64,000 nucleotides of DNA from Trichodelitschia bisporula. Lineage: Eukaryota; Ascomycota; Dothideomycetes; Phaeotrichales; Phaeotrichaceae. The position numbers and the translations under genes were made by a program. Location: positions 126,364 to 190,363 of the forward strand of contig ML996696.1 of the NCBI GenBank assembly GCA_010356995.1. Direction: 5' to 3'. Within the stretch, counting starts at the first letter, position 1, and each line of letters begins with the position of its first letter. The notes beneath the pieces were generated by a model. The model made no database searches and was not told where the DNA came from. It worked only from the letters and a program-made list of their open reading frames with translations. Below are positions 1 to 64,000 of this stretch, piece after piece.

Positions 1-1
1 G

Positions 2-187
2 GTGGCTAGCCGGTACATCAAGTTCAACTTCAAGGTCGCCGACCTGGTACAGCCGACTGGCCGGAACAACAACGATACCTTCTCCTCCGAGACAGGTACG
101 GCCAACCAGAATGGCGGAGCCGCGGCTACAGATGGTGCGGCTGCGACGAGCGCTGCTGCCCGGCGTCTGTTGGTCAAGTACATGTGA
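2..187 (+). CDS. 3' end of a gene entering from the left (function unknown)
   Basis: An open frame runs from the left edge to a TGA at 185-187 and gives about 61 C-terminal residues. The stretch starts with a mixed charged/hydrophobic segment (RYIKFNFKVADLVQPTG) and continues into a low-complexity Gly/Ala/Thr/Asn linker ending ARRLLVKYM. No ATG lies at its start, so the coding region begins outside the window. I do not recognise the family. The Ala/Thr-rich tail would fit a linker of a secreted or wall protein, but this is a guess. Confidence 0.35.
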   Translation: MASRYIKFNFKVADLVQPTGRNNNDTFSSETGTANQNGGAAATDGAAATSAAARRLLVKYM

Positions 188-1405
188 AGCGGTTAAATTG
201 TTGGAAGGTGTAATTATATGCTTGGCTGTTGGGCCTTGTCAATCGCTTGGTTTATTCAACCAGCGCTGTGGATAGTGTGATTGGGGGTGGGCAAGCAAGC
301 AAGCAACGGCGCGGCATGCGGGGGAGGGCTTAATGAAATCATACACTAGTGATCGGACTGGCTTGTTTTTGCGCTTGGTCTTGTTGGGTGCATCTTTGTG
401 GCGCTAGGATTGATGGCGTCGGACTTGTTCATTTTTTCTTTTCTTCACGGGGAAGAGAACTTTATGGGAGAGTGTATATAGATGGTAGGCGATATTGAAT
501 TTGTTGACGCATGGCTTTTACTCCAACGTGGTTCCAGTGAATGGTGAGGTTTGTGGTGTGGTGCTCTGCTCGGGGATGCCGTTGACTCTGCCACGCGGGT
601 CTTCAGGTGGGTAAAGGCTAGACCTACTGCTTTTGAAGCCTCTAACCTTCGCTAGACATCCCCAACTCATTCATCCAACTGCAGTCTTCGCTCTCCACGT
701 CAAATTTCTACAACTTCCATATTTCACGTGACACACCCTCGATGCAGCTGACAAAACTCCGAAGGTCCAGTCCTGCCAAAATCTACCCCTCACGCCTGGA
801 ATACGAGTCGGAAATATACGTCTACGCGGGCCCCAAGGCCTAAGATAAACCACCAATCTCACTTTCCGCCGTCAGCATGTTCCGCAATCTATCGCAAACG
901 CGCCATCGCGTGCCCCCATCCGGCATAATCAGCAACGGGTATGACGCCGATGGAAGAGCAAAGTACACTCCCAAATATCAACTCACTGCATTCGCTAAAC
1001 TGAGGCTCAAAGTGCACGGCAGCAGTTTCTCCCCAGATGCTCACGTCGATGACATCGATCTGGACCGCCATGCCGTTACTTCGAGATCCAACGCTGTAGT
1101 TCTAGTAAAATCTTAAACACATCCCGTGTCCCGCCATGTATATTGCCCAGCGCCGCATCACCTGCAACAACCTCTCGATCCACCAATCCTCCCCCGATGA
1201 ATGAGAGAGATCCGCCAATCCGCCTCCCCCCGCGCATTTATTCTCCGCAAAGGCGGCACAACCTGCCCCTTCAAGCCCTCCATCTGACCCTCCGCCCGGG
1301 CCGTGCGCGCGTCGCATCCATAAGGTTATATACCCAACGGGCGCGGTGCTCGCGCGTGCTTGCTTCACGACCACCAACCCCAGCTTCACCCATCCTACCG
1401 CCGCC
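188..1405. other. Intergenic region with the AA9 core promoter
   Basis: No gene is supported here. Short open frames on both strands lack family features. A good TATA element (TATATA at 1327-1332) lies about 75 nt upstream of the AA9 ATG and is followed by a C-rich leader, the usual layout of a fungal core promoter. Confidence 0.5.
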
Positions 1406-2258
1406 ATGCGACCAGACACAAGCATGACAAGCTCACTCTTGCTCGCCCTGCTGGCAAGCGTGGCCCCCCTCGCCGCGGCCCACGGCCATGTCACTGGTAT
1501 TGTGGCGGCGGGGAAGTACTTCACGGGGTATACGCCGAACTTCCAGTACATGAATCCGAAGCCCAAGGTGCCGGCGTGGAGTGCGGGGGGGTATGGGCAG
1601 GGGGGGATTGTGGCGGATGCGTATAATAAGGTATGTTCTCCTCTGGGCTGTATAAGCTCGCACTAGCTCGCCCGCTGCGCTCGTCGACACTCGCTGACAC
1701 TTGCTCGTTCCTTAGATCGACATCGTATGCCACGACAACGCAAAGCCTGGCGAAGCCTACGCCACCGTGCCCGCGGGCTCGAAGATTGATATTCAATGGT
1801 CCCCCTGGGCGGAGTCGCACCACGGGCCCGTCATGGACTATCTCGCGCCCTGCCCGGGGGACTGCCTTACCCTACGCGACGGCTCGGGGCTCAAGTTCAC
1901 TAAGATCGCGGAGAGTGGGCTGATCACGCCCGGCCCGCCGAGCAGCTACGTGTGGGCGACGGATGTGATGCGCAAACGGAACAATACGTGGAGCGTGACG
2001 ATCCCCGCTGGGTTGAAGGAGGGGAATTATGTGCTGCGGAATGAGATTATTGCGCTGCATACGGCGGGGACGGTGGGGGGGGCGCAGAATTATCCGCAGT
2101 GCTTTAATGTTAAGGTCACTGGGGGGGGGGGGAAGGGGTTGCCGGGGGGGGGGGGTGCGATGCAGTTGTATAAGCCGGAGGCGAAGGGGATTGTGTTTAA
2201 TATTGCGGCGAATGTGGCGAGTTATCCGATTCCGGGGCCGCCGGTTTGGAAGGGGTAG
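1406..2258 (+). CDS. AA9 lytic polysaccharide monooxygenase (former GH61), catalytic domain only
   Basis: Secreted copper enzyme that oxidatively cleaves cellulose or related glucans. Two exons, 1406-1630 and 1716-2258, are joined across an 85-nt phase-0 intron (GTATGT...TTAG), giving 255 residues. The ATG at 1406 sits in a CCGCC context; a second ATG at 1424 is possible. A hydrophobic signal peptide ends in PLAAA, so the mature chain starts at His26 (HGHV), the first ligand of the copper histidine brace. The second ligand is in SHHGPVMDYLAPC (H110 of the HxGP motif). The axial Tyr and disulphide Cys lie in QNYPQC, pairing with the Cys of IDIVCHD. There is no CBM1 or linker. The 3' third of the coding strand is unusually G-rich, with several runs of eight or more G. 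Family assignment is firm; regioselectivity cannot be read by eye. Confidence 0.93.
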
Positions 2259-4246
2259 GGTTTTGGATGAAATTCATGCATTTGGTTATTGCGAGTGAGC
2301 GTCTGGTGTGGTGTTTGAGCATGTCATGTGAAGATCGTGGGCTTCAACCGGGGGAGGAGAGAGATTATGGAGTATTTCTCAGCCCCGCAAGCGAATCTGC
2401 CCGGAGCACCATCCGGCAGATCAGATTTGGCGTAAACACATTAGGCATGTATGACACCCAAGGCGTCATTCTTATCGTTGGAAGGAGCATATCACTCTTG
2501 GGAAGGGGCATGTCTATGGAAGGCGTACGTGATGTAATGTGCGCACGATGGGAGAAAGGACCATCGGAGGATGCTGGGCAGCCACGAAGGTATTTATTCT
2601 CGAGAATCTCTAACTCTTTCCTCCCTCTCGTCGTTTTTACAATATTCTGCTTCGCACCGTACCCTTTTGCACATGTCAAGTCTATGTTTCCAAGACCCGC
2701 GTGCCCGGAACGCTCCATCCGGCAGATCGTGTAGCGATAACGAACGTGTCCCGTGAGCGCGATGCAGATACAAACTTGCCGGAAAGGCCTAGTGCAAGAC
2801 TAGCATGAATCAAGCCGGGTGTATCACCTTCCCCACAGCTAATAATAGTCCGCGCTTCCGTGTCTTCGCCCGTGTCGTACCGGGCTGCGGGTAGCCGAGC
2901 CCGACGCTTGCGACTGTGCGGGTATCAATTCGTCATCGGCCGAGGCGACCAGCAAAAAGTCTTTATCTCTATACACTCAAGACTAGACAGGTTGAAAGGG
3001 CTGCATACTGTACACTTCTCAGCAGGTCAACGTCGTTCATCCGACAAGGCTGAAAACCCAGCTCATCACCCGGAGAAAGGTGGCCCCGCCCCGACATCCT
3101 CAGACTCATGTTGAAGCTCAACCTCATCTCAACTTCATCTCAGCTCTATTCATCTCCTCACCGGAGACCGATCCGTGTCATGACTCTTCTCCACATCTCC
3201 ACACTCGTGGGCCTCGCCTTCCCCACGCAGGTACCCGAACGTCCACGGGGATTCCCCGGTCCCAACCCGTCAGATTGATAACCGGGGCCAAGGCGGAGAT
3301 ATTAGCCCTCCCATCGGCGTCCTTTTGCCGCCGGTATTCCTGTCCACTCTCAGGCCCGTATGCGACTCTTCCTCTCCCCTTTAGGCCCATACACGGCCCA
3401 ACTCGCCTCTCTCCCCCATACGTGCCACTTGGATGTCCCCATACTCACCCTTCTGGGTCATCAGCATCCCCCGCATGTTTAATGGGCCCGGGCCAGCGCG
3501 GTCCCCTCATCCTCGGTTCCCACCGACGCTGCCACCACGCGTGGAAAACCCGGGATTCTCGGCGCAATCTGCGGCCAGCAATGCTCCCGCGGAAAGGCGA
3601 GTATGCGGTTCTGGGCGCCGCGCCGCGGGCATTGGGTGACGCGTGGACGGGCGGCTTGCGGGATGCGAGAGCGGGCTGGACAGGGCATATTTTTGGCATT
3701 TTTTTTTGCGGGTGGCGAGGGCTCTGAAGATGGTGTGGGGTTGCGGAGAATCAGCATGGGCAGAGCCCGATATTGATGGGGCAGATTGGGGATGGCCCGG
3801 ATAGGTGAGTGCGGGCCCCGGCGGCCCCGCGTGCGCAGCTTGATTTGCGCCTGGCGGGGAATCCTGGGAAGAGAGTGCGGGCTGCCGAGTGCGCTTTCTA
3901 CACTGTCGAGAGCGCCGAGGGAGAGGGTCCCGGCGGCCAGGAAATGGGGTGTGGGCGACGTGGGCGGCGAAAAAAGACTCTGATTATACACTGCCCGCGC
4001 AACGCACTCTCTTCACCACACACTCCTTTGAACGTCCTTCCGCTTGCTGTCTTTACTGTGCGTTTGGCTGCGCTGCCCGACCCCGGTGTCGCTCACGTTG
4101 GGACTTGCTGAATTTCCGGAAGAGACGAGTATGTCGCCTACTGCGGGCTTCTAGATTCTGTATCTCCCTCCTTTGCCCGATGCTGCGACGACAGGCGACC
4201 CGCTCTTTATAATTACGACCTGCTGCGTTCTCGCGGCTACTACGCC
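2259..4246. other. About 2 kb without a recognisable gene
   Basis: Open frames here (for example at 3080-3727) are low-complexity and have no start context, splice structure or known motif. The stretch holds one copy of a dispersed repeat (2490-2670, listed separately) and the promoter of the secreted Cys-rich gene. An AT-rich TTATAATT element lies at about 4206, 40 nt before that gene's ATG. Confidence 0.45.
2490..2670 (-). repeat. Dispersed repeat family R1, copy 1
   Basis: The reverse complement resembles the repeat at 5896-6060 and the inverted copy at 6125-6305. Shared blocks include a GA-rich segment, a region reading ATCRTGCGCWCATTACATCA, and TGATATGCTCCTTCCAA. It has no coding capacity. 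It may be a solo LTR, a MITE or another non-autonomous element; the class is unresolved. Confidence 0.5.
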
Positions 4247-5624
4247 ATGCTGCTCGCCCGGTTATCTGCGCTGTTCGCCTGCGCGGGCGCGAGTCTCGCC
4301 GCGGACTCGGGCCTCGAGCGCCGACAGGCGTCAAGCACGACGACGAAGCCGTGGCCGGAACCGGTGCCGCTGACCATGACACGAAGCAGCACTTCGACGA
4401 AGCCGTGGCCGCAGCCAGTGCCGCCGACGAGTTCGACGCTGACGCGGGCCAGCACAACGAAGCCGTGGCCGCAACCCGTGCCGCCGACGAATTCGCCAGC
4501 CCCCCGGATGGTGGAGAACGGGGTGGTGCGCGATGCGGAGTGCAAGAATTGTCCGTATCTGGGGTGTTTGAATGCGGGGGTTTTGTGGGAGAATGCGAAT
4601 GCGACGTTTTCGTGCTGGACGCAGGGGGAGATGATTGGGAATCAGAAGTATGTATTCTTTGTGGGTTGGGGTTTGTGGGGGTGATGCTGATGGTGGCAGA
4701 TTGTGGTTGAAGTACCAGTTTGGCCTCCGGACGGAGGATTTTTGCTATGTGAATACGTACGACCTTTTGCCGCGGCCGGGCGACTGTACGTTGATCGCGA
4801 GAGGGTTGTGGAGAAGTTGCTGACACGGCACAGATAAATCGGCTCTCCCGTACTGCGGCACCAAATCCGAACTCTCCTTCTACCTCCCGACCGCAAAGGT
4901 CAAAACCATCTTCTACACCGAGTGCAGCATCTGCCCGTACCGCGACTGCGACGGCGTAAAATTCTACCCGCCCGGCTCGTCGTTGGACGTAAATTGCCAG
5001 GTGCTCGACGGTTGGAACCAGTTCGGGCCACTGCACGTCAACGGGACGCGGTACGTCCTCCCTCTCCCCAACCGAATCCCCCTTCACCACACCCACTAGT
5101 TCTAACCTCCCTAAAGCAAATACTACCGCACCCCAGACAACTGCTTCGTCTCCCTGAACACAGTCGACGAACTCCCCGCCCGCCCCTCCGTCTCCACAAC
5201 CATAGCGTCCGTCCCAACAATGATAATGCAAGACCCGCTGCCCTCCTGCGGCCCTATCCCACACATCAACATCAGGGACCGCCTAGGCGGCGTATCCGCT
5301 GGCTCGGGCTCGGGCGGCGGCACGGGGAAGAGCACCTCTACTGCGGTGCCGTGGGCTGGGCGTCCGAATCCGCTCCCGACGGGCCCGCGGCCGACGGGGT
5401 CTGGGAGCTTGGGGGGTGGAGGCCCAGGCGGGCAGGGCGGGATTAATGGGCCTGTTGTGGGGGCGGGGCAGAGTGCTACGGCGGCGGCGGCGGCGGCAGC
5501 GGGGAATGGGGGGAGACAGCAGTTGCAGGATGAGTTGCCGGTTCCGACGCCGGTTATGTATGAGGGCCCGCGGGAGACGAGGGGGTGGGATTGGGGGTGG
5601 TGGGGGAGGGGGGGGAGAGGGTAG
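4247..5624 (+). CDS. Secreted Cys-rich protein with TKPWPxPVPP repeats
   Basis: Four exons (4247-4647, 4700-4785, 4834-5050, 5117-5624) join in frame over introns of 52, 48 and 66 nt and give 403 residues. A signal peptide (MLLARLSALFACAGASLAA) is followed by three repeats of about 20 residues built on TKPWPQPVPPT. Next comes a Cys-rich region (ECKNCPYLGC, ATFSCW, DFCYVN, PYCGTK, TECSICPYRDC, VNCQVLDGW) with about 13 Cys. The C-terminal third is Gly/Pro/Ala-rich and ends without a clear GPI anchor. I do not recognise the family. The architecture suggests an extracellular or wall-associated protein stabilised by disulphides. It lies next to the LPMO gene on the same strand, but co-regulation is not shown. 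The splice frames fit without forcing, so the model is fairly sure while the function is open. Confidence 0.75.
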
Positions 5625-5895
5625 GGGCTAAGAGGGTGAGGGTGAGGGTGGAGAAGTGAGCATGTGGTAATGGGCGTTTTTGCATTGCATTTGGTGCATT
5701 TCCCGCTGTTGTGGGCGGGTAGCATTGTTGTGGAGGAGAGGGAGGCATGCATGGCGTTGGGATGCTCTTTGAGGGCTGCGCTGGGGGGGGAAGGGGATTG
5801 TATATATAGTGATGTGGGATGTGGTTGTTTAGTGTACAGAGGGGAAGGGCGGAGAGGTCAGATGTGGTACTGTATAAATCGACTGATGTCTGATG

Positions 5896-6060
5896 CTACT
5901 GATGGGAGCAAAGGCTCATTATGTGCGACATAGGCAACTGTAAAACTGAGGATTGAAGTGGAAGACAATGATGAAGAGAGGAAGAGACTCTTGGGACTTA
6001 AACACACAATGCTAAGTATCCTCCTTTGCTTCCTTCCATCATGCGCTCATTACATCATAA
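5896..6060 (+). repeat. Dispersed repeat family R1, copy 2
   Basis: Begins near TGATGGGAGCAAAGGCTC and runs through a GAAGAGAGGAAGAG segment to ATCATGCGCTCATTACATCA. It matches 63848-64000 in direct orientation and 44490-44635, 2490-2670 and 6125-6305 in inverse orientation. It is non-coding. The 5' TG start would fit a solo LTR, but no partner or target duplication was identified. Confidence 0.6.
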
Positions 6061-6124
6061 CCCCTTAGTTCTAGTATGTGATGTGGGCATTGAGGCCTCA
6101 AGGCATAAAGGCGAATGTTGTTAG

Positions 6125-6305
6125 GTATCAGTATCGTTAGGTTGGAAGGAGCATCTCACTCCTGGTAAGAACCAATGGTGATAAGATGACGCGATCATAG
6201 AGTAGGGGAAGGAACTACGGAGGACTTTGCCACATCGTGTATTTTGGCATCGAGAGTTTCTTGACTCTCTTCTTCCCTCGTCTTTTGATTCGAAACGCTT
6301 CACTT
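6125..6305 (-). repeat. Dispersed repeat family R1, copy 3 (inverted partner of copy 2)
   Basis: The reverse complement aligns with 5896-6060 over its GA-rich core and CTCCTT blocks, and with copy 1 over GAGATGCTCCTTCCAA. Copies 2 and 3 therefore form a head-to-head inverted pair about 400 bp long overall. The rest of 5625-6830 holds no gene; the last few hundred bases are presumably the promoter of the 6831 gene. Confidence 0.55.
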
Positions 6306-6830
6306 CCTCGCGGTTTGAGAGTTGATGTCCCTTATTTGTAAGGATCCAGATTCGTCCAGCCTCCTACGGCCAGAGCACCGGGTGCTGTTGATGGCGAAGG
6401 ATGGGTTCGAGAGTCGACGATGGAAGCCACGGGTGATAGGAGGATGATACGTCTGAGAACCGAGGACTGGTAACTTCCCCCACAACACTTACTGCACTCG
6501 GCACTCATATATTTTTCTAGGAAGGAGTTAATCAAGGAGTCAACAATAGAAAAGCAGTTTGGTTCGACGACACCATATCGAAACCAATTCCAGAACAGGA
6601 TACTCCTCATCTTCACCACACACTTCATTCATCCACATATCATTACAGCTACAGAGCAAGATACTTCCATTTCCGCCGCACTCTCCATCCGTCCGCTTAT
6701 TTCCACTGAAGCTTCGAAACTGGCATCTACGGCCCCAGCCAACGCACAGCAGGTATATTGACATTCTACCAAGCAAAACACCTCCACTTTATCGAAAAGC
6801 AGGCTGTCCCTCCACAGTTCACAGCCCAAA

Positions 6831-7699
6831 ATGTCGCTACTCCTTCAAAAACCAGACCTGGTAATCCTCACCCACGCCTCCGACTGGCCCGCCTGGGACG
6901 ACCAACTCCACCTCTTCCTCACATCCCACAACTCCTGGCCCGTCATCACCACTCGCGGCTTCCGGCCCGGCATGGACCTCTGGCGATCCGAAAGCGAAAA
7001 CAGGCACGACGCGTACCTCGACGCTATATCCACCCGGCCTGCGGGAACCACGGCCAAGGAGTTGAGAGCCGAGACCGTGGCCAAGGGGGAAAAGGCTTTG
7101 GAGTTTATGCTCGCGACGATAAGCCCGCTGTCACGCAGGTTGGTAGTGAGGTGGGCGTACAGTCCGACGCGGTTGTATGGCGTGTTAAGGGATATGTACG
7201 GGTGGGTGAAGGGGGAGAGGGGGGGGGAGATGTGGCGGGCTGTGTACGAGGCGCACAAGGCTGCGTACTTACGTGAGGATTTCGAAGAGTGGGCGCTGAG
7301 GTGGCTGGTGCTTGAGCAGTGGGGCTTGGAATGCGATGTCCCGGTCAAGGGGATGTGGAGGGATTTTGCACGGGTTATGGATACGCATGAGCCGAGGTGG
7401 CGCGTGCAGGCGGCGGAGGAGGTGGTGGATATTGATGAGGGGGACGAGGTGAGGGAGGTGGTTAGGCATTTTGTGAGGTGGATGTATTTTGAGAAGGTGA
7501 GGGGGGGTGTGGTGAGGGGGTGTGTGGGGCGGATGCTGACGCTTTCTAGGGGGGCGAGGAGGAGGAGGAAGAGGAGGAGGTGGTGGTGGAGGAGGTGGGG
7601 GTGGAGGTGGAGGAGGAGGAAGAGGAGGAGGAGGAGGAGGAGTTTAGCTCGCTTGGCTCGGCTGACGTTAAGCAGGAGGAGGAGGAGGAGGAGGAGTGA
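6831..7699 (+). CDS. Hypothetical protein with a weakly gag-like N-terminus and an acidic tail
   Basis: The ATG at 6831 (CCCAAAATGTC) opens a frame of 222 codons that ends at a GTGAGG donor (7497). A 53-nt predicted intron (7497-7549, ending TTTCTAG) joins in phase 0 to an exon encoding long runs of Glu and a stop at 7697-7699, about 271 residues in all. Unspliced, the frame would instead run to 7802 with an Arg-rich tail. The N-terminal half (W-x2-W-x2-QLxLFL, later spaced Trp and Leu) weakly resembles the first part of gag polyproteins of copia-type elements. No protease, reverse transcriptase or integrase is seen nearby, so it may be a solitary relic or a host gene. Function is unknown. 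Confidence 0.45.
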
Positions 7700-7865
7700 A
7701 GGGGTATTGTTAGGGGGAAGATGGGTGGTGAGATTCATGAGATTCATACGCGGCCGAGAGCACTGGAGGAGATTGGGTCTGTCTTTGACGAGGATCGGAT
7801 AGGTGGCATGCGAGGCGTTCATGATGTTCTTCGTCGTTGTGTGGTGGATGCTTAATCAGCATATT

Positions 7866-7930
7866 GTACTGCCCCACTTCAGCCTTACCCTGTCGAATGC
7901 TTGATGCTTGGTTCTATGCACCCCGCAATG
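7866..7930 (+). promoter_or_regulatory. Conserved upstream module of the F-box-like family, copy A
   Basis: Contains ACTGCCCCACTTCAGCCTTA, then ATGCTTGATGCTTGG and CACCCCGCAATG. The same blocks in the same order precede five other family members. It lies 85-150 nt upstream of the ATG at 8014, with a CAT/ATC-rich leader in between. Conservation at unlinked paralogues suggests a core promoter or leader that was copied along with the gene. Confidence 0.6.
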
Positions 7931-8013
7931 TTAAAAGCTTCCTCATCTTCGTCACCATCACCATCATCGCCGTCACAATCACCATCATCATCATCATCAT
8001 CGCCATCTTCGAC

Positions 8014-8570
8014 ATGGCGTTTTCCTTCCAAACCGATGGCCCTCCTGTCCCCTCTTCTGTCCGCAAAATCAAGCCATCGACAGGTGGGGAAGAGCTGCTC
8101 ACCTTCCTCGCCTCTACTGATCCACTCCCTCCCTTCCAACGTCGCGAATCCGAAGCCAAGGCCTCTCTCAGTCGTCTCCCTCCTCGCCTTCTTTACGAAA
8201 TACTGCGGTTCCTTAAACCTGCTTCACTTTCAGCCCTCGCCCTTACCCGTCGCGATATGTAAGCCCTTTACCAACCGTTACTTCGAGACATTAAGGTTGA
8301 ATGGCTTCGGGATCAGGAGAGAAATAAAGAGAGAGAATTTTGTTATGCCCCCATAGCTGCTGGTAAAACCAGGACATTTCGAACATCCAATGTGGGGTGG
8401 ATCCTTGCTAAATCACAGAGTTATGATATCGAGGCTCGGGCATCCGCCCCAAAAAGTTCTGAATATTGGTACTGAGACGCCTTTACAAAGAACGTGCAAA
8501 GGAACGTGCGGAGGAACGTGCGAAGCGTACCACTCTTGGGGAAGATGCTTGCTAAAGGAAGCCGTTCATG
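8014..8570 (+). pseudogene. F-box-like family member 1, truncated
   Basis: The ATG at 8014 opens an 82-residue frame. It holds the family module (IKPSTGGEELLTFLAS, DPLPPFQRRE) followed by an F-box-like helix pair (LSRLPPRLLYEILRFLKPAS). A TAA at 8260-8262 stops it exactly where the paralogue at 8895 has CAA (RDM-stop versus RDMQAL). After the stop the same frame continues with family-like sequence (ALYQPLLRDIKVEWLRDQ) and, further on, a charged remnant with KERA repeats. The change is a C-to-T in CpA context, the signature of RIP. An F-box protein would act as the substrate receptor of an SCF ubiquitin ligase, but here at most the F-box stub can be made. Confidence 0.65.
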
Positions 8571-8748
8571 CCGTTGTTCCATACCGTACGCACGCCTGGG
8601 TCTGGCACCGATGACGTGCGAACAGTACCAGGAAAAAGTAACGGAGGACATCATATATCTATTCTGCAGAGGCTCTCGTCTCCAGTATCCTATCGGCCGG
8701 TTGGGCCGACGTCCAGGGCGGACGCCATACCGTCGCCAAATTACGACG

Positions 8749-8820
8749 CACTGCCCCCTTCAGCCTGACCCCGCCGAACATGATAAATGCTTGATTCCCA
8801 CCACCCCGCATCGCCTTCAG
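8749..8820 (+). promoter_or_regulatory. Conserved upstream module of the F-box-like family, copy B
   Basis: Carries CACTGCCCCCTTCAGCCTGA, GATAAATGCTTGATTCCC and CACCCCGCATCG, about 75-145 nt upstream of the ATG at 8895. ATAAATG could serve as the TATA element. It matches copies at 55.2, 57.4, 58.2 and 58.9 kb on the opposite strand. Confidence 0.65.
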
Positions 8821-8894
8821 CCCCCCACATCTTCATCGCCGCTGTCACCACCACCACTAGCACCACCATCATCATCATCGTCATCACCTTCGAC

Positions 8895-9520
8895 ATGGCC
8901 GATTCCAAAACTGCCCCCGGTAGTCGCTCTCCGCTGAGCCCTCAGGTCGGCTCCACTTTCGAACTCAACAATGTTCCTCCTCCCCGTCAAGTCAGCACCT
9001 CTTTCGTCCTCAAAACCAAGCCGTCGACCGTAGGGGAGGCTCCGATTACCTACCTCGTCTTCACTGAACTCTCTCCCTTCCGACGCCGCGAATTCCAGGA
9101 TAGAGATCCCCTTAGTTCTCTTCCTCCTTTCCTTCTATTCGAAATCCTAAAGTTCCTAAAGTTCCTTACACCTGATTCACTTCCAGCCCTCGCCCGTACC
9201 TGTCGCGATATGCAAGCCCTTATCTAACCAACAATAAGTAGTATAAGGCAGGCATGTGTTAATAGGTACGGAAGTTATGCGGGTACGATTTTTCGCTCTT
9301 ATGAAACGAAACTTCTCCTTCGCTATGAACTCTTTATTTATCCTTATAAGTCTACTAAAGGTAATTTACGTATATTTCCCCTCCTTTCTTATAATCAGCG
9401 CACACCATTTATATGTCAACTGCGCATACTTTCTACTTGCCCCCTATCTCCCTTCCCTACCCTACGATATGAAACTCAAGTTCGCTACGCAGAATGCTCT
9501 TAGAAAACTGCTGACTAGCC
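8895..9520 (+). pseudogene. F-box-like family member 2, truncated
   Basis: The ATG at 8895 gives 110 residues up to a TAA at 9225-9227. The order is a variable N-terminus, the family module (SFVLKTKPSTVGEAPITYL, then FRRREF) and an F-box-like segment (LSSLPPFLLFEILKFLKFL, then LPALARTCRDMQALI). The stop falls where member 1 reads YQP. The following 300 bp are AT-rich and TA-rich and still look like decayed coding sequence. The member has lost whatever substrate-binding region it had. Confidence 0.6.
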
Positions 9521-9535
9521 TATAGAAACGTTTTT

Positions 9536-9652
9536 GGCCAGTGTGGTCAATCCAACCGTTTTGAACGGAACGGAACCAGCCGTTTACTAGCAAATTGCGT
9601 GTATTCGTTTGCCGTGGGTTACACAGAACTGGTTGGATTGACCACTCTGGCT
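9536..9652. mobile_element. Small MITE with about 22-bp terminal inverted repeats
   Basis: The left end GGCCAGTGTGGTCAATCCAA (9536 onward) and the right end (9631-9652) are inverted copies over 22 bp, with a core of GTGGTCAATCCAACC. The whole element is 117 bp and has no coding capacity. The target-site duplication is not clear, so the superfamily is undetermined. It lies in the decayed flank of F-box-like member 2. Confidence 0.7.
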
Positions 9653-10068
9653 GTTGGGAAGCTACTAACTAATGGGTGCTATGAAATCTTTAGCCCAAGG
9701 TCTGAAAGCTAACCGATACATCCGCTCAATACCTGCTATATACATCCGCTCAATACCTGATGTAGACGCCTACCTACACGCCTACATGGAACCGGGGATT
9801 CCAGAAGGCCTCGCACGCCCACAGGAACCATTTCGCGCACGCCCGACAAAGCTGAGGTACTGCTGGGGAAACTTGGAAGAAAAAGATCTCTGACTTAATC
9901 GCGTGTCTCTGTTGGAGGAAGCTATCTACCATCTGGACCAGTTCAATTTAACCTGAATGCATGTGACTGGATGAAGCTGGAGGCTTGGAATGAGCGTGTT
10001 CTGCAGACGGAGGCACTTGAATGCCGCAGCATCGAGCATGAGAAGAAGTATTGATGTCCACGAATAGA
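9653..10068. other. Intergenic stretch without a gene
   Basis: Only a two-copy 24-bp direct repeat (TACATCCGCTCAATACCTG at about 9718 and 9742) and the 3' flank of MTQ2 are visible. Confidence 0.4.
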
Positions 10069-10797
10069 TTAGTCTCTCCAAATTCTCAACACAACTAGCT
10101 TCTCCCAGCCACCTACTTTCCCACTCCGGCCGCACACCTCCACATCCCATCCCGCGTCTCTCAGTCCCGCCGCCACCTCGTCGGGCCGATTGCGCGCACA
10201 CAGCAAGACATACGCCACACCTCTCTCACTCAGGATATCGCCCAGGCTGTCAAGCAACCGCTTCGTTGTCTCCATACCATCCTCGCCCCCGGCATACGAC
10301 AGCGAGAGAAGATATGAATCCCGTTCGAACTCGCGTCCCGGCACTACAAGGTCGTCCGGCAGCGCCGGTAGCTCCTCAGTTGGGACATACGGCGGGTTGA
10401 ACACGAGTACATCGACCTTGCGTGCTCGTAGAGGTGATGCCAAGTCTCCGGCGACTACGTCTGTGAATATGCCCGCTTCCGCTTTGTGCTCCTTGCATGC
10501 CACTTGTACTGTTTCCCGGGCTGCTCGGCATGCGAACCCGTTCACGTCCGTCCCGAGAGTGATGACATTTGTATGGCCAAAGAGCTTCCGCGCGTGGGCG
10601 CTTATGAAAGCTAGTACGACGCCGGAGCCAGTGCCGATTTCGAGCGCGAGCGGAGCGGGAGCATGGACGGGGAAGCGTTGTGAGAGAAAGGCGGTTTCCG
10701 AGGCGGAGGATAGGGTGTCTAGGACGAGGTATGAGTCTTCAGCAGGCTCATACACGTTGTCGAAGGAGACGTGCGAGGTGGAGGGCGTCGGCAGCAT
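10069..10797 (-). CDS. MTQ2: eRF1 methyltransferase catalytic subunit (HemK2/N6AMT1 type)
   Basis: Class I SAM-dependent methyltransferase of 242 residues without introns. In the family it methylates the Gln of the GGQ motif of release factor eRF1, together with a Trm112 partner, in the cytoplasm. Visible signatures are YEPAEDSYL near the N-terminus, SAM motif I (EIGTGSG, residues 53-59) and the catalytic NPPY (134-137) followed by VPTEELPALP. The length matches the family (about 220-250). I chose the ATG at 10797; an open frame extends upstream but the family homology begins there. It is divergent from SDHAF3, and the two starts are 144 bp apart, so a bidirectional promoter is likely. Confidence 0.9.
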   Translation of the reverse strand: MLPTPSTSHVSFDNVYEPAEDSYLVLDTLSSASETAFLSQRFPVHAPAPLALEIGTGSGVVLAFISAHARKLFGHTNVITLGTDVNGFACRAARETVQVACKEHKAEAGIFTDVVAGDLASPLRARKVDVLVFNPPYVPTEELPALPDDLVVPGREFERDSYLLSLSYAGGEDGMETTKRLLDSLGDILSERGVAYVLLCARNRPDEVAAGLRDAGWDVEVCGRSGKVGGWEKLVVLRIWRD

Positions 10798-10941
10798 GTT
10801 GGGCCTGGAACAGGCTGACGTTGCTGGGTCGTTTGGTGAATGGTAGCGGTTAAATGATGTTCCGGCGGAACTAGTCCGCGCCCTCCGAGCTTTTAAGCTC
10901 AACCCGCGAGAACTTTGCATCCCGAATTTGGCCAAAGCGAC

Positions 10942-11305
10942 ATGAAGCCCTCAAGCAGGTTGCTGGCGACTGCCAGCTCGGTCATTACGAACAATCCGAA
11001 CCGCGCTCAGCCGCAAGCTCTTCTCCCACCTCTCCACCTGTACAGGCGCGTGTTGCGTGCTCAGCGCAAGCTGCCGAGGGACCTTCGGGTACTGGGAGAC
11101 ACCTTTATCAAGCAAGAGTTTCGGCAGCACAAAGATGTTGAGAACCCGTTGCAGCTTGTAGGTGTACTCAATGCCAGTTGAGACCTCGCTGACAAGATAG
11201 GTCGGCTTCCTTAGTAGCTGGCAGCTGTTTGCGCAGAACCTTGAGGGTGACACTTGGAGGGCTGGCAAGCTTGACAAGGCTATCTTTGAGAAGATGAGCG
11301 GTTAG
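10942..11305 (+). CDS. SDHAF3: Succinate dehydrogenase assembly factor 3 (Acn9/Sdh7, LYR protein)
   Basis: Mitochondrial matrix protein that protects and matures the iron-sulphur subunit of complex II. Exon 1 (10942-11157) and exon 2 (11201-11305) join in phase 0 over a 43-nt intron (GTAGGT donor, GCTGAC branch point, GATAG acceptor), giving 106 residues. Splicing restores the family core: LLPPLHLYRRVLRAQRK with the LYR motif at 33-35, then LGDTFIKQEFRQHKDVENP, then VGFLSSWQLFAQNLEGD. Without splicing the frame stops after VGVLNAS, which breaks the conserved VGFLxxWQ block; this is why I prefer the intron. The N-terminus is basic and Ser/Ala-rich, as expected of a presequence. Confidence 0.88.
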
Positions 11306-11513
11306 AATGACCCACAAATGTGAGGTGTCAATGCTGAATGGAATAGACGATCAAAAGGTGCAGCTGTACGAACTCATGCTGGCTGCCCGCAAGGGTGACG
11401 CAGACGAGAGCCAGTGAAGGCTTGCACCGTGAAAGGCGGCATTCACGAGAGCCTTGCGCATAAAAGCTCGTTGACCTTTACCTCCTGCAATCTCCAAACT
11501 CACAGCTACCGAT

Positions 11514-11564
11514 ATGAGTGAGCGCGCGGCTTCGTTGGCTGAAGAAATTGGACAACAGGCGTGA
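11514..11564 (+). other. Short upstream open reading frame before the first CaaX protein
   Basis: ATG at 11514 and TGA at 11562-11564 enclose 16 codons (MSERAASLAEEIGQQA). The uORF ends 3 nt before the main ATG at 11568, close enough for reinitiation control. Whether it lies within the transcript is not known. Confidence 0.35.
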
Positions 11565-11567
11565 GAG

Positions 11568-11870
11568 ATGTGCCACACAACACTCCTCCGCCATCGCTGC
11601 GGACACCTCTTCCTGGTTCTGCAGTATCCGTGTGCGCCGGGCCGCGACTTGATGGCCTGTCCGAACTTCTACGACGGCGCAACGAGCTACAACCACACGA
11701 GGATATCGGAACATCGGGCGCCGCCGCATAGCTGTCCGCTGTGCCACTTCCACGGCAACTACAACCGGCGGTACTGCCGTCAAGTTCTCCGCGATCAGAG
11801 CGGTGTGCGACTTGGTCTTGGTCCGTCGCGCCATCATCCGGGCGTTGACTGTCCGTGCGTGGTTATGTAG
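11568..11870 (+). CDS. Small Cys/His-rich protein with C-terminal CaaX box, paralogue 1
   Basis: A 100-residue protein. A Cys/His cluster (MCHTT, RCGH, YPCAPGRDLMACP, then CPLC) suggests zinc binding. The C-terminus is CPCVVM, whose last four residues form a CaaX box; Met at X favours farnesylation and the extra upstream Cys could be palmitoylated. The gene at 12064 has the same spacing of MC, CGH, PC, CP, CPxC and also ends in CaaX, so the two are tandem paralogues. Small fungal proteins with this CGH/PC/CP pattern are common, but no function is known to me. Membrane attachment is inferred from the CaaX box. Confidence 0.65.
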   Translation: MCHTTLLRHRCGHLFLVLQYPCAPGRDLMACPNFYDGATSYNHTRISEHRAPPHSCPLCHFHGNYNRRYCRQVLRDQSGVRLGLGPSRHHPGVDCPCVVM

Positions 11871-12063
11871 TGCACTGCACCGCTCCTTCCGCACCACATT
11901 GTCCCAGAAACGTCATCCCCGCCAACTCGACCCCGTAAATCAACTGCCCGGCCTCGACAACACTTGCATTCTGACAACAAACCTGCACCTTCTCATTTCA
12001 ACAACAATTCGGACGCGCATCGCAACACAATCATCACAGAGTTATCGCCGCCATATCGTCAAA

Positions 12064-12861
12064 ATGTGTTTGTGCGATCACTTTGTCCACCCATGCGGCC
12101 ACGCCTACCTCCTGCTCAAGGATCCCTGTGAGCCGGATCGCACCTTTTTAAACTGCCCCGTCTTCCATTACGGCACTTTGGAGTTCCTCAACACGAGTCC
12201 GCCGTTCCCCGCCCGCAATGTCGAACCCGGTACCTGCCCGATATGCGATATACCCGCACCTCTTGATGATCGCTACGTGCAGCTCGTGAGCCGACACCGC
12301 ATTCCTGGCCATCGGAGCATCTACTTCTGCTTCGACGATGACGGCATGGCCAACCGCTATGATCATTACGACAGGTACGATGAGCGGGGGCGTCACCGGT
12401 ACGCTCGCCACGATCGCTTGGACCCGGATGGCGGCAACTACTATAGGAGCGTGCGATACGACAACCAGGTCACTCTCTATAATGATGGCAACCCGGGCAA
12501 CCAGCTCGGTCTCTACAATGGTGGCGACCGGGTCCGCCTCTACGATGGTGCAGGCCCGCTCTTCAACCGCAGCAATCGGTTTGGCCCTCTTTACAATCGT
12601 GGCGATCAATTCGGTTCTTTCTACAGCGGTAGCAACCAGTACGGTTCTTTGTTCGACCACATTGAGCGGTACGGTCTTGATCCCAACATCGTTGATCAGC
12701 ACGTAATGTGTCGTCGGCGCCGGACTAGGTCGACCCATACGCGCCGTTCCAGATACCACACGCCTGATGTCCATTCCACCACGAGGTATGAGCGGAACGA
12801 ACGCTACGAGCGCAACTACAATCGTGGGGGCAATCAGTGTGGGAGCTGTTCGGTTATGTAA
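12064..12861 (+). CDS. Cys/His-rich protein with Tyr/Arg/Gly repeats and CaaX box, paralogue 2
   Basis: A 265-residue protein. The N-terminal 65 residues repeat the Cys/His cluster of its neighbour (MCLC, PCGH, DPCEPDRTFLNCP, then GTCPICD). A middle region of degenerate repeats follows, rich in Tyr, Asp, Arg and Asn (for example YNRGDQFGSFYSGSNQYGS). The C-terminal segment is basic (RRRRTRSTHTRRSRYH) and ends CGSCSVM, again a CaaX box (CSVM) with an upstream Cys. The basic run plus lipidation would fit plasma-membrane anchoring. It lies 193 bp behind paralogue 1 on the same strand. The long low-complexity insertion is the main difference between the two. Function unknown. Confidence 0.68.
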   Translation: MCLCDHFVHPCGHAYLLLKDPCEPDRTFLNCPVFHYGTLEFLNTSPPFPARNVEPGTCPICDIPAPLDDRYVQLVSRHRIPGHRSIYFCFDDDGMANRYDHYDRYDERGRHRYARHDRLDPDGGNYYRSVRYDNQVTLYNDGNPGNQLGLYNGGDRVRLYDGAGPLFNRSNRFGPLYNRGDQFGSFYSGSNQYGSLFDHIERYGLDPNIVDQHVMCRRRRTRSTHTRRSRYHTPDVHSTTRYERNERYERNYNRGGNQCGSCSVM

Positions 12862-13820
12862 GGCTGCGCGATCTGTCCTGTGACGTGGTTTTGTCTGATC
12901 ATCACCACGGCTGGCAGCCCGTCGTACCCCTACCGGTTTGCAAGCCCTTGGATCTGAACTGCGCCCCCGAGTTTGCCCTCACAATTCGACGAGAGATTTA
13001 CTATGCACTCTTGCACGGTTTTCACCCGCTTTGTCGCTGCCACTTCACGCCTGAATTTCTCCTATGGCAGCCCCCACATTGGACCCCTCGATTAGCCAAC
13101 ACCATACATCTCGGAAAGACTTCCATGGACACCTGCTGGTACCTTCAACTGGTTGTTATCATCGCTTCCACCCTGACCATGACTCCGGAACGCCTTGCCT
13201 AGGTAAGATATAGGCCCCCCTTCCTTCTCCTGCGGATGATTATACATTTTTAACCCTGAGTGCTACGGCGCGACGAGGATCAAAACGCAACACTCTAATT
13301 TTTTCATGACGCTTATCTTATACGATTCATGTTCCTGAGACCCGGGCGAAGAGATGCTAACGAGGTCAGCCTGCAGATCGTCATCGATTATGAAATGGCC
13401 TCGGACTCCGCCTCGGACTTTAGCGGTGGATTCTCAGTGACGTACATTTTCGTCGTCGGGTTACCGGAAGGGTACGTGGCCTCTTTTCTTCCCCTTCTCA
13501 TTGCTCCTGGCGGATGATTATTCCTTTTTAACCCTGATGCTTCGGCTTCTGAAGATCAAAAACAGCAACACTTTAATTTTTTGATGACGCCTTTCGTATC
13601 CAGTACTCTCATTGCACAAAGTGAATGGACTCGGCTGACGATGTAAAGCAGATCTTTCAGTTGGGGGCACTCGGTTTCCATCGTGGACGTATGGGTGGTT
13701 GAGGAAGTATTAACATAGTGCATCTACGAGTACCTAGACAAAATCTTACAATCACTTCCCACCAATGCTCAAGACGTGACAATATATTTTCTCGATTACA
13801 TTACACTACCCAACGCGGCT
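12862..13820. other. Intergenic region with a direct repeat
   Basis: No gene is supported. A 121-codon frame (12837-13202) overlaps the end of paralogue 2 in another frame and has no motif. A direct duplication of about 95 bp is present (listed separately). Confidence 0.4.
13221..13595 (+). repeat. Direct repeat of about 95 bp, two copies 280 bp apart
   Basis: Copies at 13221-13317 and 13501-13595 share GCGGATGATTAT, TTTTTAACCCTGA, GATCAAAA and CTAATTTTTTSATGACGC. Together with the similar sequence just ahead of each copy, this looks like an old local duplication of an intergenic segment. Confidence 0.6.
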
Positions 13821-15944
13821 CTACCGCCGCCTACTAACCCCCTTCTTCCCATTCTCCTGCCCCAGCCCACCAACCTCCTCACTCAACTCCTGCCACAGCT
13901 GCCCGATTCCCACTCGCTTCGCAGGCAACATGGAATACTGCAGGCTGTACAGGTTCTTGCGGTGGATGGGCGGGACAAAGCGCCCGGTCGCCAGGCACAG
14001 CATCACCCCGGGCGACGCGTAGTGCTTGCGGATGCGGTTGCCCAGGCTGACGTAGCTGTTGAGCATCGCACTGAGGGGGAGGGGGACGGACTGGTGCGGG
14101 TTAGCTGGGTCTCGCTTCGGGGATGTGTTTACTGGGCTGGGGGACGGTACCTTCAAGTGTACAAGCGCAACATGCGCCTCCCCCTCCTGCACGGGCGGCA
14201 CACACAACTCAAACTTAATCCCCCCCGGCAACCTCCTACTATCCTTAAACCGCAGCATGAGCGCAAAAAGGGGAAAATGATTCAAACACGCAAGACACGT
14301 ATCCAGCCCCGCCTTGAGCATTATAATCGCCATCCGGGCCCCGGCGAACGTGATGTAGAACACGAAGACCGTGGGGAGGAGGAAGAAAAGGAGGGTGAAG
14401 AGGATGGTGCCGAGGAGGAGTTGGTCCAGGTCGTAGTCGCAGGAGTCGATTCGGCTGCGGAGGACGTTGTTTTTTTTGCCTCGGAAGAGGTGGAAGAGCG
14501 ACATGATGATGGTGAGTTGCCAGTGGAAGATCCGGGCGCTGGCGGCGTAGAAACTGTAGACGTGTAGCGTGAGGACGGAGACGAGGTCTGAGAAGAGCGA
14601 TATGGGCATGGTGGCGCCCGCGAAGGCGCTGAAGCCGATGAAGCGGACTACGGCGGGTAAGTGCGGGCGTAGCACTGCCATGCATCCGGCCCAGTAGTCG
14701 ATGACCCAGAGGAACAAGTCGCCTAGGAAAGTAGCGAGTTCGGTGTTGAGCTTGAGGCCTGCGGGCCAGTCCATCAACCACGCGATCATGCGCTGCAGCC
14801 CGTCGATCGTCCACGCATCGAGCACGCGGTCCAGTTGCAGCGCCACCAGGTCCGCGTTGTCGATTATGTAGCTGCCCAGCGCAATACCGATGATCACGTC
14901 GTTCGCGACCAGCCACAAGCTGTTGTAGAAGCGGATATACTCCGGGTGGCTGTGGGTTATACTCTGCCATGTCTGCTTCCGGCGGCGCAGGGTCAGGTAC
15001 TGCTTCGGCCAGTAGCAGAACTGTTGAAGCCGGATGTCGACCTGTTGCGCTGTGGCGCTGACGTCCTTGAGCGCCGCGTGCCCCGGAAACAAGCGCCAGT
15101 CCAGCACGTGCAAGACTAATTCGGCGGCCATGCGGTGCACGATGAGCCCGACGACGAAGAGCCGTGCGAAGACGGGGTATATCCATATTACGATCACGTG
15201 CCACAGGGCCAGTAACACGTAGTCCCACAGGTTAGTCGCGGACTTGACAACGCGTTCGCTGACGCTGAGGGCGCGCCGGGGCCGGGACCCTACGAGGCCT
15301 ACGTTGCGCTGGAGTAGAGCGTTGAGTTCGAAGGAACAGTTTATTTGCTCGATTATGATGGGCAGCAGCTTTTCCTTGGGCGTGTGCGCGTGCCAGACCA
15401 CGGTGTGCTGGCGCAGTTTCTCGACGAGCGCTTCTTTGCGCCGGCGTTCGCGCTCTTCGGCTGCTTCGACGCCGTCAAGGGGGGGGAACCCTTTTTCGCC
15501 GGCTTTGTCGCCTAGCGCGAGGGAGATGGGCGATAGGCTGAGGTACTGCATTTGCGTTGGGTGCGGGCGGTCGAACAGGATGATTTGGAACATGAGTGCC
15601 GTGGCGCCGGTGTAGAGGCGCGGGAAGCGCGTTTTGCGGTCTATGGACACGACGATGGATGCCGGGTTGAAGGCCGCGGGGGGGGAGCGCGGATTCACGG
15701 TCCCGAGGACCTGGAGCGCGCCCTTGCCGCAGCGTTCGAGGACGAGGGATATAGCATACGGACTATTGCGGTAGAGCGTCTCGAGGCGGAGCGCATTGTC
15801 CACGCTACGGAGCTCGACATCCTGCAGCACGGCCACGACCGTCATGTCCAGCTCTGAGTTGCGGAAGCCGACTAGCACGCCTGGCCGCGCTTCGGTGGGC
15901 GCGTCGGACGGCCAGAAGATGCGCATGAGGCCATTGTGGAGCAT
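13821..15944 (-). CDS. GPI1: GPI1/PIG-Q subunit of GPI-GlcNAc transferase
   Basis: Multi-pass ER membrane protein that stabilises the complex making GlcNAc-PI, the first step of GPI-anchor synthesis. Coding exons are 15944-14151 and 14090-13821. Between them lies a 60-nt intron (14091-14150, GTACCG donor, AGCTAAC branch point, CACCAG acceptor) that is in frame and lacks a stop, so it is easy to miss; its removal gives 687 residues. The soluble N-terminus carries LMRIFWPSDAP. Hydrophobic segments typical of Gpi1 follow (LLALWHVIVIWIYPVFARLF, FLGDLFLWVIDYWAGCMAVL, TILFTLLFFLLPTVFVFYIT). The conserved tail LATGRFVPPIHRKNLYSLQY is present. The start could be ATG 15944 or the in-frame ATG at 15926. 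The frame stays open upstream of the ATG into the neighbouring gene (see findings). Confidence 0.93.
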   Translation of the reverse strand: MLHNGLMRIFWPSDAPTEARPGVLVGFRNSELDMTVVAVLQDVELRSVDNALRLETLYRNSPYAISLVLERCGKGALQVLGTVNPRSPPAAFNPASIVVSIDRKTRFPRLYTGATALMFQIILFDRPHPTQMQYLSLSPISLALGDKAGEKGFPPLDGVEAAEERERRRKEALVEKLRQHTVVWHAHTPKEKLLPIIIEQINCSFELNALLQRNVGLVGSRPRRALSVSERVVKSATNLWDYVLLALWHVIVIWIYPVFARLFVVGLIVHRMAAELVLHVLDWRLFPGHAALKDVSATAQQVDIRLQQFCYWPKQYLTLRRRKQTWQSITHSHPEYIRFYNSLWLVANDVIIGIALGSYIIDNADLVALQLDRVLDAWTIDGLQRMIAWLMDWPAGLKLNTELATFLGDLFLWVIDYWAGCMAVLRPHLPAVVRFIGFSAFAGATMPISLFSDLVSVLTLHVYSFYAASARIFHWQLTIIMSLFHLFRGKKNNVLRSRIDSCDYDLDQLLLGTILFTLLFFLLPTVFVFYITFAGARMAIIMLKAGLDTCLACLNHFPLFALMLRFKDSRRLPGGIKFELCVPPVQEGEAHVALVHLKVPSPSPVNTSPKRDPANPHQSVPLPLSAMLNSYVSLGNRIRKHYASPGVMLCLATGRFVPPIHRKNLYSLQYSMLPAKRVGIGQLWQELSEEVGGLGQENGKKGVSRRR

Positions 15945-15954
15945 GGGTGCTATT

Positions 15955-16321
15955 TTAGAAGGAGCCGCGGCGCTTGAGCTGCTCGCGCGCGGAGATGCCG
16001 CCGCTGGGGGTGCGGGGGTGCTTTGCGGGGTTAGTTGGCGGAGGGCGACGGGGAGGAGACGTACTAGGTCTGTTTCGCGGACGGCGAGGCGCTCGATGGG
16101 GATTATGAATAGGAAGAAGAAGATGGAGAGGATGGTGAAGCCTTTGGCGGCGCGCGTCTGGGAGCGGTTAGGGGTGCGGCAGAAGACAGTGGCATACGCA
16201 CAACAACGCCGTGGTCCCAGGCAAAGATAGCCAGCTCATATAGTCGGGTGACAAGGTCCCACCTTGCGGTAATGTACCCAGCGACGAATATGCCCAAGGT
16301 TATACCGGAGAAGGGGTGCAT
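15955..16321 (-). CDS. Small membrane protein directly upstream of GPI1
   Basis: Three exons (16321-16202, 16157-16065, 16020-15955) join in phase 0 over two 44-nt introns: GTGCGT with CTAACC, and GTACGT with AACTAAC. They give 92 residues. The protein has a short N-terminal hydrophobic segment (SGITLGIFVAGYI), then YELAIFAWDHGVVTRAAKG, then a strong membrane helix (FTILSIFFFLFIIPIERLA), and a polar tail ending ISAREQLKRRGSF. Its TAA (15957-15955) lies 10 nt before the GPI1 ATG on the same strand. If the second intron is kept, the frame runs straight into GPI1. The YELAIFAWDHGVVTR core reads like a conserved fungal protein, but I cannot name the family with certainty. A role beside GPI1 at the ER is inferred from position only. 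Confidence 0.7.
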
Positions 16322-16908
16322 AGGCCTTGGGGGTTTGCGTCTCTGGCGGAGGAGGGCTATTGGCGGTACAGCGGTGAGCGGAGGGGGTTACGGAAGAAAG
16401 CTGTTGTTGTCATTGTCTACAGATGGTTCGGTGGAGGTGGGTGAGTGAAGGCGATCTGGGAGCGCAGATTGTCAATAGAGATGAAGCGGCGGTCCTGGTG
16501 TTGAGGGTCCGTGCGCTTCAACATGGCGCTTCAACGTATATTAAGCGCCTCTGCCGCCTGCCGCCAATGACAGCAGGCGCGAAACAACGGCGCCAAGCTA
16601 TATGAGGAAAGATGTATACTTGGCAACGACGCTGTGGCGCCGCACTGCGATCGGTCAAGTGGCGCATGGTGATGTGGCTGGTTCAGCTCACCTGCAGACT
16701 AGGAACATCGCGTGGTCCATGCCTTTGTACCTTTCCTTCTCTCATCTGCGACAAACCTCTCCACACTTTCATTCACCACTCTTTCTCTATTGTCACACCT
16801 CCACAGGTTCTCTTCGCCCTCCCCACCTCCTTCCTCCACTACTTCATCGCATTTCCACATTCCTTCGCAAACCGAGCTTCCGCTGCCCTCCGTGGCGCAT
16901 CATCAGCT
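16322..16908. promoter_or_regulatory. Divergent promoter region between the GPI1 unit and NUP42
   Basis: A 587-bp interval between divergent starts. The last 200 bp before NUP42 are pyrimidine-rich (CTCTCC, TTCCTCC), the usual look of a fungal 5' leader. No other gene is supported. Confidence 0.45.
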
Positions 16909-18769
16909 ATGGCTGTCTGTAAATTCTGGCAGCGCGGGAGCTGCAATCGCGGATGTGAGCACACTCTGATCTCTACAATACTGGGAGGCTGACCATATAG
17001 CCGAATGCAATTTCGCGCATCCTCCAAACGCGAACCCCAACGCCAACAACAATGCCAGCCGCCCCCAAAACCGCCCTCCGAGCCGTCCGCAAGGCGACCA
17101 CTATCGACAGGGTGACAACTATCGACCGAACAACTTTGGGCGCGGTCGTGACAACAGCCGAGGTCGTGACAACAACCGACCCCCTCCGGGCCCAGCCCAG
17201 CATCATGGCGGAGGCCGCGGCGACGGTGGTGGTGGCTACGACAACAGACGACCGTTCGACACCCGGCAGCAAGACAACCGACACAACGACAACCGGGGCT
17301 ATGACAACCGGAACGACACCCGCGGCCGCAGCCGTGGTCGCGACACACCCGTGAACAAAGAGAAGGAGCGCATCGAGCCCAACATGATCTACCAAGACCT
17401 AATGTGGGAACTCCCCGAATGGCCCCTCTCCTGCTACGCCCCAAAACCCGAAGTTCCCATCAACCTATTCTCCGGCCCAACCGAACAAAGCCCCGAAGAA
17501 GTGCGCATAGAATACTACCTCGCGCGCCTCCAAGGCGCAGAGCCACAAGCAGTTTGTCCCTCCACCGCCCCTCCCGTACGCACCCCGCTAATCCGCTCCT
17601 AGCAAGCAGCCGAAGCTGGCGCCGCTGCCGCCGCCTCGCAGCTGCGCTCCCAGGCCATGGGCGATCTTGCCGGTGCGGTTAAGCATGTCGTTGCTGCGTT
17701 CCGCGAGCATCCGAACCGGTTTGACGTCTGCCGGGAGAGTTCGACTGCGCCGCGCAACTCGACGCTTTTTGCGCGTGATAACCGGCCTCGTGTGCAGCGT
17801 CAAGCGCAGAACGCGCCTGTGCAATCGAATGGGTCGTTTGGACAGCCTAGCCAGCCTGCTTTTAGCCAGCCTAGTCAGCCGGCGTTTGGTCAACCGAGCC
17901 AGCCCTTTGCTCAGCCAACACCCACACCCTTTAGTCAACCGTCACAGCCCGCTTTTGGTCAACCGTCACAACCAGCCTTCGGTCAACCGTCTCAGCCTTC
18001 TAACCCCTTCAATCAACCCGCTCAGCCCGCCTTCAATCAACCCGCTCAACCCGCCTTCGGTCAACCGTCGCAACCCGCTTTTGGCCAACCGTCACAGCCA
18101 ACACAGTCATTCGGCCAGCCCTTCCAGCAACCACAGCAGCAAGCTTTTAGCCAACCCAATCCCTTCCAACAACCTGCCCAACCTGCCTTCGGTCAACCGT
18201 CGCAACCCGCGCAGTCATCCTTTGGCCAACCTTCTGCGCCCACGCCGTTCCAGCAACAACAACCAACCTTCGCCCAACCCCAGCCGCAAGGCATTCCCGC
18301 TACTCCCTTTGGGCGACCACCAGCAGAGAATGCGTTCGGAGGCGATGCCTCGAATTCCTTCGCAGGACAGAACGGTTTCACACAGCAGCAAGCTCCACAA
18401 CAAAACGGCTTCGACCAGCAAAACAGCTTCCAGTCACGGCCTCCGCAGAACGGATTCAGCAATCAAAACCCGTTCCAGACACAACCGCAGCAGAACGGAT
18501 TCAGTCAGCAGAATCCCTTCCAGTCCCAGCCTCAACAGCAGAGCTTTGGACAGAACGGCGCGGGCCGGCAGTTCGACCCTAACCCGATGTTGAACCCGAA
18601 TTTCGATCCCCCGGCTGAGATGTACGTCGATATGGCGCCCTACCACCAGGAGTACCAGAAGGTGGTGCAGACGAAGCGTTTTGTGAATGAGCATATGCCG
18701 GAGTTGGCGCCGCCATTGCGCTGGGTTTTTCCGGTTAGGAATGAGGGGTTGGAGGGGCCGCCGCAGTGA
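16909..18769 (+). CDS. NUP42: CCCH zinc-finger FG nucleoporin (NUP42/AMO1/NUPL2 type)
   Basis: Nuclear pore protein on the cytoplasmic side that works with Gle1 in mRNA export. Exons 16909-16954, 17001-17551 and 17603-18769 join in frame over introns of 46 and 51 nt, giving 587 residues. The first intron splits the zinc finger: C4-x7-C12-x5-C18-x3-H22 appears only after splicing, which supports the model. Then come an RGG/Asn/Asp-rich region, a conserved domain (MIYQDLMWELPEWPLSCYAP to about residue 250), and a long Gln/Pro-rich FG region with about 20 FGQP(S)QP-type repeats. The C-terminus (YQKVVQTKRFVNEHMPELAP) is the likely Gle1-binding end by analogy with yeast Nup42. The internal FGQPSQP repeats are nearly perfect at DNA level. 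Confidence 0.9.
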
Positions 18770-19019
18770 TCAGATATGGATGCAGCTTTTGAGGATTAGG
18801 GATTTGTAGGATTTGTACTGGTGGATACTGGGGGTTAGGATGGTACTGATACCCATGGTTTTTGTGTTTGTATTGCATAGCAAGGTGGATTATGGGGGTG
18901 ATATTTGTACATGGCTCGAGCGTGCGAGTGGATAGGGCGCGGATCTTGCAATATGCATCTGGCAAGACATGAAATAGTATGGAGAAGTTTGATTTCGAAC
19001 TAGAACTAGCATTCTGACC

Positions 19020-22000
19020 CGACGCACCCGACCGCGCAATGTCCTGGTGTTGTTCCAGGCCTGGCCGCACACCCATCGGTCCCACTCCACACCCACCCGG
19101 CCCGAGACATCTCGTTCACGCTCTTCAGGCCTAGCTTCGTGCGCGGCGCATCCGCTGATATATCCGTATCCATCTGCCGTACATCCCTTACCCAAAGTCC
19201 AGTAATTCTTGACACGGCACACCACACGGCGCAATAAGCTGCGTCGCTGTTTGGCCCGGCCCGGGATATGTGTCCTTTGCGTCGGACGCCCGGCTCCGTG
19301 CCAGCGGAGAGGCGCACGCACCACAGCACAATATGTCCTCCCCCTCGGTGACCCGGCTGCATCCTCGAGCTCGATACACCGCCCGCCCGGCCCGGAACAT
19401 GCATCCTTTGGGTTGGCTGCCCGACTTCGTGCCAGCGGAGCGGCGCACGCGCCACCGCGCAATTCCTCGTCGTCCTCGGGGACCCGGCTGCAGCTCTCAA
19501 CTTCAAGCCACCCCGCCCGGGCCAGGACATGCACTCCTAGCCTCCCGGGTCCAGGATATGCAATGACATTCTGCGGTGCCCGACTTCGTGCTGGCGGTGT
19601 AGCTGTGCAGACCACACACCACCGCGCAATTTAGCCTTTAGGTCGGACATCCGGCTGTATGCCTCGAGCTCAATAAAGCCCCGCCCGACCCGAGCCATTT
19701 ATCATGACGGTGGTGTGCCTAACAACGTGCCAGCGCAGACACGCACACCCCACCGCGCAATTCGTCGTCGTCCTCCCGGGCCCGGCTGCGCCCCTCACCC
19801 GGATCGAACGCCCGCCCGGCCCGGGCATGTACTCCTAGCCTCCCGGTCCAGGAAATGCAATGACAGTCTGCGGTGCCCGACTTCGTGCCGGCGGTGTAGG
19901 TGTGCACACCACACACCACCGCGCAATCGTTCTTCGTCGTCGGTGTCCCGGCTGTACCCCTCACCCGGACTGGGCACCCGCTCGGCCCGAGCTATTTGTC
20001 ATGACAGTGGTGTGCCTAACAACGTGCCAGCGCAGACGCGCACACCCCACCGCGCAATTCCTCATCGTCCTCGCGGACCCGGCTTATCCCTCACTGGGAT
20101 CGAACACCCGCCCGGCCCGAGCCATGCGCCTTCACGGTGGCGTGCCTAACTGCATTTCGGCTCAGACGCGCACACCCCACCCAATGACGCTGGATGAACG
20201 GTGACCCGGCTAACGAGCCGTGCTCCTTTGACCTTAAGTCCAATACCTGCCCGGCCCGGGATATGTGTCCTTTGCGTCGGACGCCCGCCTTCGCCCCGGT
20301 GGAGCGGAAGTGCGCGCACAACGCACCACCGCGCAATCGTTCTTCGTCGTCGGTGTCCCGGCCGCACTCCTCACTCGGATCGAATACCAGCCCGGCCCGA
20401 GCAATGTTGAGTTTGCTTGGTGCGCCTAACTGCGTGCCAGCGCGGACGCGCACACTGCACCCAATGACGCTGGATGGACGGTGACCCGACCACCGGGCCG
20501 TGTTCCTTCAACCTGAAGTTCCACACCTGCTCAGCTCGCGATATGGAGCTTCAGCGTGACGTGCTTAGCTTCTTTCCGGCGGCGTAGATGCGCACAACCA
20601 CGCACCGCCGCGCAATTATCTTCATCGTCATCGGACCAGCCGTGTCCCTCGTATCAAGCACCAGCCCCAGCCCGAGCCATTCTTTCTCAGGGTGGGACGC
20701 CTGTCTTCGTGTCAGCGCGGACGCGCACACCCCACCCAATCACGCTTGAGTGTTCGTGGCCCGACCACCGGGCCGTATTTCTTCAACTTTGCGTTCAACA
20801 CCTCGTCGGCTGGGGACATGGAGCTTCAGCGCGACGTGCCCGGATTCATACAGTCGGTGTAGATGCGCACGCCACGCACCGCCGCGTAATGATTCCTCAT
20901 CGTCGGTGACCCGGCCGCATCCCCTCTGGCCCCGGCACACCACACGGCGCAATACACTCTCCTCCTCAGGGACCCGGCTGCATTCCTTGACTCCGATGCA
21001 CGCCCCCGCCCGGATGAAGACATACCCCCTCAGCGGAACGGACCCGGCTTCGTGCCAGCGCAGATGCACACACCCACCCAATGTTCCTGGAGAGTCTGTG
21101 GCCCGGCCACCGGGCCGTATTCCTTCTACCTCAAGTCTAACACCTCGTCGGCCGGGGACATGGAGCTTCAGAGTGACGTGCCCGGATTCGTACGGGCGTA
21201 GAGGCGCACACCAGGTAACGCCATGCAATCATTGCTCGTCGTCGCCGGCAGAGACAAATGATCCTCGGCAAGATTCCAAATTGAGGCTTAGTAGTTCGAT
21301 GGCTCTCTCTTCTAACCCGGCTGCATCGTCTCTTGACCCGGCACACCACACGGCGCAATACTAGCTCCTGCAGCTGGATCCGGCTGAATTCCTTGCCTCC
21401 GATGCACGCCCCCGCCCGGACGAAGACATAGTTCTGGGGCGTCACGGGCCCGGCTTCGTACCAGCGGCGTGAATGTGCGCGCACCACACCGCGCAATTCA
21501 TCTTGAGCTATGTTGACCCGGCAGCGTCCCTCGAGCTCAATATACCCCCACCTGGCCCGAGCCATGACCTGGTTGGTTGGTATGCCTGCCTTCGTCCCGG
21601 CGGTGCATCCGTGCCCCCAGCACACCCCACGGCGCAATGTTTAGATCCCGGTATGCCCCGGGCCGCACCGTGAACTCGAAGCCAAGACCCGCCCGGCCCG
21701 GGACATGCATGACCGCTTCCCGGCGCCCGACTTCGTCCCGGCAGCTTAGGTGCGCGCACCACACCCCACCGCGCAATACGTCGTCATCATCCTCGTCCCG
21801 GATCTGGGCGCGTCCTTCGACTTCGATCCACCGCCCGTCCAGCCCGGGTCATAGCTCTTGACGTAGGTACGCCTGAGTACTAGTAGCGTAGACGTGCACA
21901 CCCCCCACCCCAGAAATAGGTGCATGTGGGAAGGGGCCCGGCAAAGAAGTAGTCCAGACCGGACTTGGATTGGAAGACCCGGGTGTTGGCCCACCACACC

Positions 22001-22300
22001 CCAGCGCGCCATACCGTCTTGTTCTCCCAAGTCGGGCCCACATTCCCCGGCCTTAACCCAGCTCCGCCCGGCGTGGGGCATGGAACCTCGGGTTCGTAGG
22101 CCTGGCTTCGTGCCGGTGTAGAGGCGCACACCCCGACACACAGAGGATTATAATCTTCATCCCAGGCCCGGGCATAAAATCGGTCCAGCCCGGACCTGGG
22201 TAGGCGAGATCAGATTGTTCGCCCACCGTACCCCACCGCGCAATGAGTCGTTGTGGACGGCTACCGGGCCGTACCCCCGACCCGAAGCCAAGGCCCGCCC
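19020..22300. repeat. GC-rich satellite-like array, monomer about 130-150 bp
   Basis: The motif CCGCGCAAT, or its variants CCACCCAAT and ACGGCGCAAT, recurs more than 20 times, mostly 127-166 bp apart. It comes with fixed companions: GACCCGGCTGCA after it, then GCCCGGCCCGRGCCATG, then GCCCGACTTCGTGCCAGCGG. A dimeric order is visible: pairs at 19622/19753 and 19918/20049 are offset by exactly 296 bp, and the CACCCAATGACGCTGG variant alternates with CCGCGCAAT between 20176 and 20882 (offsets 273-283). Monomers are clearly diverged. CpG is abundant and there is no C-to-T decay. Open frames across it switch strand and frame and look meaningless. Confidence 0.75.
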
Positions 22301-25300
22301 GGGCCGAGACATGGATCTTCCGGACCACGTGCCCGGCTTCATGCCGAACTATCCGGCCTCCGGCCCCGCAGAGAATTTTACGTCATCGTCGACGGCCGGG
22401 CATGGATAGCTCTGGAACCGATAGAGATATTCGAAGACCGAGGGCAGGCCGGGGAGTAATCATTATCCTCAACACCGCACCCAAGAAGAGCCGCTATTTC
22501 TTGCAGAAGTACACGCCCGGCCCGATACATCCATGTTCGGTAGTAGGCGCCGGAGCATATATGCTCGGTGATCAGCGCCGGAGCACCCATGTTTGGTGGT
22601 GGGCGCCAGAGTCTGCATCTCCGGTGGTTGGCGCCGGAGCATGTTGCTGTGCCATCTCAAACCTGGAAGTAGAAGACCCGAGGGTAGGTTGGGGAGTAAT
22701 CAAGATCCTCACCGCACCCGAAACGGGCGGCAATGGCGAGGAACAGGTGCCTGCCCGGCTCCGGACATAGATCTCCTGAAACGTGAGCCCGGCTTCATAC
22801 CGACGGTGTGGACATGCGCACCCAGCCCCGCGGAGAAGACGACGGAAGTGTGCTGGACCGGAGCATACATCGCCTCTGAGGGCAACCGGGAGATCGGAAA
22901 ACCTGAGTTTTGAACTGGGGAGCAATCAGCATTCTCACCCCACCAGAAACGGGTGGCAATGTTTCAGAAGAAGTGCACGCCCGGTCCGAGGCATGCATAT
23001 TCGGTAGCAGGCGCCGGAGCATGTTGCTGGGCCGTCTCCCACCTGGAAGAAGCGGAAGACCCGAGGATGGGCCAACCACACTCCACCGCGCAACAACTTA
23101 CGTCTGCGTCAAGAGGGGCCGCACTCCCCTCACCCGAAATCGACAACCGCCCGGCCAGGAACATCCGTCTTCGCGTATGCCTGCCTGACCACTGGTGTTG
23201 TAGACGCGCAGCCCCCAACACGCAGATATACTTGGGCTGTTTGGGAGGCTCGAGGACCAGCCTTGTCCAGTGTGAACCTGGATCGGAAGAGCGAGGGCAG
23301 GGCCGGTGAGCAATCAATCGCCAGGTCGGCCCGCCCGACAGGAACGCCAATACAGGAGGGCTATGTTATTCCCGGCCCTGCGCGAAGAATCTGCTTCCTG
23401 CATGCTGTACCCGGCTTCGTGCCGGTGGCACGGACGCGGACACACCGCCGCGTGGACCATAAAGCATGCCGGTGTTCCGCCAGAGCACCCATAGATATGC
23501 TCCAACGACAACCGGAGAGGATCGGAAGACACAAGCCGGGCCGGAATTTGTTGGAATGAGTGTCCGCCTGTCCCGCGAACGTGTCTTCGGGCCCGAGTCC
23601 CGGGCCCCCAGATAGGACGACATAGCGAAATTCCGAAGGAGGAGGTATCTGGCCGGCGAGCCAGACGCCGCACTATGCGCGGGCACTTCGCGCGCCCCGA
23701 CCGCGGAGGCAGCATGTCGGAGAACGTTGCTAAGCAGTTCCATAATGCGGTGGTGATCCAGCCGGCCCGTTTTAGGTGTAGGGCATGATGTGCCGGTACG
23801 TTCCGCATAGCGTATGTAGGTTTCGACGCCACGGAGCACAAATTTGGTCAGGCAAAGCCCGAAAAGGGCGGTAATTTCTTGTTGGCCTTCAAGCCCGGGC
23901 CGAGCACCGAGGGCCCAATAGGCTAGTTGTCTTGGTGGCCGAGGCACTGCTTCGCAAAAGCGTAGCGACGAACTCCCTCCAGCTCAATCCAGGCTTTCCA
24001 ACCAGTCCCGGAGGTAATTGTTGTCCAGCGATTCGTTTCCATGGTGAACTTCATGTGCCTCCGCCTCTCACAGCGTAACGGCTGGTTCGACGCCGCGGAG
24101 CAAGGGGCTGATCGGCTGTGGCTCGAAAGGTACGGCAAGGACATCATGGGAGCACGCCCAGCCCAGCCCGGGCATGAAATGCCGTGTTGAGGGTCCGCCG
24201 CCGGCACGGCGGAACATGGTTGCACTGGTTCAGCCCCCGGCCCGGCAGAGCATGGATAGGCTACAGGCGCAACCGGGATGAATATCAAGACGTTGTTCAC
24301 CGCCTACATCGTATACGTCCTTCAGACCCCGCGGAGAATGACTCTTCAGCCTCTTCCCCCCGAAACAGGCGGAAATCCATTAGCGTCCTTGACGCCCTGT
24401 ATGAGTCCGCATTGTCGGCCTCCTTCACCCGCGGCGCGCGCATAGTTCTAGGCCAATTCGTGCGGAAGCCGGCCAAACGCGCGAATGTTTCGGGTAGTTT
24501 TCCGCCCGGAACCCAGTCCTGCGGTGCATACACGCGCCACCCGGCCCCGCAGAGAACCGGACCAGTCTGAGGAACCCCGGAGCGTGGATGGGCTCCAGTT
24601 CCAACCAGGGAGAATGGCTATTCTTCCACAGCCTCCCGAAACCGGGCGGGAATGGATATGTTGCTTTACCAGACGCGTACCCGGCTTCGAGTCCTGAGCT
24701 CGGTCAACCACGCACATAGGCGTATGGGCCGGAAAGCCCGGCATGCAATGCAACATCCGGTTCGGCGCGCGGACCGGGCGCAGCGGAGGATAATCTGGCA
24801 GCCCACCTTCCCCGGATCGAAAAGTGCGGAGCATCGCCTAAATACTGGAACATTCACGTATACCGGGATGCTGAGCCCGCTTTCGACCCCGCAGAGTCTA
24901 CTGTCTTCTCTTCATCCTCCCGAAACAAGAGGGACTTCTCTCAGGGACCTGCCCAGGGTATGAGCAAAGAGACTACATGGAACTTCACCGAAACCGCGCG
25001 CACCTGGCTATAAGTGTGGATCCTGACCAACTGGGCACATCCACAACTTTTTCGTCCTTCTAGGCATGCGCCCCGTGGTGTGGGCCGAGCGCAGCAGACG
25101 ATGAGTAGTTGGAGATGATGACCAGGATAGGACCATCCAAAGTGGTGGCGCGATACTGTGCACACCCCCGGACCGAGATGACTACCCAGCTTCCTGGGCC
25201 GGCGGGTGGAAAGGACGCCGCAGCGTGAGGATAGAGACGGGGAGCCGGTGCCGAAATCGGGTATGCTTTGTAAAAAACCGGGATGCAGCCGCTGCAGCAG

Positions 25301-26370
25301 CGCCGTGTTGGTAGCGATTATCGGTGTCCCGGATTGAGGACGGAGAGTTATGCGTCCGGATGGAGACGAGAAGCCGGCGTGGAGATAAAGACGCTTGCCA
25401 CCGCCCCCGGATATAGCTCGTGGACATTACACCGGGATGAAATTATCGGATCATGCGCCGGGATGGAGGACGAGGTCGCGGTAGTCCATGAGGTTGCACA
25501 CCCGGGACCGGACATGCTCCTGCAGAAACCACCCCCTGACAGCGGGGTACACCAGTCGTGGAGGTTCAGCGAACGTCCAATAGATTGAACGAGCCCAGAG
25601 CCGGGAACGCAAATGCCAGCCTTGCTCATGGTGCCCGATTTCGGTACCATATACCCGTTCATTACTGGAGGAATGAGCCTCCATCCGGTGAAACGCCAAC
25701 CAAAGCGGCGGAATACGTGGGCTAGTTGAAGGAGCCGGATTCGGACTCAGCACTCGCACTCTTGCGTCGCGGCCTCCGTGAGGGAGGACTATGCGAGCTG
25801 CTGGTGTAATGCCGCCGGTTGGAACTTCGAGCCGGACGGGTCATACTTATGATCCGGGGGGCCGTAGGCGCGGGCAATATCGGGTAATGCACAAGAATCC
25901 AGATTGGGTACGGCATTGGGGACCGAGATGACCATATGTTAGACCGCCGGACCGAATTAGGCGGATGGATGGCATTGCGGAGGAGGTGACCCGGACCACG
26001 CGCAAGATGATGGGGCATCCGGCCGCAACCCCCAAATTTGGCGAAAGGCCTGAGAACCGGAATAGCTGGAAATGGTGTTGCGCTGGAATGAAGAGGGCAT
26101 CTGCGCCGCAATTGGAGATCCCGTACCGCATGGGCTTGCGTGCAACATGCAGCCGGCGGAACATTATGCATTTCCACCCCGCGCCTGAGATCGCACCCGG
26201 CGCGGCGAGGCCGCGGAATCCATTGTTGTTTTGGTTGGCCCGGCAACGCGGAGGAATGGCTTGCGATGGCAGACGTCTGACGACGCGAAGCACCGCGCTG
26301 ATCCGATGTCCGAGCTGAGGAAGGCGAGAGAATCCGAAGGCGTGCTCCCCGGCCCGGCTAGCTAGGGCCT
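22300..26370. repeat. Diverged continuation of the satellite with a second recurrent motif
   Basis: Satellite words (GCCCGGC, CCGGCTTCGTGCC, ACCGCGCAA at 23086) become sparse. A second recurrent block appears: CCCCGCRGAGAA followed some 30-60 bp later by CCGAAACRGGCGG, near 22370, 22700-22950, 24335, 24545-24640 and 24890-24920. No frame has an ATG-led, motif-bearing protein. I see no gene in this stretch. Confidence 0.5.
22546..22657 (+). repeat. Minisatellite, 28-bp unit, four copies
   Basis: GGCGCC(G/A)GAG words begin at 22546, 22574, 22602 and 22630, exactly 28 bp apart. A fifth isolated copy of the word is at about 23008. It is nested in the larger repeat region. Confidence 0.75.
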
Positions 26371-26374
26371 TTCT

Positions 26375-26496
26375 GGCCGGGTAGGAGAATTGGTCTAAGA
26401 GAACAGCCGGAATGGGCGTGGTGCCCTCTGTTGCTGGCCGGGTAGGAGAATTGGTCTAAGAGAACAGCCGGGATGGGCGTGGTGCCCTCTGTTGCT
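26375..26496 (+). repeat. Tandem repeat, 61-bp unit, two nearly identical copies
   Basis: Units start at 26375 and 26436; a third begins at 26497 and diverges after a few bases. The unit contains AGGAGAATTGGTCTAAGAGA and GGGCGTGGTGCCCTCTG. Near identity points to a recent duplication. Confidence 0.85.
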
Positions 26497-26545
26497 GGCC
26501 GCGGCGCACAATTTTTGGTCGTCTGCGAGGTTCAGGCCGCCAATT

Positions 26546-26869
26546 GAACCTCAATGTTGCGAGACCGAGGCCGAGGAATCATCTGAAAGCAGTCCACGCC
26601 TGGCGCCAACGCCAACGAATACAGGGAGCCCATCATGGCCCAGACCGCACATCGAACCTCAATGTGGCGAGCCCGGGGCCGAGGAATCATTTGCCAGCAG
26701 GCTGTGCCTGGCACCAGCGCCGACGAATGCAATGGTGCCATCACGGCCCAGGCCGCGCATCAAATCTCAAGGTGGCGATCCCAAGGCCGAGAAATCATCT
26801 GGAAGCAGTCCACGCCTGACGCCAACGCCGACGAATACTCGGGCTTCATCATGGTCCAGGCCCTCTCGG
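26546..26869 (+). repeat. Tandem repeat, 108-bp unit, three copies, frame-preserving
   Basis: Units begin at 26546, 26654 and 26762. The period of 108 bp keeps one reading frame open across all copies (26492-26971), with a 36-residue repeat of the type PxIEPQxGExxAEES...LAPTPTNT. The opening codon is not ATG, and I see no promoter or splice structure, so coding is doubtful. Confidence 0.75.
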
Positions 26870-28939
26870 AATCAACGGGAGGCGGCCAAACCGCCGCATG
26901 CGCCTTGCGGTAGAACAGGCCCACGGCGCAGGATATACGCGTTGTTTGGAAATCCAGACCCGAGACAATAGAAATCGGGGTCGGGATCCCGGAATGAACG
27001 CCGTTGGATCCCCGAAGCACGTTGACGTTGCGGTTTGCGGCGGGTGATGATCGGTGAGCGCGAGTCGGTTATGGACGGTACCGGCGGTATCGTTAGTAGC
27101 AGTCTGTGCCATACAGGACCGCCAGGCCAAACAGGCAAGTGCGGCGCATGGACCCCACAGGACAATTGAACCTCAGCCCAGTGCTCCAAGGGGCCAGAGT
27201 TGACGGGGCTGACAAATCGGGCATCCGGCGAGCGAAGCTCTCCACCCTGCCGTAAAGCCGCGGAGTGCCCACCACCGCAGACCGACGGAATAAACCTACT
27301 GGTTGGATTGCCCGGCCGACGTCGGACAGGGCCATGGTTTGATGGATAGGCCCCCGAGCAGAGATCAACCGGTATATCTTCAAGTCCGGTTACCCATCTC
27401 ACGGGCCAGATTCAATCGCGAGGACCAGTTGGAAAGCGGCACATGCCGAGGAATGGTTCCAAGCCGAGCAGCGATTCAGCCGTTTGGCCACCCGGGCAGC
27501 CGACGAAACATAAACTCGCCCGGCGAAATGCCAGACAACGGGCAGGCAGTTCCGCAGGCAGAATTCAGCTTTTCATTCCTGTAAGAGAGACCTTCATGAA
27601 GGTCCATATTCCAACGGAGGGCCTGAGAGGTGAGGTGGTTTCTACCCGGTGGCAGGATCCGCAGGCATTCGGCCCTCAGCAGTTCAGCGAGGGAGACAGC
27701 CGAGCTATGTTGTAAACTGGTTCCACGCCGAAGGCGGTATTAAACAGCAAGATTCTCCGCCAACAACCGCCAGGACCCGTCCACCGGGCGGCGCTGCAAA
27801 AGAGCCGGCGCGTGATGATATGGAAACGCGTTTTTGAAAGCGGGCAACTCCACATTAGTACCGAAGTTGATGAAGAAGAAAAATTCTTCTTGGTGGGCCT
27901 GACCCAGCCTTACTCCTCCACAGGGCACCGTGTCGTGATGCCTCACCGAATAAACCCGTCCTTGTGCAAGGTCGCGTGGAAAACTATGTCGCACAATCGT
28001 GTGGCTCTGCGACTCGCCAAAGCCGAGTGAGTCCATTCCGGCAACGGCGCGAGGAGCCAAATCATAGTCAGAGCCGTAGTGCCTGGCACAAACGCCTTCC
28101 CGGCAACTCGGACGATCCGGCGTGTGCCTCGCTCCAGGAGCGCAGGAAGCCAGAGAAGCATGGATGTTGATGATGCCACGCCTGACAGCTTGCGAGCAAG
28201 GCGAACTGGCTCCACGGTGTTACATCCAGGTACCGAGTGAGGGATGTTATCGATGCTCCGAGGATACCATGGTCAAAGTGAAGTGTAATCAAGACGGGAA
28301 CATCTAAGTCCACGCCAGAATGCGAGTTGATGATATTTGTCCAGATAGGCCTCGAGGGATGGACGAAGAGGTGTTCGAGTTCGTTCAGGTACCACACAGA
28401 ATCGCCTTCACTTTCGCATCAGAACGTCCGGGCAATCCGGGAGGCGGCTAGACTTGATATCCAGGCTGGCGCGGCCGCAGGGCCATAAGGATCTGATGGC
28501 AAAAACCCGACAACGCGGCCAAATTTGATGGCGCGGTAGACAACCCGGTACCGAAGTTAGTTTTTCTGAGCACACCGCAGAGCAGCACATCTGTTCATGC
28601 TAATGGGTGCCCGGAATAGAGCATGCGGCACACAATCCCGCACTGGAGGCAGCCCAGCACAATTTTGAGCTCCCGTTCGCACCCGAGATACGCGGCGGAA
28701 CACAAGACCGGAATGGCATCGTTGTACTTTATACCCGACAGCCGCACTCCGCGACGGCCGCACACGCCGCGCACAACATCGTAAAGCCGGATGCGGACCC
28801 GGACTCCGGAGCTCGGATGGAATCTCCCATCACACGGCCCTGTGGGGAAGGCATGAGAGCCCCCGCCGCATGGCGGAGTGATTAAGGACGCCAGGCAGCA
28901 TTGCGGAGAGCCTTAGGGCGCCCGGCAACTTAGATTGTC
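26870..28939. other. About 2 kb of GC-rich sequence without a recognisable gene
   Basis: Open frames are short, overlap on both strands and carry no known motif. No clear tandem period is visible by eye. Confidence 0.4.
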
Positions 28940-30240
28940 TTCGAGAAGCGCCGGGATCAACACCCCGAGGCTCGGGTACGCTGCTGAAGCTGAAGATGCA
29001 AGCCGAGAGCCGCATGGCATACCGTTGTGTCCTTCCGGGCCGACACATTCAAATCGCCCGAAAGCCGCAGCGCAGCGAGAACACGGCAATAGAAGACGAG
29101 GACGTAGACCCAGGATCTGGAATGCGGGGATTGTCCCCCGCACGGAATGTTTTTCCAGGGATGCGTGCCAAAATTCTGTCGGTCGTTGGGGGACCGAGCT
29201 AGACTGCGGTGAGGCCTTGGGCCCTGAATTGAGTCCGTCGTCGAGCACCCGGCGCATGGTGTGGGTGGAAGCCGTGCCAGGCAAAATAGGTTGACTTTTA
29301 AGGAGAGCCGGGATCAACGCCCCAAGGCTCAGGTGTGTGTTGGTGATGTCGGAAGGCAAGCCGAGAGGCGCATCATATGCATGTAAGCCCCCCCGGGCCG
29401 ACACATTCAAATCGCCGAGAGCAGCAACGCCACGAGAGCACGGCAATGGAGGGTGAGGACGTGGGTCCAGGATCTGGAGTGCGGGGATCGTTCCCCACAC
29501 GGAATGATCCTTCTCCGTCTTGAGCCAAAATGCCTTTCGTCGTTGGTGAACCGGACTGGGCCCGCAGTGAGGCCTTGGGCCTTAAACTGAGTCCATCGTG
29601 TCCAGTCGAGTGTGAAGTGCGATGAGCATCTGTTACAGCTGGCTCGTGAAAATCTTCGAGAGCCGCAACGCAGCGCGAGCGCGACAATACCAGATAGTGT
29701 AGGTCGCGCCAGGTTCCGGAGTGTGGGGATCGCTTCCCGCACGGAATGGTTCCTCTCCGTCTAGGGCCAGAATTCTTGCGGTCGTCGGGGAACCGGACTG
29801 GGACGTGATGAGGTTGGGACTGGAAGGGGTCATGCAGGAGTCTGCGAAGCCGCCGCGCGGCCGCATCACGGACAATGGCTGGCTCTTCTGTGATGGCCGC
29901 ATCATGGACAACGGCACGGCCCCCCGCGATAGTCGGAGCATCGACGCCGGCACGTTCCATTGTGATGCCCGCCTCATGGTTGGATTAAGAGAAGCGAAAT
30001 GGGTTGGGCGGACCCACATTCTCAGGCGCGCGCGCAACTTGCTGCTGCGCATGCATTCTGTTGCTGAGCACATAGAACTCGAATTGACCAGCATATCGGA
30101 CGCCTCCACCAGCTGAGAAAGGACTTGCTGGAGGACGTACCCGACCGCAGGTGAGGCCTTGGGCCTGAATGGAGTCTGTCGTGTCTAATCGAGTGCGAAG
30201 TGCGATGAGCATCTGATGCAGAAGGCTTTCGAGCTGGTCG
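28940..30240. repeat. Long-unit repeat, about 357 bp, with partial copies
   Basis: Copy 1 (28940-29297) and copy 2 (29298-29634) share GGGATCAACRCCCCRAGGCTC, GGGCCGACACATTCAAATCG and GAGGCCTTGGGCCYT. A shortened third copy is at 29635-29810. The segment TGAGGCCTTGGGCC to GTGCGATGAGCATCTG recurs at 29575-29630 and 30147-30215. Confidence 0.65.
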
Positions 30241-31276
30241 TCACATTTCGGGGGTCGGGTACCGCGACGGCGCGGAGAGATCGAGGTGTTTGGTGCGGAG
30301 CCAGAAAAAGGCCCCGTTCATGAGATATGCCGGCCATAGGCTGAGTACCGTGACGATGTACCCAGGGGCGACACGGGCGGGGGCCCGAGTAGGATGCGGC
30401 ATGGGTGCGGTCTGGAGTGGTTAGCTCAAATACACGTGGGCGGGATGGGGACTCACGCTGGAAGCACGGCAGCAGAAATGGTTGGCGCAGATCATGAGCC
30501 AGGCATTGGGATGGCAGGATGGCGGTCCGGGATTAGAGGGAAGAACTGAAGTGCCGGAAGACGTCAGCGTGGGTCGTGCAGATTGGAAGAGCCCGAGTCA
30601 GATGTGGCGTGGGTATGGGCTGGAGGGGTTAGCCTGAATGTGCATGGAAAGGACGGAAACTCACGCTAGAAGCACAGCAGCAGAAATGGTTGGTGCAGAT
30701 CATAAGCCAGGCAATCGGCTTGCTCGATGTCGTTCCGGGATACAGGGAAGCGTTGAAATGGCGGACGACGTCGGCGTGGGCCGTGCAGATTAGAAGAGCT
30801 CAAGTTAGATCCGGTGGCAGTGAGGTCTGGAGTTGTTAGCCTGAGTGTGCGTAGACGGGATGGGGACTCACGCCAGGAGGACGGCAACAGAAATAAGGCA
30901 TGGCTGAGCCATTCGTAAATGAATGTTTGGCGCATCATGCGATCTAGCATTAGGCTGGAATTTGAAACCGGGTAATTGAGCGGAGGGGGCCAGGGGCCCC
31001 GAAAAGCATAAGGTATGTGGTAGTGGTCTGAAATGGTCAGCTAAAGCGTGCGTAGAATGGATGGGACTCACGCCGGAGGGACGGCAGCAGAAATAGGCAG
31101 TTTCTGTTTAAAACCAGGCAATACAACCTTGAGGTCCTCGTCCAAGATGGAAAGACGTGATGAACGGGTGATAATAGCGGCGTAGGGCGTGCAGATGGGA
31201 AGAGCCCGAGTTGGAGGTGGTGTTGGTGAGGTCTGGAGTGGTTAGCTTGAGGAGATGGAAGGGGTGGGAGCTCACG
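30241..31276 (-). repeat. Tandem array of about 205-bp units, each with a complete minus-strand intron
   Basis: Read on the minus strand, each unit shows GTGAGT (GTGAGC in the first), a GCTAAC or GCTGAC branch point and a CAG acceptor. Donors fall at 31275, 31071, 30871, 30664 and 30456, spacings 204, 200, 207 and 208. The predicted introns are 31233-31275, 31028-31071, 30827-30871, 30620-30664 and 30412-30456, all 43-45 nt. The exon part of each unit (156-163 nt) carries TTTCTGCTGCCGTSCTYC just before the donor and CGGGCTCTTCC-CATCTGCACG after the acceptor. Units differ by substitutions and small indels, so frames are not kept from unit to unit. Confidence 0.75.
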
Positions 31277-31375
31277 CCGGGAGGACGGCGGCAGAAATGA
31301 TGAGATATAGGTGAAAACCAGGGAATCTGATGGTGGTGTACCTGTCCACGATGGAAGGATTTGATGAAGGGGTGG

Positions 31376-31462
31376 ATGATGGCGATGGACGATGGCGATG
31401 GATGATGGCGATGGATGATGGCGATGGATGATGGCGATGGATGATGGGGACGATGGCGATGA
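31376..31462. repeat. Short tandem repeat, about 13-bp unit (GGCGATGGATGAT)
   Basis: Four near-perfect units with degenerate flanks, in what would be the first exon of the candidate leftward transcript. Minus-strand translation gives His/Pro/Ser/Ile-rich peptide. Confidence 0.8.
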
Positions 31463-31706
31463 ACAACGAACTGGACCGCGCAGATCAGAACATACGAGAA
31501 TCAAAGCTTGCTGACGGCCAAATCGAACACCGAAATGGTAATGATGCATAGCGCAAAGGCCGAAAGACAGAACGAGCGGACTGAAAAGCAGCACTTGCTC
31601 CACAGCAAGAAGGCTTGAAAGATGAAAAGAGAAGAAGAGAGGAAAGGAGTGAAGCTGAAGTGAGGACTGCTGAGTGACTGATGTTCAACAGAGGACGGCC
31701 AGAGGG

Positions 31707-31720
31707 GGGTATATATACCC
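31707..31720 (-). promoter_or_regulatory. Palindromic TATA box
   Basis: GGGTATATATACCC is a perfect 14-bp palindrome. The CT-rich leader occurs only on its left side (minus strand), so leftward transcription towards the intron array is the likelier use. Confidence 0.55.
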
Positions 31721-31964
31721 TCTGTCGCAGCCGGTCATCAACAACCGCCTCAGGCCGAAGTCAACACCCCCTCTACGTAGTTGGAAGTCATCCTCGCCGG
31801 GAAGCAGAAAGCAGAGACCCGTGCGAGGAAGGCTGATGTCGTTCCAACAGGTAACCAGGTCCCTCAACTGGCACAGAGCGAATCGAACTGTCAGCCATCG
31901 ACCCAGATGTAGAAATCGGGATGACTATCGGACACACGGCTGGGAAGTGGCCAGCTCGCGGCCC

Positions 31965-32160
31965 TCCGTTTGGTAGTGAAGATCACTGGAGGTCGAAGGC
32001 GCCTATCATGTGCTCGGGGTAGGCTCGCTGTACGCAGTCTGGCAGTGGACATCACTGGGAGTCGACGGCCATCATGTTCTCGGGGTAGGCTTGCTGTACG
32101 CAGTCTGGCAGTGAGTAACACTGGAGGTTGAAGGCGCGCATCATGTCCTCGAGGCAAGCC
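31965..32160. repeat. Tandem repeat, about 66-bp unit, 2.7 copies
   Basis: TACGCAGTCTGGCAGTG recurs at 32031 and 32097, together with ATCATGTNCTCGGGGTAGGC. The period is a multiple of three. On the minus strand, 32166-31891 is open and gives a 22-residue repeat (LPREHDGRRLPVMSTARLRT). There is no splice or promoter evidence for a gene. Confidence 0.7.
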
Positions 32161-32446
32161 CATCACAACTGAGCGCGCTGGCCCGGTAGGGCAGTCGACC
32201 CCACTCGAACGCGCAGCCGCGTCAGCAGCCTCGTGGCAGCCAGATCAGAACCATCGCCCAGTCGCCACCCAGCTTAGGGGGAAGCAAGGCTGAAAAATCC
32301 GCTTCCCGATCCGAGACCAACTCACACAGTTCGTCACAAGTCGCAAGCCAGGCCCTGAGAAGTACAATTCTAGTCGAACTATTAGGTAGTGTCTACAGAC
32401 CTTTCGCCATCCGGTCTATCATCCTGCACAGTCCAGTCCAGTCCCA

Positions 32447-33272
32447 TCAGAGCTTCCCCATCAGCAGATTGCGAATCATCTCACGGGCCGTGATCCGAAT
32501 GGTGTGATAGAGCGAACCGACATCCAACGTCGAGAAGAACGCATCCGCGAACCCGAACGGCAACATGCCGGGGATGAAACCTGTTCCGTTAGCCTCTCTT
32601 CCCCAAAACAACCACAAAACCAAAGCCCAAACTCACCCTGCGCGAGCTCAATCGCCCAGCACCCCTCATGCATCTTATACTGCTTAACATCGCCCCGGCG
32701 GAGATGATGCACCGCCCCCTTCGGATACCTCTCCATCACCAAGCTGTTCGCCGTAGCCGCCCACTGCTCCCCCTCAATAATATGAAAGTAATCATCCGCA
32801 GTATGGCGCCCGCTATGTCCTTCCGTCCCCAGCGGCGTGCCAAACACAATCAGATACTCCGTAATACTCGCATGAAGCAAGTACATGCTGCCCATCGCGC
32901 CGCCCGCATTATTAAACACCCACTCGCCCTCATACGGCGATACCTGCGCACTGGAATTGTACGCCAGCGCCTCGGGCGTGCCGGCGTTGGGATGGTAGGG
33001 AAAGGGATCGATGTTGATGCTTTTTCCGTGGGTCTCACGCAGGCTCGTCGCGATGTGGTGCACCACGCCAGCCGTCGAATTGGGATACAACTCCATCGCC
33101 TCAAGGACCAGCTTGTGCATAGTCGGCGGATCGAAGATGTAGAACCGTGGCTACTTCGCGCGTTAGTATTATTCTTTCCAGGCAAAGGGCGACGCACCAT
33201 CAGCGGAGCAGAGAGGGAAATGAAGGCCACGAGCGCGGCAAAGGCCAGCGCGGCGCGTGAGAGGAAGGCCAT
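32447..33272 (-). CDS. ERG2: C-8 sterol isomerase
   Basis: ER membrane enzyme of ergosterol synthesis that moves the sterol double bond from C8(9) to C7(8); homologous to the mammalian sigma-1 receptor. Exons 33272-33198, 33150-32637 and 32580-32447 join over introns of 47 and 56 nt, giving 240 residues. An N-terminal membrane helix (AALAFAALVAFISLSA) is followed by RFYIFDPPTMHKLVLEAM, HPNAGTPEAL, GEWVFNNAGGAMGSMYLLHA, TEYLIVFGTPLGTEGHSGRH and DDYFHIIEGEQWAA. The tail carries WAIELAQGFIPGMLPFGFAD, which appears only after the second intron is removed. Length and motifs match the family. It is a single-copy housekeeping gene at the right edge of the repeat region. Confidence 0.95.
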
Positions 33273-34067
33273 TGCGACGCGAGTGGGATGGACAGAAGGC
33301 TGCCCGGTGGAGAATGGGAAGGTGGTGTACGTTTGCCAGACTGTGTTACAGTGATGGCAGTTGCTATCTCGTTAGTATTTATCGCGCCTGGTCGCGCAGG
33401 CCATCCCTGGCGTTAGACCCTTGGACCCTCTTGGCGCGGCGCTGCATGCAGGGAATTCAAGCCTGCGGTTGGACGGCAGGATCGGGCACGGATTCGGAGG
33501 CGTCGTTCAATGCCGTACCATTTTTTGGTGGCTGGCCGGTGATGCATCCGGAGCCGAGAGGCACGTGTAGTCGCAATGCTGGCGCGTTCAGGCTAGGGGT
33601 TGGAAGAAGAGCAGCTTCTCTAAGGATTGTGGACAGTTAAGTTTGGTGTCAGCACACTTTTCCGGTGAGTTACTCGTAACTTCACTTCCCAACGATTTGC
33701 TCCGCGTTGCAGTATCGAAGTCGCATGGGGGTCCGGTCCTCGCGGCGGGGAATAGCATCCACTGCGAGCCCTGCCTTGCAAAAGCATGACCAAGAGAGGA
33801 GCATTCCGGCGAGGAACATGCGTTTGGTCCGATGCCAGTTTTAACAAGACATAGAGCATCATTCCCGGCGGTATCGGAGCCCAGTATGTCCACATCGCCA
33901 TCCGTAAATTGGATCCCTACCCAAGGTCGGCAGGCCGTCGATTGATACAATGTCACCAGCACGTTTCACCATCACGGCAAGACAAGTTCAGGCGGAAACA
34001 CCTTTATTTGTACACAATAACATTCATGGTATCATCACCATCATTTCTATTCATCTCCCATCAGCAT
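33273..34067. other. Intergenic region upstream of ERG2
   Basis: No gene is supported. It should contain the ERG2 promoter (adjacent to 33273) and the 3' flank of the HSP9/12-like gene. I did not see an unambiguous sterol-response element. Confidence 0.4.
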
Positions 34068-34391
34068 CTAGTGCTTGTCAAGCCCGAGCGCGTTCTTGGT
34101 CTTGTCGAGGATGCTCTCGCCAGTGCCGCCGTGCACATGCTCGTCCTTGGAGCGGCCCATCTTGTCGCTGACGGACTGCGACGTGCTCTTGGAGTCGTCA
34201 GGCTGCAGGCCGCGGGCAACGCGGTCGCCGGCGCCAGTGACGGTCTCGCCCATCTTGTCGATGGTCGACCTGGACATTGTCAGCTACCACTGTGATGAAA
34301 TAGTGCTCAGAAGCGGAACTCACTTGGTGGAGTCGGGCTGGAGGCTCTCCTTGGCCTTGTCACCGAAATCCTTGCGGCCGAGATCAGACAT
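34068..34391 (-). CDS. HSP9/HSP12-family stress protein (AWH11-like)
   Basis: A small, highly charged, intrinsically disordered protein of 89 residues. Family members accumulate in stress and stationary phase and bind membranes by forming amphipathic helices. Exon 1 (34391-34324) and exon 2 (34269-34068) join over a 54-nt intron (GTGAGT donor, GCTGAC branch point). Family motifs are MSDLGRKDFGDKAKESLQPD at the N-terminus, a second QPDDSKS repeat, VSDKMGRSKDEHVHGGTGES and the tail KTKNALGLDKH. The promoter carries four CCCCT stress elements. Highly likely to be a general stress-response gene. Confidence 0.93.
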
Positions 34392-34509
34392 GTTGATTGA
34401 GGTTGGTTGTAAAAGGGTTGAAAGTGTGAGTGTTTGGCTTGTAGGTTGTAGTGAGGAAGCTGAGTTGAGTTGCGGTTGATGGTCGTTTGAACAGCGCTGC
34501 TCTCTGTCC

Positions 34510-34595
34510 CTTATATCCCCCTCCCGAGACCCCTACGTCATCGGTCAGACCCGCTCCTTCCCAAACTCCCATTACCCCTCAGCCCCTCAGCCCCT
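34510..34595 (-). promoter_or_regulatory. STRE cluster and TATA of the HSP9/12-like gene
   Basis: CCCCT (AGGGG on the gene strand) occurs at 34530-34534, 34575-34579, 34583-34587 and 34591-34595; the last three are spaced 8 bp apart. A TATAT element lies at about 34512, 120 nt upstream of the ATG. In yeasts and moulds CCCCT is bound by Msn2/4-type zinc-finger activators. That fits the gene, but binding here is inferred. Confidence 0.6.
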
Positions 34596-34599
34596 CAGC

Positions 34600-35435
34600 C
34601 AAAGTGCATGTGCAAGCGGGCCCCCGCATCACTGCCTTGGTCAACGACTGCCCAACCACTTACGCCAGCCTCGTTCGGGCCTCCAGTGCAGCGCCTGACC
34701 TGAAGGAACCAACGAGCGATCAAGGGGTTACGAGCATGCCAACGCCGCTTCTAGCCTCATGCACTGCGTGCGGTACGTAGATTGGACCCATCTCCAGAAC
34801 GAGCTCAGCCGGGCTATTGAGCCTGGATCATGGGGCCTGTGGCCTGTAGCCATATAACGTCATCGGCATGTGGGGTTTGCCATGTCGGAGCAATGGCATT
34901 GCGAGCACCAATGGCATGGGAAGGCACGATCTGCAGGTACCTGGCCTGCTGGTTTAAAGACGCGAAAAAGCTTGCGTCATGGGCCATTCGCCGCTTTGTT
35001 TGGCGTTTACGTTGCGGCAATTTGGGGTGCAACTTGGAGCTAGGGAACTGGCCATGCAGAATGCACAATGGGTGTTTGCGGAGCCCTCCCCGTTTGCGTG
35101 CAGTGGCAGCTCGTTGTTACCAAGGTTCGGTGGTACGCTCATGGACAAGCATCGCGGGGCGCGAATCCCAATTCGACGGGCCCTGACATCATCCCCGCGC
35201 CCTTGCGGTAAGGTTATACCAACCGCGCTAGTCTGCATCAGGAAGCCAATTACATCATAGCTTCCACTCTTACGTGCGGGGTGACTACAGCCGCAAGCGG
35301 GGGCTGTCCAACTCCAATCTCCAAACATCTCACAGCACTAGTCTCACACTCCGTTGTCCAATAGACACCGCTCCGAATTCATCCGCCCACGTCTCCCCCC
35401 CACATCCCGGCTTCCTGTCATCCCAGGACCCAGAC
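34600..35435. other. Intergenic region without a supported gene
   Basis: No frame has family features. The final 80 bp are C-rich leader of the Nif3-like gene. Confidence 0.4.
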
Positions 35436-35847
35436 ATGGCTACCACCGTTCCCCGTTTCAAGCTCGTCTTCTTCACACCAGTGCCTGCGGCAACGCCATG
35501 CAAGGCTGCCGTTTTCGCTACGGGGGCGGGACGTATCGGGTCGTACTATGAATGTGCGTTTACAACCCAGGGTGTTGGGCAGTTCCGTCCCGGCGACGTT
35601 ACCAATCCGGCTACTGGGAAAGTCAGGGTTACGGAGACTGTACCGGTGCCGGAACTCAAGATAGAGATGGTTTGTTATGAGGACGAGGGCGTCAGGATGG
35701 CGATTGCCGCGCTGAAGGAGTGAGTACTGTGCTGTATTTCGGCTTCATTGTTGTTCGAGGTAAGGGGACTTTAGTGGGACTGATCAGGGCCGAACTCATC
35801 CAGATGAGGAGCCGGCCTATGACGTCTACCGTATGGAGGACTTCTAG
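35436..35847 (+). CDS. Stand-alone Nif3/YqfO-type (CutA-like) domain protein
   Basis: A small protein of about 118 residues with the pattern of the fungal Nif3-like family: PRFKLVFFTPVPAATPCKAA, then GAGRIGSYYECAFTTQGVGQ, FRPGDVTNPATGKV and, at the end, THPDEEPAYDVYRMEDF. Exon 1 (35436-35719) stops at a GTGAGT donor. The acceptor at 35773-35774 (TTTAG) restores the conserved C-terminus in frame but inserts about seven residues. The stronger-looking CAG at 35787 would shift the frame. Without splicing the protein ends at ALKE. Biochemical role is unknown; the domain is structurally related to PII/CutA folds. Confidence 0.72.
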
Positions 35848-36421
35848 TGCTGGGATGGATCCAGTGGGGAGGACGATGTGGGAATGCGTGATATTGATGA
35901 CTTGAACACTCGTGGTATGAAGCATGATATGGAGTTCCGGTGGGGTTTAGCCATTAGATGGGGATAACGATGAACGAACAAACCATCCGACTCAACCACA
36001 GCTGCTCTGCCTCCGTTCCGCTGTGGTTAAGTTGAATGTCTTATTCCACCCTAGCACGGTTCGAATGGCCGAGCCCTCTAGTCAAAAACCGTCGAGATGA
36101 GATATCTCGTCTAGAAAATGTCGAAATGAGCAGCCGCTCTCCTTTCATCCTCGCATGTGCGAAGGGACGAAGGAATCGTCATCTCGCTGAAGCTGAGAAG
36201 ATTTTGACGGCAACCTATTGATGTGGCAACGCATGCAGTTTCATCCTTCCCGAGCCGTGACGGTATGCTACTAATTCTCTCATCAAAAATGAGTTGGGAC
36301 ATTCCCTTTCATCCTGCTGGCCTCAAGACGAATCGAGCCGTCACCCAATTGATGTCGAGATGAGTGCAAACTTCCACCTGAACTCGAATCAAAGCAGGTC
36401 ATTGACTGCTCGAACATACCA
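35848..36421. other. Intergenic region without a supported gene
   Basis: No motif-bearing frame was seen. A degenerate pair of GTCGARATGAG words is at about 36090 and 36120, and another at 36353. Confidence 0.4.
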
Positions 36422-37957
36422 CTAGCTCTCCGAAGCCTTCTCCTCCTCATACTTGTCTAGCACTTGACTCAGCACCTCCTCCACCACCGCTCCTTCCCTC
36501 TCTACTTCAACCTGCCAATTCGCCACCGCTAACCGTACCGCCGTCTCCCCCTCCCATACCGTACCCGACACATAGATACGGCCTGTAGCATTAATCCTAC
36601 GCGCAAGGCTCTTGTCCAGCTCTTCATCCCTTGCGCGGAACAAGACAATCATGAAGATATCCCCCCTCTCCCCGCCTCTCGGCAGCAACTCATACCCCTT
36701 ACTCCCCTCAATCCACGCCGCAACCCGTCTCGCCAACCCAATCTGCCGAAACACCATCTCAGAATACCCACTCCCGCCATACGCCAGCAGGGTTGCGTAA
36801 ACCGGCAGTGCCCTGAAACGCCGACTATTCTCGATGCCGATGTTGAGAGGCGAGGGCACGGTCGGCCCGCTCGATGCAGGCGGAGTGAGGTACGCAGCGG
36901 CGTTGGCGAGCATGCGTGAAGCGAGGGCCAGGTGCTTGGAGAAGAAGAAACCACAGTCGTACGGCACGTTGAGTAGCTTGTGCGCGTCGCCAGTTATGCT
37001 GTCAGCGAGCTCCTCGGCATAGGACCGGTGGATAGCGGGGTAAGTGGAGGGGTGCAGAATGCGGGCCATAAGGCCAAAGGCTGGGTTGAGGTCTCAGTAC
37101 GCGGTCAAAGCGAGAGCAGAAAGGTAGGGATGGTAAGAAGGAGACAAACCCCCATCAGCATGCAGCCAGGCCCCAAACTCATCGCACGCCGCCCGCACCG
37201 CATACACGTCCTCAGGCGCCGTGTCCAAATACCCCGTATTCACCTCTCCCGCCCCGAGGCACACGATTGAACCCACGCCCTCACGCCCCAGCTCCGCTCG
37301 CAGCTTTTTGATATCCACCCTCCACGGTGCCCCATCGCGCGCCACGTCCACGATATTCGCCCGCCCGAGACCCGCAATACTCACCGCTTTCGCAACGCTC
37401 GAGTGCGGCATAGCACTCAGCACACGGATCTCGTCCAATCCAGCGAGGCGCATAGCCTTCACCAGGCCATGATCGGTGACAGAAACCTCGACGCCCTTAC
37501 GCCGCGCCGCCTCCTCAACCACCCAGTCGCGCCCCAGCGTGAGGCCGATGACATTACTCGCCGTAGCGCCGGTGGTGAAAGTGCGGTGTGTGAACACCTC
37601 GGGGTCAAAGTCGAGCAGGTCGCACAGGAGGTCCAGTGCCGCAGCTTCGACTTCCGTTGCGATGCTCTCGGCTGGCAGATGGACGGCCACGCTATAATCC
37701 CAGGCTGTAACGAGTGAGTCGGCGGCGCGGGCGGCGGGCGTGGCGCCCCCGGTTATGAAGCCGAAGTAGCGTGGGGAGACGCTGCTTGCTGGGACAGCGG
37801 GTGCGATGTCGGATTCCAGGTGTTTGAGAGTCGCGTCTAGGCCGAGAGGGGTGGAAGGCAGGGTGTGGTGCAGCGTGGTGCGGGCGTGATTGAGGGAGGG
37901 GGTAGTTGGGAGAACTAGGGCTGGTGGAGTGCTGGTTGTGTCCATTGCGGTTGTCAT
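36422..37957 (-). CDS. Pyridoxal-phosphate-dependent group II decarboxylase
   Basis: Fold type I PLP enzyme of the aromatic-L-amino-acid/glutamate decarboxylase group, 488 residues. Exons 37957-37150 and 37080-36422 are separated by a 69-nt intron. Splicing restores WLHADGAFGL, the conserved block with the Asp that contacts the PLP pyridine nitrogen. Other motifs are SPRYFGFITGGATPAA, TTGATASNVIGL, GEVNTGYLDT and the PLP lysine in DAHKLLNVPYDCGFFF. The C-terminal domain is complete. The ATG at 37957 has an alternative in frame at 37945. The true substrate cannot be told from sequence. It is divergent from the RecQ gene, 454 bp away. Confidence 0.88.
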
Positions 37958-38411
37958 AGGAGTTCTAGATAGACGGTGAGTAATGTAGAGATGTGATACG
38001 GGAGTGGTGATGTTTTATAAACACGGAAAGGGGAAGGACTCGAAAAACTCGAAGACTCAAATTGACCGATGGGAGCTGTCCTAATGTAAAGCCGTTGACT
38101 CACGACCCCGCCATTCCACAAGTGCTTATTATCCCGTACAGTTCGTATGCACACACGGCACATCACCCCGCGGCGTCTGTGAAGGTGGAGTCACTAATCA
38201 CTCCGGACTCGGGGGGCGCTTTGCGGGATCAATCAAAATCTCTCATCCCGGGTCTACAGCCTTGGCGTAAACCCGGGCCGACGCGTCTATCGCGCGGCTC
38301 GCCCAGTGAACATCAACTCCCTCAACCCCAAAAAAGCGCCACCAGCAAGCGACACCACCACAACGAACTCCGGCCACCCGCTCACTTACCCACCAAACAT
38401 GGTCCATCTCC
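37958..38411. promoter_or_regulatory. Divergent intergenic region between PLP decarboxylase and RecQ
   Basis: A 454-bp interval between two divergent ATGs. It must hold both promoters. No specific site stands out. Confidence 0.4.
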
Positions 38412-41400
38412 ATGTCTAGAACGTCGAATAACCTCAAACCGCACCTCGACTGGCTCCTCACCTCCCGCCCCGTCGTTCCTCCGCCCCCGCTCGTGCCCTC
38501 CGCCATCCCCGATAGCTCGGCCTCCAGCTCGCAGAATGCGACGGGCCTTGAGGCGGTGACGATAAATTTCGCTGGGCTTTCTGGAGGAGAGGATAGACGC
38601 GTGCGCACACCGTCGCCTTCGCGCTCGCAACCTGCGCTCCAGCGCACGCCGCAGATGGCGAGGTTGCGCACGGCGCTCAGTTCGGCGAGCAAGCCGCGGC
38701 TCCTCAGCGAAGATGGCATACCCAATGGGCAGAATTCGCCGTGTATGACCTCCCGTCCTTTCATAATAGTACCACTAACCCCTCCAGCACGATCAACAGT
38801 CAAAAACACTCTCCCGTTGACGACTACGTCCGTGAACCCGCGCGTTACCCGCTCACGGCGGAATATCGACATGTCGCATGTAGAGGCTGTCGATCTGACG
38901 GACGACCCAACGCCTATAGAAAACTTTCGGTCGACTCGGAAGCGCAAGAGTGACGAGATGGACAACCTTACGCGTACGAAGTCCCCGCGTCCTGCGTCCC
39001 GTACCGCTCCCATAGAGGACAAGTACGCAGGCTTCACATCGATTGAGGAAGTCATATACCCGTCCGACCCTCCTCCTTCGTACCATACTGCCACCCATGA
39101 TTCCTCACGGAAAATGAGGACGGCTGCTCCTCCCGCTGTTCCGTCGACATCGGGTTCTGTACCTCTGGTAAAAGAGACGCCAAGGAAGGGGCGTGCGGGG
39201 TATGAGGAGTCTGCCCAGGACACCGTGACTGAGGTCACGCGCAAACGGAAGGAACTTCAGCGGACGGAATCCGAGATCTCGCATAGTGATGTCCGGCCGG
39301 CGCGGCGGAGACAAACCATCCCCAATTCTGAAGATGACGCGGTGCTTGTCGAAGATTCGGATGCGGAAAATGAGATCAGCAAGAACGCGGACGAGAGCGG
39401 GCTTATTGAGGACTCGGATCTGATGATCGGAGATGAAATCTCACATGCAGCACTCAACTCGTTCAAGACGCTGGACCTCGTTGCTGGCGATACTTCGGAG
39501 CTCTTTGTAGATGCGGACGAGACGCTGCCCGATGTCAACGAGAACTCGGTAATGACTATTCCAGACGAGCCGGAGTTCTCGAAGCCGGCAATACCTAATC
39601 TGCTTCCCACCGAATCCGCGCCTCCCCTCAGCTCTTGTTCAGCCTCAAACCCGGAGCTGCAGAGCATCGTCGACGCCTTTGTCAAGTGGACGGATCACGA
39701 GCTCAATGCCTACACGGAGCACCTGTCCAAAGAGCGCAAGGTGCTCGTCGCTCAAGTATGTGCGGCCCTGGAAAACGACAGCTTCGTGCCGCCCGAGATC
39801 CAATCTCAACTCAGCGCGAACAAGGAGAAACAGAAGGCAGTTGAGCAACTCGGTTTTCTTCGCATAGAGCACAGGAACCATGTTCAGCGTAAGGCCGAGC
39901 TGCGTGCCCGCTCTATGCATCTGTTTGAGGAGGGTATGGACCTGTCGAGCGCCGAAAAGGCGGAGAATGCCTCCGTCACTTCTGCGCTCAAGGCGACGCA
40001 AGATGCCATTCACTCCACCCTGCAGACCGCTGGCCTCATCAATGGCGCTAACATGCTCGTTGCACCTCCGAAATCATCCGTCATTGTACACTCGACACAA
40101 GCAACCCCCGCTCCTCCGCTCCTTTACTCCATCTCCGCCCCCATACAGAGCGTCCACCTAACCCAGATGATCCCCCAGAGCCCACAGAGTCCCTCTAAGC
40201 GATCTCAGCCTTCTCGCATACAGACAACTAACGTAAACCGGAGCTACCAAGCAGGCGATCGGATCCGGTTCTCGCCTACAAAACCCGTAAAGTCCGCCAG
40301 GCAGGCCAATCCATTCTACACAGACCGCGTACCGTCCCCTCCCATCTTTGACCTCGATAATATTGAAGATGAGCCGCAGTTTGCCGGCGTCATGGGTTCC
40401 CCGCCTCGCCAGGTGGGGCTGAATTCCGATTTTTTGGATGAGGATCTCGATGAGGAGGAGATGATCCGCGCGGCTGAGAGCGTGGAGATGATGCCTCGCT
40501 TTGGTGTCATGGGATCGTCTCAGGGAGCCTACCAGGCGAACTCAACCGTCCAGACCTCTGCGTATCAATCACATCCCGGGTTCCAGTCAAATGCTGGGTA
40601 CCAGTCCAATGCCGGGTACCAGTCCAATTCGAATTCGATATTCCAAACGAATCAGAATTATCAGTCGAATCAAGGCTATTCTAATTCCGGTTACCAGTCA
40701 AATGGCGGGTATCAATCCAACTCGGGGCCGTCGTATCCGGCGCCATATCAGTCTACCCCGACGTATTCGACTCAGAAGCCAATGGGGTCGATGGCACCCT
40801 CCAAAACTATGCCAAACAACACACAAAAGCCCCCAACGCCGAAGAAAGCGGAGCTCAGCTACCCCTGGTCCAACGATGTCAAGACTGTTCTACGCGACAT
40901 CTTCGGACTTCGTGGCTTCCGCCAACATCAACTGGAAGCCATCAACTCGACGCTCGCAGGCAAAGACACCTTCGTCCTGATGCCCACTGGCGGCGGCAAG
41001 TCGCTCTGCTACCAGCTGCCTGCTGTCGTCCAGTCCGGTCGCACCAAGGGCGTCACGATCGTAATCTCGCCGTTGCTCAGCTTGATGGAGGATCAGATCA
41101 GCCATCTCAAGGCTCTGGACATCCAGGCGTTTCTCATCAATGGCGAGTCCAAGGCCGAGGAGCGCCGCGAGCTCATGAACCACCTGCGCCGCTACGACGT
41201 CGAGCAGTACATCCAGCTGCTCTACGTGACCCCCGAGATGCTGAGTAAGAATATGGCAATGATCCGCGAATTCGAGGGTCTGCATCAGCGTGGCCGTCTG
41301 GCGCGCATTGTCATCGACGAAGCGCACTGCGTCAGTCAGTGGGGCCACGACTTCCGTCCGGATTACAAGGCGCTAGGACAAGTGCGGCAACGTTTCCCGG

Positions 41401-43739
41401 GTGTGCCAGTCATGGCGCTCACCGCAACCGCAACGCAAAACGTCAAGGTCGACGTGGTTCACAACCTCGGCATCCGCAACTGCGACGAGTACAAGCAGAG
41501 CTTCAACCGGCCGAACCTGACGTACGAGGTCATTGAAAAGTATGGCGGCTGCAACGTGCTTGACGAGATTGCTGGGATTGTTCGCAAGTATCGGAACAAG
41601 ACTGGTATCATCTACTGCCTTGCGCGCAACAAGTGCGAATCGGTCGCGAAGTCGCTGCGCGAACAGTATGGCATCAGGGCTCATCACTACCACGCTGGTA
41701 TGAAGCCCGACGAAAAGCGCCAGGCCCAGCAACAGTGGCAGGCTGGAGAGTACCACGTCATCGTCGCAACCATTGCGTTTGGCATGGGAATTGACAAGCC
41801 AGATGTGCGCTTCGTCATTCACTTCACTCTGCCCAAGAGCTTGGAAGGCTATTATCAGGAAACCGGCCGCGCCGGTCGTGACGGCAAGAAGTCAGGCTGT
41901 TATTTGTTCTACCACTACGGCGACGCAAACCCGCTGCGCAGGATGATCGACGAGTCGGACGGCAGCCAGGAGCAGAAGAATCGGCAGCACAATATGCTCC
42001 GCAACGTAGTGCAATTCTGCGAGAATCGCGTCGAATGCCGCCGCGTGCAGATCCTTCGCTACTTCAGCGAGATCTTCCCGGCGGAGAAATGCGCCGGCGC
42101 CTGCGACGTCTGCAAGTCGGGGAAGAAGATGGAGTTCCGTGATTTCACAGCCCATGCCGCTGAAGCCGTCGCACTGGTAAAGTCGCTGCCCAAGGGCTCG
42201 GAGCTTACAATCCTCATGTGCATCGACATCTTCCGCGGCTCGAAACGCGGCTTCGAGAGTCTGAACGGCTTCGGCAAGGGCAGAGAACTTAATCGCGGCG
42301 ATATGGAGCGCATGTTTGCGCGGCTGATGAGCGAAGGCGGCCTGGCGGAAATGAACAAAGTCAACGGACGCGGCTTTACGACATCGTACGTGAAACTCGG
42401 CCCGCGGGCTAACGACTTCCTCGAGCGGCGCCGGCCCATCAAGTTACCGGTGCAATTGTCCCAACCCGACAAGCCAGCGTCGAAGAAAGCCGCGGCGAAG
42501 ACGAAGAAGGCGGCCGCAGAGAAGGAGCCCAAGGCCACGAAGACAACGAAGAAGAAGGCGGCAGCAGCAGAGAAGGAGCCCAAGGCCACGAAGACAACGA
42601 AGAAGAAGGGCCCAACAACCGGCATGACCGGCGTCGGGTCCTCCCAACTCGCCTCAACAAACGTATCCTCGCCGCTCGCCGCCCCGCGCCGCAAAGCAAC
42701 CACCGCCGCCACATCCCTCGACCCCGACACCTCGCTGCACAGCAACGGGTACGCACGTTACTCGTTCGTAATACGTGACGGCGATGGCGATGACGATGAC
42801 TCTGCCTTCGAAACGGTAGGCGGGCCCGCGTCGCGCACCGTGGCGCGCGGGTGCGGCGGCCCCGGCACGCCCATCACCGAGGACGCAATCATGGCCGCAC
42901 TCTCGCCGCGCAAGCGCAGCATCGTCGACGACTTCATTACCCACGCTAAGGATACGGCGCGCACGCTGATGCTCACGCACCAGCTACGGGCCGCGCCGTT
43001 TACGGACACCGTGCTGCGCGAAATGGCGGTGCGCATGCCGCGTACTCAAGCGCAGCTCGCGAAGATCCCCGGCGTGAGACCGGAGATGGCGACGAGGTAT
43101 GGAGAGCCGTTTTTGAAGATGATACACAAGAGCGCGGATTTATACGCTGCGATGCGCGAGGATGATGGTGATGCGAATGAGGAGGAGGAAGATGAGGAGG
43201 AGATTCCTGAGGACCCGAATCATCGCGTCACGTACGTTATTTCCGACGACGAGGACGAGGGCGATGAGCACTCGGCCCCGCCGCCACGCACACAGGGGCT
43301 GCAGAACGTGGTCTCGCTCGTGGACGACGGGGCTGAGGAGACGGATTACGGCTCCGACATCGACCTCGACGACGAAGACGAGGAGGAAGTCGAGGCGAGC
43401 ACGTACTTCGCCGGACCGGCTTTCTCATCGCCCATAAAGCCGCGTCCGCAGCGCGCGGCTGCGGTCAGGGAATTCAACGAGCGCATGGCGCAACTGTCTG
43501 GTAAGCCCGAAGCTGAGAAGGCCGCGCCGGCGCCTAGGACGGCGAGGGGAGGGAGGAAGAGGGGGAGTTCTTCTACCGCTGGGAAAGTGCGGAGGCCGCG
43601 TATGAGTGGGAGTATGGGGGCGGTGAGGAAGAGGACGAGTGCTGGGACGGGGGCGAGGGGGGCGAGGAAGACTTCTGCTGGGAGGGGGGGGAGAGGGGGA
43701 CGTGGAGGAGGAGGGGGAATCGGTATGATGCCGGTTTAG
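38412..43739 (+). CDS. SGS1: RecQ helicase (SGS1/BLM type)
   Basis: A 3'-5' DNA helicase for recombination intermediates and stalled forks, expected to act with Top3-Rmi1. A single uninterrupted frame gives 1775 residues, longer than yeast Sgs1 (1447). The N-terminal 830 residues are acidic/Ser-rich and disordered, with a run of YQSN repeats at about 710-780. The helicase core shows Walker A TGGGKS (K863), DEAH (969-972), FGMGIDKPDVR and motif VI QETGRAGRDG (from 1149). The RQC domain has its zinc cysteines (FCENRVEC, CAGACDVC, 1227-1234). A KATKTTKKK linker repeat follows, then HRDC (about 1497-1575) and an acidic then RGG-rich basic tail. All catalytic motifs are intact. Confidence 0.95.
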   Translation: MSRTSNNLKPHLDWLLTSRPVVPPPPLVPSAIPDSSASSSQNATGLEAVTINFAGLSGGEDRRVRTPSPSRSQPALQRTPQMARLRTALSSASKPRLLSEDGIPNGQNSPCMTSRPFIIVPLTPPARSTVKNTLPLTTTSVNPRVTRSRRNIDMSHVEAVDLTDDPTPIENFRSTRKRKSDEMDNLTRTKSPRPASRTAPIEDKYAGFTSIEEVIYPSDPPPSYHTATHDSSRKMRTAAPPAVPSTSGSVPLVKETPRKGRAGYEESAQDTVTEVTRKRKELQRTESEISHSDVRPARRRQTIPNSEDDAVLVEDSDAENEISKNADESGLIEDSDLMIGDEISHAALNSFKTLDLVAGDTSELFVDADETLPDVNENSVMTIPDEPEFSKPAIPNLLPTESAPPLSSCSASNPELQSIVDAFVKWTDHELNAYTEHLSKERKVLVAQVCAALENDSFVPPEIQSQLSANKEKQKAVEQLGFLRIEHRNHVQRKAELRARSMHLFEEGMDLSSAEKAENASVTSALKATQDAIHSTLQTAGLINGANMLVAPPKSSVIVHSTQATPAPPLLYSISAPIQSVHLTQMIPQSPQSPSKRSQPSRIQTTNVNRSYQAGDRIRFSPTKPVKSARQANPFYTDRVPSPPIFDLDNIEDEPQFAGVMGSPPRQVGLNSDFLDEDLDEEEMIRAAESVEMMPRFGVMGSSQGAYQANSTVQTSAYQSHPGFQSNAGYQSNAGYQSNSNSIFQTNQNYQSNQGYSNSGYQSNGGYQSNSGPSYPAPYQSTPTYSTQKPMGSMAPSKTMPNNTQKPPTPKKAELSYPWSNDVKTVLRDIFGLRGFRQHQLEAINSTLAGKDTFVLMPTGGGKSLCYQLPAVVQSGRTKGVTIVISPLLSLMEDQISHLKALDIQAFLINGESKAEERRELMNHLRRYDVEQYIQLLYVTPEMLSKNMAMIREFEGLHQRGRLARIVIDEAHCVSQWGHDFRPDYKALGQVRQRFPGVPVMALTATATQNVKVDVVHNLGIRNCDEYKQSFNRPNLTYEVIEKYGGCNVLDEIAGIVRKYRNKTGIIYCLARNKCESVAKSLREQYGIRAHHYHAGMKPDEKRQAQQQWQAGEYHVIVATIAFGMGIDKPDVRFVIHFTLPKSLEGYYQETGRAGRDGKKSGCYLFYHYGDANPLRRMIDESDGSQEQKNRQHNMLRNVVQFCENRVECRRVQILRYFSEIFPAEKCAGACDVCKSGKKMEFRDFTAHAAEAVALVKSLPKGSELTILMCIDIFRGSKRGFESLNGFGKGRELNRGDMERMFARLMSEGGLAEMNKVNGRGFTTSYVKLGPRANDFLERRRPIKLPVQLSQPDKPASKKAAAKTKKAAAEKEPKATKTTKKKAAAAEKEPKATKTTKKKGPTTGMTGVGSSQLASTNVSSPLAAPRRKATTAATSLDPDTSLHSNGYARYSFVIRDGDGDDDDSAFETVGGPASRTVARGCGGPGTPITEDAIMAALSPRKRSIVDDFITHAKDTARTLMLTHQLRAAPFTDTVLREMAVRMPRTQAQLAKIPGVRPEMATRYGEPFLKMIHKSADLYAAMREDDGDANEEEEDEEEIPEDPNHRVTYVISDDEDEGDEHSAPPPRTQGLQNVVSLVDDGAEETDYGSDIDLDDEDEEEVEASTYFAGPAFSSPIKPRPQRAAAVREFNERMAQLSGKPEAEKAAPAPRTARGGRKRGSSSTAGKVRRPRMSGSMGAVRKRTSAGTGARGARKTSAGRGGRGGRGGGGGIGMMPV

Positions 43740-44252
43740 TGGGTGGTATGAATTATCGAGGTATGCTGACTTCGGCGTTGGTCAGGAGGGCGTTCTGGTG
43801 CCATTTGCCTGGTTCTACTGGTGGTTTTCTCTGGCTGTGGGTGTATTGCGGGGCCTGTGTTGTAATTGGGCCTGGTTATGCTCTCGTTGGATCGACTTTG
43901 GTCGATCGCCGGCGTTGGTGGGGATGAATAGATATACTCTGTTAGCCTGTCTCTTTAGTGCACGGTGAGGTAAAGCCGTGAACATGGATTGAACGGACGA
44001 TCCAATATGATTCCATGAGCACATAGTGCACCGGGGAAATATCCCGTGAGACTCATTCAAGGCAACCTTACACAAGTCAGTAGCTAGGTGCCGATTAGGG
44101 CTGGCACCGGCCCGCACATTCCAACCTCGGCCCGTGTGCGCGCTCATACCGGCACTTCCCGCGACCTTCAACTTCACCTCCTATTTCACTGTGCAAAATC
44201 TTATAATGCAGCTGTCAAGCTGAGTAGCAAAAAAAAGGATTCATCCATTGAT
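43740..44252. other. Intergenic region downstream of RecQ
   Basis: No gene seen. It contains AT-richer 3' flank sequence and ends at the A-rich tract that forms the tRNA terminator on the other strand. Confidence 0.4.
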
Positions 44253-44263
44253 GAAAAAAAAAA
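44253..44263 (-). terminator. RNA polymerase III terminator of tRNA-Pro
   Basis: Eleven A on the plus strand are a T11 run on the tRNA strand, starting 15 nt after the mature 3' end. A T run of this length is a strong Pol III stop. A second A-run lies 16 bp further on. Confidence 0.8.
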
Positions 44264-44277
44264 GATCAAGACATTCA

Positions 44278-44374
44278 GGGTTGTGCCGCGGATTGAACGC
44301 GGGACCTCTCGCATGTTTCCAGTGGAACTCAGGGTGAACCCTAAGCGAGAATCATACCACTAGACCACACAACC
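44278..44374 (-). tRNA. tRNA-Pro(AGG) with intron
   Basis: The minus strand folds into a cloverleaf. The acceptor stem is GGTTGTG paired with CACAACC and the discriminator is C. The D-arm region is GTCTAGTG/GTATGAT. The anticodon stem CTCGC/GCGAG has loop TTAGGGT and anticodon AGG. The T-arm is CCGCG-TTCAATC-CGCGG. A 25-nt intron sits after position 37, the canonical place. The mature length is 72 nt. The internal B box (GGTTCAATCC type) is present as GCGTTCAATCC. Confidence 0.95.
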
Positions 44375-44489
44375 TGGGATCTTGTTGGATGGATTTGCAC
44401 AATTAATGTACATAACAAAAATTTTACATAGGTAGGGTGGCATAAGGCAGGAGAATACTTGTCTAAGGAAGGGGCAAGACATAATGTGC

Positions 44490-44635
44490 TCATAGCTGAG
44501 CGAAGGAGCGTTTGAGGATATCCTGTATCAAATCGAGAGAGCCTCTCGACACTCTTCCCTTCATCATCTTACATCAATCTTCAACTTTCACAGTCGCCTG
44601 CTGCACATGAGGAGCCTTTGCTCCTATTAGAGTGC
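44490..44635 (-). repeat. Dispersed repeat family R1, copy 4
   Basis: The reverse complement starts AGGAGCAAAGGCTCCTCATG and continues CAGGCGACTGTGAAAGTTGA, closely matching the 5' part of copy 2 (5896-6060). It lies about 120 bp from the tRNA gene, a common landing zone for several element types. Confidence 0.6.
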
Positions 44636-44788
44636 CGTCGGCAAATAAACGTGAATTGGACGTCACAATCGGGATCCAGAGTGAAAGATATTATCCAGAT
44701 CCATTATCGACTACGCTTACACATTTTCCATGTCTATAGGATATACCCCCCCACCCCCCCAACACCAAACACAAACGCCGCCCAAACA

Positions 44789-45712
44789 TCAAACCTCCGG
44801 CTCTCTCCTCTCCTCCCTCGGTGTATACGCCGGCGGCGGCCCCACACCCTCCTCCCCATGCCCATGCCGCTGACACATATACGGCGGCGCCGGTACATGT
44901 ACCTCTGCCGTCTCCGCCGTCTCCTCCACCCCCCTCACCACCGGCGGAACCGGCACGCGGCTCGCCAGCGCCAGCGCCAGGGAAATCAGAATCCTGTCAT
45001 CGTGAGCTTAACCACCCAGCCGTAAGGTCACTCGTAAGGCGACTCACACTTCCACAACCGCGCCCCAAAACCCGCCGCTGGCCGCACGACACGCGTCGCT
45101 CAGCCGCGCGCGCTGCGCGGTCCCCGTCCCACACATGTTAGACCCGTCGGTCGGAGCGCAGGTCTCTGTGCTCCCCGGGGCGGAGAATAGCGTGCGCGCG
45201 GCGTAAGAGGCGGGGTCGAAAGTGAAGAGACGCGCACACCCGTTCGGTAGGCCGGTGAGGGCGAGGAGCACGATGATGACGAGGAGGAGGGGGAGGTGTA
45301 GGCCTGCACTAAGGAAAAGGTGGGACAGGTGGTATGTCTTTCGGCGGATGGGCGTGGGGATGAAGAGCGTGGTTATGAAGAGGAGGGGGGGTGTTATGGG
45401 GAGGAGGATGGACTAGGGGGTTAGTCGGGGCGTGACTATGATGGAGGGACGTACGATTATGGCTACAACGCGTATGTGTTTATGGCTGCTGAACCCAGCC
45501 GGCAGCCCGAGGGCCAGATTCGCGAATATACCCAGCAGCACGACGGCGAGGATCCAAGCTGCCGTGCGGAGAACGGCAAGTGCGCGGGTCAGCGTAACTG
45601 GATGCGAAGCCCACAAGCGCATGCGCTGGCGGCGCGACAACAACTCCATAGACACAACAACCACGAGCGCCACGGGACAGAGGAGGAGGCAAAGTGAGCT
45701 CCAGAGCCTCAT
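44789..45712 (-). CDS. Multi-pass membrane protein, fungal, function unknown
   Basis: Exons 45712-45455, 45412-45048 and 44993-44789 join over introns of 42 and 54 nt (CGACTAAC branch point in the first), giving 275 residues. Five hydrophobic segments are visible: SLCLLLCPVALVVVV near the N-terminus, ALAVLRTAAWILAVVLLGIF, IISILLPITPPLLFITTLFI, LPLLLVIIVLLALTGL and AVVEVILISLALALASRV. The last helix is created by the second splice, which supports the model. A Cys-containing loop (CAPTDGSNMCGTG) lies between helices 4 and 5 and is probably extracytoplasmic. The tail is acidic and ends PPAYTPREER. I cannot assign a family. It is divergent from PKR1. Confidence 0.72.
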
Positions 45713-46748
45713 CCGCGGTGCAGCGGCCTATTTGACTGCACCACCAAACGTCTCCCGCCGCACATCGCCGCCACCCCGGGGCCGATCATGGTGCGACGGA
45801 CCTGCCGCGCGAGGACTGGGCGTTGCGCGATCCGGCGGATGGGCCCGCGAGGGTTAAAGGTAAGGGTTTCTTGACAGTGTTGCTGTGCCTCGCGCCCATG
45901 GGCCGCGATGTCGCGGGCGTGATCCGCGACCGGCTTCTGGTGAGATAGATTAACTCGGAAGGCGGGTAGATAAATTGGGAGCACGCGACGACGGGGTTTT
46001 GCAACCGGGGGTCGGGCCGGGAGGGCTGGTTGGCACGGGATGGGAATGTCGCTTGTATGTAAGCTTTGCGGTGTAGCTGGTGGTGGTTGGGGGCAAGGCT
46101 GAGCCCGATGCGGAAGGTGATGCTCTACTTCGCAGTATGAAGGGAAACTCCCCACCGGCGCTCGATATGAATAGCCTGATCCCCACTTGCACGGACACTG
46201 CGAGTCAGTCAGCCAGCGTGGTGCCGCATCGCGGGGTCCGCTGTCGAGCATCACATCTTAAGCTCCAGTATTCACAACAGCCAAATCCGGCGAGCATGGA
46301 AAACGCCACGCTGCGCGCACGAGTAGCCTTTAGACGTAACCCCCGCATCGAGATAGAAGCCCCGGCCTATCGTGGCAGGTAAATTCGCCTTCGGGCATGA
46401 ACAGCTGGCAAAAAGGACAGCACTTCTTTGTCCCCTGCCTCGCGCCGGCTTGCTCGAAACGAGTGGATGCCTGAGGCATATGTGGGTGCCTGCGCCTGCC
46501 GCCCCGTGAACCCAGCCCCCCGGACATTGACGTAGCAGGTTCTGCTCCGTGACAACACCGCGATAACTCCCGCTATTATGCTCTCAACTTCGAAGGCCGC
46601 TTGATCTCCGTTATTGTCGCGCATATCCACCCGAACACCCCCCATCGCCGCATACACGCCCGCGCCCGCGCCGTCGGCTTATCTCGCAACGTACCGTGCC
46701 GCGGCCCGAACACCGCGCCAAACGAACCCCACCACAACAACCGCAACA
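45713..46748. other. Divergent intergenic region, about 1 kb
   Basis: No supported gene. Frames on both strands here are Pro/Arg-rich and lack motifs. The last 120 bp are C-rich leader of PKR1. Confidence 0.4.
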
Positions 46749-47384
46749 ATGACCGCCTTCCTAACCTCCCTCTGGACCTCTATCTTCACACCCGGCCCCA
46801 CGCCAACCCTCCTACTCGCAACAAACGCCTCCTTCGCGGCCTTGCAAGCCCTTCTCTTCGCCCTCCTCGTCGCAACCCGGAGCGCGCATTTCCTCGCCTT
46901 GTCCCTTATCAGCGGGGCACTGTGGTGGAGTATTAACTGGTTTGCGGCGGAGCTGCGCAAGGCAGAGAAGGCGGAGGAGGAGGCGGGAAGGCTGAGACGG
47001 CGGCGGACGGAGGTTGAGGGGGAGAAAGGGAAGGAGAGGGGGGGGGAGGGGAATAAGGAGGAGAAGGAGAAGCCGGTGGTTGAGAGTTTGGATACGAGTG
47101 CGCACTTGGGTGGTGATGAGGCTTCGCCGGCTACAACGCCGACGGAACCAGTGTTTGCGCCTGTAAGGGTGCGGGGCGGGCCGGGGAAGATATTGGGTGT
47201 TATGCAAAGTGCAAGGCGGGCGAGGGAGGAGAGTGCTGCGGAGCAGGCGAGTGGGCTGGATACTGGCAGTGCTGCTGCGGCGGGTGTGACGAGGAGGAAG
47301 GGAAGCGGGGAGGGGGAAGCGGGGACGGATAGCGAGTGGGAGAAGGTGGAGGGGAGCACTTCTTCGTCTGGGAAGGTGGAGTGA
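46749..47384 (+). CDS. PKR1: V-ATPase assembly factor Pkr1
   Basis: Small ER membrane protein needed for assembly of the V-ATPase Vo sector. A single exon gives 211 residues, starting at the ATG at 46749. The open frame extends upstream, but only from a TTG. The N-terminal domain is diagnostic: TAFLTSLWTSIFTPGPTPTL, then two membrane helices (FAALQALLFALLVATRSAHF and LALSLISGALWWSINWF), then a Lys/Glu-rich coiled segment (ELRKAEKAEEEAGRLRRRR). The remainder is acidic and disordered, longer than in yeast Pkr1 (122 residues). The DNA switches from C-rich to strongly G-rich after about 47000. Confidence 0.87.
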   Translation: MTAFLTSLWTSIFTPGPTPTLLLATNASFAALQALLFALLVATRSAHFLALSLISGALWWSINWFAAELRKAEKAEEEAGRLRRRRTEVEGEKGKERGGEGNKEEKEKPVVESLDTSAHLGGDEASPATTPTEPVFAPVRVRGGPGKILGVMQSARRAREESAAEQASGLDTGSAAAAGVTRRKGSGEGEAGTDSEWEKVEGSTSSSGKVE

Positions 47385-48443
47385 TGGTTGGATTTCGCTG
47401 TGATCGCTTGGTTGGGAGGGCCGGCTAGATTTTTGATGCCTTTTTATACCTTTGGGGCTTGGTCCAGCGACCGATTTTCTAGGCTCTGTATGTCATTGAT
47501 TCGATGTCTGAATGTTTGGATGAGGTTGGCGTGGAGTAGAGGCTTTTTTATGCCTGTTTGTCTTGATTGCTTTCCCTCTCGCGGCTCTTTTGGACGACCA
47601 GATTTGTCCTACGCAATACAGCACGTTGGAGGGGTATCACGACAGCTGCGAAGGGTCTTTGAAGGGACTAGGTGGTGGAAAGTACAAGCTGGACGGTTTG
47701 ATGATCCCGGTTCCCATGAGGGCAACCTAAATACCTCTTGTTCCTCCAAGCAACACGCAACTAGCAGTAGTTTCCACAATATCCTGCATATCATAGATCA
47801 GAATGTCGCTGATCGACTTCATAGGCGCTTCTGTCAGGACGCCTAACACCCATACCCATGCCTGATCAACCATTCGAAACACCACAGCCTACACTACAGC
47901 AGTACATATGGACCCGCTAACCTTATACATCGGAGCTTCAGTCCGTCTCCAAGCTTCTTATAAGCTTATCGTTCCCAGAATACACCATTCAGCGCACATT
48001 ATCTCCACCACAGCCACCCCCAACCAACTCCACCACCATAAATCCCCAGCAACAACGGCCAAAAACCACCAAGCGTACCCGGCCCCACCTCCAGCGCCAC
48101 AGCCAAGCGCATCCCGCAGGAACGCAGGATCGCACCCAAAATAGCCCAACCGTCAGCCTCAGTTCATGCTCAATGGCTGCGCCATCCGCGCCGACGCCCA
48201 CAAGCACACAAGCGCGAAACACATCCCTATGAAAGACTCCAAGGCCCAAGGCCTGCCATGGCAGCGAGCGTCAGCAGCATGTCGCGATGCTCCTAGTCCC
48301 CTAGCGCGGACGACCTCCCATCGTCTCCTCAACCCAGGCACAACAACGCTTTTCCGCCTTCGTTTAAGGGAATATAACCCACATACTCGGCCCGGTTCCT
48401 TCATCCTTCTCTGCTTCCTCCGGCGGGTGAACCAGCCGCCGCA
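47385..48443. other. Intergenic region, about 1.06 kb
   Basis: No supported gene. A TATA-like CTTATAAGCTTA is at about 47957; the 3' end is C-rich leader of the next gene. Confidence 0.4.
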
Positions 48444-49279
48444 ATGGCCAAAACCACCTCCAAACCCCCCCGCGCGCCCTTCCCGGGCCGCAAGCGCTTC
48501 GTCGTGCCCCTCTGGATCTTGCAAATCATCATCGGGCTAGTCATCGTCTTTTTATCCACAGTAGCGCTGGCCGTAAAACTTGATGACGAGACCAAGGAGG
48601 AGAGAAAAAAGTACGTACCATTGGGCCACCAGCCCATGCCTACTCCATGCATGGTGCTGACTGCCGCAGAATCCAAGGCATCGCGCTCTACTACATTTTC
48701 TTCGGCGCCATCGTCCTGATCCTCACTATCGTCGAGCCCATCCTGTTCTGCGCGCACCGCTTGTCGCCGCTTGTCTTCCTCATCTTCCACGCGGTCAAGG
48801 TGGTTATTCTCGCTGTGCTGCTCATCCGTAGCATCGTCAATGTTGCAGGGCAGACCACGGAAGTGGGGAATACGGCGATTGTGATTGTGCTCACTGTGTT
48901 CCTGTAAGTTATCCCCTCCATCAGAAAGCATAGTGGCTAACGAGACAGCATCATCTTCATCGCTTCCTTCCTCTATGCCCTCGTTACATGGCGCCACGCT
49001 CGCCGCGACGCAAAATACCAAGTCGTAGCGAACCCTGATCAACCGTTACATCGCGAGTCGACGGGCACGGAATATGCGCCGTATGCCGGCTATGGATTCA
49101 AGGCTGAAGCTATGGGCAACGATGTGTATGAGATGCAGCATGCGCCTGTCCAGCACGAGATCGATGGGCGACCCGCGGTGTTCGAAGCGCCGGATGGAAG
49201 GGGGGAAGTCGCCGAATTGCCGGCCGCTCAAATGCCGCGGGAGCAAAGAGTTGGGGAGGTTGGGAAAGAGGACCGATGA
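48444..49279 (+). CDS. Four-helix membrane protein (MARVEL-like layout)
   Basis: Exons 48444-48610, 48670-48903 and 48949-49279 join over introns of 59 and 45 nt, giving 243 residues. Four membrane helices are evident: PLWILQIIIGLVIVFLSTVA, YYIFFGAIVLILTIVEPILF, VFLIFHAVKVVILAVLLIRS and AIVIVLTVFLIIFIASFLYA, the fourth spanning the second intron. The N-terminus is short and basic (PFPGRKR). The cytosolic tail carries YAPYAGYGFKAEAM and acidic residues. The layout is that of fungal MARVEL-type proteins of the plasma membrane, but the family is not certain. Confidence 0.75.
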
Positions 49280-49646
49280 CAGGAGGGGAATGCATGACAT
49301 CATACTCATAGGAGGGCAGTCGGAGGGCGGGCAGGAGCGCCCGAACGCACCTGCACCCTGGAGAAGGAAGGCATGATTGGGTAGAGAGAGCTCGGCATCG
49401 ACGAACTAATGAAATGTAAATGCACCATCAGCACTCCTTAGTCGCGAAGACTCACTAGCCATTGTTCAGAAGCTCACGATGCAGATGCGCGGGTTATGCT
49501 CTGCGTTGGAAACGAGGAGCAGAATGACTGTAACCGCGCTTGTTAAAAGCTTAGCGCAGAGGAAGCTCTTGCACGATCTCTATGAAGCCATAATCCACTT
49601 ACTCCACGTACCACACACTTCTCTTTAACCCTGAAACAGAGCATTC
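49280..49646. other. Intergenic stretch without a gene
   Basis: Nothing recognisable; it marks the change from the GC-rich conserved block to the AT-richer F-box-like cluster. Confidence 0.35.
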
Positions 49647-50267
49647 TCAAGACCGAAGGTCACTTTCCCTTTCCTGTAGGCATACGAGTAATTCTCTAAT
49701 ATTATCATATTCGTCAAAGCCAAGAATTTCGATCCAGTCCTCCTCTACAACTTCCGAGTAGAACGAGCGGCTTTGAGGGTTCATCAAAATAAGCCCATCA
49801 AATCCCACAGTTGCAAACTCGGAGAGGAAGCCAAACTGTCCATCCATTGAAATCTCGTAGCCATCACCAAGAATAGTTCCCAATCCTCATAGCTTGCCAT
49901 GAGAGCGCTCAGAGTTGCTCCTAAGATCATAATGAACGACCTTGTTCTACTTACTTCCTACGCGCTTGCAAGGCGGATTCGGCGAACTTAGCTACATACA
50001 TAATAAACGAATAGGGTGCCTTGATTCCCATTGTGAAGAATCTTGATACATAATTATAGCTCTCATACGCTTGTAGGAGTCGAGTGTCGGGTGTAGGCTT
50101 GAATATAAGTCGTTGGACACGCGGGCAAGACATACTAGGTCGCTTATTGGGAGAAATAATGAAATTTTAGAGCCGACTTCGACCGGAAGAAGGGTAAGGC
50201 GGGATTCGAATGGCTGGCGATCGGCGATTAACGGTCGTTTGGCGGAATGGGGGCTTGAGAATGGCAT
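49647..50267 (-). pseudogene. Degraded F-box-like gene
   Basis: The ATG at 50267 opens a frame with an F-box-like segment (LLPVEVGSKISLFLPISDLV, then CLARVSNDLYSSLHPTLDSY) that stops after about 90 codons. A second frame (50133-49951) picks up LQAYESYNYVSRFF. A third (49883-49647) encodes GYEISMDGQFGFLSEFATVG. The three look like one gene cut by indels. The last part has a SMI1-like feel but I would not assign it. Confidence 0.45.
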
Positions 50268-50473
50268 TTGAGGCTGCTGAAGACGGAAATAAGTGTAGTC
50301 TGTGAGGGGAATGGAGAGTTGTACTGCAGATATCAGGTCTCGAAAAATCTACCCACAGCTGGCATTTACGGCGAATCCAACTTTGGAGGAATGAGACTGA
50401 GATGGGGCTGTGCATATAATGACTTATCATCGTTACTACAGGTCAAGCTGGCACATTTTCAGCCGACATGAGC

Positions 50474-50840
50474 TCAATCCGCTCCTTTGCAATGCGTCGA
50501 TCGTCCATGAAACGAGCTATGTGCCTTGCTAAAAGACTCCAGTAATTCGCTCATGATGGAGCGCATAAAAGCGAGGGCGACGATAGAAGCACGGGGAATG
50601 TGAGGTCCGACGTTGGAGCTGATTTTCAGGGAATGGGGAATCCATTTCGAATGGCTTGTCATTAGGTGGTTGCGGCGGCGGACTGTGATAGAAGGGAGAG
50701 ACTCCAGAGAAAGATGAGATGATCAGGGTTGGGAGGGGAGAGGGTGTGCTTCTCTTCAAGTCTTCTGCAGGAGGTTGACCGGGATGTTCAACATTGATGG
50801 CGGGGGAAAAAGTTGATCCGGTTGCGTTCCCCCAGGTCAT
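50474..50840 (-). pseudogene. Second F-box-like relic
   Basis: One frame from the ATG at 50840 gives Pro-rich sequence. A neighbouring frame carries SIVALAFMRSIMSELLESF, which fits the second F-box helix of the family (xALAxxCRxMNxLLQP). The frame change between them suggests decay. The rest of 50268-51273 holds no gene. Confidence 0.3.
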
Positions 50841-51273
50841 GATATGGAGGAGGGTCGCATTGCGCTTTTTAGCTCCCTCAATGTTTCTGCGCTTGGTGAT
50901 ATGGACATGAACTCAGAAATGCCTTCATCAAGCGCTGAATCATCATTTGCCCGTGGCTTGCTTTTGGACTCTGTCTCCAAAGATATCAGAGCTCTTTCAT
51001 CCCCATCACCACGCGCTGTACACGATCGCAGCCAAACCAGATGTTCCGATGCATTCTAAGAGCAGCCACAATTCCGCTTGGACAGCAGCACACTAGAATA
51101 AAGGCTGAGGATCAGGTGAAGCATCGACAAGCAGCGGTAAGGCATACCTGCTCCCGGGCGCTCTCATTTCCGTCGCTCGCTGGCGCCGCGACACAGCGAG
51201 CACCCAACCCTCCACCTCAGTCCACCAACCCTCCGCACCCACCAGTGAATTCCCAACGACCCAAACCCCACAC

Positions 51274-51736
51274 CTAGAAGCCTCTGCCACCTCTCCCCCG
51301 TCCGCGTCCCCGGCCGCGGCCCCTCCCACGCGGACCCCCGCGCGGAGGACCACCCCGATCCGCCGTCTCCTTCCGGGCCTTGTTGCGCGGCTTAGGCGCG
51401 TCGTCGATGAGCAGACTATCGAGCGGCAAGCTGTCCGGCAGAACGATGTAGCGGATGGTGTTGCCGCGGATGTTGATAGTTTCGAGGGTGAACGGCTCGC
51501 GGCCCTTGGGGCTGACCTTAACCGTACGCAGCGCCGTGTTCATCTGCGGGGAGACGGAGGCAATGGTGCCATGGAGGACGGTGCCTGAGTGTGTTAGTGC
51601 GGTTGGAGGGGGGGAGGGGCTGGGACGGACCGTTTTTGAGCTCGATGGAGACGGTTTCGTTGGCGCACTTCATTAGGAATCTGAGGGGTTAGCTGGGCAG
51701 GAGCTAGATTTTGGGGGCTTACCGGACGAGCTTCAT
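51274..51736 (-). CDS. SMD1: Small nuclear ribonucleoprotein SmD1
   Basis: Core spliceosomal Sm protein, part of the heptameric ring on U1, U2, U4 and U5 snRNAs. Three exons: a 14-nt first exon (51736-51723), 51680-51631 and 51584-51274, with introns of 42 and 46 nt, giving 124 residues. The Sm fold is complete: [40 protein letters not shown] (Sm1) and [20 protein letters not shown] (Sm2). The C-terminus is the GR-dipeptide tail, a substrate for symmetric arginine methylation in known SmD1. The very short first exon is typical of fungal Sm genes. Confidence 0.96.
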
Positions 51737-52890
51737 GGTAGTGGTAGTTGGCTGGTTATGGTTTGTGTGAGGGAGCTTCGGGATGTGTGGTGATGGCGCG
51801 TTGTTTGGTGGTTTAGGTGGAGGTTGGAGGACGAGGTGTTGATGAGCACGGACCCTTGGACCAGGCAGCGCACCGAATTATTTTCTCTGCCTGGGGCATG
51901 AATTTGTGGCGGGGGGATACCTGACTCTATCTCGACATCAGACTGCGCCTTCGAAGTCGCATCACGATTTTCATTAGCAACTATAATGTCAATGTACACT
52001 TTTCATGCTTAGTCCCTTTTTTTCGTCTGAATCTCTTCTGTAGGCCTCTCCTTGCTCAATGACGGAAATATCTCGACCATACCGTGAAAGAGGTGCTTTC
52101 TCTGTCCCGGCCTTCCCCCTCAGTACCGACCGCTCAGCTCCCTGTCCCGTTTGAGATGCACATTGTATCCGCGCAGCTGACCCATCAGGTCTTCTCGCAT
52201 GGTACCTCGGCGGGTGCTGAGTTCCAGTTCCAGCCCTCCAAGTTCATGACTATACCCGTCATCTCCGCAGTTATCGAGCCCCAGGCCAATGGTTTATCTG
52301 CGAACTCTGAGACCGAAGCAACTCGTTGCTTATCACGAGCGATTAGTTGGATCACTGGGCGCCGCGCCTGGAGGTTCCATGTCTGAAATCGGCGAGGATG
52401 GAAGCATCGGGAACACGCTGCTTTAGATACTGACCACTAGGGATGAAGCCGAACGATACGTCAAAGGGGATGTTGAATTAGTGCTTTGGGGGGCTGTAGG
52501 CTGGCCGATGGTGCAGAGACACGTGTTAAGAGGAGGTCAACGCGCTTGATATCCGCAATTATCCAGGAACGGCACAGCCGTCCTCAGTGTTACAGCAAGC
52601 ACGACCTCGAAGTTCGAGCGACCAACCTCCAAAGACGACATCTACTTGCATTCACCATGAAAACTGGGGCCAGCTACCCTGTGCAGTAAAACAAACGAGT
52701 TCTCTCTCAACATCATCCTCGCGGCACGACGACCACCGCCGAGAACTTGAGAGCCTGGCCCCAATCCGGCGTCATCAAGCTCCTTGCCTCGCAGTGTGTG
52801 CGACAGGAATTCCGCTTCACCTTTCTCCCCAAAACTCCTCGCCTGGTCTTCATGCATCTCCCTCGCGGTGGCCTCCCACGCGGTGCACAT
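51737..52890. other. Intergenic region, about 1.15 kb
   Basis: Frames such as 52153-52386 (MHIVSAQLTHQVFSHG...) have an ATG but no known motif and no splice context. I see no gene I can support. Confidence 0.35.
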
Positions 52891-53493
52891 CTAGTTCGGA
52901 TACAAATTGGTTCGTGGAGGATGAGAAACAAATTCGACGTCTTCATCTAGAAAAGAGTCAATACATAACCTTTGTTCGTCTAGTGCGAACTCACCTCTGT
53001 AGCTGAAGGTTCCCGCACTGCTCCTCCTTCGTATAACATCGAAGGGTTGATGAACCCACTCGTCCCTCGGCCTCCGCGACCCCTCTCGCAACATTACCGT
53101 CCCCAGCAAAAATAATTCTGCTAGTGCCGTTTGCTGCGCTATTCGTCTTTCAGTAACTGACCCCAGCCGCCCTGCTCGTTCCTTCCGTAGGTCTTGGGAT
53201 ATAAGGGCAAAGTTCATCAGGAGATGAATTCGTTCCTTTTCAGAGCCAAAGGCCTTAAGAAAAGGCCACACTGTTTCGATCAAGGTGGAGATTGGGTAGT
53301 AGAAGCAGAAGGCGAAGACAGAAGGGGGGGCGAGGTAATAGATGATTCTTGCTATTATTTCCGGGGGAAGCATGAGGAGGCCAATCTCTATTCGAGGTTC
53401 AGTGGTGGGGCGAGGCTGCCGCGTTGGCTTGAGGACGGGCGCAGGAAGGTATCTCTCGACCTCGAGGGGTTGGAGAGAACTGCTCGATGCCAT
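52891..53493 (-). CDS. Hypothetical F-box-like protein, intact frame
   Basis: The ATG at 53493 gives 200 residues without interruption. LLMLPPEIIARIIYYLAPPS resembles the first helix of an F-box. A Tyr/Phe-rich segment, a helical charged region (ISQDLRKERAGRLGSVTERR) and an acidic C-terminus (FLDEDVEFVSHPP) follow. It lacks the KTKxSTxGxPLTYL module of the neighbouring family. It lies in the F-box-like cluster on the same strand and may be a distant member. Function unknown. Confidence 0.5.
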   Translation of the reverse strand: MASSSSLQPLEVERYLPAPVLKPTRQPRPTTEPRIEIGLLMLPPEIIARIIYYLAPPSVFAFCFYYPISTLIETVWPFLKAFGSEKERIHLLMNFALISQDLRKERAGRLGSVTERRIAQQTALAELFLLGTVMLREGSRRPRDEWVHQPFDVIRRRSSAGTFSYRGEFALDEQRLCIDSFLDEDVEFVSHPPRTNLYPN

Positions 53494-53834
53494 GGTGAAG
53501 TTCCTTGATGTTGAGTCAGAACGGATGTCGTGAGATGGGACATCGCGCAGTTCGTCCTGAGGGGTTGAGGAGGCTGTGCATAATGTTGCCCTATCATGGC
53601 TTTCAGAGAAGCAACATCGTACGGTACTCGCGGGGCTATTCTCTACAAGCAAAGATGGAAGTATTATTGCTAACTCTCTATCGCAGGAAGCTATGTCATT
53701 GCCACACCGGACACCTCCTATAGCTAACTGCGTCAGTGCCCCTAATAAGCATGAACATTGGTGACCGTCGTCATTAGTTGCTCCGATGAGGTACAGACAC
53801 TCCCTATCCTACTCTTGAATCGACGACAGCATCT

Positions 53835-55157
53835 CTACATGTTGTGATAGTAAATGCCTATGAGGTAACGTATTCCCTCACGTGTCATACTTATATGAGG
53901 TTCAATATCTTTCGCTCCTAAATGCACTCGATACTGCTCCTCAGCCTCCTGTGCCGCAGCCATAAGCCTCGGCGGGTCCTCTATCATTCCCATAAGTACC
54001 GTCCGCACCTCGGCCACATCCGGCAGCGAAATCGGGGAAACTAGGGGTAACATTTCGTTCCCCGAAATAGCGTTTACAAGTACAACGAAGCGCTCTATGT
54101 TTCCCAGGATCTTCGCATTGCAAGTTCTGATCTCTTCGACCTCATGGACGCCTAAAAAGCGCTTTTTGTCCACCAGACCCTCAGGGTGGGAGGCCCCAAT
54201 CGCATCCTCAAAGGCCGCGGTGAACGCGAGCACGCGACCCACAAGTATGCGATTCGCAAGTTCAATGCGCATTTTGTACTCCTCGGCCGCAGAGAGGCAG
54301 ACTTTGAGCTAGGCACTGAAGTACTCGTTTGAGTGGACTATTAGTAGTGCTCGACTTAGTAGTTCGTTGGCTCTTTTTACAAAGATTTCGCTGGAAGTGG
54401 AGCCGCCGAGCTTGTGCTCTGCTGGTCGAGAGAATTCGATTTTGAGTTCGACGTCTTCTTCGTTTTTGACAACGTCGCTGGGCTTGCGCTTTGTGGGTCG
54501 CGGAAATTCGTCTCCGAGGTCCTCTCCACTTTCGACAACGTCGCTGACATCTCCCTTAACATCGCTCTCAGCGTTGTCCCGAATGTGGCTCCTAGATTCC
54601 GGCAAACGAAAACTCTTACGCAGCTGTCCGTAATACGAGATGTCCAGAACTAAGTGGTGTATATCAGAAAAGAAAAAAAACTTCAACTTCGTAGAGGCAG
54701 CCACGGAGTTTATAATCGACATACCTGAATGAGACCCCAGCCGTGCCACATATGAAGAGTTGATAAAATTGAGGTATAAAGACCTCGAAAGGAATTTCAT
54801 TTCCACCATATGAAATAATTGCCCAGCCCTTGCAATATTCCATTCGTATGATCGAGCCATAAGGATTTTTGATCACTGATTGTTCGCTGGAGAGAGACGT
54901 TCATAGCATAGTAGGTACGGGCGAGGGCCAGAAGTGATGCAGGTGGTAGGGACATCATGATTTCGAAAAAGGTCAGGAGGAAGACTGCTGAGAGGGTCCT
55001 CGGGTTGGTATTGGATGCCTCGAAAGGGAGGGAGTGGTTTGGCGGAGGAGAGGTAGGTAAGTGGGGCATCCCCTGCGAACGACTCTTTGGTGCTGAGGAT
55101 ATAAGAGGCAGTGATATCACGGTTACGACGGTGAGTGGTTTCAGAAGAGGGTGTCAT
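53835..55157 (-). pseudogene. F-box-like family member 3, long form, broken
   Basis: The ATG at 55157 opens the family module (GDAPLTYLSSAKPLPPFRG, then LSSLPPDLF). Within the F-box the frame shifts: the neighbouring frame continues FEIMMSLPPASLLALARTYY. Downstream segments carry IKNPYGSIIRMEYCKGWAII. A long frame follows (54860-54308, then 54272-53835), split only by a TAG where CAG is expected. The last part is helical (EDAIGASHPEGLVDKKRFLG...). This is the only member with a long C-terminal region, so it shows what the short copies may have lost. At least one frameshift and one nonsense change are visible. An intron with GTATGT and CACTTAG may lie at about 54660-54730. Confidence 0.55.
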
Positions 55158-55210
55158 GTCGAAATGATGATAATTGTGATGGTGATTGCGGTGGTAGTAG
55201 TGACGGGAGA

Positions 55211-55320
55211 GCTGATAATGACGTGGAGTAGAAGGAATCAAGCATTTCTTCAGAAGTCGAGGCAGTACCGGGTATCTAGAAGTAAGCCGATGGAGGGATA
55301 AGGCTGAGCGGGGCTGTGTT
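55211..55320 (-). promoter_or_regulatory. Conserved upstream module of the F-box-like family, copy C
   Basis: On the minus strand it reads GCTCAGCCTTATCC, later GAAATGCTTGATTCC and CTACTCCACGTCATTATCAG, then a CATCAT/ATCATC-rich leader before the ATG at 55157. The spacing between the first two blocks is longer than in other copies. Confidence 0.55.
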
Positions 55321-55739
55321 GATGATAGCGGTGAAAGGTTTAAAGGCAGCCTGTGAAACTCATGGCCGCCGCACCCAGCCGCCTTTGCTGACCGCGGCGG
55401 CCATGACTTTCTCGGATTCCCCGGGCCACTAGTATATGGATGCGGGGAAAGGAACTCTTACCGTAGTCCCTTGGCTACCAACAACCTTTTCCTCCTCAAC
55501 ATCAGCTCCTCGCTTTCACTCCCAATGCACCTGCTCCTCAATCCCCTGAACCGCACAAGCCGCGACGGCTCCTCAAGGTTCCTATTACCACCGTGTGCGC
55601 CTCGGCCACGTCCCGCAGTAAAAAGCTCGCGAAGGCTCGCGAAGGTCGAGGCGTCTTGGTACTCATACGTCTTCACACTCCTTCATATTCCTTCACACGC
55701 GCCCGGCTTCCCCTCAACAACTCTTACCCAGGCTAACGT

Positions 55740-56422
55740 TGTGCAGAGCCCTCGCGAGCTCCCTCCGCTGCACGGCCTCATTTACGCGTGGGAACGCTTG
55801 ATGGCGATATTCTACGAGCGGCAGACGAAGCAGCACAAATGCACACGATGGAGTACACTTGTACTTAGCTCTTCCGGGGCAAACCTAATACAACCCACGC
55901 TTGTTAGAGCCAAGAACAAAGAAGCTTTGGGTAAGTGAATCAAGCGCTACCTCAGAGATCTTTAACGGCACGCATATTCGAACTGCACGTGGGGGCGTAG
56001 TGCTCTTTACGTCAGTACTCGATAGTGATGGGGAAATGATCGTACTCGCCTGGTGCTTTATTTGCCCGTAGCCGGCCTCAATTTTGGCTAGCTACGGGCA
56101 AATAAAGCATCAGGAAAGTACGGTCATTTCCCCATCACCGTCCAAAGAGTAGTACGCCCCCCCGGGCTGCTCGGAGATGCGTGCCGTCAATGACTTGTAA
56201 GGCAGCGCTTGATGTAATTACCCAGAGCTTGTTCTCAACTCCATCAGAAGCAGCTTCTATTGGGGTTGCCCTACGAGAGCTGAGCACAAGTATACATTGT
56301 CCTTTGCCGATAATAGCTTTGTATCGGCTAGCTAGTCGTCTGCATGGTTCATTTTGAACCGCGCTGGACGCTCGCAACAGCGCACAGAAATTTGATAAAC
56401 GTATTAGGAATAGTTTCAGCAT
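55740..56422. mobile_element. Inverted pair of MULE (Mutator-like) transposase fragments
   Basis: Two arms in opposite orientation meet around an 18-nt spacer (56073-56090). The inner arms (55991-56072 and 56091-56163) are near-perfect inverted repeats with GCTTTATTTGCCCGTAGC at the apex. Weaker inverted similarity extends out to about 55840 and 56320. Both arms can encode the same peptide: NGTHIRTARGGVVLF on the plus strand and IDGTHLRAARGGVLLF on the minus strand. In the left arm it is followed by DSDGEMIVLAWCFIC. This is the pattern around the first catalytic Asp of MULE transposases (DGTxxxxxxGGVLL). Neither arm has a full-length transposase; both carry stops or frameshifts. Confidence 0.6.
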
Positions 56423-56479
56423 CTAGACTTTGGGCGTTTTTGGTGATATCTAATCTATTCGATTCCTTTGCCGAAACTG

Positions 56480-56960
56480 TTATCCAATGGCTCCTTGGAG
56501 TGTGTTTGGCCGGGCCGAAAACCCATACCTATTTGTACTTGTTCCCACAGTAACGTCAGTCAACTCCCTGGAAAGGAACATGAGGAGGTTGAGAAAGAAA
56601 TCAAATGTATTAAAGCCACTCCGAGGTCTTGGGATATATCCTTCCGTATGGGGGGAGCATTTTCGTTTGTAGAAGCTGAGTGTAGGTTGGAGAATGGCAT
56701 TCATGTGGCGACAGGCCAGGGCGAGGGCTAGAATTGAAGCAATTTGAAAGGGACTCCCGTGTTTTGAAAAAGATATCATGAGGAATCTTAGTGAGGGGAC
56801 GTTCGATCAGGAGTTCGCGGCGTCGAATGGGGGGGAGTAGTTCGGTGGAGGAGAGGTACGTCAGTGAAGCTCCTGTGGTCTACAGCTTGGTTTTGAGGAC
56901 GAAAGAGCCGGCGTGGTGGCTATCAGTTCTTCTGAGGGGATCTCTGCCTTGAAACTCGGC
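56480..56960 (-). pseudogene. F-box-like family member 4, degraded
   Basis: On the minus strand from about 56935, family words appear: SFVLKTKL, then a TAG in place of the usual Ser codon, then TTGASLTYLSSTELLPP and RRREL. An F-box-like tail is in another frame (SILALALACRHMNAILQPTL). A stop plus a frame change make it a pseudogene. No clear copy of the upstream promoter module precedes it. Confidence 0.5.
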
Positions 56961-57074
56961 TTCTCGGAAGGGGCAGGTTAGTGGAGCTCCTATTAAGAAC
57001 GAAAGAGGATAATTGTTGACTCTCTCCCATAGCTTCATGAAAACTGAAAATTCCCGGGCAACCGGTAAGTTGCG

Positions 57075-57389
57075 CTAAGCGTCCAGGCCCCCATCTCCAA
57101 GGTAAACGAGCCTCCCAAACCTAAGTAGGGGTTGGAGGATGAAATTTGTAGCATGGCAGGTAAGGGCGAAGGCTAGAAGTGAAGCGTCTGGAAGGTAGCG
57201 TACGATGCTGATAAAGAGAGGAGCAGGAAGACGATTGAAGGGCGACTTTCCGGCTTGGACTTCGGGACGTTGGAAGGGAGGTAGTGGAGGGGTAGAGAGG
57301 TAGGTAAGCGGGGCTCCTGTCATCGACGGCTTGGTTTTAAGGATAAAAATAGTGATATTACGGCTATCAGTGCGGGAAGAGGCCGCCAT
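57075..57389 (-). CDS. F-box-like family member 5 (short, uninterrupted)
   Basis: The ATG at 57389 gives 104 residues. The order is a Ser-rich start, FILKTKPSMTGAPLTYLS, PPLPPFQRPEVQAGKSPF, then the F-box-like part (RLPAPLFISIVRYLPDASLL, AFALTCHATNFILQPLLRFG) and a short tail. The protein stops right after the F-box, like the truncated copies at 8-9 kb, so it may be a stub rather than a functional receptor. It has its own promoter module (57421-57500). Family proteins with an F-box would recruit Skp1; a substrate-binding region is absent. Confidence 0.5.
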   Translation of the reverse strand: MAASSRTDSRNITIFILKTKPSMTGAPLTYLSTPPLPPFQRPEVQAGKSPFNRLPAPLFISIVRYLPDASLLAFALTCHATNFILQPLLRFGRLVYLGDGGLDA

Positions 57390-57420
57390 ATCGAAGACGA
57401 TGTTGACGAGGATGATGATG

Positions 57421-57500
57421 GAGCTGAAGACGATGCGGGGTGGAAGGCACCAAGCATTTATTCCAGAGTCGGGCCGGTAAGGCTGAAGGGAAGTAGTGCA
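57421..57500 (-). promoter_or_regulatory. Conserved upstream module of the F-box-like family, copy D
   Basis: The minus strand reads CTTCAGCCTTACCGGCCCGA, AATAAATGCTTGGTGCC and CACCCCGCATCGTCTTCAGC, followed by the CATCATCATCC leader, 30-110 nt upstream of the ATG at 57389. Confidence 0.65.
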
Positions 57501-57652
57501 TATGCTGAGCACAACGTACGGTAGCAGGCATGAAGAAAAAAACCACTAACAATGCTAGGAAAAAGCGATGCAGATCGTGTAATAGCCGATTGAATTATCC
57601 TACAACCCCTCTCGTCCACTACTACAGTACAGTCCACCATTCGGCACGCATT

Positions 57653-58153
57653 CTAATCTAGATGGGAACTTGTTGACTGCGAGATTATTGAGTGAAAGAT
57701 TCTAAGCCTATCCATGAATTCACGGGTAGAGAAAGGCTGCCTCAAGTACGAAGAGAAAGTTTCGGCGACTCCCTTCTCGAGGTGCCATAGCTCTATGAGA
57801 ACTTTTATATCTCGGACAAGCGCCGGCACGTTGCGCAAAGCGCCTACATCCCTAACCATGACAAGGGAAATGAGCCTCCGAACCTTAAGCATCGGTTGGA
57901 GGAGAAAATTTGTAGCATGGGAGGTAAGGGCGAAGGCGGAAAATGAAGCGTTTGGAAGGTAGAGTACGATTCTAGTAAAGATAGAAATAGGAAGACGACT
58001 AAAGAGCTCTCCGGCTTGGACTTCGGGGCGTTTGAAGGGAGGGAGTGGTTCGGCGGAGGAGAGGTAGGTGAGCGGGGTTCCTGCTGTTGACCACTTGGTT
58101 TTGAGGACAAAAGAGGCGCCATGACGGTCAGAAGGTTGGAAGGAGGACGCCAT
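57653..58153 (-). CDS. F-box-like family member 6
   Basis: The ATG at 58153 gives 166 uninterrupted residues. The family module (SFVLKTKWSTAGTPLTYLSS, EPLPPFKRPEVQAGEL) is followed by an F-box-like domain (SRLPISIFTRIVLYLPNAS, then AFALTSHATNFLLQPMLKVR). About 70 further helical residues follow (ALVRDIKVLIELWHLEKG, FSSYLRQPFSTREFMDRLRI). It is the most complete of the short copies. It is preceded by promoter module E and lies in a tandem series with members 5 and 7, starts 714-764 bp apart. Function is unknown; SCF adaptor activity is inferred from the F-box pattern only. Confidence 0.55.
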   Translation of the reverse strand: MASSFQPSDRHGASFVLKTKWSTAGTPLTYLSSAEPLPPFKRPEVQAGELFSRLPISIFTRIVLYLPNASFSAFALTSHATNFLLQPMLKVRRLISLVMVRDVGALRNVPALVRDIKVLIELWHLEKGVAETFSSYLRQPFSTREFMDRLRIFHSIISQSTSSHLD

Positions 58154-58214
58154 GTCGAGGATGACAACGGTGATGCGGATGATGATGGCGGTCGTGGTGG
58201 CCGTTGTGAGGGGG

Positions 58215-58290
58215 GCTTAAACGATGCGGGGTAGAGGGAATCAAGCATTTATCCTAGAGTCGGGCCGGTAAGGCTGAAAGGTGGCAGTGC
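58215..58290 (-). promoter_or_regulatory. Conserved upstream module of the F-box-like family, copy E
   Basis: The minus strand reads TTTCAGCCTTACCGGCCCGA, GATAAATGCTTGATTCCCTC and TACCCCGCATCG, 62-137 nt upstream of the ATG at 58153. The reading frame of member 7 runs into this module before stopping. Confidence 0.65.
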
Positions 58291-58867
58291 ATCCCACCAG
58301 TAGGTTCGGCAAATGTGATGCAGATCGAGCACTGCGTAGATAACCACTCGAATTACCATACAAACTGCTCACGTCTCGCTCCATTTCAGCATCCGAAATG
58401 AATTCAAAAGAGCGTTGCCCGAGTGAGAAGTTCTCGGAGAGGACTCGGATACTGGAAAAAATCTCAGTGACCCCCCTCACGAGATACCGCTGGACGATGG
58501 GAGGTTTGGGTTCGCAAAGAAATTCTATCAAGCCGTACGTAACCACTGGGTCCCCAATTGAGGCGAGATAGCAGAGCCTCTGGAGCCTGAACATCGGTTG
58601 GATGAGGGAGTGCGTAGCGTGACAGGTAAGGCGCAAGGCTGGGACTGAGCCTTCTGGAAGAAAAGACAGGATGATAAAAAAGATACTAACAGGAAGGGTA
58701 CTAAAGTGCTCTCCGACGTAGAATTCGCGATGTTGGAAGGGAGCAAGGGGTTCGGTGGAGGAGAGGTATGTGAGCGGGCTCGGCGGGGTTATCCCTATAG
58801 TTGACGGCTTCGTTCTAACGATAAAAAAGGGGACGTGACGGTCACTAGTTTGGGAGGAGGCCGCCAT
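58241..58867 (-). CDS. F-box-like family member 7
   Basis: The ATG at 58867 gives 208 residues. The module is slightly longer (FIVRTKPSTIG, PPSPLTYLSSTEPLAPFQHR). The F-box-like part is TLPVSIFFIILSFLPEGSVP, then ALRLTCHATHSLIQPMFRLQ. A helical C-terminus follows (EFLCEPKPPIVQRYLVRGVT, FEFISDAEMERDVSSL). The last 20 residues are translated from the promoter module of member 6, so the natural stop has probably been lost or moved. Otherwise no interruption is seen. Same inferred role and same uncertainty as member 6. Confidence 0.5.
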   Translation of the reverse strand: MAASSQTSDRHVPFFIVRTKPSTIGITPPSPLTYLSSTEPLAPFQHREFYVGEHFSTLPVSIFFIILSFLPEGSVPALRLTCHATHSLIQPMFRLQRLCYLASIGDPVVTYGLIEFLCEPKPPIVQRYLVRGVTEIFSSIRVLSENFSLGQRSFEFISDAEMERDVSSLYGNSSGYLRSARSASHLPNLLVGCTATFQPYRPDSRINA

Positions 58868-58910
58868 ATCAATGATTTCGAAGTGAAGATGATGACGAGA
58901 ACGATCAGAG

Positions 58911-58990
58911 AGCTGAAGACGATGCGGGGTAGAGGGAATCAAGCATTTTTATCCCGGAGTCGGCGCGGCAAGGCTGAAGGGGCCAGTGCA
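58911..58990 (-). promoter_or_regulatory. Conserved upstream module of the F-box-like family, copy F
   Basis: The minus strand reads CACTGGCCCCTTCAGCCTTG, GATAAAAATGCTTGATTCCC and CACCCCGCATCG-type sequence, 45-125 nt upstream of the ATG at 58867. Confidence 0.65.
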
Positions 58991-59385
58991 CTGTCTGACT
59001 AAGCATCCACCATGCAACGACGAGGAGCATCTTGTATACAGTACTATCTATCTGACAGAAGAAACATCCAATCTAGCTTCATCGTTCAGACACGAGTAAA
59101 CCTTCGTCATTAACGAATACGTCCATCACCGGTACACACAAACCCGCGGCCCAAGCGAACCCATAAGGTTAATCGATGTCATGGGAGGATACCATCTCTC
59201 CCATGTCAAATGGCCACATGCCCTGTATGGGTCACGTGACCCGGTAAGATTGATGCCGGATGCTGCAATTCCAGCCCCGGCTGGACTTGCCGGGTAAGGG
59301 CTTGGCGCTGGCCTGGGCGCTAGCACCCCCAGCTCCCCCACACTCCAAATTCAGACGCGAAACCTTTACATAGTTCTTCAAGCTT
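58991..59385. other. Intergenic stretch without a gene
   Basis: Nothing recognisable apart from the 3' flank of the next F-box-like copy. Confidence 0.35.
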
Positions 59386-60095
59386 TCAATGAATGTTATT
59401 CCACAACCAATGCTGTGCAACCAGTGATTTGTGCGCCCCGACAATCGACAACGCAAGCGAATATTGGACAGAAGAACCAAGCGCAAGAGAACATTGCAAA
59501 GAGGAAGCAACAGGTATACGCGGTAAATGTACAGATACAGATAGGTACTCAGGGTTCCAGCGAACGAGTTGCCTGTACTGCGAGAGGAAGAGCGCAGTGC
59601 AGCGCTGCAGGGGAAGGAAATAGTCGGCCATGGTTGAACCGCAGGGCACGGACTGGAGTAGTTTTAATACCAGGACGTGCTGTTCCGTGATGCTGGATTT
59701 GACGAGTAAGTCCGTGGACCGGCGGACTAGATCAGTCGCTTGGACCTCCTCCTCAATTTCTTCCTCGATTTCCTCCTCGATTTCCTCCTGAATTTCGTCC
59801 TCGATTTCGTCCTCGAGAGTCCTTGAATGATCGATCCGGGCACCCTTGTGGACATCGAGTATAGGCTGCACAATGGCATTCAAATCGCGAGAAACGCGGG
59901 CAAGACATGGTAGCGCGCCATCTGGAAGGAAGAGTAGAATCCGGGAGTGGAGGTCGATGGGAAGGGAGGTGAAGTGGGCGCCGCATGGCTTGCGGTCGGC
60001 GAAGTGCAAGAGCCGTGTAGTTGAACGGCGTTTGAGGGTGGAAGGAGGATCTGAGGGGGATGATGAAGCTTCGTTGAAGACTAATGCGTCGGATC
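59386..60095 (-). pseudogene. F-box-like gene with a glutamate-rich repeat, start lost
   Basis: A frame of more than 200 codons carries TSLPIDLHSRILLFLPDGAL, then PCLARVSRDLNAIVQPILDV, a good F-box-like domain. A repeat of EEIEE follows (about 59751-59800 at DNA level), then a long tail. The frame has no ATG at its start. The likely start ATG (60108) lies in a different frame, overlapping a TGA, so a small indel has probably separated it; an unseen intron is the alternative. The KTK/PLTYLSS module is absent, so this is a separate sub-branch. Confidence 0.45.
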
Positions 60096-60328
60096 ATGGC
60101 GCAAGGCTGAGGGGGAGGATGGGCTTGGCTCCGGGCCGAAAGGTAGGTTAGAAGAGAAAAGTGCACCAGGCAGAAGGCTTAGCGGCGAGTCGAAAATTGC
60201 TGGAAAGACGAATAACTCATTATTTTAAATAGGATGCGGCTCTGTCGCTCGTTGGGGTTGTGTTGTTTCTACCGAACGGCGCATTGGTCGCTTCAAGAGG
60301 CCGTACCAGAGGCCGTTTTTCAAGGCGG

Positions 60329-60592
60329 CCGATATTTTCGGGCAACCACCCATTTCACCTGCTAATTTAGAAGACCCCAGATAAACATTGCGCTGGCAAT
60401 TATAACCCTCCAGAAACACACCACAGGTGCGCGGAAGTACTCCTCCAAGGCAAAGTAGCAGGAGAGGCTATTCGACACGGATCAGCAGAACACGCCACGC
60501 CCCGATATTATCGGGCAACCAACCTCACATGCCAGTTTAGAATACCGCAGATAAACTCGTACTGTCCATTACAAACATTCAGAGACACAGAT
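60329..60592 (+). repeat. Direct repeat of about 90 bp, two copies, each headed by a palindrome
   Basis: Copies at 60329-60420 and 60502-60592 share CGGGCAACCA, AGTTTAGAA or ATTTAGAA, CAGATAAAC and CAGARACACA. Each starts with a short palindrome (CCGATATTTTCGG and CCGATATTATCGG). They lie in the 3' flank of the SGT1/ECD gene. The rest of 60167-60613 holds no gene. Confidence 0.6.
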
Positions 60593-60613
60593 TAGCCGTC
60601 CCACCCCCCCAAA

Positions 60614-61093
60614 CTACCGCCTACTGCTCTCCCCCTCCCCTTCATCCCGCGGCAACCTAACCCCCATCATGCCCATCATATTCCCCGCCGGCCCCGCCAG
60701 CCCAGCCTGTCCCTTTAGCGCCTCCAACATATTCCTTGCCAAATTGACGTCGATGTCGAGTTCGGCCTCCTCATCCTCATCCTCCTCCTCCTCGGCGTCA
60801 GACGTGGCAGGATCGGCACTTGTGGGTTCGATCGCCTTTTCCTTCCCCTTGCCCTTGCCCTTCTCTACCGGAACATCGAGACTCAGCGCGCCCGCAGCCC
60901 GCAGTTCGGTTTCCATTTGCGCGGATAGCGCGTGGATGGCCGCCTCGTCGTCCTCCTCGTCTTCGGCCTCGGGTACACGCTCCAGGGGACGCGCGTCCGG
61001 CTCCGCAGGCATGCCCATCATCTCGCGCATCAACCGCGCAAACTCATTCTCGTCGAACGAAACCTCCCTGTCCTCATCCTCATCCTCTTCGTC

Positions 61094-61137
<44 letters not shown>

Positions 61138-62465
61138 CATCCATCTCATCCCCCTCCTCCCCCTCAACACCCTCCACCCCCCCCCCCTCATTCAAAAACC
61201 CCTCAAACCTCTCCACCATCCGCCGTAAATTCTTCTGCGCCGCCTGATCCCCAAACTCCCCCCCCTTCTTCCCCGCCAACTCCGCCTCAAAATCACCATA
61301 ATCGATATCAAGCCAATCCTCAGCATCGTCCCTCACCGGCCACGCCGCAATCTCCTCATCCGACGGCAGGCTCTCCTCCCCCGCGCCCAAATCCTCGAGC
61401 AAAAGCCGAATCTCCCGCACAGCGCGCTTATCCGCGTTCGCCGGGTCAGCAAGCATCATCTCGAACCCGCACACGAGCTTCATGCCCAGCTGCGCGCGCC
61501 CCTCGGCCGCAGGCGTCTGAGCTGCCGCAATAGCAGCTGCCCAGGCCGCTGTCGGTGGATCGAAGACCTGCGAGCGCAGCTGTGCGAAACCGACCTTTGT
61601 GAAGCGCACGGTGGTGGTGACGAAATCAAAGGGCGGAAAGACGGGTGTGGGGCTCTTGAGGGCGCGCAGGGAAATCGGGTCGCGCAGGTAGAAGGCTTCG
61701 ATTGCGGGGGCGATGGTTGCGGGAAGGGCGTGCAGGATGAAGGCTAGGATGCGGGGGAGGGGGAGGGGTGTGTGGTGCAGGCTGGATTGGATGGCGGCGG
61801 GGTACGCGGAGAGGCGGTGCAGGGCTTCGGATTCGATGAGCGGGGAGTGGATTAGCTTTTCGGGCGTTGAGGACAGGAAAGTGAGTGCTTGGGTGAGGGT
61901 GAGGTTGCGCGGCGTTGGGGTGCTGTCTGTTGGCTTGAGGGGGATGATTTGCAGTGTCCCGGCGTGGAGCCAGACTCTGTGGTCTGCGACCTCGGGGTTC
62001 AGCCACTTGGGCAGCGCGGACGCGGCCTCGATGAGCAGGAACTCGCCGTCGGAGTCGTAGACGCGTGTCCATGTGGTTGGGAACTGCGTGCTCAAGGTGT
62101 AGAGGAGGTACACGATGAGCCACTCGTCGGCAATAGAATCGCCGTAGTTCGTACGGCCGCGGAGGAGCCACGTATCTGCCGCAGTTAGCACAATCCACCC
62201 AACATACGCACAGAGTAATACCATCCTCACGCTTCAACTCCAGCCCAAACCCCTCCCGCTGCCAGATATACTCCTTAAGCAACCTCCTCCCCATCTCCGC
62301 CGCCGCCCGCTGCACCTCCCCCAACCTCGCACGCACCTGCCCATCCGCCATCCCCCCATCGCGCACAAAAACCGCATATTCAACCGTATCCTCCGGCAGC
62401 CCGCGCGGGAACCCCTCAAACCCCTCGCCAGGCCACTTAAAACCGTCATCCACAGACTCGGTCAT
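60614..62465 (-). CDS. SGT1/ecdysoneless (ECD) family protein
   Basis: A conserved eukaryotic protein. Fly and human ECD are linked to spliceosome (Prp8) stability and cell-cycle control, and the fungal members were first named suppressors of gcr2. Exons 62465-62222 and 62175-60614 join over a 46-nt intron (GTATTA donor, GTGCTAAC branch point), giving 601 residues. Family signatures are EDTVEYAVFV, LLKEYIWQREGFGLEL, GRTNYGDSIADEWLIVYLLY, RVYDSDGEFLLIEAASALPK, WLNPEVADHRVWLHAGTLQI and the Asp-rich C-terminal part. A run of Asp is encoded by a CAT/ATC microsatellite at about 61093-61133 and probably varies in length. It is divergent from the SDR gene. Confidence 0.9.
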
Positions 62466-62948
62466 GATGTTTGATTTTATATGTGGCGCGGGCCGCTCCG
62501 CTCGTGGCGCATGCGCCCAGGGCCATGTGCAGCACGCACGGACCCACCGGAAACTTACAGCCGCCGCTGTCCGCGAAAACGCCCAGCTTGCCCAGCTACG
62601 ACTTTTCCGGCGCCCTCGGACAAATCTCCGGTGCCCTCGGACAAGACCTCCGGATAGGCACGCGATAGTGCGCCTCAAGCACGCCAAGCACCCAATGGGC
62701 TGATCCCATTCCAACTTCAGCAGGGGAGGTACAGGAATGAAGCTCCTCCATACGGTACCATGGAACCCCACCATGCAGACTCGCGCAGATGGTGTCATCC
62801 CCGCGGCCTCCCGGGGGCGTCATCCGCGCATCACGCCTCGCAAACTCCACCATCGGCCTCCCTCGCCTCCATCCACACTCGGCCTCTATCACCTGAACTT
62901 CACTGAATTTCCCTACACCCTCTACGAGTACCTACCTCGTAACCTACC
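62466..62948. promoter_or_regulatory. Divergent promoter region of SGT1/ECD and SDR genes
   Basis: A 483-bp interval between two divergent starts. CGCGGCCTCCCGGGGGCG is at about 62800. No specific site can be named. Confidence 0.4.
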
Positions 62949-63819
62949 ATGGCCACAATCGGCATAATCGGCGGCACGCGGGGCCTCGGCCGCGCTCTTG
63001 TCGACGAATACACCCGCCGCGCCGGGCACAGCGTCTACGCAACCGCACGGTACACGCCGCCCCTCGGCACTCCCCCCGCCGGGCTGCACTGGATCGGCGA
63101 CGTGGACATCGCGCATGCCGACGCGGCGACCAAAATCTCCGTTCGGTATGGAGAAGCCGGGCCCCTGGACGTGCTCATCATCTCAGCGGGCTACTTCGGC
63201 AAAGAAGAATTCGGACACCTGGACTGGGAAGCCGAGATGCGGATGTATGCGACCAGCGCCGTAGGCCCGGCTTTCTTGGTGCAGAACCTCGTGAAGAGGA
63301 AGATGTTGGGCAAGGGGTCGAAGGTGGTGCTGATTACGAGTGAGAGTGGGAGTATCGGGTTGAGGCATGAGAGTGAGGGGGGGGGGAATTATGGGCATCA
63401 TGCGAGTAAGGCGGCGGAGAACATGGTGGGGAAGCTTTTGAGTTTGGATTTGAAGAAATTGGGGATTGCGGTTGCGATGGTGCATCCCGGGTTTATGCGG
63501 ACGGAGATGACGCGCGGGGTTGGGTTTGATAAGTATTGGGATCAGGGGGGAGGTAAGGCGAACTGCACACGCTTGGAGGGAGAAGATGCTAATGGCTTTG
63601 ATAGCTGTCGAGCCGGCCGTGGCGGCGAAATCCCTCGTCGACTGGATTGACACGTTTGATATCTCGAAGACGGGCGAGTTCTGGGCGCCTCGCGGAGCAG
63701 CGTACGTTCAGCCTTGCCGATCTCCGATCTTGCTAACATCGGTTAGGGACATTGGAACTGCCGAACACGTTCTCGGCCCGAAGGATAAGCTGCCGGTCCC
63801 GCTACAGCTTCCGTGGTAG
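62949..63819 (+). CDS. Short-chain dehydrogenase/reductase (C-factor-like)
   Basis: NAD(P)-binding Rossmann protein of 257 residues. Exons 62949-63552, 63605-63701 and 63747-63819 join over introns of 52 and 45 nt, both with GCTAA branch points. The N-terminal motif is GIIGGTRGLGRAL. VLIISAGYF replaces the usual NNAG block. SESGSIG carries the catalytic Ser. The active-site segment is NYGHHASKAAENM: the Lys of YxxxK is kept but the Tyr position is His. The C-terminus GEFWAPRGA, then DIGTAEHVLGPKDKLPVPLQ appears only after splicing. The substrate is unknown. The His-for-Tyr exchange looks like a subfamily trait rather than decay, since the rest of the protein is well kept. Confidence 0.87.
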
Positions 63820-63847
63820 ACCGCAGCGATGATTCCGTTTCGATAGC

Positions 63848-64000
63848 CTCTGATGGGAGCAAAGGCCCGTTTACGCGCTAAGGCAACTGTAGCCCTTAAG
63901 ATGGAAGTAAAGACGAAGAGAGGACGAGAGGCATAGACTCTCGAGATTAAATACTTAATGCCAACTTTCCTCCATCTCTCCTTCCTTCTATCATGCGCTT
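63848..64000 (+). repeat. Dispersed repeat family R1, copy 5 (cut by the window edge)
   Basis: Starts TGATGGGAGCAAAGGCCCGT and follows copy 2 (5896-6060) block by block up to ATCATGCGCTT at the last base. It begins 29 bp after the SDR stop codon, so it is probably in the 3' UTR. The element continues beyond the window. Confidence 0.6.

Follow-up and report, generated by a model that had tools for sequence, protein, structure and literature searches.

How is the GPI1 gene of the ascomycete Trichodelitschia bisporula translated, given that a small membrane protein gene on the same strand ends 10 nt ahead of its start codon? The window analysed here is a 64,000-nt stretch of contig ML996696.1, taken from the 25.65-Mb assembly (30 contigs) that was used as the genome for searches. 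For this arrangement, the original prediction offered two readings, i.e. a bicistronic transcript or a splicing switch that fuses both products. The former gains indirect support from the exclusion of in-frame methionine codons from the small gene, while the latter did not hold up.

Architecture of the locus

The gene pair comprises the following features (positions are those of the window).

13821-15944, minus strand: ORF2, GPI1 / PIG-Q, ATG at 15944-15942 (Pfam PF05024, E 4.4e-112)
14150-14091, minus strand: late GPI1 intron, 60 nt, near the 3' end, spliced out in the deposited model P0121 (comparison with P0121)
15945-15954, minus strand: spacer, 10 nt, from the ORF1 TAA to the GPI1 ATG (sequence)
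15955-16321, minus strand: ORF1 gene, 92-aa two-helix membrane protein, three exons, TAA at 15957-15955 (sequence, 1085 relatives, predicted helices)
15958-16020, minus strand: ORF1 exon 3, conserved tail HPR...GISAREQLKRRGSF (sequence, relatives)
16021-16064, minus strand: ORF1 intron 2, 44 nt, GTACGT...CTAAC...AAAG, retained in P0121 (sequence, P0121)
16065-16157, minus strand: ORF1 exon 2, second membrane helix (sequence, predicted helices)
16158-16201, minus strand: ORF1 intron 1, 44 nt, GTGCGT...CTAAC...CAG (sequence; spliced joint conserved in relatives)
16202-16321, minus strand: ORF1 exon 1, Met1 to Val40, ATG at 16321 in the start context GGCCT-ATG with C at -3 (sequence)
16322-16908, no strand assigned: probable 5' leader and promoter of ORF1-GPI1, common to a divergent plus strand frame (putative role; sequence)

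As originally predicted, the small gene ends 10 nt ahead of the GPI1 ATG on the same strand and, upon removal of 16021-16064, terminates with a TAA to give a 92-aa product. The 111-residue in-frame extension of GPI1 that arises when intron 2 is kept was likewise recovered; it does contribute membrane-spanning sequence, but both helices are present rather than the one that had been described. The start codons of ORF1 and GPI1 are 377 bp apart, and the ORF1 gene fills nearly all of this distance. Judging from the 1085 relatives, ORF1 and its introns are beyond chance. When the ORF1 protein was searched against the genome, its own three exons were the sole matches. A scan for promoters and terminators of bacterial type, which is ill-suited to fungal DNA, found no element.

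The small protein and its conserved position

A protein search retrieved 1085 relatives of the ORF1 protein. Among the matches listed are 120 stand-alone relatives, 106 of which have a length of 92 aa, 109 of which end in GSF and all of which carry the tail RRGS[F/L/I]. In an alignment of 20 rows, 40 of the 92 columns are invariant. AlphaFold2 modelling of the lone protein, for which 54 of 120 relatives were aligned, predicts long helices at residues 3-36 and 39-71 as well as a short helix in the tail (mean pLDDT 87.3).

A Pfam scan of the 54 relatives yielded no convincing family (best E 0.025). Sequence searches among solved structures yielded no relative of the ORF1 protein or of GPI1, and a profile of the fused form produced two chance-level matches only (E 0.97 and 0.98). 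Several database entries name the small protein phosphatidylinositol glycan class Q, a label that appears to have leaked from fused models. Known small components of the pathway were considered as well. PIG-Y/Eri1 was rejected, as neither the ORF1 protein (at E up to 10) nor the 54 relatives (at E up to 1) matched PF15159; a profile search of the genome places a PF15159 (PIG-Y) gene on another contig, C22 (E 1.3e-23). DPM2 was rejected for lack of a PF07297 match in the same scans and in view of a separate DPM2 gene on C11, and the genes for PIG-P, GPI2 and PIG-H likewise lie at other sites of the genome. In viral and genome contig collections, no relatives in DNA of related fungi were confirmed. 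The titles and abstract openings of openly licensed papers did not describe a small gene preceding GPI1 in fungi; in PMC6762210, as far as its text was available, the term "bicistronic" refers to an expression vector.

Using the N-terminal 72 residues of the full-length query, 210 GPI1-sized clusters were found in which the small protein forms the annotated N-terminus. Among the 120 inspected, 119 contain the Gpi1 domain, the exception being P0202. These fusion models show that, in many fungi, ORF1 and GPI1 are neighbours with the same order and orientation. The eight examples that were looked up belong to eight classes of the Pezizomycotina, namely Dothideomycetes, Eurotiomycetes, Sordariomycetes, Leotiomycetes, Lecanoromycetes, Lichinomycetes, Xylonomycetes and Coniocybomycetes.

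Exclusion of methionine from the small protein

In the 120 stand-alone relatives among the matches listed, internal methionine occurs twice in 10,982 residues, the carriers being P0025 and P0090 (Golovinomyces magnicellulatus). Of the 8,400 residues in the N-terminal portions of the 120 inspected fusions, a single one is Met, located in P0212, which lacks the true N-terminus, as compared to 2.28% Met in the GPI1 parts. In 118 fusion models (120 minus P0202 and P0212), the small protein has 18 variable hydrophobic columns, none of which contains Met; of 133 such columns in GPI1 of the same proteins, 73 do. Based on a tree built from the GPI1 columns, 333 exchanges among F, I, L and V were counted in the small protein alongside 0 changes to Met, versus 1623 and 243, respectively, in GPI1 (Fisher p 5e-19; here and below, p values are nominal, with inferred changes treated as independent). 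A comparison of Met changes in the membrane-like columns of both proteins gave p 6e-13. Among 24 representatives with less than 70% identity, Met columns amount to 0 of 17 in the small protein versus 37 of 85 in GPI1 (p 2e-4). The N-terminal region is included in this pattern, with 0 Met changes beside 64 exchanges in residues 2-30 (p 3e-4 versus GPI1).

DPM2, a membrane protein of similar length, served as a control. Its 120 relatives display 16 changes from F, I, L or V to Met beside 193 exchanges, whereas the stand-alone small proteins show 0 beside 377 (p 5e-8). Counting changes from any residue to Met, the values are 17 of 683 for DPM2 versus 2 of 942 for the small protein (p 2e-5).

How ribosomes may reach GPI1

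The near-absence of Met resembles the AUG depletion of bicistrons that are read by leaky scanning, from which we infer a conserved bicistronic mRNA. On balance, we lean towards a single such message for ORF1 and GPI1 in which GPI1 is reached by leaky scanning; the likelihoods attached to this explanation and to its rivals are not mutually exclusive. A single capped mRNA would contain two complete frames, i.e. ORF1 with both introns removed and GPI1 10 nt past its stop. Part of the scanning ribosomes would initiate at the weak-context ORF1 AUG to form the small protein, while the remaining ones would leak past this codon, encounter few further AUGs and initiate at GPI1. As an AUG in ORF1 would intercept ribosomes bound for GPI1, leaky scanning predicts the exclusion of Met. 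Conceivably, selection for a readable ORF2 has purged in-frame AUG (Met) codons from ORF1. Retention of intron 2 would then be unproductive or an artefact of the gene model. Leaky scanning itself is extensively evidenced in Cryptococcus and Neurospora (PMC7049704).

Some observations count against this scenario. In the one genome considered here, depletion of out-of-frame AUGs is not seen (1 in ORF1 versus 0.42 expected from GPI1 codon usage), and the GPI1 ATG has C at -3, the same as ORF1, and thus a context that is not visibly stronger. In addition, P0025 and P0090, i.e. 2 of the 120 stand-alone relatives listed, do have an internal Met. With its position 3' of the ORF1 stop, the late GPI1 intron could make a bicistronic mRNA a target of decay.

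The closest parallel is provided by green-algal bicistrons, in which leaky scanning goes along with a weak ORF1 start and a scarcity of AUGs ahead of ORF2; in a reporter with a 14-nt spacer, restoring an AUG in ORF1 sharply lowered the ORF2 output (PMC11892635). The present locus shares with these two same-strand frames, a short spacer, an AUG-poor ORF1 and, in one genome, a weak ORF1 context. Unlike the algal loci, it is fungal and known here from sequence alone, and in the one genome neither a stronger ORF2 context nor a depletion of out-of-frame AUGs is apparent.

The original prediction also drew a comparison with the mammalian PREY/PIGY message, a previously characterised bicistron (PYURF-PIGY; PMC13303939). 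This analogy stands for the layout, as a small frame lies upstream of a gene for a GPI-GlcNAc transferase subunit, but not for the identity of the components: the subunit in question is GPI1/PIG-Q, the upstream protein matches no known family and no PIG-Y model, and the PIG-Y gene resides on another contig.

Alternatively, both genes might have separate transcripts, with GPI1 transcription beginning within ORF1 or ahead of it and tight packing instead of a common mRNA, which we regard as rather unlikely. Polycistronic transcripts of Agaricomycetes, the conservation of which declines outside the class, combine neighbouring fungal genes in one transcript, as would be the case here, but stem from basidiomycetes; in the available text of the same study, a long-read survey of the ascomycete Neurospora crassa gave 0 polycistronic transcripts (PMC4503453), which favours separate messages. 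A small ORF that had been merged into the GPI1 model might, however, escape the count in such a survey. If GPI1 transcripts began within ORF1, AUGs located 3' of that site would likewise be selected against. Yet the exclusion of Met extends to the N-terminal part of the small protein, the start codons are separated by a mere 377 bp that consist almost entirely of the ORF1 gene, and order and orientation are kept in the examples from eight classes.

It is less likely still that ribosomes on a bicistronic mRNA terminate at the end of ORF1 and reinitiate 10 nt further on to translate GPI1. The short spacer would suit such a mechanism. IGG6, a 9-bp element optimised from an intergenic sequence of Glarea lozoyensis, allows a second frame to be translated in yeasts as well as in Aspergillus nidulans, for which its authors propose a reinitiation model (PMC10352335). 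In common with IGG1/IGG6, the locus of T. bisporula has a filamentous ascomycete origin, a short intergenic sequence and a downstream frame that would reside on the same mRNA. The likeness considered here is one of layout, and in contrast to leaky scanning the mechanism proposed there is reinitiation, with no mention of AUG depletion in the available text of that study (PMC10352335). Under reinitiation, AUGs would be expected to disappear chiefly close to the end of ORF1, whereas Met is missing along the entire ORF. As the depletion includes residues 2-30, scanning through the whole ORF fits better than reinitiation at its end. Moreover, the fusion linkers, compared by eye, suggest that the spacer varies in length among relatives.

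We consider it similarly improbable that the GPI1 neighbour is irrelevant and that Met is kept out either for reasons of protein chemistry or since internal starts would generate harmful truncated forms of the small protein. Such harm would indeed entail the same avoidance of Met, and the cross-species comparison is confined to in-frame AUGs, with an out-of-frame AUG present in the one genome. However, Met is tolerated by GPI1 as well as by DPM2, which is of similar length and has two hydrophobic stretches. In addition, harm from truncated forms would itself require a leaky ORF1 start, and the kept adjacency would be left unexplained.

Retention of intron 2 and the fusion models

The fusion that had been proposed is already deposited as a gene model. 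P0121 from T. bisporula (798 aa) is identical over its full length to the form with retained intron 2, assuming removal of intron 1 and of the 60-nt late GPI1 intron. The open path is unremarkable, however. In 200,000 trials at native lengths, in which the synonymous codons of exon 3 were resampled according to GPI1 codon usage and the intron and spacer were shuffled, the intron 2 path was open in 39%; with a one-in-three phase, this translates into a chance of ~13% for a junction that is both open and in phase. The open frame across the junction is therefore not beyond chance.

The conserved C-terminus of the small protein is kept in none of the 119 inspected fusions with a Gpi1 domain versus all 120 stand-alone relatives listed. 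The own-frame motif SAREQL is absent from 100 and kept in 20 of the 120 inspected fusions, with the full tail found only in P0202, which lacks Gpi1. A permissive test for exon 3 read in another frame (an 11-residue stretch) was compatible with 11 of 120 models including P0121, while a clear read-through of intron 2 and exon 3 to the GPI1 ATG was recognized by eye in P0121 only. Between species, the linkers of these protein models vary widely. At the intron 2 site, P0102, P0104 and P0118 contain in-frame insertions after which the normal tail resumes; in-frame insertions are also present in the Hortaea models P0136-P0138, in which the end is lost. These insertions point to intron lengths of 3n at this site in some relatives, and the length modulo three is seemingly not kept. 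In other Pezizomycotina, where the original prediction had suggested checking for conservation of both the gene pair and the open frame across the junction, the pair is kept in many species, but the same open frame was not encountered in the linkers and insertions of the 120 protein models.

When the deposited fusion is modelled with AlphaFold2 (on an alignment of 78 of the 120 fusion proteins; inter-domain error not part of the output), the linker is predicted to be disordered (pLDDT about 40), and the ten-residue block means of the small part range from 54 to 85 (residues 1-70) versus 87 to 97 for the protein alone. The model gives no sign of the small part docking on Gpi1.

Hence, the fusion models look like artefacts of tight gene packing. 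A regulated fusion, in which retention of intron 2 joins the helices of the small protein to GPI1, is very improbable: although the frame is open, P0121 has exactly this form and some fusion model exists in 210 clusters (120 inspected), the junction may well have arisen by chance, the conserved tail is lost, linkers differ, that of P0121 is predicted to be disordered, and some relatives seem to carry 3n introns. In some 210 clusters (120 inspected), the annotated N-terminus of GPI1 is probably wrong.

Possible role in GPI synthesis

That the small protein participates in GPI synthesis, as an extra subunit beside Gpi1 at a presumed ER location, is a guess suggested by the kept adjacency, and proteins encoded by one bicistronic message do not necessarily act in the same pathway. 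Tentatively, the first enzyme of GPI anchor formation in many filamentous ascomycetes may contain an undescribed 92-residue membrane hairpin subunit that is co-produced with Gpi1 by leaky scanning, with Met kept out over very long times to maintain the readability of GPI1. If this is right, the locus would represent a deeply conserved ascomycete bicistron in which the mode of translation has left its mark on the protein sequence. A conserved protein family that is absent from Pfam and often labelled PIG-Q or merged into GPI1 would also receive a name. Similar loci could be sought by screening for conserved upstream proteins that are nearly devoid of methionine. Antifungal research targets GPI synthesis (PMC7341893), and a possible link of the small protein to this pathway would matter in this regard.

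Flanking sequences

PF05254 also occurs in 8 of the 120 inspected fusion models (P0147, P0173, P0202, P0206, P0230, P0231, P0233 and P0235), and in those of the eight that were read it lies upstream of the small protein. This suggests that a third same-strand gene may directly precede ORF1 in some fungi. We take PF05254 to be the Mdm35/TRIAP1 family. In T. bisporula, a divergent plus strand frame (16909-18769, ATG at 16909) begins with MAVCKFWQRGSCNRGCEH, which is zinc-finger-like, and contains many FG-type repeats; it presumably resembles a Nup42-type nucleoporin. Within this frame, a short intron may end at the stop at 17600-17602. Further along, positions 19250-20545 of the window harbor degenerate direct repeats of five families, with units of 59-167 nt, copies that are ~60-93% alike and a spacing of 131-410 nt.
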